Below are positions 1 to 64,000 of a stretch of DNA of 64,000 nucleotides, piece by piece. Position 1 is the stretch's first letter; every line of letters begins with the position of its first letter. Position numbers and translations under genes: made by a program. The DNA comes from Solobacterium sp. (GTDB taxonomy: Bacteria; Bacillota_I; Bacilli_A; Erysipelotrichales; Erysipelotrichaceae), in contig JAFUFO010000014.1 in the NCBI GenBank assembly GCA_017469885.1, positions 1 through 64,000 of the forward strand, read 5' to 3'. Under the pieces are notes generated by a model. The model was not told the origin of the DNA. It was given only the letters and a program-made list of their open reading frames with translations, and made no database searches.

Positions 1-54
1 GAATGCGCAAGGGAGACAGACGCCTGGCTGATGGGCTATACCAACATGCAGTGA
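1..54 (+). CDS. 3' end of an unidentified gene (partial)
   Basis: Frame 1 reads 17 codons from the window edge to a TGA at 52-54 (peptide ends ...WLMGYTNMQ). An intrinsic terminator follows 32 bases later, which fits a real gene end. Too little is present to name a family. Confidence 0.4.
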   Translation, partial: ECARETDAWLMGYTNMQ

Positions 55-85
55 AAATGCAGGAATGAACCCAATATAGATGTAC

Positions 86-117
86 ACCGCAGGTCGGAGA
101 CAGATCTGCGGTTTTTG
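86..117 (+). terminator. Intrinsic terminator after the edge gene
   Basis: CCGCAG pairs with CTGCGG around a 13-base loop and is followed by GTTTTTG. It separates the edge gene from the dehydrogenase transcription unit. Confidence 0.75.
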
Positions 118-130
118 TATCGATGCCTCA

Positions 131-159
131 CTTCGATGATGGAAGCGCAGGGCTATAAT
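131..159 (+). promoter_or_regulatory. Putative promoter of the dehydrogenase gene
   Basis: A perfect -10 box TATAAT lies at 154-159, 26 bases before the start codon. The -35 region around 131-136 is weak (CTTCGA). A ribosome-binding site GAGGGAG follows at 170-176. Confidence 0.5.
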
Positions 160-184
160 AGAAGCGAAAGAGGGAGTGTAACTC

Positions 185-1249
185 ATGACACAGACATACA
201 GAATTGCGCTGATTCCGGGCGACGGAATCGGACCGGAAGTCATTGATGAGGCAGTGCGGGTACTGAACCGTGTTGCGGAACTGGATGACCGGATTGCATT
301 TGAATTTACGACCTTCCCATGGGGATGCGAGTACTATCTGAAGCACGGGGAAATGATGCCGGAAGACGGCATGGAGACGCTGAAGGGATTTGACGCCATC
401 CTGCTTGGGGCAGTCGGCTATCCGGGCGTTCCGGATCATATCTCTCTGCGCGGACTGTTACTGCGGATCCGTCATGATTTTGATGAATATGTAAACCTGC
501 GGCCGGTAAAGCTTCTTAAGGGTGCGCCGTGTCCGTTAAAGGATGCGAAGGTCGGTGACATCGACATGATCTTCATCCGGGAAAACAGCGAAGGTGAATA
601 TGCCGGAAGCGGTGCCTGGCTGTATCCCAATACTGATCAGGAAGTGGTCATCCAGAACGGGGTGTTCTCCCGCAGGGGCTGTGAGCGCATCATCCGGTAT
701 GCCTATGATCTGGCAAGGAAAGAACATAAGAGCCTGACCTCGGTATCCAAAGGCAACGCCCTGAATTACTCAATGGTCTTCTGGGACCAGATTTTCAAAG
801 AAGTCGGAAAAGACTATCCGGATGTGGAAACGTATTCCCTGCTTGTGGATGCGGCTTCGATGTTCATGGTGAAGAAACCGGAACGCTTCGGCGTTGTCGT
901 AACGTCCAATCTCTTCGGGGATATTCTCACTGATCTTGGGGCGGCGATCGCCGGCGGTATGGGCCTTGCGGCGAGTGCCAACCTGAATCCGGAGAAGAAA
1001 TTCCCGTCCATGTTTGAACCGATTCACGGCTCAGCCCCGGACATTGCGGGCAAGGGAATTGCCAACCCGCTTGCGTCCATCTGGGCAGCGTCCCAGCTGC
1101 TGGACTTCCTTGGTTATGAGGAGTGGGGAACGAAGATCGTGGATGCGATCGAGGCACTGCTTGGGGATAAGGCATCCCTGACACCGGACCTTGGCGGAAC
1201 GGCATCTACTTCTGACTGCGGAAAAGCACTGGCGTCCCGGTTGAAATAG
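185..1249 (+). CDS. Tartrate / D-malate dehydrogenase-type NAD enzyme
   Basis: A 354-residue member of the isocitrate/isopropylmalate dehydrogenase superfamily, the group that oxidatively decarboxylates 2-hydroxyacids in the cytoplasm with NAD. The N-terminal IPGDGIGPEV motif, the ENSEGEYAG segment (substrate site), TSNLFGDILTDLGA (metal-binding aspartates) and EPIHGSAPDIAGKGIANP (nucleotide site) are all visible. The sequence around YVNLRPVKLL and the ENSEGEY loop suits tartrate dehydrogenase/D-malate dehydrogenase (TtuC/DmlA type) better than LeuB, and there are no leucine genes around it. It stands in its own unit, between a promoter with TATAAT and a terminator, upstream of a keto-deoxygluconate-type sugar kinase, which suggests sugar-acid metabolism. 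Substrate choice (tartrate, malate, isopropylmalate) cannot be settled from sequence alone. Confidence 0.85.
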   Translation: MTQTYRIALIPGDGIGPEVIDEAVRVLNRVAELDDRIAFEFTTFPWGCEYYLKHGEMMPEDGMETLKGFDAILLGAVGYPGVPDHISLRGLLLRIRHDFDEYVNLRPVKLLKGAPCPLKDAKVGDIDMIFIRENSEGEYAGSGAWLYPNTDQEVVIQNGVFSRRGCERIIRYAYDLARKEHKSLTSVSKGNALNYSMVFWDQIFKEVGKDYPDVETYSLLVDAASMFMVKKPERFGVVVTSNLFGDILTDLGAAIAGGMGLAASANLNPEKKFPSMFEPIHGSAPDIAGKGIANPLASIWAASQLLDFLGYEEWGTKIVDAIEALLGDKASLTPDLGGTASTSDCGKALASRLK

Positions 1250-1257
1250 TGGGAATA

Positions 1258-1288
1258 CGGACAGATTTTGCACGATCTGTCCGTTTTA
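1258..1288 (+). terminator. Intrinsic terminator after the dehydrogenase gene
   Basis: CGGACAGAT pairs with ATCTGTCCG (9 bp) around an 8-base loop, followed by TTTTATT. It lies 8 bases after the stop codon. Confidence 0.85.
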
Positions 1289-1361
1289 TTCTGCGTTCCT
1301 GTTGTATGATTGAACTGTCAAAAATGCTTAACCCATATCATTGACTGGAGGAGTTAAACAC

Positions 1362-2450
1362 ATGGAACATCATAATCCCCTGACTGCCGCATCTCCTGCC
1401 GGCAAGCGTTTTATCACCATGGGCGAAATCATGCTGAGACTGACGCCGCCCAACTATGACAAGATTCGTATGACCAACAGCTTTGAGGCAAGCTACGGCG
1501 GCAGTGAAGCGAACATCGCGCTGGCGCTCGCAAGCCTGGGCGTGGATTCCACATTCTTCTCGGTCGTTCCGAACAACTCACTCGGAAAGAGTGCGATCCG
1601 TTCGCTCCGCTCCAGCGATGTGCACTGCACACCGGTCATTCTGTCCACGCCGGAAGAAACCCCGACCCATCGTCTCGGCACCTATTATCTCGAGACCGGA
1701 TTCGGTATCCGTGCGTCCAAGGTCATCTATGACCGCAAGCATTCTGCGCTGGCAGAATATGATTTCTCCGACTATGACCTGGAAGGTCTTCTGAAGGAAT
1801 TTGACTGGCTCCATCTGTCCGGCATCACCCCGGCGCTGTCACCTTCCTGTGCCGATCTCGTTCTGAAGATGCTGGAGACCGCAAAGGCGCTCGGGCTTAC
1901 CGTATCCTTTGACGGAAACTTCCGTTCGAATCTCTGGACCTGGGAAGAGGCAAGAGACTTCTGCACAAAGTGCCTGCCGTATGTGGATGTGCTGCTCGGC
2001 ATTGAACCGTATCATCTCTGGAAGGATGAGAATGATCATTCCAAAGGTGACTGGAAAGACGGCGTGCCTCTTCAGCCGGACTATGAACAGCAGGATGAAG
2101 TATTCCAGCATTTCGTAGAGCGTTATCCGAACCTCAAGTGCATCGCGCGTCATGTCCGCTATGCGCATTCCGGTTCCGAAAACAGCCTCAAGGCATTCAT
2201 GTGGTATGAAGGCCACACCTTTGAAAGCAAGCAGTTCACGTTCACGATCCTCGACCGTGTCGGCGGCGGTGACGCCTTTGCGTCGGGTCTCATTTACGCA
2301 ATGCTCAACGGTGACAAGCCGATGGACATGCTGAACTTTGCGGTTGCGTCCTCTGTAATCAAGCATACGATTCACGGTGATGCCAACATCACGGACGATG
2401 TTCAGACGATCCGCAACCTGATGAACATGAACTACGACATCAAGCGTTAA
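1362..2450 (+). CDS. kdgK: PfkB-family sugar kinase, 2-keto-3-deoxygluconate kinase type
   Basis: A 362-residue PfkB (ribokinase-fold) kinase, probably phosphorylating 2-keto-3-deoxygluconate with ATP. Visible are the N-terminal GEIMLRLTPP strand, the substrate segment GGSEANIALALASLG, and the C-terminal PfkB signature DRVGGGDAFASGL with the catalytic Asp near residue 304. An insertion around residues 215-245 (WKDENDHSKGDWKDG) is typical of keto-deoxygluconokinase-annotated members in Firmicutes. The reading frame opens earlier at a TTG (1341), but GGAGGAG at 1347-1353 is a good ribosome-binding site for the ATG at 1362, which I prefer. No Entner-Doudoroff aldolase or uronate gene lies nearby, so the exact sugar is inferred. 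Confidence 0.8.
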   Translation: MEHHNPLTAASPAGKRFITMGEIMLRLTPPNYDKIRMTNSFEASYGGSEANIALALASLGVDSTFFSVVPNNSLGKSAIRSLRSSDVHCTPVILSTPEETPTHRLGTYYLETGFGIRASKVIYDRKHSALAEYDFSDYDLEGLLKEFDWLHLSGITPALSPSCADLVLKMLETAKALGLTVSFDGNFRSNLWTWEEARDFCTKCLPYVDVLLGIEPYHLWKDENDHSKGDWKDGVPLQPDYEQQDEVFQHFVERYPNLKCIARHVRYAHSGSENSLKAFMWYEGHTFESKQFTFTILDRVGGGDAFASGLIYAMLNGDKPMDMLNFAVASSVIKHTIHGDANITDDVQTIRNLMNMNYDIKR

Positions 2451-2477
2451 TAGAAAACAAATCATAACTATCAGAAG

Positions 2478-2501
2478 AGCCGCAGAAATCTGCGGCTTTT
2501 C
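2478..2501 (+). terminator. Intrinsic terminator after the sugar kinase
   Basis: AGCCGCAGA pairs with TCTGCGGCT around a 2-base AA loop centre and is followed by TTTTC. The IS200-like element begins within about 10 bases, so the insertion lies just outside the transcription unit. Confidence 0.85.
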
Positions 2502-2558
2502 ATTCAGAAAGGATACCACGTGCTATGCGCGTGGTGCCGTCCTTCTAGTGAAAAAAAA

Positions 2559-2622
2559 GACGCCCTCGAACATACAATGTAAGCGGCCGGGCAGCCGCAT
2601 CGCAGAGTATAAGGAGGGCGTC
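2559..2622 (+). promoter_or_regulatory. Hairpin that hides the tnpA ribosome-binding site
   Basis: GACGCCCTC (2559-2567) is perfectly complementary to GAGGGCGTC (2614-2622). The right arm covers most of the AAGGAGG ribosome-binding site (2611-2617) of the transposase gene that starts at 2625. A smaller hairpin (GCGGC/GCCGC, 2583-2598) sits in the loop. In Salmonella IS200 a comparable 5' leader hairpin is known to repress transposase translation; the same role is inferred here. Confidence 0.75.
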
Positions 2623-2624
2623 AA

Positions 2625-3092
2625 ATGAATGACAAAAACAATCTATCACACACAACATTTCGGTGCAAATATCACATAGTGATAGTGCCGAAATACAGGC
2701 GTATGGTGATTTACAACAAGTTGCGGGCAGACATAGGAAGTATCTTAAGAAGCCTGATAGAAAGGAAACCGGGGTGTCAGTTGTTGGAGGCAGAAGCATG
2801 TCCGGATCACATCCACATGTTGGTGGAGATACCGCCAAAATATTCCGTATCAGAGTTCATGGGATATCTGAAGAGTAAAAGTACGCTGATGATATTTGAA
2901 AGGCATGCGAACATGAAATATAAGTTTGGAAATAGAAAGTTCTGGGCACGTGGATATTTCGTGGACACTGTAGGAAGGAACGAAAAAGTAATCCGGGAAT
3001 ATATTCAGAATCAGTTGGAAGAAGACAAACTGTACGATCAGATGAGCATGAAGGAGTTCATTGACCCGTTTACGGGTGACCGGGTGAAATAA
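2625..3092 (+). CDS. tnpA: IS200/IS605-family transposase TnpA
   Basis: A 155-residue Y1 HUH single-strand transposase that cuts and joins hairpin ends of single-stranded transposon DNA. The metal-binding HUH motif is H62-I-H64 in PDHIHMLVEIP and the catalytic tyrosine is Y126 in the YIQNQ motif, with Q130 as the usual third metal ligand. Length matches full-size IS200 TnpA and the frame is intact, so the element may still be active. Translation is probably very low because the ribosome-binding site is in a hairpin. Confidence 0.93.
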   Translation: MNDKNNLSHTTFRCKYHIVIVPKYRRMVIYNKLRADIGSILRSLIERKPGCQLLEAEACPDHIHMLVEIPPKYSVSEFMGYLKSKSTLMIFERHANMKYKFGNRKFWARGYFVDTVGRNEKVIREYIQNQLEEDKLYDQMSMKEFIDPFTGDRVK

Positions 3093-3104
3093 AGCGATAA
3101 AGAG

Positions 3105-3195
3105 GCCCCTTTAAGGGGCAGCTTGTGATAGCGTTGCGGCTGTCGGGCTTCGGTGGCCGAAGGGCCTCCGCAACAAAAGGCCCTTATAGGGCCAG
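3105..3195 (+). other. Structured 3' non-coding part of the IS200-like element
   Basis: Between the tnpA stop and the right-end hairpin are three further stems: GCCCC/GGGGC at 3105-3119, GTTGCGG/CCGCAAC at about 3133-3175 enclosing GGCTTCGG/CCGAAGGCC-like pairing, and GGCCCT/AGGGCC at about 3179-3194. Such dense folding suggests a transcribed RNA or a terminator tract. Its function is unknown. Confidence 0.5.
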
Positions 3196-3250
3196 TGGAT
3201 ACCACCAGTTTTACTGGTGGTTATGATATCGCTTAAGAATGAAGAGAGAT

Positions 3251-3281
3251 GATAAGAAAACGGCTGATTCCCCATCAGCCG
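3251..3281 (-). terminator. Intrinsic terminator of the SGNH lipoprotein gene
   Basis: CGGCTGAT (3261-3268) pairs with ATCAGCCG (3274-3281). Read on the - strand the stem is followed by TTTTCTTATC. It lies 20 bases beyond the - strand stop codon. Confidence 0.8.
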
Positions 3282-3300
3282 CTGTATGGTTTACATATCC

Positions 3301-4146
3301 TTATCCTTTCTGTCCTAGCAGTCCCAGCAGGAAGTCTTTCCAGAGCGGTGCCATCAGATAGTGGCCCATGCTGTTAGGGTGGATGCCTGGATCCTGGATG
3401 CCGTTTTCGTTGAAGTACTGCGCCCGGTCCGTATCGGAGTTGGGATCGAAGAGACCCGCATGGTAGAGATCCAGTACCGGAACATCATGCCTTGCGGCGA
3501 CTTCCATCAATAAGGACACATAGTGATCGCAGTCTTCTTTTGAAACGCCCCAGTACACAACCGCATCCTTGATACTGTCATATCCTGCGCCGAGATTCCA
3601 CGGGGTAGGGGTTGCGATACCGATTCTGATATCCGGTGCTTTCTCCCGGATCTTTTCGATCGTGGTGTTCATACATCCGCCGATCGTGTCGGTTCCTTCA
3701 TCTTCGGCAGTACCGAACGCAAAGCCGCGGCCAAGGTCATTGAAGCTTCCGAATATCGTCACAACATCCGCATCGGTGAAATCGATCAGATCGATCCGCT
3801 GATAGAATGTCTCATAATCCGGCGCAATCATATAGCCGGTGGAACTGCGGCCGCAGTTGACCACTTCGCACTGGAAGTCCTTCTGTACAAAGTCATAGTA
3901 GCTGACCTGTGCGGCCATTGTCTTATCGGTAAGGCTGTCTCCGATCAGGATCCATTTCACAGCGGAAATATCAAACGGGGTCGGTTCCGGTTCGGGTGTC
4001 GGCGCCGCAGTTTCAGCCGGCTCCGGAGTTGGTTCTTCAGCGGGCGGTGCGGTTTCTTCCGGTTCCTGTGCGGGCCTGTTCTGACAGCCGCAGAGAAGGA
4101 AGGGAATCAGACTGAATGTGAGTAATCTGCGGGTTGTAATATTCAT
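3301..4146 (-). CDS. SGNH/GDSL-family hydrolase lipoprotein
   Basis: A 281-residue secreted esterase/lipase-like protein probably anchored to the outer face of the membrane. It starts with a lipoprotein signal ending in the lipobox LCGC (Cys21), followed by a Pro/Glu/Thr-rich linker (residues ~25-57). The SGNH blocks are visible: GDSLTDK with nucleophile Ser71, the Gly/Asn block FGSFNDLGRG, and the C-terminal DPGIHPNSMGH with the catalytic Asp-x-x-His arrangement. Typical targets are acyl or acetyl esters on cell-wall or plant polysaccharides; the substrate is not evident. An ATG 13 codons further upstream is possible, but AAAGGAGG directly precedes the ATG at 4146. A - strand -10 box TATGAT lies at 4206-4201. 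Confidence 0.85.
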   Translation of the reverse strand: MNITTRRLLTFSLIPFLLCGCQNRPAQEPEETAPPAEEPTPEPAETAAPTPEPEPTPFDISAVKWILIGDSLTDKTMAAQVSYYDFVQKDFQCEVVNCGRSSTGYMIAPDYETFYQRIDLIDFTDADVVTIFGSFNDLGRGFAFGTAEDEGTDTIGGCMNTTIEKIREKAPDIRIGIATPTPWNLGAGYDSIKDAVVYWGVSKEDCDHYVSLLMEVAARHDVPVLDLYHAGLFDPNSDTDRAQYFNENGIQDPGIHPNSMGHYLMAPLWKDFLLGLLGQKG

Positions 4147-4299
4147 GCGGCCTCCTTTCATCCATAAGACGTCATGAGCAGTCATAACAGAAAAAACGAT
4201 ATCATACCTTCCGGAAAAAGAAAAAGAGACAGGGATGAAACAATGTCTGCAGGATAATCAATGATTCGCATGCATACCATGCAGGAATGTAAAGCTTAT

Positions 4300-4330
4300 A
4301 AAATGAAAACGGAATCCTTTCGGACTCCGT
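4300..4330 (-). terminator. Terminator at the 3' end of the predicted structured RNA
   Basis: ACGGAATCC pairs with GGACTCCGT around a 4-base TTTC loop, 8 of 9 pairs plus one mismatch. On the - strand it is followed by TTTTCATTTT; on the + strand it is followed by TTTTTT, so it could work in both directions. No protein gene on either strand ends here, so the likely client is the RNA read from 4993 downwards. Confidence 0.65.
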
Positions 4331-4335
4331 TTTTT

Positions 4336-4993
4336 GGCTCAGCTTGGGCATTACATGGGGGGTGCGCTTCTGCGTCCGGTGTTTCCGTTGACCGCTGCCT
4401 TCGGTTTCCTTCATGCATGGTCTTCGTCTCATTTGGTACCGTTCGCCGCAGCTCTTTCCAGCACTTGCGTCCTTTCGTTACCGCACCGCTTTATGGACGG
4501 CGCCCTTCACGTCTCTCAACCGCTCCTGCTGTGTGTATCTTTGCACCTTCGTCTTCACTTCCTTAACCCCAGCCTTCCGGGGCCCTTCTGTGAAATCGCT
4601 CTTTAGGTGTGCACGGTACACGGTGTGCTCCTTTGTCTTTCTGTTTCGGCTGTTTCCGGCTTTCGTTTCTGTTTTACGGGTGTGCTTACCACCTGCTGCC
4701 TCTCGCCCGCGGCCTCTTTTCCAAACGGACCATCCAGGTCCCCATCTTGCGATCGGAGCTCAAGCTCCCTCATCTTCTGGTCCGGACTCAGGTCCGGAAT
4801 TCTTCTGCCGGGAGTCCCAGCTCCCAACTGTTTCCGCAGGCCTCTGCACCTTCTTCCTTACTCCCTCCATAAGGAGGATCTTCATCTCCTGCAGGCTTTC
4901 CCTGCAAAATCTGTTGGCTGACTCCGCCATCTATAGGCGGCTTCTAACCTGGAATCCTGTGCTCTGCTTTTGCTGAGGTAATTGCAGTATGCC
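4336..4993 (-). ncRNA. Candidate large structured non-coding RNA (~660 nt, unclassified)
   Basis: No credible protein frame covers this stretch. It carries a row of compact hairpins: 4727-4741 (GGACC/GGTCC), 4755-4768 (GGAGC/GCTCC), 4781-4798 (TCCGGAC/GTCCGGA), 4810-4825 (GGGAG/CTCCC), 4864-4877 (CCTCC/GGAGG), 4890-4906 (TGCAGG/CCTGCA) and 4924-4940 (CCGCC/GGCGG). More stems are likely at ~4485-4505 and 4565-4582. The - strand is purine-rich with A-rich linkers and GAAA-type motifs, as in folded RNAs. GGCATTAC (4347-4354) can pair with GTATGCC (4987-4993) to close the whole molecule, and a terminator lies just beyond. A weak - strand promoter (TTGAAG, 16 bases, TAAAAA) is at 5048-5021. In size and style it resembles large bacterial RNAs such as ROOL, GOLLD or OLE, but I cannot assign it to any of them. 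Confidence 0.6.
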
Positions 4994-5259
4994 TTTCCTC
5001 AAAACCCATTTCAAGTAGGATTTTTAAACAAAACCGGTTTTCCTTCAAAAAAATTTGTGGGATGAAATGAAAACATTTTCTTTTCATGGATTTCGATTAC
5101 AGAAGGGCGGAAGGTGTTGTGTTTTCGCGGACATGTTCAGAAAAATATTATGCAATTATCCATACAGCTCTGTATATTCACGGAACAAAAAATAGAAAAC
5201 ATATTAATACATCCCATCAATAGTGACAGTTCTGAGGGATGTATTTTTGATCAGAGGGA
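4994..5259. other. AT-rich intergenic spacer
   Basis: No gene is visible. The stretch contains a weak - strand promoter for the predicted RNA (5021-5048), a small hairpin ATACAG/CTGTAT at 5162-5175, and a 10-bp stem AATACATCCC (5206-5215) with GGGATGTATT (5236-5245) followed by TTTG, which may stop transcription ahead of the SPFH gene. Confidence 0.5.
5206..5249 (+). terminator. Hairpin-T-tract upstream of the SPFH gene
   Basis: AATACATCCC and GGGATGTATT form 10 bp around a 20-base loop, followed by TTTTT. No + strand gene precedes it, so it either ends an unrecognised transcript or insulates the next operon. Confidence 0.45.
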
Positions 5260-5295
5260 TTGACAGAGAATTGAAATGATATCATATTGATATCA
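5260..5295 (+). promoter_or_regulatory. Promoter with two tandem TGATATCA palindromes
   Basis: TTGACA at 5260-5265 is a perfect -35 box; 17 bases later lies CATATT (5283-5288) as a poor -10. Two copies of the palindrome TGATATCA (5277-5284 and 5288-5295) sit 11 bp apart, one DNA turn, over the -10 region. This spacing suits a repressor binding one DNA face. The weak -10 also suggests an activated or regulated promoter. Confidence 0.5.
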
Positions 5296-5318
5296 GAATA
5301 AATCAGGAGGTTCAGTTT

Positions 5319-6308
5319 ATGAACGAAATTATTCTTAAAGGAAAAAACAACGGTTTCGCCGTACTGCTCGGTACGATCGCTATGTACATCCTGGCAATCC
5401 TTGGAATCTTCACCGGAAAGCCGCTGGTGATCATTCTGTGTATTCTCTGGCTGGCATTTGGCTGGATCCTCTTCTGCGGTCTCAAGGTACTGAAGCCGCA
5501 GGAAGCACTGGTGCTGACCCTGTTCGGTAAATACATCGGCACATTGAAAGAGGAGGGATTCTATTTTGTGAATCCGTTTGTGTCCTCGGTCAATCCGGCA
5601 GCTCACACCCAGCTTTCCCAGAGCGGGGATGTCAAGCAGGAAGGTCTTTCACTTCTGACCGGCGGGAATACCACAACGTCTCCGCAGGCATATTCCAAAA
5701 AGATCAGCCTCAAGGTCATGACGCTGAACAATGCACGTCAGAAGATCAACGATGTGCTCGGCAACCCGGTGGAGATCGGCATTGCGGTAACCTGGCGCGT
5801 GGTCGATACCGCAAAGGCAGTCTTCAATGTGGACAACTATAAGGAATATCTTTCCCTGATGTGCGACACCGCACTCCGTGACATCGTCCGTCTGTATCCG
5901 TATGACATGGCACCCGGCATTGACACGACCGGTGACGGCAGACCGGATGACGGAAGCCTCAGAGGCTCCAGCACGGTCGTTGCGGACCGGATCAAGGAAG
6001 AGATTCAGAAGAAGGTCGATAATGCGGGCATTGAAGTACTCGAAGCCCGGATCACCTATCTTGCCTATGCGCCGGAGATCGCGGCGGTGATGCTGCAGAG
6101 ACAGCAGGCCAGCGCTATCATTGACGCCCGCAAGATGATCGTGGACGGTGCCGTCGGTATGGTTGAGATGGCGCTTGACCGCCTGAGTGAAAACAATACC
6201 GTGCAGCTCGATGAAGAACGCAAGGCCGCAATGGTATCCAACCTGCTTGTGGTTCTCTGCGGCAACCATGATGCACAGCCCGTTGTGAATTCGGGAAGCC
6301 TGTATTGA
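5319..6308 (+). CDS. SPFH/band 7 (stomatin-like) membrane protein
   Basis: A 329-residue protein with two N-terminal membrane segments (about residues 13-33 and 34-53) followed by an SPFH domain (VLKPQEALVLTLFGKYIGTL through the VVDTAKAVFNVDNY and ILEARITYLAYAPEIAAVMLQRQQA segments). SPFH proteins form scaffolds in membrane microdomains. The C-terminus lacks the long coiled coil of flotillins. AGGAGG precedes the ATG. The stop codon overlaps the start of the next gene (TGATG), an arrangement often seen for this SPFH subfamily and its small partner. It heads a seven-gene cluster that also contains HflK and HflC. Confidence 0.85.
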   Translation: MNEIILKGKNNGFAVLLGTIAMYILAILGIFTGKPLVIILCILWLAFGWILFCGLKVLKPQEALVLTLFGKYIGTLKEEGFYFVNPFVSSVNPAAHTQLSQSGDVKQEGLSLLTGGNTTTSPQAYSKKISLKVMTLNNARQKINDVLGNPVEIGIAVTWRVVDTAKAVFNVDNYKEYLSLMCDTALRDIVRLYPYDMAPGIDTTGDGRPDDGSLRGSSTVVADRIKEEIQKKVDNAGIEVLEARITYLAYAPEIAAVMLQRQQASAIIDARKMIVDGAVGMVEMALDRLSENNTVQLDEERKAAMVSNLLVVLCGNHDAQPVVNSGSLY

Positions 6309-6505
6309 TGGCGGAAGAAAAGAAACAGGTTCCGCTTCGGCTTTCCCCGAAGCTCTACGCCGCGATCGCTTCCTGGGCGGAAGATGATTTTCGATCGATC
6401 AACGGGCAGATCGAATATCTGCTTACGGAATGCGTAAAGCAGCGAAAGAAAAACGGAAAGTATGTCGGCGAGGAAATCGACAAGCCGATTGAGCTTGATA
6501 TCTGA
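6308..6505 (+). CDS. Small Arc/ribbon-helix-helix-like protein, SPFH partner
   Basis: A 65-residue soluble protein. The segment VPLRLSPKLYAAIASWAEDDFRSINGQIEYLLTECVKQRKK has the strand-helix-helix pattern of Arc/MetJ proteins (short basic strand, then two amphipathic helices with the SINGQIEYLL turn). The ATG at 6308 overlaps the SPFH stop codon by one base, so translation is coupled. A DNA-binding or a protein-adaptor role are both possible. The conserved position next to the SPFH gene argues that it works with it. Confidence 0.7.
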   Translation: MAEEKKQVPLRLSPKLYAAIASWAEDDFRSINGQIEYLLTECVKQRKKNGKYVGEEIDKPIELDI

Positions 6506-6588
6506 AGCGCAAAGGGCTTCAGCCCGCATGAATTCCGGTATACTTGATATATGGTGTCTATGATCATCAGTGCGGAACGGAGGTCTCC

Positions 6589-7605
6589 ATGGCAGGCGTG
6601 AACCGGCTGGAGCGGATGGTCACATCGGCAGAGGACGGGCGGCAGTATTACCGCATGATCATTCCTGCAGGATGGAAGATTTCGGTTCTGAAAAATCAGA
6701 ATACATACAACGGCTACGGGTTTCCGTTTGCGGTCGTGATCCGGGTCACATCGCCGGACGGTTCTTCCGGTGCGATGTACCATTCGACGCTGTTCTTCAC
6801 GGACGATTACCTGCAGGATTTTCCGAACGGTGCCGTCGATGATTTCGGCGTGCTTCACCGGCAGTATGAAGGTCCGGAAGTGATTGTCGCCGAACGCGGA
6901 GACCTTGCGTTTGGCTCACTGGAAAACGTGAGTGTGACAGAAACCGTGCGTGATCCGGTATACAACACGATCCGTGACCGGCGGGAAGCGGAGATCCGTG
7001 AGAAAGAAGAAGCCGATCCGCTCAATGTGGTGGAGAACGTGACCTACACGCATGTGCGCAGGGAATATGAGTTCATGATGGACGGCATTGAATACCGCGG
7101 CTGTTTTTCGGCAACGGTGGAAGCGGTGCGCATTGCCCGCTGGAAGAAGGTGCCGGACGACATCGGTATTTCGCTGAATGATCCGGCGATTGCGGCAGTC
7201 ATTGAACAGAGCTATCCGAATATCCACTACGACACCAATTTCCGATCGTACATCTATACCGCAAAGTATGGCACGGACGTTCATCTCTATGGTCAGTATG
7301 CATGCTTTGCGCCGGCTGCCCGGTATGAAGATGAATACCGCACGGTATTCAGCCCGATGATCCGGGGCGGCGCCGTGATCTGTGATGATCTCAGCGAGGA
7401 GCTCCGCATCAATCAGGATGTGATTGACCGCCGCAACCGGGCGATCCGGGATGAAAAACGGCGTATCGCAGATCAGAACCGTGCGGATGCACAGCGTAAG
7501 CTGGATCAGGGAAAGGCATTCCGTGAGGAACTGCAGAAAACAGCGGATACGATCCGTGTAACCTGGTTTTCCGGAAATCACGGAAACCGGCAGAGGGGAA
7601 ACTGA
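6589..7605 (+). CDS. Uncharacterised 338-residue protein in the SPFH cluster
   Basis: I do not recognise a family. There is no signal peptide or membrane segment. The N-terminal half is rich in beta-type sequence (YYRMIIPAGWKISVLKNQNTYNGYGFPFAVVIRVTSPDGSS), followed by a charged segment (RDRREAEIREKEEADP) and a C-terminal coiled-coil-like tail (residues ~280-325, NRAIRDEKRRIADQNRADAQ). The frame opens at a TTG (6544), but CGGAGG at 6578-6583 sets the ATG at 6589. A possible -10 box TATACT lies at 6538-6543. Only 3 bases separate it from the patatin gene, so it is probably cytoplasmic and works with the membrane proteins of the cluster. Confidence 0.7.
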   Translation: MAGVNRLERMVTSAEDGRQYYRMIIPAGWKISVLKNQNTYNGYGFPFAVVIRVTSPDGSSGAMYHSTLFFTDDYLQDFPNGAVDDFGVLHRQYEGPEVIVAERGDLAFGSLENVSVTETVRDPVYNTIRDRREAEIREKEEADPLNVVENVTYTHVRREYEFMMDGIEYRGCFSATVEAVRIARWKKVPDDIGISLNDPAIAAVIEQSYPNIHYDTNFRSYIYTAKYGTDVHLYGQYACFAPAARYEDEYRTVFSPMIRGGAVICDDLSEELRINQDVIDRRNRAIRDEKRRIADQNRADAQRKLDQGKAFREELQKTADTIRVTWFSGNHGNRQRGN

Positions 7606-7608
7606 ATT

Positions 7609-8466
7609 ATGAGTGATGAAAAACACGCATTGATCATGGAAGGCGGTGCCATGCGGGGACTGTTTACCTGCGGCGTCATCGATGTGTTCCTGGAAGAAGG
7701 CATTACGTTCGATGCGGCGGCCGGCATCTCCGCAGGTGCGGTATTCGGCGTCAACTACAAGTCCCGTCAGTACGGCCGTGCCCTCCGCTACAACCTTACG
7801 TTCAGCCGTGATCCCCGTTACGGCAGTGTGATTTCCTATCTGAAGACCGGCGATCTGTTTGACACGGATTTCTGTTATCGGGTTATTCCGGAAGAACTGG
7901 ATGTCTTTGACGTTGAGGAATTCCGGGCAAATCCGATGAAGTTCTATATCGGTGCCTTTGATGTCGATACCGGAAAAATGGTCTACCGGGACTGTTCCAA
8001 ATATACAAAGGAGGATGCCCTGATGATGCAGGCATCCGCATCGATGCCGGTAGTCTCAAAGCCCGTCGTGATTGAAGGAAAGCGTCTGCTCGACGGCGGA
8101 ATCGTTGATTCGATCATGTATGAATATATGGAAAACCTTGGCTACAAACGGAATGTCGTGATTCTTACCCAGCCAAGAGGCTATCAGAAGAAGCTCAGCC
8201 CGCTGATGCCCGCCATGAAAAAACTGCTTAAGAAATACCCCATGGTCGCAAAGGCAATGGAAGAGCGGCCTGCCTTATACAACCGTCAGGTCGCTGAGCT
8301 TGAAGCGCGGGAAGCCCGCGGGGAAACATTTGTCATCCGTCCGCCGGAGAGCCTCGGCATTCACCGGACCGAATCCGATCCGCGTGAACTGCAGAGAGTG
8401 TATTTCATCGGACGCAATGAAGCACTGAAACAGCTTTCCGCAATGAAGGAATTTCTGGCGAAATGA
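7609..8466 (+). CDS. Patatin-like phospholipase
   Basis: A 285-residue Ser-Asp dyad acyl hydrolase. The oxyanion loop is GGAMRG (residues 12-17), the nucleophile is Ser41 in GISAG, and the catalytic Asp is D162 in LLDGGIVDS. Bacterial relatives release fatty acids from phospholipids. There is no signal peptide, so it acts from the cytoplasmic side. It overlaps the next gene by ATGA, which indicates coupled translation with the metallo-hydrolase and placement in the membrane-microdomain cluster. Confidence 0.9.
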   Translation: MSDEKHALIMEGGAMRGLFTCGVIDVFLEEGITFDAAAGISAGAVFGVNYKSRQYGRALRYNLTFSRDPRYGSVISYLKTGDLFDTDFCYRVIPEELDVFDVEEFRANPMKFYIGAFDVDTGKMVYRDCSKYTKEDALMMQASASMPVVSKPVVIEGKRLLDGGIVDSIMYEYMENLGYKRNVVILTQPRGYQKKLSPLMPAMKKLLKKYPMVAKAMEERPALYNRQVAELEAREARGETFVIRPPESLGIHRTESDPRELQRVYFIGRNEALKQLSAMKEFLAK

Positions 8467-9278
8467 AACTGACTGTTCTTACCGACAACAACACCATTAT
8501 CGACCGGTATTATCTCGGCGAGCCGGCACTCAGTTTTTACCTGGAAGACGGTGACCGACGGATCCTCTTTGACACCGGATACTCTGATGTGTTTCTCCGC
8601 AATGCCGAGGCACTCGGCATTGATCTGCATGCCATAACCGATATCGTGCTGTCCCATGGCCACAATGATCATACCGGCGGCCTGCAGTATCTGATGGAAT
8701 ATATGGACTGCACGGATGTACGGCTGACCGCTCATCCTGGAGTCTTTGCGAAGCGGGAATACGAAGGCCTTCAGGTCGGATCTCCAGTGACGGAAGAAGA
8801 TTGCCGTGCCCATGGGATCCGCATGAATCTGAGCCGGACGCCGGTGAAGATCAGTGAACATCTGACCTTCCTGGGAGAGATTCCCCGGGTGATGCCCTTT
8901 GAATCCGCCGTTCCGATCGGGATGGTTAACGAAGACGGCAAAGTATCCGAAGACTACGTCAGGGATGACAGTGCGCTGGTGTTCCAAGGCGAAGAAGGAA
9001 TCTTCGTAATTACAGGATGTTCGCATTCCGGTATCTGCAATATCACGGAATATGCGCAGAGCCTGACGGAAGAACCACTTCCGGTTCAGGGAATCATCGG
9101 CGGCTTTCATCTGATGAAGGATGACCGCCAGCTGCGCGAAACCGTATCGTATTTAAAAGAACATGTGACCGGCACGCTCTGCCCGTGTCATTGTGTATCG
9201 CTGTATGCGAAACACTGTCTGATGAAGGAGCTGCCGGTGAATGAAATCGGTGTCGGAATGACACTCGAATTCAGGTAA
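8463..9278 (+). CDS. Metallo-beta-lactamase-fold hydrolase
   Basis: A 271-residue cytoplasmic MBL-fold protein. The zinc motif is H65-G-H67-N-D69-H70, followed by GGLQYL; a second ligand region is GCSHSGICN and a third HCVS near the C-terminus. This pattern matches the subfamily annotated as 7,8-dihydropterin-6-methyl-4-(beta-D-ribofuranosyl)aminobenzene-5'-phosphate synthase-like proteins (COG1237), whose role in bacteria is unclear. The start overlaps the patatin stop (ATGA). Confidence 0.85.
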   Translation: MKLTVLTDNNTIIDRYYLGEPALSFYLEDGDRRILFDTGYSDVFLRNAEALGIDLHAITDIVLSHGHNDHTGGLQYLMEYMDCTDVRLTAHPGVFAKREYEGLQVGSPVTEEDCRAHGIRMNLSRTPVKISEHLTFLGEIPRVMPFESAVPIGMVNEDGKVSEDYVRDDSALVFQGEEGIFVITGCSHSGICNITEYAQSLTEEPLPVQGIIGGFHLMKDDRQLRETVSYLKEHVTGTLCPCHCVSLYAKHCLMKELPVNEIGVGMTLEFR

Positions 9279-9294
9279 TAAGGAGGGATGGACT

Positions 9295-10359
9295 ATGTTT
9301 GGACTGTGGATGATCCTCATCGTATGCATCATCGCCGCATTCGGCTTTCTTGCGGCGACCGGTCAGCTGAAGACCGGCGTCAAAGGCAAAGGTGCTAATA
9401 CCGCAGCGGAGATGAAAATGCCGGATCTCGGAAAGGCGAAGAAACTGCTTGTGCCGGCGGCTGTTGTGGTGATTGCCGGAATTCTGCTCAGCGGGTCGTT
9501 TTACTCCGTTTCGGAAGACCAGCAGGCAGTGGTTACCACCTTCGGAAAGGTTACACGGACGGACAGCGCCGGCGTGCATTTCAAGCTGCCGCTGATCCAG
9601 CATGTGACAAAGGTGGATGTGACGACCCACGGCGCATCGATCGGCTATACGATTGAAAACTCCACACAGGGCTGGGGCGCAAAGGAAAATCCGCAGATGA
9701 TCACTGCGGACTTCAATCTGATCGATGTGGATTTCTACATTGAATACAAGGTGAATGATCCGGTGGCGTACCTGTATAACTCAGAGGATCCCGAACTCAT
9801 TCTGAACAATGAGGCAATGTCCTCGATCCGCGGCATCATCTCCGACTACAACGTCGATGATGTCATGACGATCGCAAAGGGTGAGATCCAGCAGAAAATC
9901 AAGGACTCCATGATGGAAAAGCTGGAAGAACGCAATATCGGACTTCAGCTGATCAACGTCATGATTCAGGATGTAGAACCGCCGACCAACGAGGTCATGA
10001 GCGCATTCAAGTCGGTTGAAACCGCAAAGCAGGGCGCTGACACCGCGGTAAACAATGCGAACCGTTACCGGAATGAACAGATTCCGGGTGCGGAGGCAGA
10101 AGCCGACAAGATCATTCAGGCGGCCGAAGCACAGAAACAGGCGCGTATCGCGGAAGCGGAAGGTCAGGCAGCCCGTTTCAACAAAATGTATGAAGAATAT
10201 CAGAAGTATCCTCTGATTACCAAGAAGCGTCTCTTCTATGAAACCATGGAAGATGTGCTTCCGGACCTGGATGTCATCGTCACCGACGGCAACACCCAGT
10301 CGATCCTGCCGCTCGGTTCCCTGTACAGCGGAATCAGCACCACGGAAGGAGGCAACTGA
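9295..10359 (+). CDS. hflK: HflK-like SPFH protein
   Basis: A 354-residue prohibitin-type SPFH protein. There are two N-terminal hydrophobic stretches (residues 1-20 and ~48-65). The SPFH domain starts at SVSEDQQAVVTTFGKVTRTDSAGVHFKLPLIQ and ends in an Ala/Glu-rich coiled coil (EAEADKIIQAAEAQKQARIAEAE). HflK and HflC form a membrane cage; in E. coli this encloses FtsH and tunes its proteolysis. AGGAGG precedes the ATG. It is followed one base later by HflC, so both are made together. Confidence 0.88.
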   Translation: MFGLWMILIVCIIAAFGFLAATGQLKTGVKGKGANTAAEMKMPDLGKAKKLLVPAAVVVIAGILLSGSFYSVSEDQQAVVTTFGKVTRTDSAGVHFKLPLIQHVTKVDVTTHGASIGYTIENSTQGWGAKENPQMITADFNLIDVDFYIEYKVNDPVAYLYNSEDPELILNNEAMSSIRGIISDYNVDDVMTIAKGEIQQKIKDSMMEKLEERNIGLQLINVMIQDVEPPTNEVMSAFKSVETAKQGADTAVNNANRYRNEQIPGAEAEADKIIQAAEAQKQARIAEAEGQAARFNKMYEEYQKYPLITKKRLFYETMEDVLPDLDVIVTDGNTQSILPLGSLYSGISTTEGGN

Positions 10360-10360
10360 G

Positions 10361-11251
10361 ATGAGTGAAAACAACACCATGAAAAAACAGAATGGATGGG
10401 TCATCCCGGTTGCCGTAATCGCCGTACTGATCCTGATCTTCACCTCTGCCTATACCGTACGGCAGAACCAGTATGTTGTCATCCGCCAGTGGGGAAAGAT
10501 CACCCGGATCAATGACACTCCGGGACTTGCCTTCAAGATGCCGTTCATTCAGACGGCAGAGACCATTACCAAGGAAACCCTGTTCTATGACATTCCGGAA
10601 TCCGACGTTATCACCAAGGACAAGAAGTCCATGGTCGTGGACAGCTTTGTACTCTGGAGAGTCACTGATCCGGAAAAGTTCATCAAGACACTCAACGCAG
10701 TGCGGATACGGGCAGATGAACGCATTGAGGCGGCCGTATACAATGCGGTCAAAAATACGATCTCTTCCATGAGTCAGGATGAAATCATCGCCTCAAGAGG
10801 CGAAGCACTGACCAAACGGATCACCGATGAGGCAAACAGTGACATCGGTCAGTACGGTGTGGAAATCCTCACCGCACAGATCAAGACGCTGAGCCTTCCG
10901 GCGGACAACCAGGAAGCGGTATATGCCCGGATGATTTCCGAGCGCGAGAATATCGCGGCCGGTTATGAAGCAACCGGCAGATCGCAGGCGCAGAAGATCC
11001 GCAACGAAACCGACCGTGATGTAGAGCTTCTGATTGCGGAAGCGGAAAAAGAAGCCGCAATCAAAGTGGCGGAAGGCGAAGAGGAATACATGCGTATCCT
11101 GCAGGATGCCTACAACTCCCCGGAAAAGGCAGAGTTCTATGAATACATTCGCGGTCTGGATTCCCTCAAGGGATCGATGACCGGAACCGGACGGAAGACA
11201 CTGGTTCTGGATAAGAACTCCGAACTTGTACAGATTCTTTACGGAAACTGA
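10361..11251 (+). CDS. hflC: HflC-like SPFH protein
   Basis: A 296-residue SPFH protein with one N-terminal membrane segment (GWVIPVAVIAVLILIFTSAY), the HflC-type sequence TVRQNQYVVIRQWGKI, and a C-terminal helix ending in LDKNSELVQILYGN, close to the usual HflC end. The frame is open further upstream inside hflK, but AAGGAGG at 10346-10352 sets the ATG at 10361. It is the partner of the preceding HflK and ends the operon at a bidirectional terminator. Confidence 0.88.
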   Translation: MSENNTMKKQNGWVIPVAVIAVLILIFTSAYTVRQNQYVVIRQWGKITRINDTPGLAFKMPFIQTAETITKETLFYDIPESDVITKDKKSMVVDSFVLWRVTDPEKFIKTLNAVRIRADERIEAAVYNAVKNTISSMSQDEIIASRGEALTKRITDEANSDIGQYGVEILTAQIKTLSLPADNQEAVYARMISERENIAAGYEATGRSQAQKIRNETDRDVELLIAEAEKEAAIKVAEGEEEYMRILQDAYNSPEKAEFYEYIRGLDSLKGSMTGTGRKTLVLDKNSELVQILYGN

Positions 11252-11284
11252 ACCTGTATATAAAACTGATGCAAATAAAAAAGA

Positions 11285-11316
11285 ACGCAGAGAACCGGGT
11301 CCGGCTCTGCGTTTTC
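11285..11316. terminator. Bidirectional terminator between hflC and tatD
   Basis: ACGCAGAG (11285-11292) pairs with CTCTGCGT (11305-11312). It is followed by TTTTC on the + strand and by TTCTTTTTTAT on the - strand, which serves both convergent genes. Confidence 0.85.
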
Positions 11317-11331
11317 ACTTATTGGGGATTC

Positions 11332-12096
11332 TCATTCCGAAATGCGGTAGAGGCGCTTTGCGTTTTCAAAGGAGGTTTCAGCGACGAAGTCTTCACTGAC
11401 ACCGCGCAGTTCTGCGATTACGCGGACCACATTGCGTACGTCGGAAGACTCACAGCGGTCATCCCTCCGCTCATACGGCGGCGCAAAGGGACAGTCCGTT
11501 TCGATGAGAAGATTCTCCCATGGACATGCCATCAGGCAGTCAATGTGCGGCTGGTTCCATTCCGGATAGGTAAGATCGTTATTAAAGGAAATATACATTC
11601 CCCACGAAAGTGCCTGTTTCATAAGATCCACCGGACCGCCATACCGATGCAGTACACCATGCGGTTTGTATTCCGCAAGGATCTTCAGACAGTCTTCGTG
11701 TGCTTCGCGGTCATGAATAATGACCGGTTTGTCCAGTTCTTTCGCAAGTTCCAGCTGTTCACGGAAGATGCGCTCCTGCAGGTCCTTTGGCTCCTTCCAG
11801 AAATAGTCGAGGCCCATTTCGCCGATTGCGGCGATTTTTTCATGCATGGCATACTTCCGGATGAGATCGAGATAGTTGTCCGGTGTTTCCAGAACCCAGT
11901 GCGGATGAATGCCGATACTACCGTATACAAAATCGTGTTTCTCACAGATTTCAATGACCGTGTCAAAGACACTGACATCGCTGCAGCAGTTCAGTACATG
12001 CATTACCCCGGTATCCCGCAGCGCCTCCAGACGCTCATGGCGGTCGATGTCAAACATCGCATCTTCATAATGTGCATGGGAATCGAAAAGTTTCAT
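11332..12096 (-). CDS. tatD: TatD-family metal-dependent DNase
   Basis: A 254-residue TIM-barrel hydrolase. The metal ligands are visible: DSHAH at the N-terminus, GEMGLDYFW (Glu), PVIIHDREAHED (His), VLHRYGG (His in the barrel) and ETDCPF (Asp). TatD proteins are 3'-5' DNases, and some members act as deacylases. It lies convergent to hflC and divergent from the peptide transporter, with no partner gene. Confidence 0.9.
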   Translation of the reverse strand: MKLFDSHAHYEDAMFDIDRHERLEALRDTGVMHVLNCCSDVSVFDTVIEICEKHDFVYGSIGIHPHWVLETPDNYLDLIRKYAMHEKIAAIGEMGLDYFWKEPKDLQERIFREQLELAKELDKPVIIHDREAHEDCLKILAEYKPHGVLHRYGGPVDLMKQALSWGMYISFNNDLTYPEWNQPHIDCLMACPWENLLIETDCPFAPPYERRDDRCESSDVRNVVRVIAELRGVSEDFVAETSFENAKRLYRISE

Positions 12097-12333
12097 GGGT
12101 ATCCGCCTTCTGTCTGATTCGATGATACAGGAAATTCCGCTGACCTGACAAAAGGCGCAGACCGTTTTCTGTCACAGACTGTGAAAGCAATTTCGCCGTT
12201 ATAGGAAAACCATATCAAAAGCATATAAAAATCGAATAGATGAAATGGAATCAATACGCTTGTAATATATTACAACATGTATTAAATTTTTTTCATATTT
12301 TGAAAATTCATGTTTCAGAAGAAAGGGGGATCT
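12097..12333 (+). promoter_or_regulatory. Control region of the peptide-transport operon
   Basis: This 237-base gap holds a perfect 16-bp palindrome TTGTAATATATTACAA at 12260-12275 in AT-rich DNA, a good operator candidate for a GntR- or TetR-type regulator. TGAAAGCAATTTCG at 12182-12195 resembles a CcpA cre site with two mismatches from the TGWNANCGNTNWCA consensus. Ribosome-binding site AAAGGGGG lies at 12322-12329. No clear -35/-10 pair stands out. Confidence 0.5.
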
Positions 12334-13275
12334 ATGGGCAGATATATCCGCAAGCGTATTGTCATGATGTTCTTTCTGTTGATCGGAATGACATTTATCG
12401 TCTTTGCAAGTCTTTATCTTGCGCCGGGAGATCCGGCAGAAATTGCCGCAGGACCAAGCGCAACAGTGGAAGAGGTGGAGCGCATGCGCGTATACCTCGG
12501 GCTGGACCGGCCTTTCTTTGTACAGTACTTTACCTATCTTACAAACCTGTTTAAGGGAGATCTCGGCACATCGCTGATCACGCGGCAGCCGATCCGTGAT
12601 GAACTGGCAGTACGGCTTCCGAATACGCTGAATCTCGCGGTCGCCAGTATGATCTTCGCAAGCGCCATCGGAATTCCTCTTGGCATCATTGCGGCGATCC
12701 ATAAGGACAGCTGGATCGACAACACCCTGACAACGCTGTCACTGGCAGGTATTTCGATTCCGAACTTCTGGCTCGGATCCATTCTCATCATCATGTTCTG
12801 CGTCCGTCTCGGCTGGTTTCCGACCGGCGGAATGGATGCGCCTTTCTGGACGGCACACGGGTTGAAGCAGGTGGTTCTGCCTGCGCTTTCCCTCGGTATG
12901 CAGGTAGCGGCCGGCTTTACCCGTATCGGCCGTTCGTCCATGCTGGATGTCCTGCAGTCGGATTACATCCGCACCGCCCGCTCCAAGGGTGTTGCGGAAA
13001 ACCGTGTCATCTGGATCCATGCACTCCGCAATGCGCTGATTCCGATCATCACCCAGATGGGCACCAGCTTCGGAGGCCTCCTGGGCGGTGCGATCGTTAC
13101 CGAACAGGTATTTGCGGTCAACGGCATCGGCTCCTATCTGATGAATGCGATCTCGCAGCGTAATTACTACGCCGTGCAGTCCACGGTTCTTGTCATCGCC
13201 TTCATGTTTGTCGTCGTCAATCTGATCGTGGATCTGCTCTACAGCGTCATCGATCCGCGCATCCGGTATGAATAG
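12334..13275 (+). CDS. Peptide ABC transporter permease (DppB/OppB family)
   Basis: A 313-residue integral membrane subunit of a type I importer. Six membrane segments are apparent, beginning with RIVMMFFLLIGMTFIVFASLYLAPGDPAE, which is characteristic of DppB/OppB. The EAA loop that contacts the ATPase is RTARSKGVAENRVIWIHALRNALIPIIT. The frame is open to 12310, but the ribosome-binding site AAAGGGGG fits the ATG at 12334. It is the first gene of a permease-permease-binding protein-ATPase-ATPase-transpeptidase operon. Confidence 0.92.
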   Translation: MGRYIRKRIVMMFFLLIGMTFIVFASLYLAPGDPAEIAAGPSATVEEVERMRVYLGLDRPFFVQYFTYLTNLFKGDLGTSLITRQPIRDELAVRLPNTLNLAVASMIFASAIGIPLGIIAAIHKDSWIDNTLTTLSLAGISIPNFWLGSILIIMFCVRLGWFPTGGMDAPFWTAHGLKQVVLPALSLGMQVAAGFTRIGRSSMLDVLQSDYIRTARSKGVAENRVIWIHALRNALIPIITQMGTSFGGLLGGAIVTEQVFAVNGIGSYLMNAISQRNYYAVQSTVLVIAFMFVVVNLIVDLLYSVIDPRIRYE

Positions 13276-13293
13276 GAAGGAGGCGTGTGAGAA

Positions 13294-14166
13294 ATGAAAC
13301 GTGAACATCCGCTTCGCACCGCATTCCGGAAACTGTTTCAGAACCGGCTTGCGACCATCTGTTTCTTTGTACTTCTGATTGAACTGGTGCTGATCCTGTT
13401 TGCGCCGGTCATTGTAAAGTGCGATCCAAATGAAACGAATATTCTGCTTCGTCTGCGTCCGGGCTTCTGGGCGTCCTCGGATCCCAAATATGTACCGGAG
13501 CACTGGCTCGGCACGGATGAGCTTGGCCGCGACATCTGGGCAAGACTGCTCTACGGCGGCCGGGTATCCCTGATGGTCGGCTTTACCGCAACGGCAATCG
13601 GTCTGTTCTTCGGAACGGTCCTCGGTCTGCTTGCAGGTTATTACAAACATCTCGATAACGTGATCATGCGCATCATGGACGTGCTGTTTACCTTCCCGTC
13701 CATCCTGCTGGCGCTGCTCATTGTCGCAATGCTGGGAGTGAGCGTAAAGAACGCGACGATTGCGATCAGTATCTGGAGCATTCCGTCGTTTGCCCGCATG
13801 ATCCGCAGCCGCGTGCTTCAGATCAAGCAGGAAGAATACATCACCGCGATCCAGTCCCTCGGTGCGACCGACTTCTGGATTCTGAGCCGGCATGTACTCT
13901 CCAACACTCTGCCGACGATCATCGTCATTGCAACGATGCGTATCGCATCCGCGATTCTTTCCATCGCAACCCTCAGCTACCTCGGTGTCGGTGTTCCCGT
14001 ACCGCAGGCGGAATGGGGCGGCATGATCTCAAGCGCCAAAACACAGATGTTTCAGGCGCCGTATCTGATCATCATTCCGGGTATTGCGATCATCATCACG
14101 GTTATCTGTTTCAACATCCTCGGGGACAAGCTGCGTGACATTCTTGACCCGAATCTCAAAGACTAG
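13294..14166 (+). CDS. Peptide ABC transporter permease (DppC/OppC family)
   Basis: A 290-residue partner permease. The N-terminal NRLATICFFVLLIELVLILFAP segment and the extracytoplasmic HWLGTDELGRDIWARLLYGGRVSL motif are hallmarks of OppC/DppC. The EAA loop is AIQSLGATDFWILSRHVLSNTLPTI. GGAGG precedes the ATG. A small stem (TCCGG/CCGGA, 14174-14191) between this stop and the next gene may stabilise or partly attenuate the message so that binding protein is made in excess. Confidence 0.92.
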   Translation: MKREHPLRTAFRKLFQNRLATICFFVLLIELVLILFAPVIVKCDPNETNILLRLRPGFWASSDPKYVPEHWLGTDELGRDIWARLLYGGRVSLMVGFTATAIGLFFGTVLGLLAGYYKHLDNVIMRIMDVLFTFPSILLALLIVAMLGVSVKNATIAISIWSIPSFARMIRSRVLQIKQEEYITAIQSLGATDFWILSRHVLSNTLPTIIVIATMRIASAILSIATLSYLGVGVPVPQAEWGGMISSAKTQMFQAPYLIIIPGIAIIITVICFNILGDKLRDILDPNLKD

Positions 14167-14221
14167 GCTGTTATCCGGAGGGATTACCGGAAACAACATA
14201 TTTACTCAAGGAGGAAAGAAA

Positions 14222-15841
14222 ATGAAGTTTCGCAAGTTTATTTCCGCCGCGTTCGCTGCACTGATGTCCGCAAGCCTGATCGCCTGCGGTTCTTCCACAG
14301 CAGAACCGGCAACTCCTGCCGATGCGGAAGCACCCGCTGAAACAGAGGCTGCGGCACCCGCAGCTGACGCAGCAACAGCTTCCGCAGATTCAATCAACAT
14401 CGAACTTACAACCGCTCCGGTCGGCCTGCATCCGCTGAAGACAAACGATGCGCCGTCCACCTATGTCAACGGACAGATCTTTGAGACACTGTACCGCCGT
14501 ACCAATGACGGTACTGCGTATGATCCGCAGCTTGCGGCGGAACTGCCGGAATTCAGTGAAGACGGCATGACCGCAACAATCAAACTGCGTGAAGGCGTCA
14601 AGTTCCATGACGGAACCGACTTCACAGCAGATGCTGTCGCATACATGATCGACAGCCTGAAGGATGAGAACTACGGTTCCCAGCGTCCTTCCATCGTTGA
14701 GTCCATCGACAGCTATGAAATCGTCGATCCGCTCACCATCAAGCTGAACCTGCTGTACAGCGACGGTGTTCTCACCGCGAAGCTCGCCCACACCAATGGC
14801 TGCATCGTCAATCCGGAACTCGACAAGAGCCAGGATCTTCTCGTTGATGCGACCGGTGCCGGCACAGGTCCGTACAAGTATGTTTCTTCCACTGCCGGTT
14901 CCACCTACAGCCTCGAGGCAAATGAGGAATACTGGGGCGGTGCGCCGGAAGTCAAGAACGTAAAGTTTGACGTTGTCGCCGATGAAGCAACCGCAGTTGC
15001 ACGTCTTCAGACCGGTGAAGCTGACCTCTACCCGACCATTCAGGCAGACTCCTTCTCCACAGCTGCCGCAATTAACGGCTACACTGCAGTTTCCGAAACC
15101 TCCAGTGCGATCTACTTCCTGTCCCTGCGTTCCCGCGCATCCCAGGCAAAGAACCCGAACATGGAGAACCCGGAATTCCGCAAGGCAATCATCGAAGCAG
15201 TTGATATGCCGTCCTACGTCACATCCGTTGTCGGCGATCAGGGCACTTATGTAAAATCCATCGTCGGTCCGACACTCGTTGGCTACACACCGGAAATGGA
15301 CAATGCGAATGTTGCGTATAACGCAGAAGACGCAAAGGCAATCATCGATGCCAACGGCTGGGCTGGCCAGGAAATCACCATGCTGGTAAGCACACGTGAA
15401 TGGCATCAGACTGTTGCGGCTTATGTACAGGACGCGTTAAGCAAGGTTGGCATCACAGTCAACGTTGTTTCCGAAGAATGGGCTACTTACCTCGCAGATG
15501 CGAAGGAAGACGGCACCTATGACTTCTGCATCCTCTCCTGGTCCAACGTTACCGGTGACGGCCAGCAGATGCTGGAGCCGAACTTCTCCACAAAGAACGG
15601 CGTCCGTACAAAGTATGACAATGCGGACTTCGACGCTGCAGTAGACGCATCTGCACGTTCCACCGTTCTCGAAGAACGTCAGGCTGCGATGCTGGAGGCG
15701 GTAAATCTGATTCAGGGCGACTACATCGTTGCGCCGCTGTATTCCCAGAACACCGCATTCGTATATAACTCCGCGAAGCTCTCTGATGTTGTCTTTGACA
15801 AGAGCGGACAGTTCACAATCAAGGATTTCAAGGTTAACTGA
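14222..15841 (+). CDS. Peptide-binding lipoprotein of the ABC importer (SBP family 5)
   Basis: A 539-residue extracellular solute-binding protein. The signal peptide ends in lipobox SLIAC (Cys22), followed by an Ala/Glu/Pro-rich linker to about residue 57. The mature domain shows the family-5 pattern: INGQIFETLYRR-like N-VNGQIFETLYRR, LREGVKFHDGTDFTADAVAYMIDSL, and GTGPYKYVS. The reading frame extends upstream into the permease gene, but AAGGAGG just before 14222 and the signal peptide fix the start. The linked gamma-glutamyltransferase suggests that the cargo includes gamma-glutamyl peptides or glutathione; this is inference. Confidence 0.93.
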   Translation: MKFRKFISAAFAALMSASLIACGSSTAEPATPADAEAPAETEAAAPAADAATASADSINIELTTAPVGLHPLKTNDAPSTYVNGQIFETLYRRTNDGTAYDPQLAAELPEFSEDGMTATIKLREGVKFHDGTDFTADAVAYMIDSLKDENYGSQRPSIVESIDSYEIVDPLTIKLNLLYSDGVLTAKLAHTNGCIVNPELDKSQDLLVDATGAGTGPYKYVSSTAGSTYSLEANEEYWGGAPEVKNVKFDVVADEATAVARLQTGEADLYPTIQADSFSTAAAINGYTAVSETSSAIYFLSLRSRASQAKNPNMENPEFRKAIIEAVDMPSYVTSVVGDQGTYVKSIVGPTLVGYTPEMDNANVAYNAEDAKAIIDANGWAGQEITMLVSTREWHQTVAAYVQDALSKVGITVNVVSEEWATYLADAKEDGTYDFCILSWSNVTGDGQQMLEPNFSTKNGVRTKYDNADFDAAVDASARSTVLEERQAAMLEAVNLIQGDYIVAPLYSQNTAFVYNSAKLSDVVFDKSGQFTIKDFKVN

Positions 15842-15894
15842 GTCTTAAACAAATTTATTAACTGACTGTATATCAAACGAAAGGGGAATTGAGT

Positions 15895-16890
15895 ATGGAA
15901 ATGGACAAGGTACTGGACGTGCAGAACCTGCATGCGGTCTTCCGCATAAACAAGAAAGAATATGAAGTTCTGCATGATATTTCCTTCTCCGTCCGCCGCA
16001 ATGAAACGGTCTGTATTGTCGGAGAATCCGGCTGCGGAAAAAGCGTCACCACACTCTGTGTGATGGGGCTGCTTCCAAAGAACGGAAGAGTGACCTCCGG
16101 GTCAATCAAGCTCGACAATACGGAACTGACCGGACTTCCGCAGAAGGAAATCCGGAAATTCCGCGGACGTAAGATTGGCATGATTTTTCAGGAACCCATG
16201 ACTGCGCTCAATCCCCTTCTGACAGTCGGTTATCAGATGCGGGAGAACCTGATCCTGCATCGGGGTGTGGATAAGAAGAAAGCCAATGAAATGGCAATTG
16301 AATATCTCACCAAGGTTGGAATCGCCAATCCTGAACAGCGGCTGAAACAGTTCCCGTTCCAGCTGTCGGGCGGCCTGCGCCAGCGTGTGCTGATCGCCAT
16401 GGTGCTGAGTGCCCAGCCGGATCTTCTCATCGCAGATGAACCGACGACCGCACTCGATGTCACGATTCAGAAACAGGTACTTGCATTACTGAACCATCTG
16501 AAGAAGGAAATGAATGCCGGCATCATGTTCATCACGCATGATCTCGGTGTCGTGGCGGAGATTGCCGACCGTATCGTCGTCCTCTATGCCGGCCGCAAGG
16601 TCGAAGAGGGCACCGTCGAACAGATCTTCCGCAACCCGCTCCATCCATATACCATTGGTCTGATCAATGCAGTGCCGGATGTGGAAAAGGAAGAGTTTGT
16701 CATTCAGCCGATTCCGGGCATGTTTCCGAATATCACGGAAGAAATCCCGGGATGCCGGTTCAATCCGCGCTGCCCGCATGCGGCGGAATGCGCACTCTGC
16801 ACAAAAGAGGCTCCGAAGATGACGGAAGCGGAGCCGGGCCACTTTGCGGCATGTCATCTGATTACAGCGGGAGGTGCACAGCATGACTGA
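15895..16890 (+). CDS. Peptide ABC transporter ATPase (DppD/OppD family)
   Basis: A 331-residue ATPase with Walker A GESGCGKS, Q-loop MIFQEPMTALNP, signature LSGGLRQR, Walker B LLIADEPTTALDV and switch THDLGVV. The C-terminal CRFNPRCPHAAECALC segment is the cysteine cluster common to DppD/OppD ATPases, where an iron-sulfur cluster has been found in relatives. ATG 15895 is preferred over an upstream TTG because AAGGGG at 15881 is well spaced. It overlaps the next ATPase gene by 8 bases. Confidence 0.93.
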   Translation: MEMDKVLDVQNLHAVFRINKKEYEVLHDISFSVRRNETVCIVGESGCGKSVTTLCVMGLLPKNGRVTSGSIKLDNTELTGLPQKEIRKFRGRKIGMIFQEPMTALNPLLTVGYQMRENLILHRGVDKKKANEMAIEYLTKVGIANPEQRLKQFPFQLSGGLRQRVLIAMVLSAQPDLLIADEPTTALDVTIQKQVLALLNHLKKEMNAGIMFITHDLGVVAEIADRIVVLYAGRKVEEGTVEQIFRNPLHPYTIGLINAVPDVEKEEFVIQPIPGMFPNITEEIPGCRFNPRCPHAAECALCTKEAPKMTEAEPGHFAACHLITAGGAQHD

Positions 16891-18613
16891 ACAGAGAAAG
16901 CCGCTGCTGCAGCTGCGCAAACTGAAGAAACACTTTCCGGTGGACCGGAACCGGGTCCTCAAGGCGGTGGAGGATGTATCCTTTACCGTGTATGAAGGTG
17001 AAAAATTCGGTGTGGTCGGTGAATCCGGATGCGGAAAATCGACCCTCGGACGGACGATCCTGCAGCTGTATGAGGCAAGCGGAGGATCCTGTGTCTATTA
17101 CGGCAAATCCATTCAGGAACTCAATCCCCGGTATATCCAGGATGAGATCGACAAACTGAAGGATTATCAGAAAAAAGCGGGCGATTATTATCAGAAGAGC
17201 CTTGCGGTCGATGCGGAGGCAGAAAAGCTCCGCGCCCAGACGGCAGACCTCGATCCCGACGGAAACAAGTCGGACGAGGCAAAATACATCCGTCTGCGTA
17301 AGGAAATCGCAAAGAAGGAATTTGAATCCAAGGAACTGCGCAAGGATGCGTCCAGACAGCTGCGGGAAGGCTCCCGCACGGTCGGCTCGCTGATCCTGTG
17401 CAAAGACATCGATAAGATCGCCGAGCTCTTTACCAAAGCGGAAAATGAAGTCAGAACCGTACACCAGACCGTTCTGAAGCACAATAAAATCGTCAACCAG
17501 ATCGAACAGAATGAAGTTCTGCTCGATCAGAAAGCCAATGTCGACAAATGGATCCAGGATCTTGAAGCGAAAGGATCGCTGAACGATCAGGAAGAATTTG
17601 AACTTGCCGATCTGAAGGCAATCAAAAAGAATACGGCATCGCTTGATACCGCAAAACTGCAGGCGGAGATCGAAGCACTGAAGCCGCAGGCAGAACAGCT
17701 TAAAGCGGAAATCGAAGAACACGGCAGAATTGAAATGGGCTACCGCAATGAAGCGTTTGAGAAGTACCGCGGAAAAGATATCCTGCCGCTGACCGAGCTG
17801 ACCATGGATCCGGCCTACCAGGCAAAACTGGACCGGAACTATGAGACCGGCATTAATCTTGGTAAACTGACAAAGCAGGAGATGCGGTCGATCCGGCCGG
17901 ACCTCCAGATGGTCTTCCAGGACCCTGCCGCTTCGCTGGACCCGCGCCAGTCCGTGGGAAAAGCAGTGGAGGAAGTCCTGCAGATCCATACCAGGATGAG
18001 CAGGGACCTGCGCCGCGAAAAGACACTGTCACTGCTTCATCAGGTGGATCTCAAGGCCGAACATTACTATTCCTACCCGAATTCCCTTTCCGGCGGTATG
18101 AAACAGCGCGTGGGCATTGCCCGTGCGATTGCGCTGGACCCGAGTTTCATCGTGCTCGACGAAGCGGTCTCTGCCCTCGACGTATCCGTTCAGGCGCAGA
18201 TCCTCCAGCTGCTTAACCGGCTTCAGGAAGAAAAGAATCTGACATACCTCTTCATCACGCATGACCTCGGTGTCGTAAAGCATTTCTGTGACCGCGTCAT
18301 GGTCATGTATCTTGGCCGTGTATGTGAACTCTCATCCTGTGATGATCTGTTTAAGAAGCCCCTGCATCCATACACCCAGTCCCTGCTGGACGCGGTGCCA
18401 AGGATGCGGCTGAACCAGGAAGAAAATGACGACGAGATCCTGCAGGGAGAAGTTCCCAGCCCGATCAATCCGCCGTCCGGCTGTCCGTTCCATACACGAT
18501 GCAGGAAATGCATGGATATCTGTAAGGAAACGATGCCGAAATACCGGGAAGTCGAACCGGGCAGGTTTGTCGCATGTCATCTCTATGACAAGGAGGGAAA
18601 CCAGAATGCCTGA
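16883..18613 (+). CDS. Peptide ABC transporter ATPase (OppF family) with large coiled-coil insert
   Basis: A 576-residue OppF/DppF-type ATPase; the family is usually about 310-330 residues. Walker A GESGCGKST is at residue 46, but the Q-loop (MVFQDPAASLDP) comes only at ~343. The normal gap is roughly 50 residues, so about 250 extra residues lie between them (approximately 80-335). The insert is charged and helical (RLRKEIAKKEFESKELRKDA; AKLQAEIEALKPQAEQLKAE), as expected for an antiparallel coiled coil. The rest is normal: signature LSGGMKQR (~402), Walker B FIVLDEAVSALDV (~421), THDLGVV and a C-terminal cysteine cluster. The frame is continuous with normal codon use, so this is a real fusion, not an artefact. 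It overlaps both neighbours by 8 bases. Confidence 0.92.
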   Translation: MTEQRKPLLQLRKLKKHFPVDRNRVLKAVEDVSFTVYEGEKFGVVGESGCGKSTLGRTILQLYEASGGSCVYYGKSIQELNPRYIQDEIDKLKDYQKKAGDYYQKSLAVDAEAEKLRAQTADLDPDGNKSDEAKYIRLRKEIAKKEFESKELRKDASRQLREGSRTVGSLILCKDIDKIAELFTKAENEVRTVHQTVLKHNKIVNQIEQNEVLLDQKANVDKWIQDLEAKGSLNDQEEFELADLKAIKKNTASLDTAKLQAEIEALKPQAEQLKAEIEEHGRIEMGYRNEAFEKYRGKDILPLTELTMDPAYQAKLDRNYETGINLGKLTKQEMRSIRPDLQMVFQDPAASLDPRQSVGKAVEEVLQIHTRMSRDLRREKTLSLLHQVDLKAEHYYSYPNSLSGGMKQRVGIARAIALDPSFIVLDEAVSALDVSVQAQILQLLNRLQEEKNLTYLFITHDLGVVKHFCDRVMVMYLGRVCELSSCDDLFKKPLHPYTQSLLDAVPRMRLNQEENDDEILQGEVPSPINPPSGCPFHTRCRKCMDICKETMPKYREVEPGRFVACHLYDKEGNQNA

Positions 18614-20219
18614 ATATGATGCACTGTATCAGCCTTATGCCTCCAACCGGTTTGTGCTGACCGCCCGCAACGGTATGGTCGCGACCGGTTCTCAGCTTGC
18701 CAGCGCTGCAGGTCTTGAAGTCTTGCGCAAAGGCGGCAATGCGGTCGATGCGGCAGTCGCCACAGCGGCGGCACTCACCGTAGTCGAACCGACTGCCAAC
18801 GGTCTTGGCTCGGACAGCTTCGCGCTCGTCTGGATCAAGGACAAACTCTATGGTCTGAATTCGTCCGGTTATTCGCCGAAGAATATCTCACTGGAAGACG
18901 TAAAGGCGAAGAGTCCGGATGGCCAGATGCCGAAATTCGGCTGGACCCCGGTCATGGTGCCGGGTGCGGTCAAGGCGTGGCCGACACTCGTAAAACGCTT
19001 CGGAAAGCTGTCGCTGAAGGAAGATCTTGAGCCGGCGATCCGCTATGCGGAAGAAGGATATCCGCTTGGACCGATGTTAGCCGCAATGTGGGAACGTTCC
19101 ACAATGCTGTTCCATCAGCGCTTTGACGGAAAGCCGGAATTTGATGAGTGGTTCAGAACTTTCACAAAGGACGGTGAATCCTATCACTTCGGAGAGATCG
19201 TAAAACTTCCCAATCACGCAAAAACACTCCGCCTGATTGCGGAGAGCGATGCGGATGCGTTCTATAAGGGAGAGATTGCCGAACAGTTTGTAAAGCAGTC
19301 TCAGCGTGACGGCGGTTACTTCTCTATGGAAGATCTCAGCGAGTATGAATCCCAGTGGGTCGATCCGATCCATGTGAATTACCGCGGCTATGATGTGTGG
19401 GAGATTCCGCCCAACGGACAGGGAATCACTGCCCTGATGGCACTGAATATCCTGAAGGAATTCTCCTTTGAATGCCGTAATGATGAAGCGGTGCACCGTC
19501 AGCTTGAGGCGATGAAGATTGCCTTTGCGGACGCAAAGCACTATGTCACCGACCCTTCATGCATGACGATCGATTATCACGATCTGTTAAAACCGGAATA
19601 CGGTGCCATGCGCGCAAAGGAAATCACCGATGCGGCAGGCCTGCCGGTTCATGCGGTACCGCCCAAGAGCGGAACAGTATACCTCTGCACGGCAGACGGG
19701 GAAGGAAACATGGTTTCCTATATCCAGTCCAACTACATGGGCTTCGGCAGCGGGATTACGCTGGAAGGTTATGGTGTAACACTTGCCAACCGCGGCAGTG
19801 ACTTCAGCCTGAATGAAGAAGATGCCAACGTGCTGGCATCGCATAAAAAGTCCTACCATACGATCATCCCGGGCTTCCTCACAAAGGACGGGAAGGCGGT
19901 CGGACCGTTCGGTGTCATGGGCGGATATATGCAGCCGCAGGGCCATGTCCAGGTGGTACAGAATCTGGTCGACTTCCATCTGAATCCTCAGATGGCACTC
20001 GATGCGCCGCGCTGGCAGTGGATCAAAGAAAAGACGGTCGAACTCGAACCGTCCTTCGATCATGCGCTGGCAGAACAGCTGGCAAGACGCGGTCACGACA
20101 TCCGCTTTGCGCTGAATGGCGGCGCCTTCGGACGCGGTCAGATTATCCAGCGTCTGGACAACGGTGTACTGGTCGGCGGCTGTGAAAGCCGGACCGATTC
20201 CAATATCGCCTGTTACTGA
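18606..20219 (+). CDS. ggt: Gamma-glutamyltransferase family protein (cytoplasmic)
   Basis: A 537-residue Ntn-hydrolase that removes or transfers gamma-glutamyl groups. The proenzyme cleavage/nucleophile threonine is in PPKSGTVYLCTADGEGN, followed by the small-subunit motifs NYMGFGSGI and FGVMGGYMQPQGHVQ. Large-subunit motif GGNAVDAAVATAAALTVVEPTANGLGSD is typical. No signal peptide precedes this motif, so the enzyme appears cytoplasmic, unlike E. coli or B. subtilis Ggt. The ATG at 18606 overlaps the ATPase stop by 8 bases after AAGGAGG. Import of gamma-glutamyl peptides followed by cytoplasmic hydrolysis is the simplest reading of the operon. Confidence 0.9.
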   Translation: MPEYDALYQPYASNRFVLTARNGMVATGSQLASAAGLEVLRKGGNAVDAAVATAAALTVVEPTANGLGSDSFALVWIKDKLYGLNSSGYSPKNISLEDVKAKSPDGQMPKFGWTPVMVPGAVKAWPTLVKRFGKLSLKEDLEPAIRYAEEGYPLGPMLAAMWERSTMLFHQRFDGKPEFDEWFRTFTKDGESYHFGEIVKLPNHAKTLRLIAESDADAFYKGEIAEQFVKQSQRDGGYFSMEDLSEYESQWVDPIHVNYRGYDVWEIPPNGQGITALMALNILKEFSFECRNDEAVHRQLEAMKIAFADAKHYVTDPSCMTIDYHDLLKPEYGAMRAKEITDAAGLPVHAVPPKSGTVYLCTADGEGNMVSYIQSNYMGFGSGITLEGYGVTLANRGSDFSLNEEDANVLASHKKSYHTIIPGFLTKDGKAVGPFGVMGGYMQPQGHVQVVQNLVDFHLNPQMALDAPRWQWIKEKTVELEPSFDHALAEQLARRGHDIRFALNGGAFGRGQIIQRLDNGVLVGGCESRTDSNIACY

Positions 20220-21052
20220 TCCGCACGGATCAGATCAATCAGCTGACGCAGCTGCGGACTGACACTGCTTTCGGTATACACAAAGAGAATTTCTGTATTC
20301 AGACTCTTCTCATCGATTACCGCAACGGAATGGTCACCGCAGTGTGCACGCATGGATTCCGGCACCACCGCAACCGCTTCGGTTCCGCGGGCAAGCTCGA
20401 GCGCCGTGCGTGCGTCATCGCAGACCGCAAAGATATGCGGATTCAGCTCATGGCTCCGGAAGGCGTTCATGACAACCTCGTAATAACGACGGTACAGAAT
20501 CAGCGGATATGACGCCAGTTCCTGCAGGGTCAGCTTCTTCGGAAGCTTCTTCGATCCTGCCCCCAGCATCCGGTCCTGCTTTAACACAAAGGTGTCTCTT
20601 CCCGGAAGGGAGATCGGCGTGCGGACAGCTGCCGCATCCAGCTGATTGTTTGCGAGCAGTTCCTTAAGCAGAAAGGTATTGTTGTCGTAAATCTCATAGC
20701 GCACGCTTGCGTCGCTCTGTTTCAGAGCGGTCAGATAAGGTAACAGAACTGGCATTGTGGTTGGCGTCATGCCGATGCGGAGCGTATGATATTTACCGGT
20801 GTCCGCAGTTTCCTTGACGGCGGATTCCGTAAGTTCGAGAATGATGCGGGCATGTTCGTACAGTTTCTTTCCGGCATCGGTCAGTACCGTGCGCCGGTGG
20901 GAGCGGATGAACAGTTCTGTCCCGACCTCGTTTTCCAGAAGCTTCATCTGAACAGACAGGGGAGGCTGGGTCATATGCAGGAGGCGTGCTGCCTCGGAGA
21001 TACTGCCGGCATCAGCGACAGCGAGGAAGTATTCGAGCTGTTTCAGTTCCAT
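20213..21052 (-). CDS. LysR-family transcriptional regulator
   Basis: A 279-residue LTTR. The N-terminal winged helix-turn-helix is MELKQLEYFLAVADAGSISEAARLLHMTQPPLSVQMKLLENEVGTELF; the effector domain starts near residue 90 (LRIGMTPTTMPVLLPYL). Its stop overlaps the convergent transpeptidase stop by 7 bases. It is divergent from the chromate-type transporter pair, with a 67-base shared promoter region, so regulation of that pair is likely. Confidence 0.9.
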   Translation of the reverse strand: MELKQLEYFLAVADAGSISEAARLLHMTQPPLSVQMKLLENEVGTELFIRSHRRTVLTDAGKKLYEHARIILELTESAVKETADTGKYHTLRIGMTPTTMPVLLPYLTALKQSDASVRYEIYDNNTFLLKELLANNQLDAAAVRTPISLPGRDTFVLKQDRMLGAGSKKLPKKLTLQELASYPLILYRRYYEVVMNAFRSHELNPHIFAVCDDARTALELARGTEAVAVVPESMRAHCGDHSVAVIDEKSLNTEILFVYTESSVSPQLRQLIDLIRADQ

Positions 21053-21119
21053 AACACCCTCCGTGTTTCAAACAGAAATACAATTTATTATATGCGACAG
21101 AAGTAAGGAGCGAAATTTT

Positions 21120-21671
21120 ATGAACGTACTGTGGGATCTGTATGCGGCGTGGTTCCGTATGGGTCTCTTCACCTTCGGCGGCGGTTATGCGATGCTGCCG
21201 ATGATTCAGAAAGAGGCAATTGAAAAATACCACTGGGCAACCGAAGACGAGATCATGGATTACTATGCCCTCGGTCAGGTTACTCCGGGCATCATCGCGG
21301 TCAACACCGCGACCTTTGTCGGATACAAGGTCAAAGGGGTGGCGGGAGGCATTGCGGCGACACTCGGCGTCATCAGCCCGTCCCTGGTGATCATCACCAT
21401 TATTGCAGGTCTCATTACGAACTTCTCGGATATTCCCATCGTCCAGCATGCCCTGGGCGGCATCCAGATCGGTGTCTGCGTCCTGTTGTTTGAGGCAATT
21501 CGCAAACTCATCCTCAAAGGCGTGAAGGACATTCCGACCTTCGTGATCTTTGCGGCAGCCTTCGCGCTGAACTACTTCACATCGATTCCGACCTTCGTTC
21601 TTGTCATTCTTGCCGGTGCGACCGGCTATGCGATGTTCCTGATGAAGGGACAGAAGGAGGGCAACGCATGA
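21120..21671 (+). CDS. chrA: Chromate-transporter-family half protein 1
   Basis: A 183-residue membrane protein of the short-chain CHR family, with the N-terminal motif FRMGLFTFGGGYAMLPMIQKEA and the ALGQVTPGIIAVNTATFVGYKVKG motif. In Gram-positive bacteria such half-length proteins occur in pairs that together match a full ChrA. AAGGAG at 21108 sets the ATG at 21120. The true substrate in a gut-type anaerobe may not be chromate. Confidence 0.88.
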   Translation: MNVLWDLYAAWFRMGLFTFGGGYAMLPMIQKEAIEKYHWATEDEIMDYYALGQVTPGIIAVNTATFVGYKVKGVAGGIAATLGVISPSLVIITIIAGLITNFSDIPIVQHALGGIQIGVCVLLFEAIRKLILKGVKDIPTFVIFAAAFALNYFTSIPTFVLVILAGATGYAMFLMKGQKEGNA

Positions 21672-22237
21672 AAGAGTTCTTACTGCTCTGCTGGGAGTAC
21701 TTCAAGACCGGTCTCTTTGCGATCGGCGGCGGTTACGCCACGATTCCGTTCTTACGGGAAATGTCGGTCAAATACGGCTGGTTCACGCTGGATCAATTGA
21801 CCACGATGCTGGCGGTGAGCGAAAGCACACCGGGACCGATCGGTGTAAACATGGCAACCTATGTCGGCTATTCACAGTTCGGTATTCCGGGTGCAATCGG
21901 CGCAACGCTTTCTTTGGTTGCCCCCAGCATCATCGTGATATGCATCATCGCAAGCGTTCTGGAGCGCTTCAAGCAGCTCAAGGTCGTGCAGGGCATCTTC
22001 TCCGGGCTTCGTCCTGCAGTGTGCGGATTCATTCTTTCCGCGGTCATCAGTATCTTCCTGGTATCGCTGTTCCGCACAGATGCGCTTGGCGCAGGGGACT
22101 TCGGTTCCTTCTTCAAATGGAAGTCCATTCTCCTGTTTGCGGCCCTTCTTGCAGGATACAGACTGCCGAAGAAAACACCGCATCCGATCTTCCTGATCGT
22201 CGCGGCAGCCTGCGCGGGAATGATCTTCTCCTTCTGA
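21668..22237 (+). CDS. chrA: Chromate-transporter-family half protein 2
   Basis: A 189-residue partner of the preceding gene, with KTGLFAIGGGYATIPFLREM and VSESTPGPIGVNMATYVGY motifs (the PGPxGVN signature of the second half). The start overlaps the upstream stop (ATGA), so the two halves are co-translated, which supports a heterodimer. A terminator follows. Confidence 0.88.
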   Translation: MKEFLLLCWEYFKTGLFAIGGGYATIPFLREMSVKYGWFTLDQLTTMLAVSESTPGPIGVNMATYVGYSQFGIPGAIGATLSLVAPSIIVICIIASVLERFKQLKVVQGIFSGLRPAVCGFILSAVISIFLVSLFRTDALGAGDFGSFFKWKSILLFAALLAGYRLPKKTPHPIFLIVAAACAGMIFSF

Positions 22238-22247
22238 TTTGAATCAT

Positions 22248-22275
22248 CCGGGTACTTTGATGCCCGGTTTTCTTT
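22248..22275 (+). terminator. Intrinsic terminator after the chromate-type transporter pair
   Basis: CCGGG (22248-22252) pairs with CCCGG (22263-22267), followed by TTTTCTTTT. Confidence 0.6.
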
Positions 22276-22305
22276 TACAATGAAGATGGAAGGAAGTGGT
22301 GCACG

Positions 22306-23280
22306 ATGACACAGAGATCACCCCGTCTGGTGACTGTTGTGCTTCCGGAAATGACGGATGCACAGCGTATGAAGATTGAGCGTATTACCGCAAGCTACGG
22401 CTACCGGGTGCGGTTCTTTCAGAATACCGAAGACGCTATGGAATTCATCGACGGCACGGAAGTGCTCTTTTCGACCTCCGCAAAACTTGCCGAATCCGCC
22501 CCGAACCTGAAATGGCAGTGCTCGCCAAGCGCCGGCGTCAATCAGTTTGCGGACTGTGAACCCTTCATCTCCGGCAAAGCCGCCCTGACCTGTTCAAGCG
22601 GAGCCTATGGTGTAACGATTGCCGAACATATCATCATGCTGATTCTGGAAGTATTCCGCCGCCAGCCGGAATACACACAGATTGTGAACGAACGCAGATG
22701 GACGAGAAATCTTCCGGTCCGCTCGATTCTGCGCAGCCGGATCACAATCCTGGGGACAGGGGATATCGGCCAGACGACGGCCGTACGCCTGTGGGCGTTT
22801 CAGCCAAAGACCATCATCGGCGTCAACCGCAGCGGGAAGAACCCGAAAGACCTGTTTGACCGGGTCATCACAACCGGAGAACTGGATACCGTGCTTCCGC
22901 AGACGGATATCCTGATTCTTTCGCTTCCCGGCACAGCGGACACAGCTCACATCATTGGTAAAAACGAGCTTGGCCTCCTCCCGGACAATGCGCTGATCGT
23001 CAATGTCGGCCGCGGCATCTGTATTGATCAGAAGGCCCTGGAAGAAGAGCTGAATCATAAGCGGCTGTATGCGGCCCTCGATGTATTTGAGACCGAACCG
23101 ATCCCTGCGGAGGATTCTTTATGGGAGTGCCCGAACCTTCTGATTACCCCGCATGTGGCAGGGGATACCTCGCTTCCTTATACCGTGGAACGGATCGTCG
23201 ATCTCTTTCTGGATGACTTCCGCCGGTATGCGGAAGGAAAGCCGTTCCTGCGTCCGGTAGACCTGGGGAAAGGATATTAG
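22306..23280 (+). CDS. D-isomer-specific 2-hydroxyacid dehydrogenase
   Basis: A 324-residue NAD(P)-dependent dehydrogenase. Nucleotide motif ILGTGDIGQTTAVRLWAF, catalytic Arg in NVGRGICID, Glu in DVFETEPIP and His in TPHVAGDT are all present. The overall pattern matches the glyoxylate/hydroxypyruvate reductase-like group. Possible substrates are 2-ketoacids; none is indicated by neighbours. GGAAGG precedes the ATG and a possible -10 TACAAT lies near 22276. Confidence 0.87.
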   Translation: MTQRSPRLVTVVLPEMTDAQRMKIERITASYGYRVRFFQNTEDAMEFIDGTEVLFSTSAKLAESAPNLKWQCSPSAGVNQFADCEPFISGKAALTCSSGAYGVTIAEHIIMLILEVFRRQPEYTQIVNERRWTRNLPVRSILRSRITILGTGDIGQTTAVRLWAFQPKTIIGVNRSGKNPKDLFDRVITTGELDTVLPQTDILILSLPGTADTAHIIGKNELGLLPDNALIVNVGRGICIDQKALEEELNHKRLYAALDVFETEPIPAEDSLWECPNLLITPHVAGDTSLPYTVERIVDLFLDDFRRYAEGKPFLRPVDLGKGY

Positions 23281-23322
23281 ATTAAAAAGCGCATAAATAT
23301 GCAAAAAAAGTATAAAAACTGT

Positions 23323-23351
23323 TTGACATGAATGATAGCGGGCAGTATGAT
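23323..23351 (+). promoter_or_regulatory. Strong promoter of the rplJ-rplL operon
   Basis: TTGACA (23323-23328), a 17-base spacer and TATGAT (23346-23351) make a near-consensus sigma-70-type promoter, preceded by A/T-rich DNA resembling an UP element. Transcription would start near 23358. Confidence 0.85.
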
Positions 23352-23357
23352 ATTGAT

Positions 23358-23512
23358 CGTTATCGATACCAAAGACAGTAACGGCGAAAGCTTAATCATG
23401 TTACCGAGGTTGAAAGTTTCATGTGTTTTAAGAACTTTTAAGCCCTTGCTGTCTGCGAGGGCTTTTATATCTTTACAAGGGTAGGCGATAACAGAAAGGT
23501 GAAGGTGAAGGA
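23358..23512 (+). promoter_or_regulatory. Ribosomal L10 leader with attenuator hairpin
   Basis: A 155-base untranslated leader before rplJ, the place of the L10(L12)4 autoregulatory element in Firmicutes; the segment TTAATCATGTTACCGAGGTT fits its kink-turn region. A 10-bp stem AAGCCCTTGC/GCGAGGGCTT (23440-23464, one G-U pair) followed by TTTTATATCTTT is a classic attenuator. Excess L10-L12 complex would be expected to favour termination. Confidence 0.8.
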
Positions 23513-24067
23513 ATGAATCAGGCGGTATTAGAAAACAAAAAGAACGTTGTCACTGAAATTTCCGACAAGTTCAAGAATTCCGGCTCTACTGTCATCGCAG
23601 AGTACCGTGGCCTGAGCGTTGCGGAAGTCACTGAGCTGCGCAGAAAGCTGCGTGAAGAGAATGTTGAGATGAAGGTTTACAAGAACACTCTCGCTTCTCT
23701 TGCGGCAGATGCGGCAGGTCTCAGCGATCTGAAGGACGTTCTGACCGGACCGAATGCGCTGGTATTTGGACCGGATGAAACCGCAGCGAGCCGTGTTCTT
23801 GCACAGTTCGCGAAAAAGCACAAGGCGCTGGTTCTCAAAGGCGGAATCGTTGAGGGCAAGGTAGTCGATCTCGACATCATTAAAGAACTCTCTGCACTTC
23901 CGAACCGTGAGGGAATGCTGTCCATGCTGCTTTCAGTATTACAGGCACCGGTATCCCAGTTCGCACGTGCAGTCAATGCAGTTGCTGAACAGAAGGGCGA
24001 AGGCGCACCGGCAGAGGCTGCTGCCCCTGCAGAAGAAACAAAACCCGCTGAAGAGGCGGCTGCCTAA
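23513..24067 (+). CDS. rplJ: 50S ribosomal protein L10
   Basis: A 184-residue L10, the base of the ribosomal stalk. The N-terminal rRNA-binding domain ([34 protein letters not shown]) is followed by a helix that carries L7/L12 dimers ([20 protein letters not shown]) and an Ala/Glu/Pro-rich tail about 20 residues longer than the E. coli protein. It is followed 14 bases later by rplL. Confidence 0.97.
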
Positions 24068-24081
24068 GGAGGAAAAATAAA

Positions 24082-24453
24082 ATGGCAAAGTTAACAAAAG
24101 ACGAAATTCTCGCGTTTCTTGATGAAGCTACAATTCTCGAACTCAACGATCTCGTAAAGGCAATCGAAGAGAAGTACGGCGTAAGCGCTGCTGCTCCGGT
24201 CGCTGTTGCTGCTGCTCCGGCAGAGGCTGCTGCTGACGAGCCGAAGAACGTTACTGTCGTTCTGACAAGCGTTGGTGATGCCAAGGTCGGCGTTATCAAG
24301 GTTGTTCGTACAATCACAGGTCTCGGCCTTGTTGATGCTAAGAAGCTTGTTGATGCTCTCCCTGCAGAGATCAAGAAGGATGTACCTACAGAAGAGGCTG
24401 ACAACATTAAGAAGCAGCTGATGGATGCAGGTGCTACTGTTGAATACAAATAA
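24082..24453 (+). CDS. rplL: 50S ribosomal protein L7/L12
   Basis: A 123-residue stalk protein. N-terminal dimerisation domain, Ala-rich hinge ([17 protein letters not shown]) and C-terminal factor-binding domain ([31 protein letters not shown]) are complete. AAGGAGG precedes the start. A terminator follows, so ribosomal protein expression is partly separated from rpoBC. Confidence 0.97.
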
Positions 24454-24480
24454 TCGCCTGTAACAGCATTTCACTGAACA

Positions 24481-24512
24481 AGCCGAGGGTGCCTTCAGCG
24501 CTCTTGGCTTTT
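24481..24512 (+). terminator. Terminator/attenuator after rplL
   Basis: AGCCGAGGGTGC (24481-24492) pairs with GCGCTCTTGGCT (24498-24509) using several G-U pairs, followed by TTTTC. Partial read-through into the methyltransferase and rpoBC is likely. Confidence 0.75.
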
Positions 24513-24537
24513 CGCCCCTATGAAAGGAGTCGTGCGG

Positions 24538-25143
24538 ATGGACGGAAAACACTATTTTACGGACAACCGGGATCTTCCTTCGCGCAGAAGAGAAATAACG
24601 TACTTCTTTCAAGGGCGTGAGTATACGTTCACCACGGATGACGGCGTGTTTTCAAAGAGCGAAGTGGACTTCGGTACACATACGCTTCTGAAGGCAATCG
24701 CAGAGGAAGAACCGCTTCACGGCAGCGTCCTGGATCTGGGATGCGGCTATGGAGTCATTGGCATCGTTCTGAAAGGAACGCAGCCGGACCTCGATGTCAC
24801 CGCGTGTGACGTGAACCCAAGGGCACTGGAACTCACGGTGCTGAACAGTCAGAAGAACGGTACGCCGGTAACGGCGGTCGAATCCGACGGACTGTCAGGA
24901 CTTGGCACAGCGATTTTCTCCGCTATTATCACGAACCCTCCGATTCGTGCCGGAAAACAGACGGTTTACCGGATGTTTGAAGAAGCACATGCGCATCTTG
25001 CGGACAACGGAGTGTTCTATGCGGTGATCCGCCGCAATCAGGGTGCGGAAAGCGCCATGAACAAGCTGGCGGAATTATACGGATCCTGTGACCTGATTGA
25101 CCGTGACAGAGGCTACTGGATTTTACGATGCATCAGACAGTAA
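24538..25143 (+). CDS. rsmC: Class I methyltransferase, RsmC-like
   Basis: A 201-residue SAM-dependent methyltransferase corresponding to the catalytic half of RsmC (16S rRNA guanine-N2 methylation). SAM motif LDLGCGYGVIGI, acidic loop ACDVNPRALELT and the NPPIRAGK catalytic motif are visible. A single-domain form in the rplL-rpoB gap is common in Firmicutes. An ATG at 24520 overlaps the ribosome-binding site AAAGGAG, so I choose the ATG at 24538. Confidence 0.85.
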   Translation: MDGKHYFTDNRDLPSRRREITYFFQGREYTFTTDDGVFSKSEVDFGTHTLLKAIAEEEPLHGSVLDLGCGYGVIGIVLKGTQPDLDVTACDVNPRALELTVLNSQKNGTPVTAVESDGLSGLGTAIFSAIITNPPIRAGKQTVYRMFEEAHAHLADNGVFYAVIRRNQGAESAMNKLAELYGSCDLIDRDRGYWILRCIRQ

Positions 25144-25182
25144 ACCGGTGCATCTTATAACATTTTATGTTAATATTATAAG

Positions 25183-25230
25183 TTGACAAATTGCCGGATT
25201 TAAGCGGGGGATACTGCCCCCTTTCGGCGT
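25183..25230 (+). promoter_or_regulatory. rpoB leader: TTGACA box and stable hairpin
   Basis: TTGACA (25183-25188) has no convincing -10 at standard distance. A hairpin with GGGGG/CCCCC inner and GCCG/CGGC outer pairs spans about 25192-25230, just before the rpoB ribosome-binding site. It may attenuate or process the rpoBC message. Confidence 0.4.
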
Positions 25231-25261
25231 TTCCAACAGTGCAGGCGAAAGGATGACGAAC

Positions 25262-28200
25262 ATGGAAAAAACGAATTCATACCACGTTGTTCAGTACGGC
25301 AACAAAGCTGTCCGCCGGGACTACTCGAAAGTATCGGCGGGCCTGGACCTTCCGGATCTCACGGAAATCCAGACAGCATCCTTTGAATGGTTCCTGAAAG
25401 ACGGAATCCGGGAAGTGTTTAACGACATTTACCCGATCCGCAATTTCGGCGGCAACATCCAGCTCAAGTTTATTGACTATGAGTTCGGTGAGCCTAAATA
25501 CTCGGTTTCCGAGTGCAAATATCGGGAAGCCAACTACTGCGCTCCGTTAAAAGCGAAAATGGAGCTCGAGATGGTGGATCAGGAGACCGGTGAGGTCATG
25601 ACAAAGTGGGAGGAAGTCTTCCTTGGCGACTTCCCGTTGATGACACCGACCGGCACCTTCATCATCAACGGCGCCGAGCGTGTTATCGTTTCACAGATTG
25701 TCCGTTCCCCGGGCGCATACTTCGACATTATTTCCGAAGAGCGCACCGGACGTGACACCTATACCTGTGAACTGATTCCGAGCCGCGGAACCTGGCTCGA
25801 ATTCATGTCCGATGAAAAGAAGGCGGCACTCGGCCGGGTGATGTACTGCTCGATCGACCGCAGAAGAAAAGTGCTCTCCACCATTCTTTTCAAGGCGATC
25901 GGCATGTCGCTGAACATTGAGCGCAATGAAAATGCGTTCGACTACACAAAGATGGAGAAGCTTCTCAAGGCACTCCGCTTTGAACTGTATCCGGATGTAA
26001 TTGTTCCGGAACAGGATACCGAACATCTCAACGAATACATGCTGCTGTATACCAGCGTATTCGGAAACTATGAAGAGCTGTGCCATACCCTTGACGCAGA
26101 CAAGAAGACCAAGACGACAAAAGAAGCGCTCATGGCTGTCTATATGAACCAGCGCGCTGATGAAATCGCCACTGAAGAAGGATCTCTCACCACGATGGAT
26201 CAGAAGTTCTTCGACTACCGCCGCTATGACCTCACAAAGGCCGGCCGGTACAAGGTCCTCAAGAAGCTGAATGTCCTCGACCGTATGGAAGGCCATACAC
26301 TCGAGAACGATCTCATCGGCGCTGACGGAAAGGTGATCTTCAAGAAGAACACCGTCATCGGTCAGAAAGAGCGTGATGCGCTCCGTCCTGAGATCAACAA
26401 GGGCATCAACTGCCGCGCGCTCCCGTACAACTATCTGTTCTCCCACCCGGTAACCGCCGAGATGGAGACCTCCTGGACGGAAGCTCTGGTCGGACGTATT
26501 CTTGCGACCGATCTCGAAGGCAAGAAGGTCAGCTATGAACAGGGCACGGTTCTCGTACCCGAAGATATCAAGGCGATCGCGAAGGAATTCAAGACCGTCA
26601 CGGTATACGCAGGCATCATTGCCAGCGAGGCAAAGCTTACCAACGACAACACCTCCGCAATTCTTGACCTCGGCTCCCGGATGTTCTCCATCGGCCGTGT
26701 CACCATGGGCGGCAAGGATGTCGTCAACGAGGACGGTTCGAACGTCGTATCCCGCTATGTGCCGGATGATGTTCTCGTACCGCTGTCCTCCGCAGACAAG
26801 AACCGCGTTCAGGATATCGTCATGGAAGAAGGCAACGACAAGGTCAGCGCATGGCTGGTCGGTGCGTGTGTCCAGGAAGTGACGATCATCGCGGAAGGTC
26901 ATCCGGTCAAGGTGATCGGCGGCGACCCGCTGAACACCAAGCATACAATCACGATGTCCGATATGTACTCCCTGTACAGCTATGAACTGAACATGCTGGA
27001 CGGTGTCGGAAGCGCTGATGATATCGATATGCTTGGCAACCGCCGTATCCGTACGGTCGGTGAACTGATTCAGAACCAGTTCCGGATCGGTCTCTCCCGT
27101 ATGGAGCGTACCGTCAAGGACCGTATGTCCCTGTCGGATTCCAGCGCGCTGACTCCGAAGCAGCTGACAAATATCCGTCCGCTCACTTCGGCGATCAAGG
27201 AGTTCTTCTCCAGTTCCCAGCTGTCCCAGTTCATGGATCAGCAGAACCCGCTCGCTGAGCTGTCCAACAAGCGCCGTATTTCCGCGCTTGGTCCGGGCGG
27301 TCTCACCCGTGAGCGTGCAGGCTTCGAAGTACGAGACATTCACAACTCGCACTATGGCCGTATCTGCCCAATCGAGACACCGGAAGGTCCGAACATCGGT
27401 CTGATCTCGTACCTCACAACCTATGCGAAGGTCAACGAGTACGGCTTCATTCAGACTCCGTACCGGAGAGTTGAGAACGGTGTTGTCACCGATGACATCA
27501 AATACATGTCTGCCGATGAAGAGAATGATCACATCATCGCGCAGGCAAACGAAATCAAGGACGGCAAGCTGGTCGGCGACCGTATCGTTGCCCGTAAAGC
27601 CGGTGAAACCATCATGGCTGACCGCAGCCAGATCGACTACGCGGACGTTTCGCCGCGTCAGATCGTATCCGTTGCGACTTCCTGTGTCCCGTTCCTTGAA
27701 AACGACGACTGCACCCGTGCGCTGATGGGCGCGAACATGCAGAGACAGGCAGTTCCGCTGCTGAATCCGCACAGCCCGTTTGTCGGTACCGGTATCGAAC
27801 ACCACATCGCCCGTGACTCGGGTGCTGCGTGTGTCGCAACCGCTCCGGGTGTTGTCAGCTACGTCGATGCGGACAAGGTTGTCGTTACCGAAGACAACGG
27901 TCAGGATCATGTGTATGAACTGACAAAGTTCCGCCGCTCCAATGCATCCACCTGCCTCAACCAGCACCCGATCGTCTTCGACGGCGAGCGTGTTGAGCGC
28001 GGTGATATTCTCGCGGACGGCCCTGCGATGCAGAATGGTGAACTCGCCCTCGGTCAGAACGTGCTGATTGCCTTCATGACATGGCACGGATACAACTACG
28101 AGGATGCGATCATCATGAGTGAGCGCATGGTTCGTGAAGATGTCTACACCTCCATTCATATTGAGGAATACGACATCGAATGCCGTGAGACAAAACTCGG

Positions 28201-29428
28201 TCCGGAAGAAATCACCCGGGATATCCCGAACGTTGCTGAATCCGCATGCCGCAACCTTGATGCACGCGGTATCGTCATGGTCGGTGCCGAGGTGAAGGAA
28301 GGCGACATCCTGGTCGGTAAGGTTACACCGAAGGGCCAGAGTGAAGTCACTCCGGAAGAAAAACTGCTCCTTGCGATCTTCGGTGAGAAGAGCCGCGAGG
28401 TTCGTGACAACTCCCTGAAGGTACCGCACGGCGGTGCCGGCATCGTGCACAGCGTCCGCGTCTTCAAGCGGAAGGATCACGAGCTGCCGCCGGGAGTCAA
28501 TGAGGTCGTCAAGGTTTACATCGTTCAGAAACGTAAGATTTCCGAAGGTGACAAGATGGCCGGCCGTCACGGAAACAAGGGTGTCATTTCCCGCATCATG
28601 CCGATCGAGGATATGCCGTACATGCAGGACGGCACTCCGATCGATATCATGCTGAACCCGTTCGGCGTTCCGTCCCGTATGAACATCGGACAGGTTCTTG
28701 AGGTTCACCTCGGAATGGCTGCCCGCAGCCTTGGCTGCAAATTCGCTACTCCGGTCTTCGACGGTGTATCCAACGAAGATCTGAAAGACATCATGGCAGA
28801 GGCCGGTACTTCCGCAGACGGCAAGTACCTCCTGACAGACGGTCTGACCGGTGAGCCGTATGACGAGCGCATCTCGGTCGGCGTCATGTACATGATCAAG
28901 CTCGCCCACATGGTCGACGACAAACTTCATGCCCGTGCAACAGGTCCGTACTCCCTCGTTACACAGCAGCCGCTCGGCGGTAAAGCGCAGAACGGCGGCC
29001 AGCGTTTCGGTGAAATGGAAGTCTGGGCACTCGAAGCATACGGTGCTGCACATACACTGCAGGAGATCCTGACGGTCAAGAGTGATGACATCACCGGCCG
29101 TACCAAGACCTATGAAGCCATCGTCAAGGGCAAGAACCTGCCGGAGCCGGGTATTCCGGAATCCTTCCGCGTCCTTGTACACGAACTCCAGGCACTCGCT
29201 GTGGATGTCCGCATGCAGGATGAGGCAGGCAACTTCACCGACCTCAAGGAGCTTGAGAAGCAGGAACTCAAGGAAGAGGCAACTCTGGACATGAGTCACC
29301 AGCAGTACGGTTTCAGCGCTGAGGACACCAACGGAATGAGCACGCTCAATGAAGCTGGTGAAATCGAAGACGAAGTCGCAGAAGCTGCGGTTGTAGGTGT
29401 CGATGACATGGACACCTACGGAGAGTAA
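25262..29428 (+). CDS. rpoB: RNA polymerase beta subunit
   Basis: About 1388 residues, longer than B. subtilis RpoB (~1190). The rifampicin-pocket region [37 protein letters not shown] is standard, with Gln, Asp, His-equivalent Asn and Arg/Ser positions like sensitive enzymes apart from natural variation. [15 protein letters not shown] (active-site lysines) and the C-terminal [25 protein letters not shown] are complete. The extra length includes a domain around residues 300-520 (repeated [19 protein letters not shown]-type segments). An ATG at 25253 is also possible, but AAAGGA is spaced better for 25262. Confidence 0.97.
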
Positions 29429-29443
29429 AGGAGGATACGGACG

Positions 29444-33370
<3,927 letters not shown>

Positions 33371-33382
33371 TCGTCATACAAG

Positions 33383-33411
33383 AGGCCTGAATTCTCAGGC
33401 CTTTTGTTTTA
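33383..33411 (+). terminator. Intrinsic terminator after rpoC
   Basis: AGGCCTGA pairs with TCAGGCCT (8 bp, loop ATTC) followed by TTTTGTTTT. Confidence 0.9.
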
Positions 33412-33453
33412 TATGCATGTTAGAATATACTAACTGACGTGGGAGGTGATCGT

Positions 33454-34149
33454 ATGAGTTCCATGAATACAGCGCAGTTCGATAAGGCACGGATCCGGCA
33501 TCTTCTGAAGCTTGGCATCTTTGCCGCAAGTATGGTCATGCTGGGGGATATCCTGCTGGGATGGGGCGTCAATGATCCTTCGGTTACCGGAATTCCGCTG
33601 GTACTGACGCGTTATGTATCCGTTTCCGATGCACGGATTATTGCGTCTGCACTGCTTGGTCTCATTGGAATTCCGATCGAGTGCCTCTGCTGGTTTGCGG
33701 TGTACCGGCTGATCAAGCCGTACTCGGAATCCGATGCGCATCTCTTCCGCGGCGGCATCATCGGATGTCTTGCCTTCGGCGGCTGCGGGGTTCATGTGCC
33801 GTGCTGTATGGCGGTATATCTCCTGAAACGGATCTATGCCGCAGATCCTTCCGCGGTATATAGGGAAATGCTTCCGTGGATCGGCTGGTTTCTGGTGCCT
33901 GCGACCGTACTGTTTCTGATCTTTTTCCTCATGACGGCAGTCGTGCAATTCCGGGCATTCGCAAAGGGACATACACCGTATCCGAAATGGTGTGCGGTAT
34001 TCTCTCTGTTTGCGGGGGTTGTCTGGATTATTATCATGCGTCTCTGCGGGAACCATGCATTGACCAACGCACTGGCTACGGGTTGGATCAGTGCCGCCAA
34101 TCTCTGGATGATGGGCGGACTGCTGTATATGAACGGGAAGGTGATGTGA
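33454..34149 (+). CDS. Multi-pass membrane protein of unknown function
   Basis: A 231-residue protein with about six hydrophobic segments (starting at LGIFAASMVMLGDILLGWGV). The conserved-looking features are the Gly-Asp in the first helix and a GCGVHVPCCMAVYLLKR loop. It resembles uncharacterised Firmicutes membrane proteins, but I cannot name a function. GGGAGG at 33441 sets the ATG at 33454. The stop overlaps the following methyltransferase start (TGATG), so the three genes to 35544 form an operon. Confidence 0.75.
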   Translation: MSSMNTAQFDKARIRHLLKLGIFAASMVMLGDILLGWGVNDPSVTGIPLVLTRYVSVSDARIIASALLGLIGIPIECLCWFAVYRLIKPYSESDAHLFRGGIIGCLAFGGCGVHVPCCMAVYLLKRIYAADPSAVYREMLPWIGWFLVPATVLFLIFFLMTAVVQFRAFAKGHTPYPKWCAVFSLFAGVVWIIIMRLCGNHALTNALATGWISAANLWMMGGLLYMNGKVM

Positions 34150-34772
34150 TGTTCTGGGACAATGTGGCGGGGGTCTATGACATCTTTGTGAATGTCATCA
34201 ACCGCAGAACGCATCAGCAGTTAAAGCAGATCATCGCCGCACTGATGGAGCCAGATGACAATGTGCTGGAATGCGCCTGCGGGACCGGAATGTTAACAGA
34301 AGTGATGGCGCAGAAATGCATGCATGTGACCGCGACGGACTATGCGGAAAAGATGCTGAAACGGGCAGAAAAGAACTGCCGCGCATATTCCAATATCACC
34401 TTTGAACCGGCAGACATTACCAAGCTGCCGTATCCGGACAATACCTTTGACAAGGTTATCGCAGGCAATGTGATTCATCTTCTGGATGAACCGCTGAAGG
34501 CACTGCGGGAACTGAACCGGGTATGCGGAAGCGGCGGAACACTGATCATCCCGACCTATATGAACAAAGCAGAGTCCGGAGCGGACAGTGGGTTCTCGAA
34601 AGCGGTGGGCAAAGCCGGCGCGGACTTCAAACGCCAGTTTACCTCCCGTACCTATAAACAGTTCTTTCTGGATGCCGGATATACGGACGTGCAGATTTAT
34701 GAGGCGCAGGGACGGATTCCCTGTGCAGTGGCAGTAATGACAAAACGGGAGGAATCGCATGAAGGTAATTGA
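34149..34772 (+). CDS. SAM-dependent class I methyltransferase
   Basis: A 207-residue methyltransferase of the UbiE/COQ5-like (Methyltransf_11) type. Motif I is VLECACGTGMLTEVM, motif II VTATDYAEKML, and LPYPDNTFDKVIAGNVIHLL follows. The acceptor is unknown; small molecules or lipids are typical. It is translationally coupled to the upstream membrane protein and overlaps the downstream hydrolase by 14 bases. Confidence 0.82.
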   Translation: MFWDNVAGVYDIFVNVINRRTHQQLKQIIAALMEPDDNVLECACGTGMLTEVMAQKCMHVTATDYAEKMLKRAEKNCRAYSNITFEPADITKLPYPDNTFDKVIAGNVIHLLDEPLKALRELNRVCGSGGTLIIPTYMNKAESGADSGFSKAVGKAGADFKRQFTSRTYKQFFLDAGYTDVQIYEAQGRIPCAVAVMTKREESHEGN

Positions 34773-35544
34773 ATACGGAAGCCGGTCGGTTCCGTTAATG
34801 ACGATCTTTCAGTGCACGGCAGAGCCTTGGTGGGTATTCAAGCCGTCCGCAGAGGAACTGTCCAGGGAGTTTCATATCCTGCTGTTTGCGGCGGACGGAC
34901 ATGATGAATCCGGAACGGATTTTATATCGGTAGAGAAATATGCCCATGATGCGGCGGAATACCTTGCCGCGCATGGTTATGATCATGTGGATCTCATGTA
35001 CGGCGTATCCCTCGGCGGAGCTACGGTGGTCCGCTTTCTGGCCGCGGAATCCATTCCCGTCACAAAAGCGATCATCGATGCGGGTATCACGCCATATCCG
35101 TATCCAAAACCGGTCTGCCGGCTGATCGCCGCAGGCGACTTTCTGTCCGTCTCTCTTGCGACAAAGAACCGGACCGTCATGGAGCTGATTGCGCCGCCGG
35201 ACCGCTGGACCCCAGCCGGTGAGAATCCGACCGACCATTACGACAGGATCTTCGACTTTGAGAAGAATCATTATTCCTATCGGACCTTATACAATTCGTT
35301 CTGGTCCGCAAACAATTACGCAATGCCTGATCCGGTGCCGGCCGTGGATACGTATATTGAATACTGGTATGGGGAAGGAGAGAAACATGCCCGCGCGAAA
35401 AACTGCGCCTATGTGAAGCGTGCCTATCCGCAGACCGTGTCACGGGAATTCCGCGGTCTCATGCACGCGGAACTGGTGCTGATGTATCCGAAGCTGTTCC
35501 GTGAAGAGATCCTGCGGGTATGGAATCAGAAACAGAGTCACTGA
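34759..35544 (+). CDS. Alpha/beta-fold hydrolase
   Basis: A 261-residue cytoplasmic hydrolase. The nucleophile elbow is GVSLGG (Ser), and the likely catalytic His is in GLMHAELVLMYP. The catalytic acid is less clear (PAVDTYIEYWYG region). The shape fits small esterase/lipase-like hydrolases of Firmicutes. It ends the three-gene operon before a bidirectional terminator. Confidence 0.78.
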   Translation: MKVIEYGSRSVPLMTIFQCTAEPWWVFKPSAEELSREFHILLFAADGHDESGTDFISVEKYAHDAAEYLAAHGYDHVDLMYGVSLGGATVVRFLAAESIPVTKAIIDAGITPYPYPKPVCRLIAAGDFLSVSLATKNRTVMELIAPPDRWTPAGENPTDHYDRIFDFEKNHYSYRTLYNSFWSANNYAMPDPVPAVDTYIEYWYGEGEKHARAKNCAYVKRAYPQTVSREFRGLMHAELVLMYPKLFREEILRVWNQKQSH

Positions 35545-35553
35545 ATACAACAG

Positions 35554-35582
35554 AAAATGTCCGCCTGACTGCGGACATTTTT
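35554..35582. terminator. Bidirectional terminator between convergent genes
   Basis: AAAATGTCCGC pairs with GCGGACATTTT (11 bp, loop CTGACT); T-rich on the + strand and A-rich (T-rich on -) on the other side. Confidence 0.88.
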
Positions 35583-35605
35583 CGTGGGATAAAGAATAAC
35601 AATGT

Positions 35606-37186
35606 TTATTCCTTTGCCGGCGCAAAGCGGGCAATGATCTGTTCAGCGCATTTCACCCCGTCAATGGCGGAGCTGACGATGCCGCCGGCATAGCCGGCGC
35701 CTTCGCCGGACGGATAGATGCCGGAAACCGGGGATTCCAGTGTTTTCAGATCCCGCAGGATACGGATCGGGGAGCTGGTCCGGGTTTCAATGCCGGTAAA
35801 GAGTGCACCTTCCGCGGTGAAGCCGGGGAAGATCGATTCCGTATGGACAAGCATTTCTTCCAGCGACTGATTGAGCGCATCCGGAAGTAATGCATGCAGG
35901 TCAGCCATGGTCACCCCGCGGGCATAAGTTGGCTGTACCGAAGTGACGTCGTTTACAGATGATTGCTTCAGATAGTGGGCAATCGTTTCGCACGGTGCCT
36001 TCCCGTTTCCAAGGTCATAGGCCGCATGTTCGAGCTTCTCCTGGAAGTGCATGCCCGCAAAGAGTCCGTCTCCGAAATCGGAGGCATCGACCTGCACTAA
36101 CAATGCCGCATTGGCGTTCTTTCCATCCCGTGCCGCATAGGACATCCCGTTGGTCACAACGGTATTGGGAATGCTTTCGGCCGGAATGACATAGCCGCCC
36201 GGACACATGCAGAAAGAGTAGACGCCTTTCTTTAATGACGAGGTATGGGACAGGTGGTATTCGGCAGCCGGAAGGGAGGAATAATCCGGGATATTCCGGT
36301 ACTGCCGGGCATTGATGAATTCCTGCAGGTGCTCGGCCCGGAAGCCGACCGCAAACTGCTTGGATTCCAATGGCAGATGTTTTTCGTAAAGCATCTGGAA
36401 CGTATCGCGTGCACTGTGTCCGACCGCAAGGATCAGCGTTTCACAGTGGATCGTTTCTCCTTCAGAAGTGACAATCGCCTGAAGTTTGTTGTCTGTTATC
36501 ACAAGATCCTGCAGGGCTGTCTCAAACCGGACCTCTCCGCCCAGCCGGATGATTTCATTCCGTATCGTTTTATTGATTTCCCGGAACCGGTCGGTTCCGA
36601 TGTGGGGATGATTGAGCCAGGCAATGGACGGATCCGCACCGGCTTTGATCAGTTCATCGAGTATCAGTGAAACCCGCGGATCCTTGACCCGTGTGGTGAG
36701 CTTTCCGTCGGAGAACGCACCGGCTCCGCCTTCGCCGAATTGCACGTTGCGTTTGGAATCAAGAACACCGGTCTTCCAGTACTGTTCCACCGCGGTGACC
36801 CGGTCTTCGGTTTTCGGACCGCGCTCGAGAATCAGCGGCCGGTACCCAAGGCGGGCAAGCAGAAGACCTGCGGCCATTCCGCAGGGCCCAAAACCAATCA
36901 CGATGGGCCGGGAAGAAAGCGGTGCGGTGCCGCGTTCCCTGATCTGATAAACAAACGGTGTAACGGCACGCGCCTGTTTCAGCCGTTTGAGTACGGAAGC
37001 TTCATTGCGCAGTTCAAAGCGCAGCTTATACTGAAATGCCGGCTCATGGTTCGGCCGGGCATCCAGGGAGCGGTGCACGATGGACGACGAAAGGATATCG
37101 GCACGGTTCAGCCGGAATTTTTTAATCGCTTTTTCAATCGGATCACCCGCTGCGGCGATCGCGGTTCTCAGTTCAAGTTCAATCAT
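35606..37186 (-). CDS. NAD(P)/FAD-dependent oxidoreductase (COG2509 type)
   Basis: A 526-residue flavoprotein of the family of 'uncharacterised FAD-dependent dehydrogenases'. An N-terminal ~90-residue domain (ADILSSSIVHRSLDARPN) precedes the dinucleotide motif PIVIGFGPCGMAAGLLLARLGYRPLILERG. The NVQFGEGGAGAFSDGKLTTRVKDP segment and GYAGGIVSSAIDGVKCAEQI end are typical. The reaction is unknown. The start is uncertain: an upstream GTG keeps the frame open, but MIELELR at 37186 matches the usual N-terminus. Confidence 0.83.
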   Translation of the reverse strand: MIELELRTAIAAAGDPIEKAIKKFRLNRADILSSSIVHRSLDARPNHEPAFQYKLRFELRNEASVLKRLKQARAVTPFVYQIRERGTAPLSSRPIVIGFGPCGMAAGLLLARLGYRPLILERGPKTEDRVTAVEQYWKTGVLDSKRNVQFGEGGAGAFSDGKLTTRVKDPRVSLILDELIKAGADPSIAWLNHPHIGTDRFREINKTIRNEIIRLGGEVRFETALQDLVITDNKLQAIVTSEGETIHCETLILAVGHSARDTFQMLYEKHLPLESKQFAVGFRAEHLQEFINARQYRNIPDYSSLPAAEYHLSHTSSLKKGVYSFCMCPGGYVIPAESIPNTVVTNGMSYAARDGKNANAALLVQVDASDFGDGLFAGMHFQEKLEHAAYDLGNGKAPCETIAHYLKQSSVNDVTSVQPTYARGVTMADLHALLPDALNQSLEEMLVHTESIFPGFTAEGALFTGIETRTSSPIRILRDLKTLESPVSGIYPSGEGAGYAGGIVSSAIDGVKCAEQIIARFAPAKE

Positions 37187-37286
37187 GATGGGAAACCTGT
37201 TTTCCCATTGTAACACGAGAGTACGCAGGCGGTCTGTTTCGGGGAGTCATATGATACACTGTTAGCGGACAGGAGATTAAAAAACA

Positions 37287-40172
37287 ATGGATATTAACGT
37301 GAATGACCGCATCAGGGGCTTCCTGGTAACCCGTGTGGAGGATGCGCCTGACTGCCGCGGCACGCTTTATGAGATGGTTCATGAGAAGACCGGCGCAGGA
37401 CTTGTCTGGCTGAAACGGCCGGATGAAAACAAGACCTTCTGCATCGGCTTCAAGACGATTCCGGAAGATGACAGCGGTGTCTTTCATATCTGTGAACATT
37501 CCGTACTGAACGGATCGAGAAAGTATCCGGTGCGCGAACCGTTCGTGGATCTGCTTAAGAGCTCGCTCCAGACCTTCCTGAATGCGCTGACCTATCCCGA
37601 TAAAACCATCTATCCGGTTTCCAGCCGGAATGACAAGGACTTCCTGAATCTGATGGATGTCTATCTGGATGCCGTACTGCATCCGGCGATCTACACCAAC
37701 CCGAACATCTTCTATCAGGAGGGCTGGCACTACGAGATCCGGGATCCGAAAGAGGAACCGGTATTCAAGGGTGTTGTGCTCAATGAGATGAAAGGTGCGT
37801 TCTCGTCCGTCGATGAAGTCATGATGAACGAAGTCATGCGCCAGGTGTATTCACAGACCTGTTACAGATACGTCTCCGGCGGTGATCCGGAGAAGATCAC
37901 GGATCTTACCTACGAACAGTTCCTTGCGGCACATACGAAGTTCTATCACCCGTCCAACTCGAGAACCGTACTGGACGGTGATCTGGATATCGATGCGGCA
38001 CTCGCAAAGATCGACTCGTTCTTTGCGGAGTATGACAATGAAAACATGACCTTCGAGACCGGTCATCAGGAAGATTTTTCCCCGACGGTTTCGGAAGTTC
38101 CGTATGAAATCGGCGAAGATGAAAGCGAAGCCGAGAAGACGGAAGTTGCCCTCACAAAGATTCTCTGTGACTATGACGATGTCGAAACACAGATGGCATG
38201 GCGTGTGCTTTCCACCATGCTTACCGGATCGAATGAAGCGCCGCTGAAGAAAGCGATCCTGGAAAACAAACTCGGACAGGATGCGGACCTTGACGTCATG
38301 GATGAGCTTGCCCAGCCGTACATCGGCCTTGTGGTGCGCAATACGGAAAAAGAGAATGCGGAGAAGATCCGTCAATGCATGCATGACACCGCCGCAAAGC
38401 TTCTCGAAGACGGTCTGCGGAAGGAAGAGCTCAAGGCCATTCTCAACCAGATGGAATTCCGTTACCGTGAACAGAGCGAACCGGCCGGTGTAAAACTGGC
38501 GGCGACGATCTATCAGTCCTGGATGTACGGCGGCGCCCCGGCAATGTATATCTCGGTCGGAAACATGTATGAAGCACTGCGTCAGAGGGCGGATACGGAT
38601 TACTTTGAAAATCTGATCCGCAGGGATCTGCTGGATACGGATGCGTACTCCCTGACCGTTGTCGTGCCGGACAAGACGCTTGCGGCAAAACGGAAGGAAA
38701 AGGAAACCGCAAAACTGAAGGCCGCAAAGGAATCCTGGCAGGAGGATATTGCGTCTTACATCGAACTGAATCATAATCTCGATCTCTGGCAGGCTCAGGA
38801 AGATACGCCCGAACAGAAGGCAACGCTTCCCGCATTGCAGAGAAGCGATGTCAATCCGCTTCCGAAACCCATGGAACCGAAGGAATCCGAATACAAGGGC
38901 GTTCCGGTTCTGTTATATCCGGAAAGTGATAACGGCATTGTCTATCTGAATCTGTATTTCAATCTCGCAGGAATTACCAAAGATCATCTGAGCGAAGTAT
39001 CGCTGATGACCGATCTTTTCCTGCGTCTGCGTACGGCAAGTCATACCCTGCCGGAGCTGCAGGAACTGATCCGTGCCAACATCGGTTCCCTGCGCTTCCG
39101 CAACGATGCGTTCACCGTCAACCGGGACCGGTCTTCCTGTTATCCGGTGCTTGCGGTCCACTGTTCCGTACTGAAACAGAATGTCGCAAAGGCCGTTGAA
39201 CTGATTCAGGAAGTCATGATGGAAACGCAGTTCGAAAAGGAAACGATCCTGCCGATTCTCCAGCAGTACAAGGAACAGTCCCGTCAGATGTTCATCGGCG
39301 GCGGACATGCGGCGGCGGTCATGCGTGTCGGTGCCCAGGGCAGTGCAGAGAGTGTTGCCAAGGAATACTTCAGCGGATATGAATCCTTTGTCTATACCAG
39401 TGATCTGATCGAACACTACGAGGAGAAGTTTGATGAACTGAAGTATGCATGCGAGATGTACTGCGGCGAGCTGTTCTCCAAAGCACGTATGACAATCAGT
39501 ATCAGCGGAGAAGATTATCTCAAGGCGCTCGATTCGCTGCTGGAAGCACTTCCGATATCGCAGGCACAGCGCGCAAAAGTGCACTATCCGCTGTTTGAAA
39601 AGAAGACAGAAGGCATTCAGGTGCCTGCGCAGATCTCATATGCGGTCAGCGGAAACAACCTGCAGAAATATGACTTTGCTTACTCCGGCGTTCTCCGTAC
39701 GGTTGCCCAGATCCTGACGTATGGCTATCTCTGGAATGAGATCCGTGTCAAGGGCGGTGCTTACGGAACCGGCTTTGCGGCAAGCCGCAACGGCAATGTG
39801 GCATGTTACAGCTATCGGGATCCAAGCCCGGCAGGCAGCCTGAAGACGTTTGAAAAAGCGGCGGATTATATTGAAGACCTGGCTAACCAGGAAACCGATC
39901 TTACCTCCTATATCATCGGTACAATTGCGGCGAATGAACCGCTGCTTGCGCCCGGCGCAAAGATCACGCTTGCGGACGCAACCTGGTTCTGCGGCGTTAC
40001 CTATGATGACCGTGTGAAGCTGCGTAAAGAGATCCTCGATACCAGCAACGATGACCTCCGCACGGCAGCGGCTGCACTGCGCAAGGCATTTGCGGAAGCG
40101 CAAAGCTGCGTTGTGGCATCCGCGGAAGCACTCGAACAGTGCGGCATTACTGAAATCAAATCCATCGCGTAA
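37287..40172 (+). CDS. M16-family zinc metallopeptidase (PreP-like)
   Basis: A 961-residue single-chain insulinase-type peptidase with two M16 halves. The inverted zinc motif is H67-I-C-E70-H71 (HICEHSVLNGSRKYPVREPF), with the third ligand E167 in VLNEMKG. The C-terminal domain M16C_assoc-like region and second, inactive repeat (YGYLWNEIRVKGGAYGTGFAASRNG, with the Arg/Tyr substrate-holding residues) are present. Relatives degrade peptides up to about 65 residues inside a closed chamber. No signal peptide is seen, so it is cytoplasmic. It precedes the GH1 gene by 24 bases and may share a transcript. Confidence 0.92.
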   Translation: MDINVNDRIRGFLVTRVEDAPDCRGTLYEMVHEKTGAGLVWLKRPDENKTFCIGFKTIPEDDSGVFHICEHSVLNGSRKYPVREPFVDLLKSSLQTFLNALTYPDKTIYPVSSRNDKDFLNLMDVYLDAVLHPAIYTNPNIFYQEGWHYEIRDPKEEPVFKGVVLNEMKGAFSSVDEVMMNEVMRQVYSQTCYRYVSGGDPEKITDLTYEQFLAAHTKFYHPSNSRTVLDGDLDIDAALAKIDSFFAEYDNENMTFETGHQEDFSPTVSEVPYEIGEDESEAEKTEVALTKILCDYDDVETQMAWRVLSTMLTGSNEAPLKKAILENKLGQDADLDVMDELAQPYIGLVVRNTEKENAEKIRQCMHDTAAKLLEDGLRKEELKAILNQMEFRYREQSEPAGVKLAATIYQSWMYGGAPAMYISVGNMYEALRQRADTDYFENLIRRDLLDTDAYSLTVVVPDKTLAAKRKEKETAKLKAAKESWQEDIASYIELNHNLDLWQAQEDTPEQKATLPALQRSDVNPLPKPMEPKESEYKGVPVLLYPESDNGIVYLNLYFNLAGITKDHLSEVSLMTDLFLRLRTASHTLPELQELIRANIGSLRFRNDAFTVNRDRSSCYPVLAVHCSVLKQNVAKAVELIQEVMMETQFEKETILPILQQYKEQSRQMFIGGGHAAAVMRVGAQGSAESVAKEYFSGYESFVYTSDLIEHYEEKFDELKYACEMYCGELFSKARMTISISGEDYLKALDSLLEALPISQAQRAKVHYPLFEKKTEGIQVPAQISYAVSGNNLQKYDFAYSGVLRTVAQILTYGYLWNEIRVKGGAYGTGFAASRNGNVACYSYRDPSPAGSLKTFEKAADYIEDLANQETDLTSYIIGTIAANEPLLAPGAKITLADATWFCGVTYDDRVKLRKEILDTSNDDLRTAAAALRKAFAEAQSCVVASAEALEQCGITEIKSIA

Positions 40173-40178
40173 ACATAA

Positions 40179-41657
<1,479 letters not shown>

Positions 41658-41684
41658 CGCTGCATCGCAAAGAATCTGATTCAG

Positions 41685-41718
41685 AGAGGAAATACACGCA
41701 TCGTGTATTTCCTCTTTT
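41685..41718 (+). terminator. Strong intrinsic terminator after the first GH1 gene
   Basis: AGAGGAAATACACG (41685-41698) pairs perfectly with CGTGTATTTCCTCT (41702-41715), 14 bp with a 3-base loop, then TTTTCC. Confidence 0.92.
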
Positions 41719-41788
41719 CCGTTATCTCAGGCAACTGACATGGACGCAGGTAACGGTCACGTTATAATGACAGTGAGGATGGATTACG

Positions 41789-42289
41789 ATGGCTGGCTTT
41801 TCACTGATCATGGCACTGGTGACAGGATTATTTGTATCGCTGTTTTCCGGCTTTCCCGGATTACTGCCGGTTTTTCTGTTCGTTGTTCTGCTTGTGGTGA
41901 ACTGTGAATGCATGGCCGCAAATGTCTGTGAGGAAGACAAGACCAGCATGATGTTCATGGCGGTCATTTCCAGCGGTCTGGTCGTGCTGTTATGCGGTGT
42001 CATCGCAAGCAGTAACCTGAACAAATACCTCTGCGAGATCGGTGTGCAGGACCCGGACAAGGTTCATCCGCTGGTGCCGTTTCTGACGTTTGCGCTGATC
42101 GTAATCCTGTACCGGGTCTTCCTGAACCGCGCCAAAGAGAATAAGCTCCTGGTTCAGCGTTACGGCACTTCCCTGAAGAATACCGTCGACCGGCATACCT
42201 ATAATCCGAAACTGAACCGGATCCGGCGGACAATGATCAAGGAAGGCATCCTGACAGAGCGGCTTCCGGAAGAGGAAGAAGAGTATTAA
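41789..42289 (+). CDS. Small membrane protein of unknown function
   Basis: A 166-residue protein with about four membrane segments (FSLIMALVTGLFVSLFSGF; LLPVFLFVVLLVVNC; MFMAVISSGLVVLLCGVIA; PLVPFLTFALIVILYRVFL) and a basic then acidic cytoplasmic tail ending in EEEEEY. No family is recognised. A -10 box TATAAT lies at 41763-41768 with a weak -35 (TGGACG) at 41741, so it has its own promoter. Confidence 0.7.
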   Translation: MAGFSLIMALVTGLFVSLFSGFPGLLPVFLFVVLLVVNCECMAANVCEEDKTSMMFMAVISSGLVVLLCGVIASSNLNKYLCEIGVQDPDKVHPLVPFLTFALIVILYRVFLNRAKENKLLVQRYGTSLKNTVDRHTYNPKLNRIRRTMIKEGILTERLPEEEEEY

Positions 42290-42292
42290 AAA

Positions 42293-42343
42293 AGCACCCG
42301 GCAGTGCCGGATGCCTGAAGATACGGTTCGCAGGGACCGTTTT
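42293..42343. terminator. Two terminators between convergent genes
   Basis: Stem GCACCCGGCA/TGCCGGATGC (42293-42313) is followed by TTTTTT on the - strand and serves the lipoprotein gene. Stem ACGGT/ACCGT (42322-42339) followed by TTTTTC on the + strand serves the membrane protein gene. Confidence 0.8.
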
Positions 42344-42352
42344 TCTTTCTGA

Positions 42353-42817
42353 TCAGTGAAGCAGCTTTGCGAGCTCCTTCTTCACATTGTCGGGTGTGGC
42401 GCCGACATACATGATCGAATAATTATCCTTGGTATAAATGTATCCCTGTTTAAGCAGTTCCAGCTGTTCGGGCGCATACTGCGCAGCGCTGCTCTGCAGG
42501 GTGGTGAGGTAGTAATTCATGCGTTCGCCGGCCTTCAGCGCCGCATCACTGTCTTTTCCCTCAAGAATGATCAGCATTTCCGGGCCGCCGCTTTTCGCAA
42601 ATCCTGCCGCACTGGAGACAACGCTGTCCGCATCGAGTCCAAGCAGCTTCGTGACGATCGCCGTATCCTGCACATCATAGTCCGGCAGTTCCGCAGACAG
42701 TTTCTCAAAAATTGCATCGGTGGATACAGCTCCAGCAGTGCCTGCCGAGGTATCGGTACCGCATCCTGCAAGCAGGAAACAGGCGGTCATAAGAAAAGCA
42801 AGGATTCGTTTCATCAT
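42353..42817 (-). CDS. DUF4358-type lipoprotein
   Basis: A 154-residue lipoprotein: MMKRILAFLMTACFLLAGC with lipobox LAGC, then a short Ser/Thr linker and a ~120-residue domain (DYDVQDTAIVTKLLGLDADSVVSSAAGFAKSGGPEMLIILEGKD) matching the DUF4358 pattern. Function is unknown; homologues are common in anaerobic Firmicutes. GGAGG precedes the start. Confidence 0.75.
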   Translation of the reverse strand: MMKRILAFLMTACFLLAGCGTDTSAGTAGAVSTDAIFEKLSAELPDYDVQDTAIVTKLLGLDADSVVSSAAGFAKSGGPEMLIILEGKDSDAALKAGERMNYYLTTLQSSAAQYAPEQLELLKQGYIYTKDNYSIMYVGATPDNVKKELAKLLH

Positions 42818-42851
42818 TTTCTGTCCTCCGGTTGAAAAAGTATGCTGTAAT

Positions 42852-42857
42852 TATAAT
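42852..42857 (+). promoter_or_regulatory. -10 box of the alpha/beta hydrolase gene
   Basis: TATAAT at 42852-42857, with TTGAAA at 42832-42837 only 14 bases upstream; the spacing is short. A transcript would start near 42864, leaving a ~22-base leader before the proposed unusual start codon. Confidence 0.5.
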
Positions 42858-42886
42858 ACGCAATCATCGTTTGCGGGAGGTGGGCT

Positions 42887-43831
42887 ACGGTATCTTTCTC
42901 CAGCCGGAGCACGGCATGGGCAATTAAACGAAGCGGCATTCATGAAGCACTCTCGGCCAAAGGAAGTGACCGGGATCTTTTGCCTGCGCGCTTACGGAAA
43001 ACGTACGGGATGCCGGAGATTCCCTATGACCTTCTGATAAGCCGGGCAGAGCTTGCGGAAGTCAATACCGGCAGCTGTCAGACACTGATTCTTTCCCCGA
43101 AGGAGAACGCAAAAGGGACCGGAGTGCTGTATTTCTCCGCCGGAGGATTTCTGATCCCGCCGGGAGAGAAGGACTACAGGCTGGCATTGAAGATCACGGA
43201 GGAAACCGGCTGTGATGTGATCCTGCCGCTCTGTCCGTTATACCCGGACGTTCCCCTGCAGGATACGGTTTCCGCATTGCTGGAATGTGTCCGTCTTGTC
43301 GCAAACCGCTATCCGGAAAGATCGTCTGCCGTACTGGCATTTTCGCTCGGCGCAACCCTGTGTCTCTATCTGTTTCTCGAACTGAAAGAAAAGGGCTTCC
43401 CGTATCAGCTTCCTTCCCGCTGGCTGCTGAATTCGCCGTTCCTGCGGATTCCGCCCACAAAAGATGAACTGCACTATATGGATATTCTGGCACCGTTTGA
43501 CGTGACGATCCCAAAGGTGTTCCTCATGCCGGACGGCCTGATGGGGCGGGTGTTTGCGGAAGCTTCACCAAGTATCCGCCGCTTTGCGGATATTACCGGC
43601 TGTAATCCCGGCGGGATGCCGGAGACCGATCTCTATGTCGGAACCAGGGAGATTGCGTTTGCCTGTGTGGAAGAGTTTGAGAAAAGCTGTGAGACATCCG
43701 GAATCATATTACATGTCCATGAAGGCCTTGGCATGATGCACTGCTGGGGATTGTATTCAGAAATGAAGGAAGGGCGGAAGCTTCAAAAGGAATATTTCGA
43801 TGTCCTGCGAACGCTTTCACGCATAAAATAA
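42887..43831 (+). CDS. Alpha/beta hydrolase (lipase/esterase-like), no standard start codon
   Basis: An alpha/beta hydrolase with GVLYFSAGGF (oxyanion loop, normally HGG), nucleophile in AFSLGATLCLY and a C-terminal GLGMMHCW with the catalytic His. Protein-like sequence continues upstream of the first TTG (42980) and ATG (43010): STAWAIKRSGIHEALSAKGS, RDLLPARLRKTYG. The frame is open back to a stop at 42854, and GGGAGG (42875-42880) sits 6 bases before ACG at 42887. No ATG, GTG or TTG exists between 42857 and 42980. I therefore place the start at ACG 42887 (314 residues); a mutated ATG or a sequencing error are alternatives. If translation used TTG 42980 the protein would be 283 residues. Confidence 0.7.
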   Translation, partial: TVSFSSRSTAWAIKRSGIHEALSAKGSDRDLLPARLRKTYGMPEIPYDLLISRAELAEVNTGSCQTLILSPKENAKGTGVLYFSAGGFLIPPGEKDYRLALKITEETGCDVILPLCPLYPDVPLQDTVSALLECVRLVANRYPERSSAVLAFSLGATLCLYLFLELKEKGFPYQLPSRWLLNSPFLRIPPTKDELHYMDILAPFDVTIPKVFLMPDGLMGRVFAEASPSIRRFADITGCNPGGMPETDLYVGTREIAFACVEEFEKSCETSGIILHVHEGLGMMHCWGLYSEMKEGRKLQKEYFDVLRTLSRIK

Positions 43832-43876
43832 ATACAGGGTTCTTATCATCCATTTCATACAAAAGGGGGAAACAAC

Positions 43877-44887
43877 ATGGCCGTAAAAAGACGGAGAAGG
43901 GGAATGCATCCGATTGTGGCAGTGCTGCTGTGTGTGCTGTTCGGCGCAGCTGCCGCAGGATGGAATTATGTCTCCTACGTAAAGACCAAATACAGCGGTG
44001 ACCATCCGTACTGGAGCCGGCAGGCGTTCAGGGAGCTTGACCGCGGTTCACTGGAATACATGGTGGCGGAAAAGGTGCTGCCCGCATCCGTGCTCAGTGA
44101 GCTGAACACCGCAGACACCGGTGCCAAGACCTATGGCAAGGCGCTGGCGGAAATGAGCAGTGAAGAAGAAGCTGCCGCAAAGGAAGAGGGCATTCATATT
44201 GAACATGTCTCCGCCGCAACCTATGAAGGATTCATGCTGGTGGTGCCGGATCCGGATGATATTTCCATTGTGATCAATCCGGGCTACAGTTCCGGTGCAC
44301 CGGGACCGGAGCTGGACTGGTACGTCGAACATTATCATGCCCTCGCCGGAATCAACGGCGGCGGCTTTGAAGATGCCGGCGGACGCGGTGACGGAAGTAT
44401 TCCGCAGGGCCTGGTCATTCAGGACGGAAAGATTGTGCACGGCAGTGAAGGCATGCGTTCTTCCATTGTCGGTATCGATAAAAACGGAAAACTTGTGACC
44501 TCCACACTGACCGGCGGCGAAGCACTTGCGCGCGGCGTGCAGGAAGCGGTAACGTTCGGACCAACCTTTATCGAAAACGGCAGAGTGGTCTATACCGCTG
44601 CCGATGCCGGAACACTGAACATGCTGAATCCGAGAACTGCAATCGGACAGAAGGAAGACGGCACGATGCTGCTGCTGGTCATTGACGGCCGTGGTCCGAC
44701 AAGTTTCGGCGCACAGTATGAAGATGTGATCAAGGTCTTCCAGGACTATGATGCGATCAACGCAGGCAATCTTGACGGAGGCAACTCCTCGGTCATGATC
44801 TATGACGGATCCTATGCCAACTATCCGGTTTCGATGTACAACTCACGGAACCTTCCTTCCGTCATTCTTGTAAAGGGGGATGAGTGA
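43877..44887 (+). CDS. Phosphodiester glycosidase (NAGPA-domain) membrane protein
   Basis: A 336-residue protein with a basic N-terminus and one membrane anchor (HPIVAVLLCVLFGAAAAGW), then an extracellular domain with NAGPA motifs: AGINGGGFED, NPRTAIGQKEDGTMLLLVIDGR and AGNLDGGNSSVMIYDG. Relatives cleave GlcNAc-1-phosphodiester bonds or act on exopolysaccharide/wall polymers. The stop is followed by an overlapping short spacer to the next membrane gene, so the two are likely co-expressed. Confidence 0.85.
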   Translation: MAVKRRRRGMHPIVAVLLCVLFGAAAAGWNYVSYVKTKYSGDHPYWSRQAFRELDRGSLEYMVAEKVLPASVLSELNTADTGAKTYGKALAEMSSEEEAAAKEEGIHIEHVSAATYEGFMLVVPDPDDISIVINPGYSSGAPGPELDWYVEHYHALAGINGGGFEDAGGRGDGSIPQGLVIQDGKIVHGSEGMRSSIVGIDKNGKLVTSTLTGGEALARGVQEAVTFGPTFIENGRVVYTAADAGTLNMLNPRTAIGQKEDGTMLLLVIDGRGPTSFGAQYEDVIKVFQDYDAINAGNLDGGNSSVMIYDGSYANYPVSMYNSRNLPSVILVKGDE

Positions 44888-44888
44888 T

Positions 44889-45950
44889 ATGGCAGGAAAA
44901 CGCAGACGCGGCATACGGCCGCTGGCAGCGCTGCTCTTTGCGCTGATTGTCGGTGTGGTTGTATTCCTCCTTGGAAGAATGCGCGTAAGCAGCGCAGAAA
45001 AACAGTTTTCCTCCTATGAAGCGGATATGCCGGAAGTGCAGATCCAGTCAATCATGGACAATATCAAAAAGGGAGAATACGGCGATATCTTTGCGGAAAC
45101 ACAGAAACTCTCTCCCTCGCTGGACTCGGAAGAAACCTACATTGCACGGCTGACAGAAATCCTTTCGACCGGCGATCCGGAAAATCTCTCCGCAGAGCCG
45201 GTTTCGCTCGAGAATGATAAACGTGTATACCAGCTGGTAAACGGCGATACCCTGCTTGGAACGCTGACGCTGGTCAATGAAAACGGCGAATGGAAGCCGG
45301 CCTTCCCGATTCACGGAAGCGGAAGCTATCGGGTGGAAGTGCCGCAGGGAATTACCCTGAAAGCCAACGGAACACCGATCGGTCAGGAACATCTGGTTGA
45401 AAGCGGCAAGGAAGCTTCCAACTTCTTCCAGATCACAGATTCCTCGATCATCCCGACAGTGGATATTTATGAATTTGAAGGACTGCTTGGGGAACCGGCG
45501 CTGAATAAAGACGAAGGCTACGCCATGATCAAAGACGTGCTCAGCGGAAACTGGCTGATGGGAAAAGAGATCACGGATGAAGAACTGAAAGAACGGATGA
45601 TCTATGCCGCAGAACAGATCGCGATGTATCCGGCGCAGGATACGCCGCTTTCCAATGTGGCCGCAGTCAGCGATACAAATGCGGCGTGGTACCGCAAGTA
45701 TGTAAGCCTGCAGAACTACTGGTTCACTGCTCATGACAAAATGGAACTTTCCAACGAAACCTGCAAAGCGGTTGCGCAGAGCGATGATACGATCGTTGCG
45801 CAGATCGCATTTGATTACTTTGCGGACAACGGAGAAGTCAGCCGGACATGGCACTGCGGCTATCAGCTGACCTTCCGCAAAGTCGGAGATGAATATCTGG
45901 TCTGCGGAACGGAAATCAGTTCCCTGCTCAACCCGGCTCAGCCGCATTAA
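44889..45950 (+). CDS. Single-pass membrane protein, unknown, paired with the NAGPA protein
   Basis: A 353-residue protein with a short basic cytoplasmic start (MAGKRRRGIR), one membrane segment (LAALLFALIVGVVVFLLG) and a ~310-residue outside domain. The N-terminus resembles the preceding gene's (KRRRRG then a helix). The outside part shows repeated modules (a helical/NTF2-like segment at ~25-110 and another at ~205-330 with WHCGYQLTFRKVGDEYLVCG); I do not recognise a named family. The ribosome-binding site AAAGGGG is correctly spaced for the ATG at 44889 rather than 44880. Confidence 0.75.
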   Translation: MAGKRRRGIRPLAALLFALIVGVVVFLLGRMRVSSAEKQFSSYEADMPEVQIQSIMDNIKKGEYGDIFAETQKLSPSLDSEETYIARLTEILSTGDPENLSAEPVSLENDKRVYQLVNGDTLLGTLTLVNENGEWKPAFPIHGSGSYRVEVPQGITLKANGTPIGQEHLVESGKEASNFFQITDSSIIPTVDIYEFEGLLGEPALNKDEGYAMIKDVLSGNWLMGKEITDEELKERMIYAAEQIAMYPAQDTPLSNVAAVSDTNAAWYRKYVSLQNYWFTAHDKMELSNETCKAVAQSDDTIVAQIAFDYFADNGEVSRTWHCGYQLTFRKVGDEYLVCGTEISSLLNPAQPH

Positions 45951-45967
45951 AAAACAACGAGGAGTTT

Positions 45968-47113
45968 ATGCCGTTAACAATTATCCGACAGTCCATTACC
46001 GAAGTGGACGCAGAAGCCATCGTCAATACCGCCAATCCCCATCCTGTGGTAGGCGGCGGAACCGATACTGCGGTCTATGAAGCAGCAGGCTTTGATGCGC
46101 TTCTGGAGGCGCGGAAAGCCATCGGCGATATTCCGGTCGGTGAAGCGGCAGTAACCCCTGCCTTCAATCTTCCGTATAAGATCATCATTCATACCGTCTC
46201 TCCGATCTGGGAAGACGGAAACCATGCGGAGACCGAAGCACTGCGTTCCTGTTATCTGCGTTCGCTGGAAGAGGCAGAGAAACATGCATGCGCCAGCATC
46301 GCCTTTCCGTTACTGGCATCCGGATCCAACGGATTTCCAAAGGACATCGCGCTGAAGACCGCGCTGGATGCGATTCAGTCCTGGCTGATGAACCACGAGA
46401 TGAACGTCATTCTTGCGGTGTTTGACAAGGAGTCGTTTGAACTGTCTTCCAATGTCTATGCGGATGTAAAGTCCTACATTGAGGAACACCGGGTCAGCGA
46501 TCTTGCGGAAAAGGAATACCGGCACAGCCGCAGAAGACGGAGGGACACCGCGCTTCCTTCCGGTGCGATGGGCTTGGCCCTTCCGCCGGCTTATGCCCCG
46601 GGACATCAGCGCAGAGAGGAGCGTGACGCAGAAGAAACAGAAGAGAATCTGTATACCAATGCGGCCATGGACTATGCGGATGCGTCGGAGAGTTATGCAT
46701 CTGCATCGAACGCATATGCAAGGGATGTTTATTCACCGGATGAAATCTCCTTCTCGGATATTCTGCGAAACCGTGCAAAGGAAGAAACCTTCCAGGTGAA
46801 ACTGCTGAATCTGATCGATGCGTCCGGGGAAACCGACCCGATGGTTTATAAACGGGCCAACATCGACCGCAAGCTCTTTGCAAAAATACGCAAGGATGAA
46901 AACTACAAGCCTTCCCGGAAGACCGCAATCGCGCTTGCGATCGCACTGAAGCTGAGTCTTCCGGAAGCGCAGGATCTTCTGAAGCGGGCGGGATTCTCCC
47001 TCTCGCAGTCATCAACTTTTGATCTGATCATCCGATACTGCCTGGAACACCGCATCTGGGATATCAATGATGTTAATTCCATCCTCTTCAAATTCGATCA
47101 GGAAGTGCTCTGA
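45968..47113 (+). CDS. Macro-domain protein fused to a helix-turn-helix-like domain
   Basis: A 381-residue protein. Residues 1-165 are a macro (ADP-ribose-binding) domain: AEAIVNTANPHPVVGGGTDTAVYEAAG gives the Asn and Gly-rich ligand loop, and FPLLASGSNGFPKDIALKTA the second loop. Residues ~185-260 are low-complexity (RRRRRD, then Tyr/Ala/Ser/Asp-rich YADASESYASASNAYARD). Residues ~265-381 form a helical domain resembling an XRE-like helix-turn-helix (DPMVYKRANIDRKLFAKIRKDENYKPSRKTAIALAIALKLSL). Macro domains bind or remove ADP-ribose; a DNA- or RNA-binding partner domain suggests a sensor or regulator. It has its own ribosome-binding site (GAGGAG) 17 bases after the membrane gene. Confidence 0.85.
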   Translation: MPLTIIRQSITEVDAEAIVNTANPHPVVGGGTDTAVYEAAGFDALLEARKAIGDIPVGEAAVTPAFNLPYKIIIHTVSPIWEDGNHAETEALRSCYLRSLEEAEKHACASIAFPLLASGSNGFPKDIALKTALDAIQSWLMNHEMNVILAVFDKESFELSSNVYADVKSYIEEHRVSDLAEKEYRHSRRRRRDTALPSGAMGLALPPAYAPGHQRREERDAEETEENLYTNAAMDYADASESYASASNAYARDVYSPDEISFSDILRNRAKEETFQVKLLNLIDASGETDPMVYKRANIDRKLFAKIRKDENYKPSRKTAIALAIALKLSLPEAQDLLKRAGFSLSQSSTFDLIIRYCLEHRIWDINDVNSILFKFDQEVL

Positions 47114-47118
47114 GAAAT

Positions 47119-47144
47119 GTCGCCTTGCGGGCGACCTTTCTTTT
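47119..47144 (+). terminator. Intrinsic terminator after the macro-domain gene
   Basis: GTCGCC (47119-47124) pairs with GGCGAC (47130-47135), then CTTTCTTTTG. Confidence 0.75.
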
Positions 47145-47191
47145 GCCTTCTTTTTCTATGATGCAGGTGTAAGGAAGAGGAGGAAACAGAA

Positions 47192-47842
47192 ATGGCTAAG
47201 AAGAATCTTACAGAAATCGTATTTATCATTGACCGCAGCGGATCCATGTCGGGTCTGGAAAAGGACACCATCGGAGGCTATAACTCCTTCATTCAGAAAC
47301 AGAAACAGGAAGAAGGAGAAGCAGTTGTCTCCTGCGTGCTGTTCTCCAATCGTTCCGAAGTGATTCATGACCGCATCCCGCTGGACAAGGTACCGCCGAT
47401 GACCGATAAGGACTATGTGCCCATGGGATGCACGGCACTGATTGACGCAATGGGCGATGCGATTAAGCATATCCGCAATGTACACAAATATGCGCGTGAA
47501 GAAGATGTGCCGGAAAAGACCATCTTCGTGATCACAACCGACGGAATGGAAAACGCCAGCCGGAAATACTCCGCCGCTGAAGTGAAAAAGCTGGTTGAGA
47601 AACAGACGGAGAAAGGATGGGAGTTCCTGTTCCTCGCGGCAAACATCGATGCGGTTGAGACCGCAAAGACCTACGGTATCGCAGAAGACCGGGCAGTGAA
47701 CTATTACTGTGATTCCGCCGGAACCCAGCTGAACTATGCGACGGTCAGCGCTGCGGTCGGCACGATGCGGAAAATGAAGAGCCGTGTTGACGGCAGCTGG
47801 AAACAGAAAATCGAAGAAGACTTTAGGAAGCGCGGTCACTGA
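47192..47842 (+). CDS. VWA-domain protein
   Basis: A 216-residue cytoplasmic von Willebrand A protein. The MIDAS metal site is intact: DRSGSMS (residues ~13-19), Thr in GCTALIDAMG and Asp in TTDGMENAS. VWA proteins act as metal-dependent scaffolds in complexes. A -10-like TATGAT (47157) lies just upstream. It follows the macro-domain gene directly and may work with it. Confidence 0.88.
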   Translation: MAKKNLTEIVFIIDRSGSMSGLEKDTIGGYNSFIQKQKQEEGEAVVSCVLFSNRSEVIHDRIPLDKVPPMTDKDYVPMGCTALIDAMGDAIKHIRNVHKYAREEDVPEKTIFVITTDGMENASRKYSAAEVKKLVEKQTEKGWEFLFLAANIDAVETAKTYGIAEDRAVNYYCDSAGTQLNYATVSAAVGTMRKMKSRVDGSWKQKIEEDFRKRGH

Positions 47843-47940
47843 GCAGGCAGGTATAAAATTTCTTTGACCCTTCAGAAAAGTGCTTATAAAACGAGTTATA
47901 AACACATCGTCCAGCCTGCACAAAAAATGCAAAATAGGGA

Positions 47941-47969
47941 TTGACATGTATTATTGGATTTGCTAAGTT
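47941..47969 (+). promoter_or_regulatory. Promoter of the licT-PTS operon
   Basis: TTGACA (47941-47946), a 17-base spacer and TAAGTT (47964-47969) with an upstream TG at 47961 (extended -10). The stretch before it (47843-47940) is AT-rich and holds GCAGGC/GCCTGC arms. Confidence 0.55.
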
Positions 47970-47982
47970 GTCATTGTTGATA

Positions 47983-48050
47983 GGGTTGTTACTCCTTCCG
48001 AGGCTTTTCCTGAAACACAGGTTTTGGGTATGCATGGAGGGAGTTTTTTT
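47983..48050 (+). promoter_or_regulatory. LicT-type RAT antiterminator with terminator (leader 1)
   Basis: GGGTTGTTACTCC...GAGGC...CCTGAAA (47983-48013) matches the ribonucleic antiterminator consensus bound by the BglG/LicT family. It overlaps a terminator: ACTCCTTCC (47991-47999) pairs with GGAGGGAGT (48036-48044), then T7. Formation of one excludes the other, so LicT controls its own gene. Confidence 0.85.
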
Positions 48051-48070
48051 CGGAAAGGAGGTCATACGGC

Positions 48071-48901
48071 ATGCGGGTGATTCGCTGCATCAACAATAAC
48101 GTTGCGGTCTGTCTGGACGCAAACGGTCAGGAACTGGTTGCTTTCGGAAAAGGAATCGGATTCAAAAAGCCGCCGTTTGATGTTCCCCTTTCTCAGGTGG
48201 AACGCACCTTCTACAATGTTGAGCCGTCATTCATCAGTATGATCAATGACATCCCGGATGAAGTGCTGAAGATTTCCGATGAAATCATCGACTATGCAGG
48301 CATGATCATCGACAAGCCATTCAGCGCAAATATTGTCTTCACTCTTGCGGACCATCTGAACTTCTGCATTCAGAGGATTCAGAAAAACCTGAACGTAAAG
48401 CTTCCGATCACACACGACATCGAACAGTTATTTGAAAAGGAAGTGAAAGTCGGCAACTACGGACGGGACCTGATCCGGGACCGGATGGGTATCTGGCTGC
48501 CGAAGGAGGAAGCCGCATATATTGCCCTGCATCTCATCAATTACGAGGAACAGGAAAAGAACTCCAAGGATGAGAAACAGGAGGAGGCAATCGAGCAGGC
48601 GGTTGCGATGATTGAACAGGAATTCGATCTGAAGGTAAACCGCCAGGACTTCAATTATTCGAGATTTGTCTCCCACATGTATTACTTCTTCAAGCGGGGT
48701 GAGAAGAAGGAACTGATTCAGACGGAAAACGAGAAGATGTATCAGACGCTCGTGGAAAGTTATCCCCGGACCTATAAAGTGTCGGAACAGATCGCAGGTT
48801 ATCTGAAAGAGAAGATGGACCTCGAACTGACCGATGAAGAAAAAATGTATCTGATGCTGCATATCAATCGCCTTAGTACGCGAGAGGATTGTTACCGGTA
48901 A
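48071..48901 (+). CDS. licT: BglG/LicT-family transcription antiterminator
   Basis: A 276-residue antiterminator. The CAT RNA-binding domain is at residues 1-55 (MRVIRCINNNVAVCLDANGQELVAFGKGIGF), followed by PRD1 (~65-170; His in LADHLNFC and ALHLINYE) and PRD2 (~175-276; His in RFVSHMYYFF and LMLHINRL). It stops terminators at RAT sites when its PRDs signal available beta-glucoside and low PTS phosphorylation. RAT sites lie both before it and at its own 3' end ahead of the PTS gene. Confidence 0.95.
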   Translation: MRVIRCINNNVAVCLDANGQELVAFGKGIGFKKPPFDVPLSQVERTFYNVEPSFISMINDIPDEVLKISDEIIDYAGMIIDKPFSANIVFTLADHLNFCIQRIQKNLNVKLPITHDIEQLFEKEVKVGNYGRDLIRDRMGIWLPKEEAAYIALHLINYEEQEKNSKDEKQEEAIEQAVAMIEQEFDLKVNRQDFNYSRFVSHMYYFFKRGEKKELIQTENEKMYQTLVESYPRTYKVSEQIAGYLKEKMDLELTDEEKMYLMLHINRLSTREDCYR

Positions 48902-48963
48902 AGCGGGCTTGACCTCATGCACAGAACGGAAGAATGCCGTTTTGCGTGTGAGGTCTTATTATT
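48886..48963 (+). promoter_or_regulatory. Second RAT antiterminator/terminator, overlapping the licT stop
   Basis: GGATTGTTACCGG (48886-48898) continuing to GCGGGCTTGACC (48903-48914) is a RAT element whose left half is the last five codons of licT (including the TAA). GACCTCA (48911-48917) pairs with TGAGGTC (48949-48955), enclosing AACGG/CCGTT, then TTATTATTT forms the terminator. It controls entry into the PTS-glucosidase genes. Confidence 0.82.
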
Positions 48964-49039
48964 TGGAATCAAACACTGCGTGGTGCGCAACATGCATGTT
49001 GGATTGAATAAAAAAGAAAGATTACAAAGGAGAAAACAC

Positions 49040-50407
49040 ATGGCTAAGAATTTTGATGAACTGGCTTCCAGCATCCTGGAACTCGTCGGCGGAAAAGACA
49101 ATGTTTCCAGAGCGTTCCACTGCATCACGCGTCTTCGCTTCAACCTCAAGGACAAAGCACTCGTAAAAAATGAAGAACTCAAAAATGTAAAGGGCGTCAT
49201 CGGCACACAGTGGTCCGGTGATCAGCTCCAGGTCATCGTCGGTCAGGAGGTCGGCGACATCTATGACGCAGTCTGCCGGATTGGCGGATTCGCGGCAGAA
49301 AAGGCAATCGATGAAAACCTCGATGCGCCGAAGAAGAAGTTCGGTGTCACAACGATCCTTGAGGCAATGCAGGCGATCCTGATGCCGGTCATTCCCGCAC
49401 TTGCTGGTGCCGGTATGATCAAGGGTATCATCACGATCATGACATCCTACCTCGGTGTGGATCCTGCATCTTCTCTGATTCAGGTCATGACCATTGCGGG
49501 TGACTGTGCATTCTACTTCCTGCCGTTCCTCGTCGCATGGTCCGCATCCAAGCGTTTCAATACGGATGCTGCACTGGCAATCGCCATGGCAGGCGTCCTG
49601 CTCTATCCGACCATGACAGCCGGCAATACTGCAGGCGCAGATCCGCTGAGCCTGTTCGGTCTTCCGATTCCGTTCCCGCGTTATTTCGGAAGCACGATTC
49701 CCATTATCCTCACGGTTCTTGTACTGAGCTATGTCTATAAATGGGTCCGCAGTGTCATTCCCAACAGCCTCCGCATCGTCTTTGTTCCGATGATCGTTCT
49801 GCTCATCATGACACCGCTCACTCTGATCGTTATCGGCCCGCTCGCCAACTACATCTCCAAGGGTCTCGTCTGGTTGTTCAACTTCCTCTACGGTCTATCT
49901 CCGATGATCGCAGGCGCAATTATCGGCGGCACCCGTCTCTTCGTTGTCATGACCGGCATGCATCTGTCGCTCTCCACAATCTGCCTCGGCAATATTGCGG
50001 AAATGGGTTATGACTGGCTGCTTCCGATGCACACCATGGGAACGCTCGCACTCTTCGGTGCCTGCCTTGGTGTATGGGTGAAGGCAAAGAACAGTGAAAA
50101 CAAGCAGATCGGTGCTTCCACCGCAATCTCTTCCTTCATCGGTATCACAGAGCCGGGTATCTACGGTATCTTCCTGAAGTTCCGCAACGCAATGATCGCA
50201 ACCGTAATCGGCGGTGCTGTCGGCGGCGCAATTGTAGGCCTCTTCGGCGGACGCGCAACCGCATTCGTCAATTCCTGCATCCTGTCGCTCCCGGTATTCA
50301 TGACCACAAACTTCTGGTGTGTTGCGCTTGGTATTGCGGTATCTGCGGCAGTCGCCTTCGCGGTTGTCATGATGCTCGGAATCAATGAAGAAAAGAACGC
50401 TGAATAA
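49040..50407 (+). CDS. PTS beta-glucoside-type transporter, EIIBC
   Basis: A 455-residue permease that imports and phosphorylates beta-glucosides. The EIIB domain has the phospho-Cys at C28 (AFHCITRLRF); the EIIC domain starts around residue 100 (ILEAMQAILMPVIPALAGAGMIKG) and carries the GITEPGIYG motif. No EIIA domain follows, so phosphate must come from another IIA (often the glucose-type). Reading open upstream frame is ignored because AAAGGAG precedes 49040. Confidence 0.92.
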   Translation: MAKNFDELASSILELVGGKDNVSRAFHCITRLRFNLKDKALVKNEELKNVKGVIGTQWSGDQLQVIVGQEVGDIYDAVCRIGGFAAEKAIDENLDAPKKKFGVTTILEAMQAILMPVIPALAGAGMIKGIITIMTSYLGVDPASSLIQVMTIAGDCAFYFLPFLVAWSASKRFNTDAALAIAMAGVLLYPTMTAGNTAGADPLSLFGLPIPFPRYFGSTIPIILTVLVLSYVYKWVRSVIPNSLRIVFVPMIVLLIMTPLTLIVIGPLANYISKGLVWLFNFLYGLSPMIAGAIIGGTRLFVVMTGMHLSLSTICLGNIAEMGYDWLLPMHTMGTLALFGACLGVWVKAKNSENKQIGASTAISSFIGITEPGIYGIFLKFRNAMIATVIGGAVGGAIVGLFGGRATAFVNSCILSLPVFMTTNFWCVALGIAVSAAVAFAVVMMLGINEEKNAE

Positions 50408-51925
<1,518 letters not shown>

Positions 51926-51938
51926 TAACCGAACCTGA

Positions 51939-51962
51939 GAAAAAGAGCAAACGCTCTTTTTC
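51939..51962 (+). terminator. Intrinsic terminator after the PTS operon
   Basis: AAAAAGAGC pairs with GCTCTTTTT around a 4-base loop, ending in TTTTTC. Confidence 0.85.
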
Positions 51963-52002
51963 ATTTGATGTAATTAGCGCACTCTCTCATTCGTCATGCG
52001 GG

Positions 52003-52008
52003 TATAAT
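52003..52008 (+). promoter_or_regulatory. -10 box of the aldolase gene
   Basis: TATAAT at 52003-52008. Because it overlaps the first in-frame ATG (52007), the later ATG at 52034 must be the start. Confidence 0.6.
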
Positions 52009-52033
52009 GAAGCCACGTGAGGTATACAACAAC

Positions 52034-52822
52034 ATGGCAAAGAAGGAAGTCGCAAATCAGCTGAAGGCAAAATTCCGGAATCATGAGCGGATGCTCGGCA
52101 CATTTATCTGGATGGGCGGTGCGTCCACCGTGGAGGCAATTGGATACTCCGGTCTGGACTTTATCATCATCGATAATGAACACGGTCCCTTTGATGTGGA
52201 GACTACACAGGGCATGATCCGTACGGCAGAACTCAGTGATCTGACTTCCTGTGTCCGTATTACGAATGTCACACGAACCAATGTGCTCAAACAGCTTGAT
52301 GCCGGTGCGGAGGCGATCATTGTACCGGATGTAAAGACCGTACAGGAATTAAAGGATCTGGTCCGTTATGCAAAGTATTATCCGCTTGGGGAACGCGGTG
52401 TCGCCTTTGCGAGAAAAGCAGGCTATGGCTTTGCGGACTGTACCCAGCATGGCTTACAGAACTATTTCGATACGATGAATAATGAAACGCTTCTGATTCC
52501 GCAGTGCGAAACCAAGGAGTGTGTGGATATCATTGAAGAGGTTGTCGCAGTGGAGGGCATCGACGGAATCTTCATCGGCCCGTATGACCTCTCCGCAAGT
52601 CTTGGTCATCCGGGAGACTTTGAAGCACCGGTGGTAAAGGAAGCACTGGAAAAGGTCATCAAAGCGGTAAAGGATGCGGGCAAGCTGCTTATGATCTTTA
52701 CCTTTAATAAAGAAGATGTAAAACGATACTATGACATGGGTGCCGATGCGGTGGTGTACTCCTCCGACGTCAATGTCATGGTGAGCGCCTTCCAGAGTGA
52801 TATCAGGGAAATACAGGAATAA
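52034..52822 (+). CDS. HpcH/HpaI-family class II aldolase
   Basis: A 262-residue metal-dependent aldolase of 2-keto-3-deoxy acids. GTFIWMGGASTVEAIGYSGLDFIIIDNEHGPFD contains the catalytic His-Glu site, and the ETKECVDIIEEVVAVEGIDGIFIGPYDLSASLG segment holds the metal Glu/Asp. It may cleave or form keto-deoxy sugar acids to pyruvate and an aldehyde, possibly linked to the KDG-type kinase elsewhere in the window. It stands alone between two terminators. Confidence 0.87.
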   Translation: MAKKEVANQLKAKFRNHERMLGTFIWMGGASTVEAIGYSGLDFIIIDNEHGPFDVETTQGMIRTAELSDLTSCVRITNVTRTNVLKQLDAGAEAIIVPDVKTVQELKDLVRYAKYYPLGERGVAFARKAGYGFADCTQHGLQNYFDTMNNETLLIPQCETKECVDIIEEVVAVEGIDGIFIGPYDLSASLGHPGDFEAPVVKEALEKVIKAVKDAGKLLMIFTFNKEDVKRYYDMGADAVVYSSDVNVMVSAFQSDIREIQE

Positions 52823-52834
52823 CATGCATACAGA

Positions 52835-52860
52835 AAATCCTCCATGACGGAGGATTTTTT
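52835..52860. terminator. Bidirectional terminator
   Basis: AAATCCTCC pairs with GGAGGATTT (loop ATGAC), with TTTTTT on the + strand and TTTTCTG on the other. It serves the aldolase and, overlapping its stop codon, the convergent lysR gene. Confidence 0.88.
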
Positions 52861-53764
52861 AAACGTGTTTCTGACTTGCGATGGACTCGGTCAGTTCTGC
52901 CAGTGTTTCTGCCGCTGCGGAAAGGGGGCGGGAGCGGTCCCGGATCAGACTGATATGCCGCCCCGGTATGGGTTCCTTCAGAGAGACTTCAAATACATCA
53001 CCGTTCTTCAGGGCGGGCTGCGCAAGCCTGCGGGGCAGAAAGCCAAGGCCGATATCATGGGCGACAAGGGGAAGTACCTGATCGGTCGTGGCAGCTTCAA
53101 TCGGCGTCTGATAAATCAGTCCGTGGGACTCAAATAACCGTTTGTAAAATGAATACGTCCCGGTATCCGGCGCCAGTCCGATCAGCGGATAGCGGTCCAG
53201 ATCATGAAGCGAGAGGGTTGTTGTTTTCAGATCCGAGAACCGGTTTCCGGCAATCAGAATATCCTGAACCGAAAGCAGTTCCGTTTCCTTCAGGGAAGGT
53301 GAGACCGTAAACGGAGAAGAGACGACTGCCAGTTCCGCAGTGCCGCGGTTTACCGCATCCGCACCTTCATTGCTGGAATGGTTGAAGATCTGAATCCGGA
53401 TGCCGGGATAGCGCCGGCTGAATTCCTGAAACACCCCCAGCATGAGCACATGCAGGGCGATTTCACTGACCGCAATCGAGACATGTCCGTTTTCCAGAGA
53501 GATGCTGCGCTGCACTTCGGTTTCACCAATGCGGATCTGTTCATAGGCGGCGGAGATATGCGAGTAAAGTGTTTCTCCTTCCGGCGTCAGAGTGACGCCG
53601 TTTCGGGAGCGCACAAACAGCTTGCAGCCAAGCTGTGCTTCCAGGCTGTTCATTGCCCGGGTGATGTTCGGCTGATTGCTGGAAAGAATCCGGGCAGCCT
53701 GGGTAAAGCTGCCGTATTTGGCCGCATGATAGAAGATGCGGTAGTAATCGTAGCTGAATGCCAT
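52859..53764 (-). CDS. LysR-family transcriptional regulator
   Basis: A 301-residue LTTR with N-terminal winged helix (YYRIFYHAAKYGSFTQAARILSSNQPNITRAMNSLEAQLGCKLF) and a CysB-like effector domain. It is divergent from a MATE transporter, the probable target. GGAGG lies 5 bases before the start (- strand). Confidence 0.9.
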   Translation of the reverse strand: MAFSYDYYRIFYHAAKYGSFTQAARILSSNQPNITRAMNSLEAQLGCKLFVRSRNGVTLTPEGETLYSHISAAYEQIRIGETEVQRSISLENGHVSIAVSEIALHVLMLGVFQEFSRRYPGIRIQIFNHSSNEGADAVNRGTAELAVVSSPFTVSPSLKETELLSVQDILIAGNRFSDLKTTTLSLHDLDRYPLIGLAPDTGTYSFYKRLFESHGLIYQTPIEAATTDQVLPLVAHDIGLGFLPRRLAQPALKNGDVFEVSLKEPIPGRHISLIRDRSRPLSAAAETLAELTESIASQKHV

Positions 53765-53774
53765 GAGATACCTC

Positions 53775-53791
53775 CATGTCGGAATGACATG
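53775..53791. promoter_or_regulatory. Inverted repeat in the lysR-MATE intergenic region
   Basis: CATGTC-N5-GACATG (53775-53791) in the 111-base divergent gap, close to the lysR start. It could be an operator for autoregulation, but it lies in the 5' leader of lysR. Confidence 0.4.
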
Positions 53792-53875
53792 TTAATAATA
53801 TCAAACATACGTTATGAACATTATTGAAAACAATGGAAAATAACCGGGTAACAGTTTTAAACACGAGGTACGGTT

Positions 53876-55237
53876 ATGGAAAAGGATCTGACGGTCGGGA
53901 AACCCGAAACGGTATTATGGCGCTTCTGCATGCCCTTATTCGGAAGTATTATCTTCCAGCAGTTATACAACATTGCGGACAGTCTGGTCGCAGGCAAGTT
54001 CATCGGCGAACAGGCCCTTGCGGCGGTAGGCAACAGCTATGAGATCACGCTGATCTTCATTGCGTTTGCCTTTGGCTCCAACATCGGCTGTTCCGTCGTT
54101 GTATCCCGGGTCTTCGGCGCAAAGCGCTACGGGGAGATGAAGAGTGCGGTATCGACCGCCATGATCGCAAGCGCGGTGCTGTGCGCGCTTCTGATGGCCT
54201 TCGGAATTCTTGGCTGTACGCCGCTGCTCAATATGATTCATACTCCGGCAGAAGTATTCGCGGATTCCAAACTGTATCTCGATATCTATCTCTGGGGTCT
54301 GCCGTTTGTATTCTTCTACAACATCGCCACCGGCATCTTCTCTGCCATGGGCGATTCCAGAACACCGTTTCTGTTTCTGGCGGTTTCTTCCACAGCCAAT
54401 ATCGCAATGGATATCTGGTTTGTGGCGGTCTTCCATATGGGGGTTGCCGGCGTTGCCTGGGCAACATTCATCTGCCAGGGCATCAGCTGCGTGCTGGATG
54501 TGCTGGTCGTTGCGAAGCGGCTGCGGGCGTTTAAGACCGATGAACCGGCACCGTTATTTTCCTGGAATCTGTTCCGGCAGATTGCGGTGATCGCTGTTCC
54601 CAGCATTCTCCAGCAGAGCTTCATCTCCATGGGCAACATTGTCATTCAGGGTGTGATCAACGGCTTCGGACCGGGCGTCATGGCCGGTTACTCCGCCGCA
54701 ATCAAGCTGAACAATCTGGTCATCACTTCATTTACCACACTGGGCAATGGTATCTCCAACTATACCTCTCAGAACCTTGGCGCAGGCAAGCCATCCCGCA
54801 TTGCGGACGGCTTCAAAGCCGGCATAAAAATGGTATGGACGCTCTCCCTGCCGCTGTTTCTTGCCTACTTCCTGTTCGGAAGGGTATTCCTGAATCTCTT
54901 TATTGAGAATGCGTCCAATGAGGCGGTCTCTTCCGGCATGATGTTCCTGCGCATTGTATCGCCGTTCTACTTTGTGGTTTCCGCAAAACTGGTCGCGGAC
55001 GGGGTGCTGCGCGGTTCGAGCCGGATGGGCAAGTTCATGACCGCAACCTTCACTGACCTGATCCTGCGGGTCGTGCTTGCGATTGTGCTTTCCCGCACGC
55101 CGCTCGGCGCAACCGGCATCTGGTGCGCATGGCCGGTCGGCTGGATCATCGCATGTATCCTTTCGGTCCGCTATTACCGCTCCTGCGGCTACGAACAGGA
55201 GCTGCCGGCGGTAAAACCCGCACTCAACGAAGCATGA
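53876..55237 (+). CDS. MATE-family multidrug/toxin efflux transporter
   Basis: A 453-residue membrane protein with about 12 helices in two homologous halves (LFGSIIFQQLYNIADSLVAGKFIGEQALAAVGNS; ILQQSFISMGNIVIQGVINGFG). It uses ion gradients to expel organic cations or metabolites. The divergent LysR likely controls it; the cargo is not evident. Confidence 0.92.
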   Translation: MEKDLTVGKPETVLWRFCMPLFGSIIFQQLYNIADSLVAGKFIGEQALAAVGNSYEITLIFIAFAFGSNIGCSVVVSRVFGAKRYGEMKSAVSTAMIASAVLCALLMAFGILGCTPLLNMIHTPAEVFADSKLYLDIYLWGLPFVFFYNIATGIFSAMGDSRTPFLFLAVSSTANIAMDIWFVAVFHMGVAGVAWATFICQGISCVLDVLVVAKRLRAFKTDEPAPLFSWNLFRQIAVIAVPSILQQSFISMGNIVIQGVINGFGPGVMAGYSAAIKLNNLVITSFTTLGNGISNYTSQNLGAGKPSRIADGFKAGIKMVWTLSLPLFLAYFLFGRVFLNLFIENASNEAVSSGMMFLRIVSPFYFVVSAKLVADGVLRGSSRMGKFMTATFTDLILRVVLAIVLSRTPLGATGIWCAWPVGWIIACILSVRYYRSCGYEQELPAVKPALNEA

Positions 55238-55243
55238 TCTCTT

Positions 55244-55264
55244 ACCGGCGCAGGCCGGTTTTTC
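55244..55264 (+). terminator. Intrinsic terminator after the MATE gene
   Basis: ACCGGC pairs with GCCGGT (loop GCAG), then TTTTTC. Confidence 0.82.
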
Positions 55265-55298
55265 TTTGCGTGCATTTATATTAAATTTTTTTACACAA

Positions 55299-55328
55299 TT
55301 GACGTAATGTTGAGAAGTCCGCTAATAT
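55299..55328 (+). promoter_or_regulatory. Promoter of nrfA
   Basis: TTGACG (55299-55304), an 18-base spacer and TAATAT (55323-55328), preceded by an A/T tract. No clear FNR-type palindrome is seen. Confidence 0.6.
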
Positions 55329-55351
55329 TAAAGAACAGAGAGAACACAGAT

Positions 55352-56662
55352 ATGGACGAAAAAACAAACAAATCAAATGAACTGAAACTGTTTTTGTGTC
55401 TCGGCGTGGCTGCGGTCGCGACCGGTGTCCTCGCAGTGATGAACAATAACGCCGGACGGGCTGCCAATCCTCATCCGGTGGCGGAAGCGGGAACGGAAAG
55501 CAGCGCTCCTGCGCTGGTTACCAATGTGGTTGCGCCGATCATCGCAGAAGGCGGAACCGGCATTACGGTCACCAAGGCGAGCGACTGGGAAGCACAGTAT
55601 CCCAATGAGTTCAGCACCTATGCGAAGAACAGTGAGAATGAAGAGCATCACAGTTATATTGAAGCGCATCCGTACATCGCGACGCTTTACAGCGGATACG
55701 GCTTTGCGATTCAGTATGAAAGTGCACGCGGTCATACCTTTGTCGTAGATGATGTGACAAGCACAGGCCGTCCGCACAAGCTGGCGAACTGCTTTACCTG
55801 CAAGACCAGTGACTTTACCGCAAAGGCACTGAATGACGGGGACAGCGCATATTCGATGGCGTTTGAAGACATGGAAGCACAGATCACCGATCCGTTCGGC
55901 TGTTTCCACTGCCACCAGAATGAGCCGGGCACCCTGTATGTAACGCATACGTATCTTGCCAACGCACTGGCGGATGACATTGATTCGCAGAATGCACAGA
56001 CACTCAGCTGCGCACAGTGCCACAGTGAGTACTACTTCGATCCGGAAACCAAGGCAACAACGCTTGGTTATGTCGGCCTTGAAAATGCGACACCGGAAAA
56101 GATTCTGGATTACTACAACAACCTGAAAGATGCGGAAGGCAATCCGTTCGCAGATTGGGTGGATGAATCCACCGGCGTCCGCAAGCTGAAGACCCAGCAT
56201 CCGGAATTCGAAACGATTTCCGCTGCCGGCGGAATTCATCCGGACATGAGCTGCGTCACCTGCCATATGGGCACCGCAGTTGCGGAAGACGGCACCACCT
56301 TCACGAACCACTACTGGAGCTCTCCGCTGGACAACCCGGATGTTCTGGAATCCTGTAATGCATGCCATGGCGATCTCACCGCAACGGTTGAGGCGATCCA
56401 TGAAGAAATCATGGGCCGCTGCAACTCCATCGGTGAAGAACTCGCAAAGGCAAACGAGGATCTTGCGGCGGCAGTCGCGGCAGGAACCCTCAGTGAGGAA
56501 GACCTCGCAAAGGCAAGAGATCTCGCGCGTTCCGCACAGTGGTACTGGGACTTCGTATTCGTAGAGAACGGAAAAGGCGTCCACAACAAGACACTTGCGA
56601 CAGACTGCCTCGACAAAGCCGAGCAGTATCTCGGTGAACTCAACGGCGTTCTCGGCGCATAA
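55352..56662 (+). CDS. nrfA: Pentahaem cytochrome c nitrite reductase (ammonia-forming)
   Basis: A 436-residue NrfA that reduces nitrite to ammonium with six electrons outside the membrane. Five haem sites are visible: active-site C147-x-x-C150-K151 (the CxxCK type) and four CxxCH at 184, 220, 301 and 335. Catalytic residues match E. coli NrfA: Arg in ESARGHTF, Tyr in CHSEYYF (227/228) and His296 in GGIHPD. An N-terminal hydrophobic segment (LKLFLCLGVAAVATGVLAV) anchors or exports it. No nrfH quinol dehydrogenase follows; resB and ccsA, needed to attach its haems, lie 1.8 kb downstream. The ATG at 55352 is preferred, as upstream codons precede the promoter's transcript start. Confidence 0.95.
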   Translation: MDEKTNKSNELKLFLCLGVAAVATGVLAVMNNNAGRAANPHPVAEAGTESSAPALVTNVVAPIIAEGGTGITVTKASDWEAQYPNEFSTYAKNSENEEHHSYIEAHPYIATLYSGYGFAIQYESARGHTFVVDDVTSTGRPHKLANCFTCKTSDFTAKALNDGDSAYSMAFEDMEAQITDPFGCFHCHQNEPGTLYVTHTYLANALADDIDSQNAQTLSCAQCHSEYYFDPETKATTLGYVGLENATPEKILDYYNNLKDAEGNPFADWVDESTGVRKLKTQHPEFETISAAGGIHPDMSCVTCHMGTAVAEDGTTFTNHYWSSPLDNPDVLESCNACHGDLTATVEAIHEEIMGRCNSIGEELAKANEDLAAAVAAGTLSEEDLAKARDLARSAQWYWDFVFVENGKGVHNKTLATDCLDKAEQYLGELNGVLGA

Positions 56663-56678
56663 GCGACTGATTCAAGAG

Positions 56679-56706
56679 ACCATCCGGGGTTTCCCGGATG
56701 GTTTTT
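56679..56706 (+). terminator. Intrinsic terminator after nrfA
   Basis: ACCATCCGGG pairs with CCCGGATGGT (10 bp, 4-base loop), then TTTTT. It separates nrfA from the transporter-resB-ccsA unit. Confidence 0.88.
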
Positions 56707-56744
56707 AAATGGCATGCCGATGTTCGGAATGCAGGGGATAAGGG

Positions 56745-56750
56745 TATAAT
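56745..56750 (+). promoter_or_regulatory. -10 box before the ATPase-transporter fusion gene
   Basis: TATAAT at 56745-56750, about 75 bases before the start codon, with a poor -35. This gives the sdf-resB-ccsA unit its own promoter. Confidence 0.55.
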
Positions 56751-56825
56751 TTTCTCTGTATATCAAAACCGGAAATACGGCGCAGAGACCGGATCTCTGC
56801 CATATAAAGATCAGAGGGGATAAGA

Positions 56826-58424
56826 ATGCGAAGGACTGCAAAAGAGCTGAATATCTGTCTGAATGAACAGGGAATCGATGCTGCCTCGGAAACCGCACAG
56901 AACTGGATGAATGAGGCGGGTGTGGCTCATGATGATGTGCTGCGGATCCGCCTTGCGCTGGAAGAACTGCTGGATGATATTCGCCGGCATTATGAACAGC
57001 CGGTCAATGCGGAGCTCTCGTTCCGGAAACGGATCGGCAGTTCCCTGCTTCAGATCCGCTATGAAGGCGACCGTTTTGACCCGAGCGCGCCCTCAGGAGA
57101 TGAAGTGGAAGACCTGACGCAGTTTCTGCTTACGGAAATCGGCACGCAGCCGTATTACCGTCTGAGGGAAGGAACGAATGAACTGCTGTTCCGGATTCCA
57201 AGCCGGAAGCTGACGCCGGAAGTGCTGATGCTTTTATGCATTGCGGCAGGTATTGTGGTCGGTCTTGCCGGATCGCTGATTCCTTCCGGAATCCGGACCG
57301 GAATTATTGACTTCGGTCTGTCCTTTCTCTCCGGCGGATTCCTGAATCTTCTGAATACCTTCATCGGACTGATGATCTTCCTTTCCGTAGTCAACGGAAT
57401 CTGCGGCATCGGCAACGCCGCAGCGCTCGGACGGATTGGAAAGAAACTGATGCTGAGATATATCGCAATAACGTTCGTGTTTGGCCTGGTCTATACCATC
57501 GCCGGATATTTCAGTTTCCCGCTCCATAACGGAAGCGGCGCCGGCGGCAGCCAGATTCACGCCGTTCTGGAACTGGTCTTCGGACTGCTTCCTTCAAACC
57601 CGGTAAAACCGTTTCTCGAAGGGAATACCCCGCAGATCGTACTGCTTGCGGTACTGATCGGAACGATACTTGTCCTGATGGGAAACAAGGCGGAACATGT
57701 ACGCATCCTGTTTGGAGAGCTTTCCCTGCTGGTAATGCGCTGCATCTCGGTCGTCTGTATCCTTCTTCCGGTATATATCTTCTCTTCGCTGGTGATACAA
57801 CTGTGGACCGGCGGACCGGATCTGTTCCTGCGCTTCTGGAAGCCGCTGGTGCTGTGCATCGTGATCTGCGCGCTTTCCATGGCTGTATACTTTGTGATCA
57901 CCTGCGTGCGGCTGAAGGTGAAACCGGATGTTCTTCTGCCGAAGCTGATTCCGGATTTCCTCATCGGTCTTTCAACGTCTTCGAGCGCTGCCGCGCTTGC
58001 GAGCAGTATGGAAATCAATGAAAAGAAACTCGGCATCGATGCCTCCTTCACCAGAATGGCATCTCCGATCGGCGTCATTATCTTCCCGGCAACTTCCACA
58101 TTGATGTTCGTGCTGATTGCGGGCTTCCTTGCGGAATCCTATGGCATGCATGCGAATATCGCATGGTGGATCACGATGTGGATCGCATCCAGCCTGCTGT
58201 CGATGTCGCAGCCGCCGGTGGCGGGCGGCGTCATTTCCTGCCTGTCAATCCTGCTTATGCAGCTCAGCATTCCCCAGGAAGGACTTCCTGCCGCAGTAGC
58301 GCTGGCCATGTTAATGGACTTCTTCTGCACGGCAGCCCGTATCTTCATCCTGCATCTGGAAATGTCCCTGCAGGCAAACAACATGCATCTCATCAATCTT
58401 GATATCTTCCGGCAGAAGCTGTAG
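56826..58424 (+). CDS. Fusion: HATPase-like domain plus DAACS-family symporter
   Basis: A 532-residue protein with two parts. Residues 1-115 resemble the HATPase domain of RsbW-type anti-sigma kinases: an N-box-like helix VLRIRLALEELLDDIRRH (~38-55; the usual Asn is replaced by Asp) and GDRFDPSAPSGDEVEDL (~80-97, where D-x-G-x-x-FDP is usual). Residues ~125-532 form a sodium:dicarboxylate/amino-acid symporter (DAACS) with the Ser-rich loop GLSTSSSAAALASSME. The usual TM7 cation motif NMDGT is replaced by FPATS, so ion coupling may be altered. GAGGGG precedes the ATG. It is followed 27 bases later by resB. The ATPase part could be a regulatory switch on the transporter. Confidence 0.85.
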   Translation: MRRTAKELNICLNEQGIDAASETAQNWMNEAGVAHDDVLRIRLALEELLDDIRRHYEQPVNAELSFRKRIGSSLLQIRYEGDRFDPSAPSGDEVEDLTQFLLTEIGTQPYYRLREGTNELLFRIPSRKLTPEVLMLLCIAAGIVVGLAGSLIPSGIRTGIIDFGLSFLSGGFLNLLNTFIGLMIFLSVVNGICGIGNAAALGRIGKKLMLRYIAITFVFGLVYTIAGYFSFPLHNGSGAGGSQIHAVLELVFGLLPSNPVKPFLEGNTPQIVLLAVLIGTILVLMGNKAEHVRILFGELSLLVMRCISVVCILLPVYIFSSLVIQLWTGGPDLFLRFWKPLVLCIVICALSMAVYFVITCVRLKVKPDVLLPKLIPDFLIGLSTSSSAAALASSMEINEKKLGIDASFTRMASPIGVIIFPATSTLMFVLIAGFLAESYGMHANIAWWITMWIASSLLSMSQPPVAGGVISCLSILLMQLSIPQEGLPAAVALAMLMDFFCTAARIFILHLEMSLQANNMHLINLDIFRQKL

Positions 58425-58451
58425 TCCGGAATTATTTACAGGAGTTTCTTA

Positions 58452-59678
58452 ATGAACAAAGTCTATCGCTATCTTACCTCCATGCAGTTTGGGCTCATTC
58501 TGCTTGGACTGATCATCCTCGTCTCGGTCGCAGGGTCCATCATTCCCCAGAACAATGAGGCGATGTACTACGTCCGGAACTATCCGAACTTCTATCAGGC
58601 AATCTTTACCCTGAAACTGAATCAGGTCTTTTCCAGCTGGTATTTTCTGGCGCTTGTCATTCTGCTTTGTGCCAACCTTGCGGTATGTACGTTCCGGCAG
58701 CTGAAAAAAAGCATGGCGGAAGAAGCTGTTCCGGCTTCTTTTGTCCCGCAGACAACATTCAGGGAAGGCCAGGAGGCAGACGTCCGTGCGTATCTGGAAG
58801 GTATGAAATGCAAAGCGGAGACCAACGGGGAAGTAACCCGCTATACCGGAAGGGAAATCGGAAAGTACGGTTCCTTCCTGCTTCACTTTGGCATTCTGCT
58901 TACGGCGTTCTTCTGGGGACTTGGATCCATCATTCCGAAGATCCATGATCAGACCTGTTATCCCGGGGAATCCATCAAACTGGAGGACGGAACACAGATC
59001 CGTGTGGACCGCTTTTCCATCGAGGATGACACCGGCCGCCTCGACTATGCCAGTGATATTGAAATCATCCTGCCGGACGGCCGCTCATCGGGTGTGCGTA
59101 CGGTAAGCGTCAATCATCCGGTCTCCATGGGCGACTACAAGATTTACCAGCAGACCTACGGCACGACCGGAAAGATCACGGTTACCGATAAAGAAGGACA
59201 TTCCGATTCCTTCTATGTCGACCCGCAGGACTTCCTGTCTGCGGATGGGGAAAACGGTATCTGGTTTGACAATCTGTATCCGGGGTATGAACAGGATGAA
59301 ACCGGTGCGCTGACCCTGGTCACGTCGACCAGCGGACATTATGAAAATCCGGTCTACGTATTCGTGCTCCGCAATCAGGGAGAGAGCGAACAGATGCTGG
59401 CATTTCCGGGTGATACGGTAGATGTCGGTAATCTGACGTTCACCTTTGATGACCCGGTGGAATATCCGGGACTCCGCATCAAATACGCACCCGGCGTGAT
59501 CAATCTGTTTCTGTTATTATCGGTCGTTCTGCTTACCGTCGGTCTGTATCTGATCTTCTTCCTGCGGCCGGTGAATGTCCTTGTAAGCAAAGACGGATGT
59601 ACTGCAGTGGGCAGAAATGAAGCGCTTGCGTTATCATTAAAACAACTGTTGTCAAAGGGGGATAACAAACATGCTTGA
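58452..59678 (+). CDS. resB: Cytochrome c biogenesis protein ResB
   Basis: A 408-residue membrane protein. N-terminal helices (YRYLTSMQFGLILLGLIILVSVAGSIIPQ), a second membrane segment near residue 60, a third (FLLHFGILLTAFFWG), a large extracytoplasmic domain and a C-terminal helix are those of ResB (CcsB-type). With CcsA it ligates haem to apocytochromes. It overlaps the next gene by 8 bases. Confidence 0.93.
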   Translation: MNKVYRYLTSMQFGLILLGLIILVSVAGSIIPQNNEAMYYVRNYPNFYQAIFTLKLNQVFSSWYFLALVILLCANLAVCTFRQLKKSMAEEAVPASFVPQTTFREGQEADVRAYLEGMKCKAETNGEVTRYTGREIGKYGSFLLHFGILLTAFFWGLGSIIPKIHDQTCYPGESIKLEDGTQIRVDRFSIEDDTGRLDYASDIEIILPDGRSSGVRTVSVNHPVSMGDYKIYQQTYGTTGKITVTDKEGHSDSFYVDPQDFLSADGENGIWFDNLYPGYEQDETGALTLVTSTSGHYENPVYVFVLRNQGESEQMLAFPGDTVDVGNLTFTFDDPVEYPGLRIKYAPGVINLFLLLSVVLLTVGLYLIFFLRPVNVLVSKDGCTAVGRNEALALSLKQLLSKGDNKHA

Positions 59679-60483
59679 TGCACTGTTCTTTGCGGGACTG
59701 GTACTGTACTTTATTGCGATGATTCTGCAGTTTCTCGGCGCATCCTTCAAGAAGGAAGCGTTTCTGAAGTATGCCTGGTGGGTATTCCTTGCCGGCTTTG
59801 CATTTTCGACCGCCTATCTGGTCGCCCGCGGTATTGCGGCCGGCCGGGTGCCGATGTCCAATCAGTTTGAATTCGCCGCAATGTTTGCCTGGGGTATTGC
59901 GCTGATTCTGATCATTCTGAAGGAAAAGGTTCATGCGGACTGGCTCGTAACCGCAGCCATTCCGATGGTATTCCTGATTCTCTCTTATGCGGCCTTCCAG
60001 CCTAGAGGCATCAAAGATCTGATGCCTGCACTGCGGAGTGTCTGGTTCGTGTTCCATATCGGAACCGCTGCCTTCTCCTATGCATGCTTTATTCTTGCGG
60101 GCGCAGCCGGCATCCGTTATCTGTATTCCGAGAAGAACGGCGGCAGTGAAACAGATCTTGAAGCCATCGACTTCATGATCTACCGTCTGATTGCGCTCGG
60201 TCTTCTTCTGCTGACCGTTACGATCGTATCCGGTGCCATCTGGGCAGAACAGGCATGGTCTTCGTTCTGGACCTGGGATCCCAAGGAAGTATGGGCGCTC
60301 ATCACCTGGCTGCTCTACAGCGTATTCCTGCATCTGCGGCTCAACCGCAAATGGAAAGGCCACCGTATGGCAGTCTTTGCGATCGCGGCGGTGCCGGTGG
60401 TACTGTTTACCTTTATTGGCGTCAACACCCTGATGCCCGGACTCCACTCCTATGGTGCCCTGGTGATCAGAGTACTGCTTTAA
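59671..60483 (+). CDS. ccsA: Cytochrome c biogenesis protein CcsA (system II haem handling)
   Basis: A 270-residue membrane protein with about 8 helices and the haem-binding tryptophan-rich WWD motif SGAIWAEQAWSSFWTWDPKEVWALITW. External histidines that guide haem are present in the flanking loops (e.g. VWFVFHIG, LMPGLHSYG). Together with ResB it attaches haem to NrfA. Confidence 0.94.
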   Translation: MLDALFFAGLVLYFIAMILQFLGASFKKEAFLKYAWWVFLAGFAFSTAYLVARGIAAGRVPMSNQFEFAAMFAWGIALILIILKEKVHADWLVTAAIPMVFLILSYAAFQPRGIKDLMPALRSVWFVFHIGTAAFSYACFILAGAAGIRYLYSEKNGGSETDLEAIDFMIYRLIALGLLLLTVTIVSGAIWAEQAWSSFWTWDPKEVWALITWLLYSVFLHLRLNRKWKGHRMAVFAIAAVPVVLFTFIGVNTLMPGLHSYGALVIRVLL

Positions 60484-60508
60484 TTCACGGAATGACAAAC
60501 AGCGGACA

Positions 60509-60534
60509 CGAACATCCTGCAGGATGTTCGTTTT
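60509..60534 (+). terminator. Intrinsic terminator after ccsA
   Basis: A perfect palindrome (CGAACATCC and GGATGTTCG, 4-base centre TGCA) followed by TTTTCG. Confidence 0.85.
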
Positions 60535-60555
60535 CGTGAAAGAGGAGTATAACGT

Positions 60556-61401
60556 ATGGCAAATTCAAAGGCTGACCCAATCCGTCTGGTGCTCTGTGAT
60601 ATTGACGGGACCCTGTATGACTGGGACCGCATCCTGAGCCCGCGGACCATTGCGGACATCAACCGCCTTCATGAGGAAGGCTATGGCTTCGGTATCGCTT
60701 CGGGAAGGCCGTACGAAGAACTGATTCATTACGCGGAAGACTGGGGCTTTTCCTTTCCGTTTGACATCATCATCGGACTCAACGGCGCGGAGCTGTACAT
60801 CGAGCGCACAAAGAAGCTGTATTCCTATTACAAGCTTTCCAGAGAAACGCTGAAAAAGACGATGGACGTCATGTCCCGGTTTGAGGCAAATCCCTTCATG
60901 TACTGGCACGGCAAGCTGCTTGCGGTAAAGATGGATGCGATGATCATCAAATCGTCGAAGACCTCGCAGCGGGAGATCGTCATTGCGAAGGATCCTTCCG
61001 AACTGTATGCGGAGGAGAATGTGAAGATCATGTTCCGGATGAGTGAAGAGGAAACAGCCCGTGCAGAAGCCTGGCTTGCGGAACATCCCGATCCGGACTA
61101 TGCGGCCTTCAAGACGCAGAGCACGCTGATCGAGTTCATGGACCCGCGCCTTTCCAAAGGATTTGCGATCCGGGAAATGCAGAAACTCGGAGAGTATGAA
61201 CCGCATGAGATTCTCGCCTTCGGCGATACGACCAACGACAACTCCATGCTGGAGGAAGCAGGATGGGGTGTATGTCTTGCCAACGGCAGTGATGATACCA
61301 AGGCATGTGCGGATGATGTGACCCGATACTCCTGCAGGGATGATGGATTTGCGGATTATCTGGAGTCCTGGCTGTTCAGGGAAGAAAGCGGGAAAAACTG
61401 A
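60556..61401 (+). CDS. HAD-superfamily (Cof-type) phosphatase
   Basis: A 281-residue HAD hydrolase with motif I CDIDGTLYDW, motif II GIASGRP and motif IV FGDTTNDNSML; a Cof-type cap lies between residues ~85 and 200. Such enzymes hydrolyse sugar phosphates or flavin nucleotides. GGAGGA precedes the start. Confidence 0.88.
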   Translation: MANSKADPIRLVLCDIDGTLYDWDRILSPRTIADINRLHEEGYGFGIASGRPYEELIHYAEDWGFSFPFDIIIGLNGAELYIERTKKLYSYYKLSRETLKKTMDVMSRFEANPFMYWHGKLLAVKMDAMIIKSSKTSQREIVIAKDPSELYAEENVKIMFRMSEEETARAEAWLAEHPDPDYAAFKTQSTLIEFMDPRLSKGFAIREMQKLGEYEPHEILAFGDTTNDNSMLEEAGWGVCLANGSDDTKACADDVTRYSCRDDGFADYLESWLFREESGKN

Positions 61402-61407
61402 TATAAT
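61402..61407 (+). promoter_or_regulatory. -10 box before the SH3-domain membrane protein
   Basis: TATAAT at 61402-61407, directly at the HAD stop codon; a second TATAAT at 61434 lies too close to the start of translation to serve it. Confidence 0.5.
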
Positions 61408-61464
61408 AGTCGGCAGACAGCCGTAAACATATTTATAATGTTACGGGAAAAGGAAAACAGAACT

Positions 61465-62697
61465 ATGGCAGAACAGATAAGCGAACGTGCAGAGGCATTG
61501 TTGAATACGATCAAAACCGGATCGGCGGAAGAACGTCAGGCTGCAGTAAAGGAGCTGGTACGTACTTATTCTCCGCTGCTGAGCAAAGAATATGAGAAGA
61601 TGGGCGGAATGGATGATATGGCGCGCAAGACTGCGCTCCTTACGGTATTCCGTGAAACACTCGCGGATTCGTCTGCGCTGCAGAGTGCAGAAGTATTTGA
61701 GCGTTCTCTGTTCGCAAATTTCATCAGCACGGTTCATATTGACCCGACTGCCGCAAAGAAAACGGATGAGTTCTCCACAACCTCCATGGTAGATGCGGTT
61801 GCGGCGGATACCGCTGTCACCGGAAAGAAGGGGGAGGAACCGCACCTGGTGTTCCTTTCTGCCGATGACGCAAAAGAAAAACCGGCGGAACCGAAACCGG
61901 AACCGATCGGGGAAGATGCAGAACTGCTGGTCGGCAATTCTGCGGCGATTGAAACCCCGATTATGGATACGACCGGCGCTATCCCGCAGGAAATCAAGCT
62001 GACACCGAAACCGGAGACGAAGAAACAGGGAATCCGTCTGACATCGAAACCGGAACCGAAGAAAGCTGCTGAACCGAAGGAAACACCGAAGACAGCACCG
62101 AAGAAGGTGAAGCCATCAGCGGTGAAGAAAGATGCTGAGAATGAGGATGACGAGACAGAAGGCAATGGTCTTCCTGGATGGGCACTCGGCCTTGGCATTG
62201 CGCTTGGCGTTATCGCCCTGCTTGCACTTCTTCTGCTTGCGATGCGCAGCTTTGCGCCGTCCGCATACAACGGCATTGCCGGTGTCCTGCACCTTCCGCA
62301 GGCTGAAGTGACAGAGACCGCGGAACCGGAAGAAGCACCGGAACCGTCTGCGGACAGTATCACCATTGTAGACAACAGCCAGGAGACCCCGGCTGCCGCA
62401 GAACCGGAGACAACCGCGGAGGCAGAACAGACCGCTGAGCCGGAACAGACTGCTGAACCGACACCGGAGCCGACCCCGGAGGGACCGACCGTGATCGGAA
62501 CCGCAACGGTCAATGTGGATAAGCTCAACATCCGTGCGGAAGCCAATACCGGAAGTGCAGCAGTGGGAACCGCAGTTGCCGGAAAGACCTATGATGTTTA
62601 TGAAACCGTAACGGACGGCCAGTATACCTGGTACCGCATCGGGGACGGACAGTGGTTTGCGGACAACGGATCCTGGATCACCTATACAAAGAACTGA
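61465..62697 (+). CDS. Bitopic membrane protein with N-terminal helical and C-terminal SH3b domains
   Basis: A 410-residue protein. Residues 1-80 are a small helical domain (EERQAAVKELVRTYSPLLSKEYEKMGGMDDM...ALLTVFRETLADSS); a long Lys/Glu/Pro-rich cytoplasmic linker (PKPETKK, EPKETPKTAPKKVKPS) follows; one membrane helix is GWALGLGIALGVIALLALLLLAM (~residue 240); outside come a Glu/Pro/Thr-rich linker and an SH3b domain (TATVNVDKLNIRAEANTGSAAVGTAVAGKTYDVYETVTDGQYTWYRIGDGQWF). A signal between inside and cell wall is plausible. I choose ATG 61465 over 61438, which lies in the -10 region. Confidence 0.8.
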   Translation: MAEQISERAEALLNTIKTGSAEERQAAVKELVRTYSPLLSKEYEKMGGMDDMARKTALLTVFRETLADSSALQSAEVFERSLFANFISTVHIDPTAAKKTDEFSTTSMVDAVAADTAVTGKKGEEPHLVFLSADDAKEKPAEPKPEPIGEDAELLVGNSAAIETPIMDTTGAIPQEIKLTPKPETKKQGIRLTSKPEPKKAAEPKETPKTAPKKVKPSAVKKDAENEDDETEGNGLPGWALGLGIALGVIALLALLLLAMRSFAPSAYNGIAGVLHLPQAEVTETAEPEEAPEPSADSITIVDNSQETPAAAEPETTAEAEQTAEPEQTAEPTPEPTPEGPTVIGTATVNVDKLNIRAEANTGSAAVGTAVAGKTYDVYETVTDGQYTWYRIGDGQWFADNGSWITYTKN

Positions 62698-62712
62698 GCA
62701 CATGCATTTCAG

Positions 62713-62738
62713 GCCGTCGGAATACCCGGCGGCTTTTT
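62713..62738 (+). terminator. Intrinsic terminator after the SH3-domain gene
   Basis: GCCGTCGG pairs with CCGGCGGC (8 bp with one wobble, loop AATAC), then TTTTTC. Confidence 0.82.
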
Positions 62739-62796
62739 CTGTGGAAATGGACCGTGTCATACGTATAGAGATTTGAAAGAGGAGGTGTTTGTCAGG

Positions 62797-63153
62797 ATGA
62801 ATGAAGTAAAAGAAAGCGAAGTCATTGATCTCACGGATGAAGCATCAGCGCAGAAGGTCACAGCTCCTGCTCCTCATAAAAAAGTGAACGCTGTAAATGC
62901 AATTCCGCGGTCTTTCCGAATGATGCGGAGTATTGCGCAGGGAGAATATAAAGTGATTCCTGTCGCTACGATCATTGCGGTTCTGATCGGCATTGCCTAT
63001 ATTGTTCTGCCCGCAGATATGATTCCGGATATGCTGCCGTTTCTCGGCTATGTCGACGATGCGAGTATCCTTGCCCTGTGCCTTACCCTGGCGCAGCGGG
63101 ATATCACCGCGTATGAGATCTGGAAAAACAGTCCGGACAGCACAGAACACTGA
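62797..63153 (+). CDS. YkvA-family (DUF1232) membrane protein
   Basis: A 118-residue protein with a charged N-terminal 55 residues and a C-terminal DUF1232 helix pair (VIPVATIIAVLIGIAYIVLPADMIPDMLPFLGYVDDASILALCLTLAQRD). The hallmark PADMIPD and GYVDDA motifs are present. Function unknown. The ATG at 62797 follows GAGGAGG by 11 bases; upstream codons are non-standard starts. Confidence 0.82.
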   Translation: MNEVKESEVIDLTDEASAQKVTAPAPHKKVNAVNAIPRSFRMMRSIAQGEYKVIPVATIIAVLIGIAYIVLPADMIPDMLPFLGYVDDASILALCLTLAQRDITAYEIWKNSPDSTEH

Positions 63154-63160
63154 TCCGCAC

Positions 63161-63186
63161 GAAAGAGCGCATGCTCTTTCTTTTTT
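63161..63186 (+). terminator. Intrinsic terminator after the YkvA-family gene
   Basis: GAAAGAGC pairs with GCTCTTTC (loop GCAT), then TTTTTT. Confidence 0.88.
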
Positions 63187-63207
63187 GTATATGATCTCAA
63201 ATTGTGA

Positions 63208-63240
63208 TCAAAAAAATCCCCGCACAGACATGCAGGGATT
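63208..63240 (-). terminator. Terminator of the tRNA-Thr gene
   Basis: AATCCC (63215-63220) pairs with GGGATT (63235-63240), with inner GCA/TGC; on the - strand it is followed by TTTTTTTGATC. Confidence 0.8.
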
Positions 63241-63245
63241 AATCG

Positions 63246-63318
63246 TGCCGACTATCGGATTTGAACCAACGACCTACTCATTACGAATGAGTTGCTCTAC
63301 CAGCTGAGCTAAGTCGGC
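63246..63318 (-). tRNA. tRNA-Thr (anticodon CGU)
   Basis: On the - strand: acceptor stem GCCGACT/AGTCGGC, D arm GCTC-AGCTGGTA-GAGC, anticodon stem ACTCA/TGAGT with loop TTCGTAA (anticodon CGU, reading ACG Thr), T arm GTTGG-TTCAAAT-CCGAT, discriminator A. The 3' CCA is not encoded (CGATT follows), so a CCA-adding enzyme is needed. Confidence 0.93.
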
Positions 63319-63410
63319 ATTTACGGCAAGAGTTATTATAAGCGAAGTACCATCGGCTTTCAAGGAAACGTGAAAAAAGAGCGGAGGTTTTCGGAAAGAG
63401 GAATCCATCG

Positions 63411-63416
63411 TATAAT
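63411..63416 (+). promoter_or_regulatory. -10 box of the glmS transcript
   Basis: TATAAT at 63411-63416, 34 bases before the ribozyme. The -35 region (TTTTCG, 63388-63393) is weak. The gap 63319-63448 has no other feature I can identify. Confidence 0.65.
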
Positions 63417-63444
63417 ATTTCCTGTCATGGAGCTGTAACACAAA

Positions 63445-63579
63445 ACGTAGCGCCTGGCCTGCATGACCTGCAGGTGACGAGGACCGGGTATTTATCGAAA
63501 GATTCGGCGGATGACCCGGAGGCCTGATACGGCCTGAACAATGGGAAAAAACAGCCGGCGACGGCTGAACAGATCCATT
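63445..63579 (+). ncRNA. glmS ribozyme
   Basis: Self-cleaving riboswitch sensing glucosamine-6-phosphate. The core is clear: cleavage-site A63449|G63450 in TAGCGCC, stem P1 CCTGCA/TGCAGG, then GTGACGAGG, TTTATCGA and ATTCGGCGGATG as in Bacillus glmS, the pseudoknot arms CCGGGT/ACCCGG, the P3-like GGCC-TGATAC-GGCC and P4 CAGCCG-GCGA-CGGCTG with a GNRA loop. When GlcN6P is plentiful the message is cut and then degraded. Confidence 0.93.
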
Positions 63580-63583
63580 CGGT

Positions 63584-63628
63584 ATCCTCCATGACTGTTT
63601 TTCATATGAAACAGGAGGATATTTTTTC
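63584..63628 (+). terminator. Hairpin plus T-tract over the glmS ribosome-binding site
   Basis: ATCCTC (63584-63589) pairs with GAGGAT (63615-63620) and CTGTTT (63595-63600) with AAACAG (63609-63614). The ribosome-binding site AGGAGG (63613-63618) lies in the right arm. TTTTTT (63623-63628) follows immediately and the ATG comes next, so it looks like a terminator and a translational lock in one. Confidence 0.6.
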
Positions 63629-64000
63629 ATGTGTGGAATTACCGGATTTACGGGAAGACAGCCTGCGCTGCCGTTTTTACTGCAGGGTCTTTCCAAGCTG
63701 GAGTACCGCGGCTATGACTCGGCCGGCGTGACTTTGGTCAACTCCAGAAAACTGAAGACGTGGAAGACAAAAGGCCGGCTCAGTGAGCTGGAAAAGAAGC
63801 TTCCGAATGATCTGACGCAGTCCTGCGGTATCGGTCATACCCGCTGGGCAACGCATGGCGTTCCCAGCAATATGAACGCCCACCCGCATATGAACAGCGA
63901 CAATTCCATTTCCGTTGTTCATAACGGCATCGTGGAAAACTATGCGGTTCTGAAAAAAGAACTGCTTGAAGAAGGTTATACCTTCCATTCCGATACCGAC
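63629..64000 (+). CDS. glmS: Glucosamine-6-phosphate synthase (5' part, runs off the window)
   Basis: The first 124 residues of the glutamine amidotransferase domain of GlmS, which makes glucosamine-6-phosphate from fructose-6-phosphate and glutamine for cell-wall synthesis. Cys2 nucleophile (MCGITGFTGR), LEYRGYDSAG, GIGHTRWATHG and NGIVENY are standard. The gene is cut by the window edge. It is controlled by the ribozyme and the hairpin in its leader. Confidence 0.97.
   Translation, partial: MCGITGFTGRQPALPFLLQGLSKLEYRGYDSAGVTLVNSRKLKTWKTKGRLSELEKKLPNDLTQSCGIGHTRWATHGVPSNMNAHPHMNSDNSISVVHNGIVENYAVLKKELLEEGYTFHSDTD

Follow-up and report, generated by a model that had tools for sequence, protein, structure and literature searches.

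Large bacterial RNAs and the Solobacterium locus

To our knowledge, very few bacterial RNA families of the size considered here are known, and what ROOL and GOLLD do is still an open question. The following description of ROOL is taken from the literature. ROOL (RF03087) is a large stand-alone RNA of the Bacillota, about 600 nt in length, with paired ends and without a known protein partner, and one of its type specimens comes from the cow rumen (PMC12286853). Phages and prophages are reported to encode it, frequently close to tRNA islands (PMC12286853). A homo-octameric nanocage is among the traits that characterize ROOL.

The stretch of DNA analyzed here (the window; 64,000 nt) is the start of a contig from a Solobacterium-group genome (Erysipelotrichaceae), and the named relatives of this genome in public-genome records are uncultured Solobacterium from reindeer and from cattle duodenum. 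Genes for a PfkB-type kinase (1341-2450, + strand), an IS200-type transposase (2625-3092, + strand), and a GDSL lipase (3301-4185, - strand) are followed by the RNA region and a gene for an SPFH/Band 7 protein (5319-6308, + strand). The gap between the last two genes (4186-5318; 1,133 nt) is without a credible gene, as a sequence-only reading had stated for more than 1 kb here, and holds a single mechanical open reading frame (187 amino acids, + strand). Strong hairpins lie at 3092-3240, directly after the transposase gene (2625-3240 for gene and hairpins together), and the window also includes an ordinary glmS riboswitch (63438-63591) and a ribosomal protein L10 leader (23351-23477).

The RNA predicted in this gap resembles ROOL in being large, in having its ends closed by pairing, and in its host group, and ROOL is present in the genus. 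Unlike ROOL, it adjoins an SPFH gene, and the nearest tRNA, which is the only one in the window (at 63245), is 58 kb away; neither this tRNA nor the neighboring genes (PfkB, IS200 transposase, GDSL lipase, and SPFH) indicate a phage, prophage, or tRNA-island context of the ROOL type. GOLLD and OLE, too, are large ornate RNAs from bacteria and are comparable in length or longer. The similar length, the closed ends, the shared host group, and the occurrence of true ROOL in the genus would favor placing the RNA as a divergent member of one of the large families already known (ROOL, GOLLD, OLE, or raiA), but the window RNA matched no Rfam family at E values up to 10 under permissive filters, and its homologues matched none at E values up to 5 beyond subthreshold hits to unrelated models. 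The covariance models of GOLLD, OLE, and the raiA motif gave no match, no gene for an OLE-associated protein was found among the neighbors searched, and the conserved linkers of ROOL were not seen. The ROOL model, which served as a positive control, matched 8 of 70 genomes of the same genus at 188 to 339 bits (cutoff, 99.1 bits), and the same search found no ROOL in the three genomes that carry the RNA (G000, G001, and G068). Membership in a known family is therefore very unlikely on these searches. The sequence-only reading had left the choice between a new member of the ROOL, GOLLD, or OLE type and a new class; the lack of an Rfam match fits the former less well and the latter better, and the RNA very probably represents a new family of large, ornate noncoding RNA that is specific to this lineage and matches no catalogued RNA family. 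Two ROOL genes were observed in tandem on the same strand in two genomes (G004:C93:29743-30861 and G070:C5:65126-66235).

Homologues and distribution

A genus-wide DNA search recovered a close copy of the RNA in G068 (locus L092; about 88 to 90% identity), and a local search recovered a diverged copy in G001 (L021), with 287 of 567 aligned positions identical, upstream of SPFH in the same order and on the same strand. The homologous regions that the earlier reading had called for are thus found in two relatives, beside SPFH in each; the RNA adjoins this gene in three species and occurs as a single copy in the window genome. All six indels between the window and L092 are of 1 nt each, so neither strand has been kept as a reading frame. 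These three sequences, two of them close, are the only sure full-length homologues. A covariance model of the 3′ domain (model R1) identified no carriers beyond these three among the 316 genomes of the order, and the carriers known so far are three related gut bacteria of ruminants. Weaker matches of this model elsewhere (E values of 0.005 to 5 per genome) were attributed to chance; most of those inspected overlap long open reading frames, and none resembles the full-length profile any further. In public collections the promoter pattern matched two Solobacterium relatives, and its other matches (two in Bacteroidota and a viral one within phage genes) were also taken as chance. Phage and plasmid collections gave no match to the RNA, and pattern scans of viral sequences for relatives, checked with R1, yielded nothing.

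Promoter, terminator, and closing helix

The three copies share a promoter of the form TTGAAA/TTGCAT-17-CATACT. In the window, the -35 hexamer TTGAAA is located at 5009-5014 (- strand); at equal spacing, L092 has the same hexamer and L021 has TTGCAT. The -10 hexamer CATACT at 4986-4991 (- strand) is followed by GCAATTA; GGCATACTRCAATTA is kept in all three homologues. An intrinsic terminator is found at 4333-4306 (- strand), in agreement with the one previously noted at 4300-4330, and its stem is kept in L021 with two compensatory changes. Conservation is conspicuous in the diverged G001 copy at the promoter, at the CAATTA that follows it, and at the terminator. From promoter and terminator we infer a transcript of about 675 nt (4979-4303, - strand), with homologues at about 1230-1907 in L092 and about 508-1128 in L021, both on the - strand. 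We regard it as highly likely that 4979-4303 is a real noncoding RNA gene.

The ends of the predicted RNA would be joined by a closing helix, P1, in which CUCAGC (4977-4972) pairs with GCUGAG (4343-4338) immediately before the terminator. P1 forms in the minimum free energy (MFE) structure of each of the three RNAs folded singly, as CUCAGC/GCUGAG or, in L021, as CUCAACG/CGUUGAG, where a G-C pair is replaced by A-U. This is the supported closing helix. The one proposed earlier (4347-4354 with 4987-4993) was rejected: on the 5′ side it runs into the conserved -10 box (4991-4986), on the 3′ side the homologue at 90% identity has a different strand (CCATGTAATGCCC versus CATGTGACGCTTG), and the helix is lost in G068.

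A cis-acting leader or riboswitch of the GDSL lipase gene was also considered, as the lipase is encoded on the same strand and the terminator lies about 120 nt upstream of its start. The downstream neighbors change between species, which makes a role in cis unlikely: the lipase in the window is replaced at L093 by a convergent PfkB kinase gene, which the RNA faces with no lipase there, and by a Na/Pi cotransporter at the related locus L006 (see below). We consider a leader of the lipase gene extremely unlikely.

The 5′ hairpin array

The 5′ part of the predicted RNA (4940-4727, - strand) contains eight hairpins with 5 bp or more each, whereas dinucleotide shuffles gave 2.2 ± 1.1 and none of 500 reached eight. 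They are located at 4924-4940, 4887-4909, 4863-4878, 4835-4848, 4807-4828, 4781-4798, 4755-4768, and 4727-4741 (all - strand). In L092 the third is rearranged, the stem of the fourth is re-paired (GCAG/CUGC versus GCG/CGC), and the fifth keeps its stem with a changed loop. The row of at least seven hairpins of the same size and spacing described from the sequence alone is thereby extended to eight of similar size, but their spacing is not strictly regular. The purine richness noted for this strand was borne out over the RNA (A, 32%; G, 33%; U, 13%).

Such a row of similar hairpins would be expected of an array that titrates an RNA-binding protein, in the manner of the CsrB/RsmZ sponges. However, members of that class carry GGA in most loops, while here it is present in only 2 of 8 (CTGGGA and TGGAT), both of which have lost it in the homologue at 90% identity, and a conserved, nonrepeating fold makes up more than half of the RNA. 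The lack of conservation of the GGA loops makes a sponge of the CsrA type unlikely.

Middle and 3′ domains

The middle domain includes a helix of UUUCAC (4590-4595, - strand) with GUGAAG (4553-4558, - strand), the two strands of which read GCCG and CGGC in L021, and it encloses a hairpin, GGCCCCGG/CUGGGGUU (4565-4584, - strand), similar to one in the probable relative at L006. The conserved 3′ domain (model R1; 4364-4458, - strand) contains helices 4446-4438/4380-4372 and 4426-4419/4393-4386 and a conserved linker, CCAAAUnAGACGA. When this domain was aligned by sequence only, 97.4% of cells were paired and 5 of 13 pairs had changed on both sides, versus no two-sided change in any of the controls in which the partners were slid by 1 to 3 columns.

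Structural alignment of the whole RNA between the window and G001 scored 206, above all 60 controls (174 ± 8; maximum, 192), in which mismatched letters were permuted so that identity was kept and covariation destroyed; the two-sided changes in the full alignment exceeded those of the controls only moderately (48 versus 32 ± 8). In the close pair, the single-sequence fold has 17 pairs broken by substitutions versus 28.5 expected (P = 0.001); two-sided changes there are few and do not exceed chance (P = 0.23). Region 4296-5060 has an MFE z-score of -4.1, and in all three copies the - strand folds 21 to 35 kcal/mol better than the + strand. Covariation, which the earlier reading had named as the support to look for, is thus present as compensatory changes in the 3′ domain and the terminator stem, together with the whole-RNA score above every control. 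Covarying helices across homologues agree with membership among the large structured noncoding RNAs. Comparison of the copies establishes, at the level of sequence, their homology, their compensatory pairing, the likely strand, and their noncoding nature. The 187-amino-acid frame on the + strand could be read as a trace of a decayed gene or repeat with chance hairpins, but this is scarcely credible given the frame-breaking 1-nt indels, the compensatory changes, and the conserved promoter and terminator.

Possible relatives

A structured RNA of about 440 nt, named "d," is located in G009, a genome of the same genus and a fourth species, at L006 (690-1209; G009:C292:2411-2930; - strand). It resembles the window RNA in its equal position and strand beside SPFH, in having its own promoter (TTGCAA), and in a terminal helix (CCUCG/CGAGG) immediately before the terminator. 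Over about 150 nt it shows colinear similarity to the middle domain, which reaches a P value of about 0.003 against shuffles in the case of the window and of G068 and is not significant for G001. Unlike the window RNA, "d" is only about 440 nt long, lacks the 5′ hairpin array, is multicopy, and has an rRNA-like -35 region, which matches that of sequences in G025 that we take to be rRNA operon leaders. The covariance models of the two RNAs do not find each other, and that of the "d" 3′ domain matches only G009 and G021 among the 316 genomes. Place, strand, termini, and one stretch of sequence suggest that "d" is probably related to the window RNA. The rRNA-type -35 motif was also sought in the window genome, where the matches read fell in coding or unremarkable sequence.

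In both G009 and G021, the latter a fifth species, "d" is multicopy (L006, L144, L153, L154, L156, L158, L160, and L161), with compensatory changes among copies in one hairpin and contigs that break inside copies. These copies and assembly breaks, along with the IS200-type element nearby in the window, might mean that the window RNA is one diverged copy of an RNA element that is mobile or repeated. We hold this to be decidedly unlikely: the RNA is single copy in the window genome and adjoins SPFH in three species, and neither target repeats nor a linked transposase was found. Separately, a gene for an RNA of about 250 nt was observed in G016 (L146, 1500-1798, continuing into L177, 1-85), with the same rRNA-type -35 region and a terminator at its end. 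Its hairpins follow one another at a period of 36 to 38 nt, their stems unrelated and the linkers between them constant; part of the row folds at a z-score of -5.8, and the L146 portion of the gene has no Rfam match at E values up to 0.1.

Proposed mode of action and significance

As a whole, the locus is probably best explained as an independent noncoding RNA gene whose folded product acts in trans by shape. A sigma-A type promoter would start and an intrinsic terminator would end an RNA of about 675 nt, its ends joined by P1, with about eight short 5′ hairpins, then a middle domain, and finally a conserved 3′ domain that contains covarying helices and purine-rich linkers. We infer that action in trans is likely; like ROOL and GOLLD, the RNA could be abundant and have a structural or scaffolding role, perhaps in oligomeric form. 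This is the favored guess, and an oligomeric scaffold specifically is a tentative suggestion. Equally speculative is the idea that ruminant Solobacterium-group bacteria, in lineages without ROOL, carry a new and rapidly evolving family of giant RNAs that is anchored next to an SPFH gene and possibly fills the ROOL role, with related copies in sister species that are shorter and multicopy and have an rRNA-type promoter.

A further, unrelated family of giant RNA in a genus in which only some species have ROOL would give a natural comparison, in which features common to two unrelated giant RNAs would point to function. With homologues at both short and long distances, and with multiple copies of some probable relatives, a search of metagenomes could allow the structure to be refined quickly.
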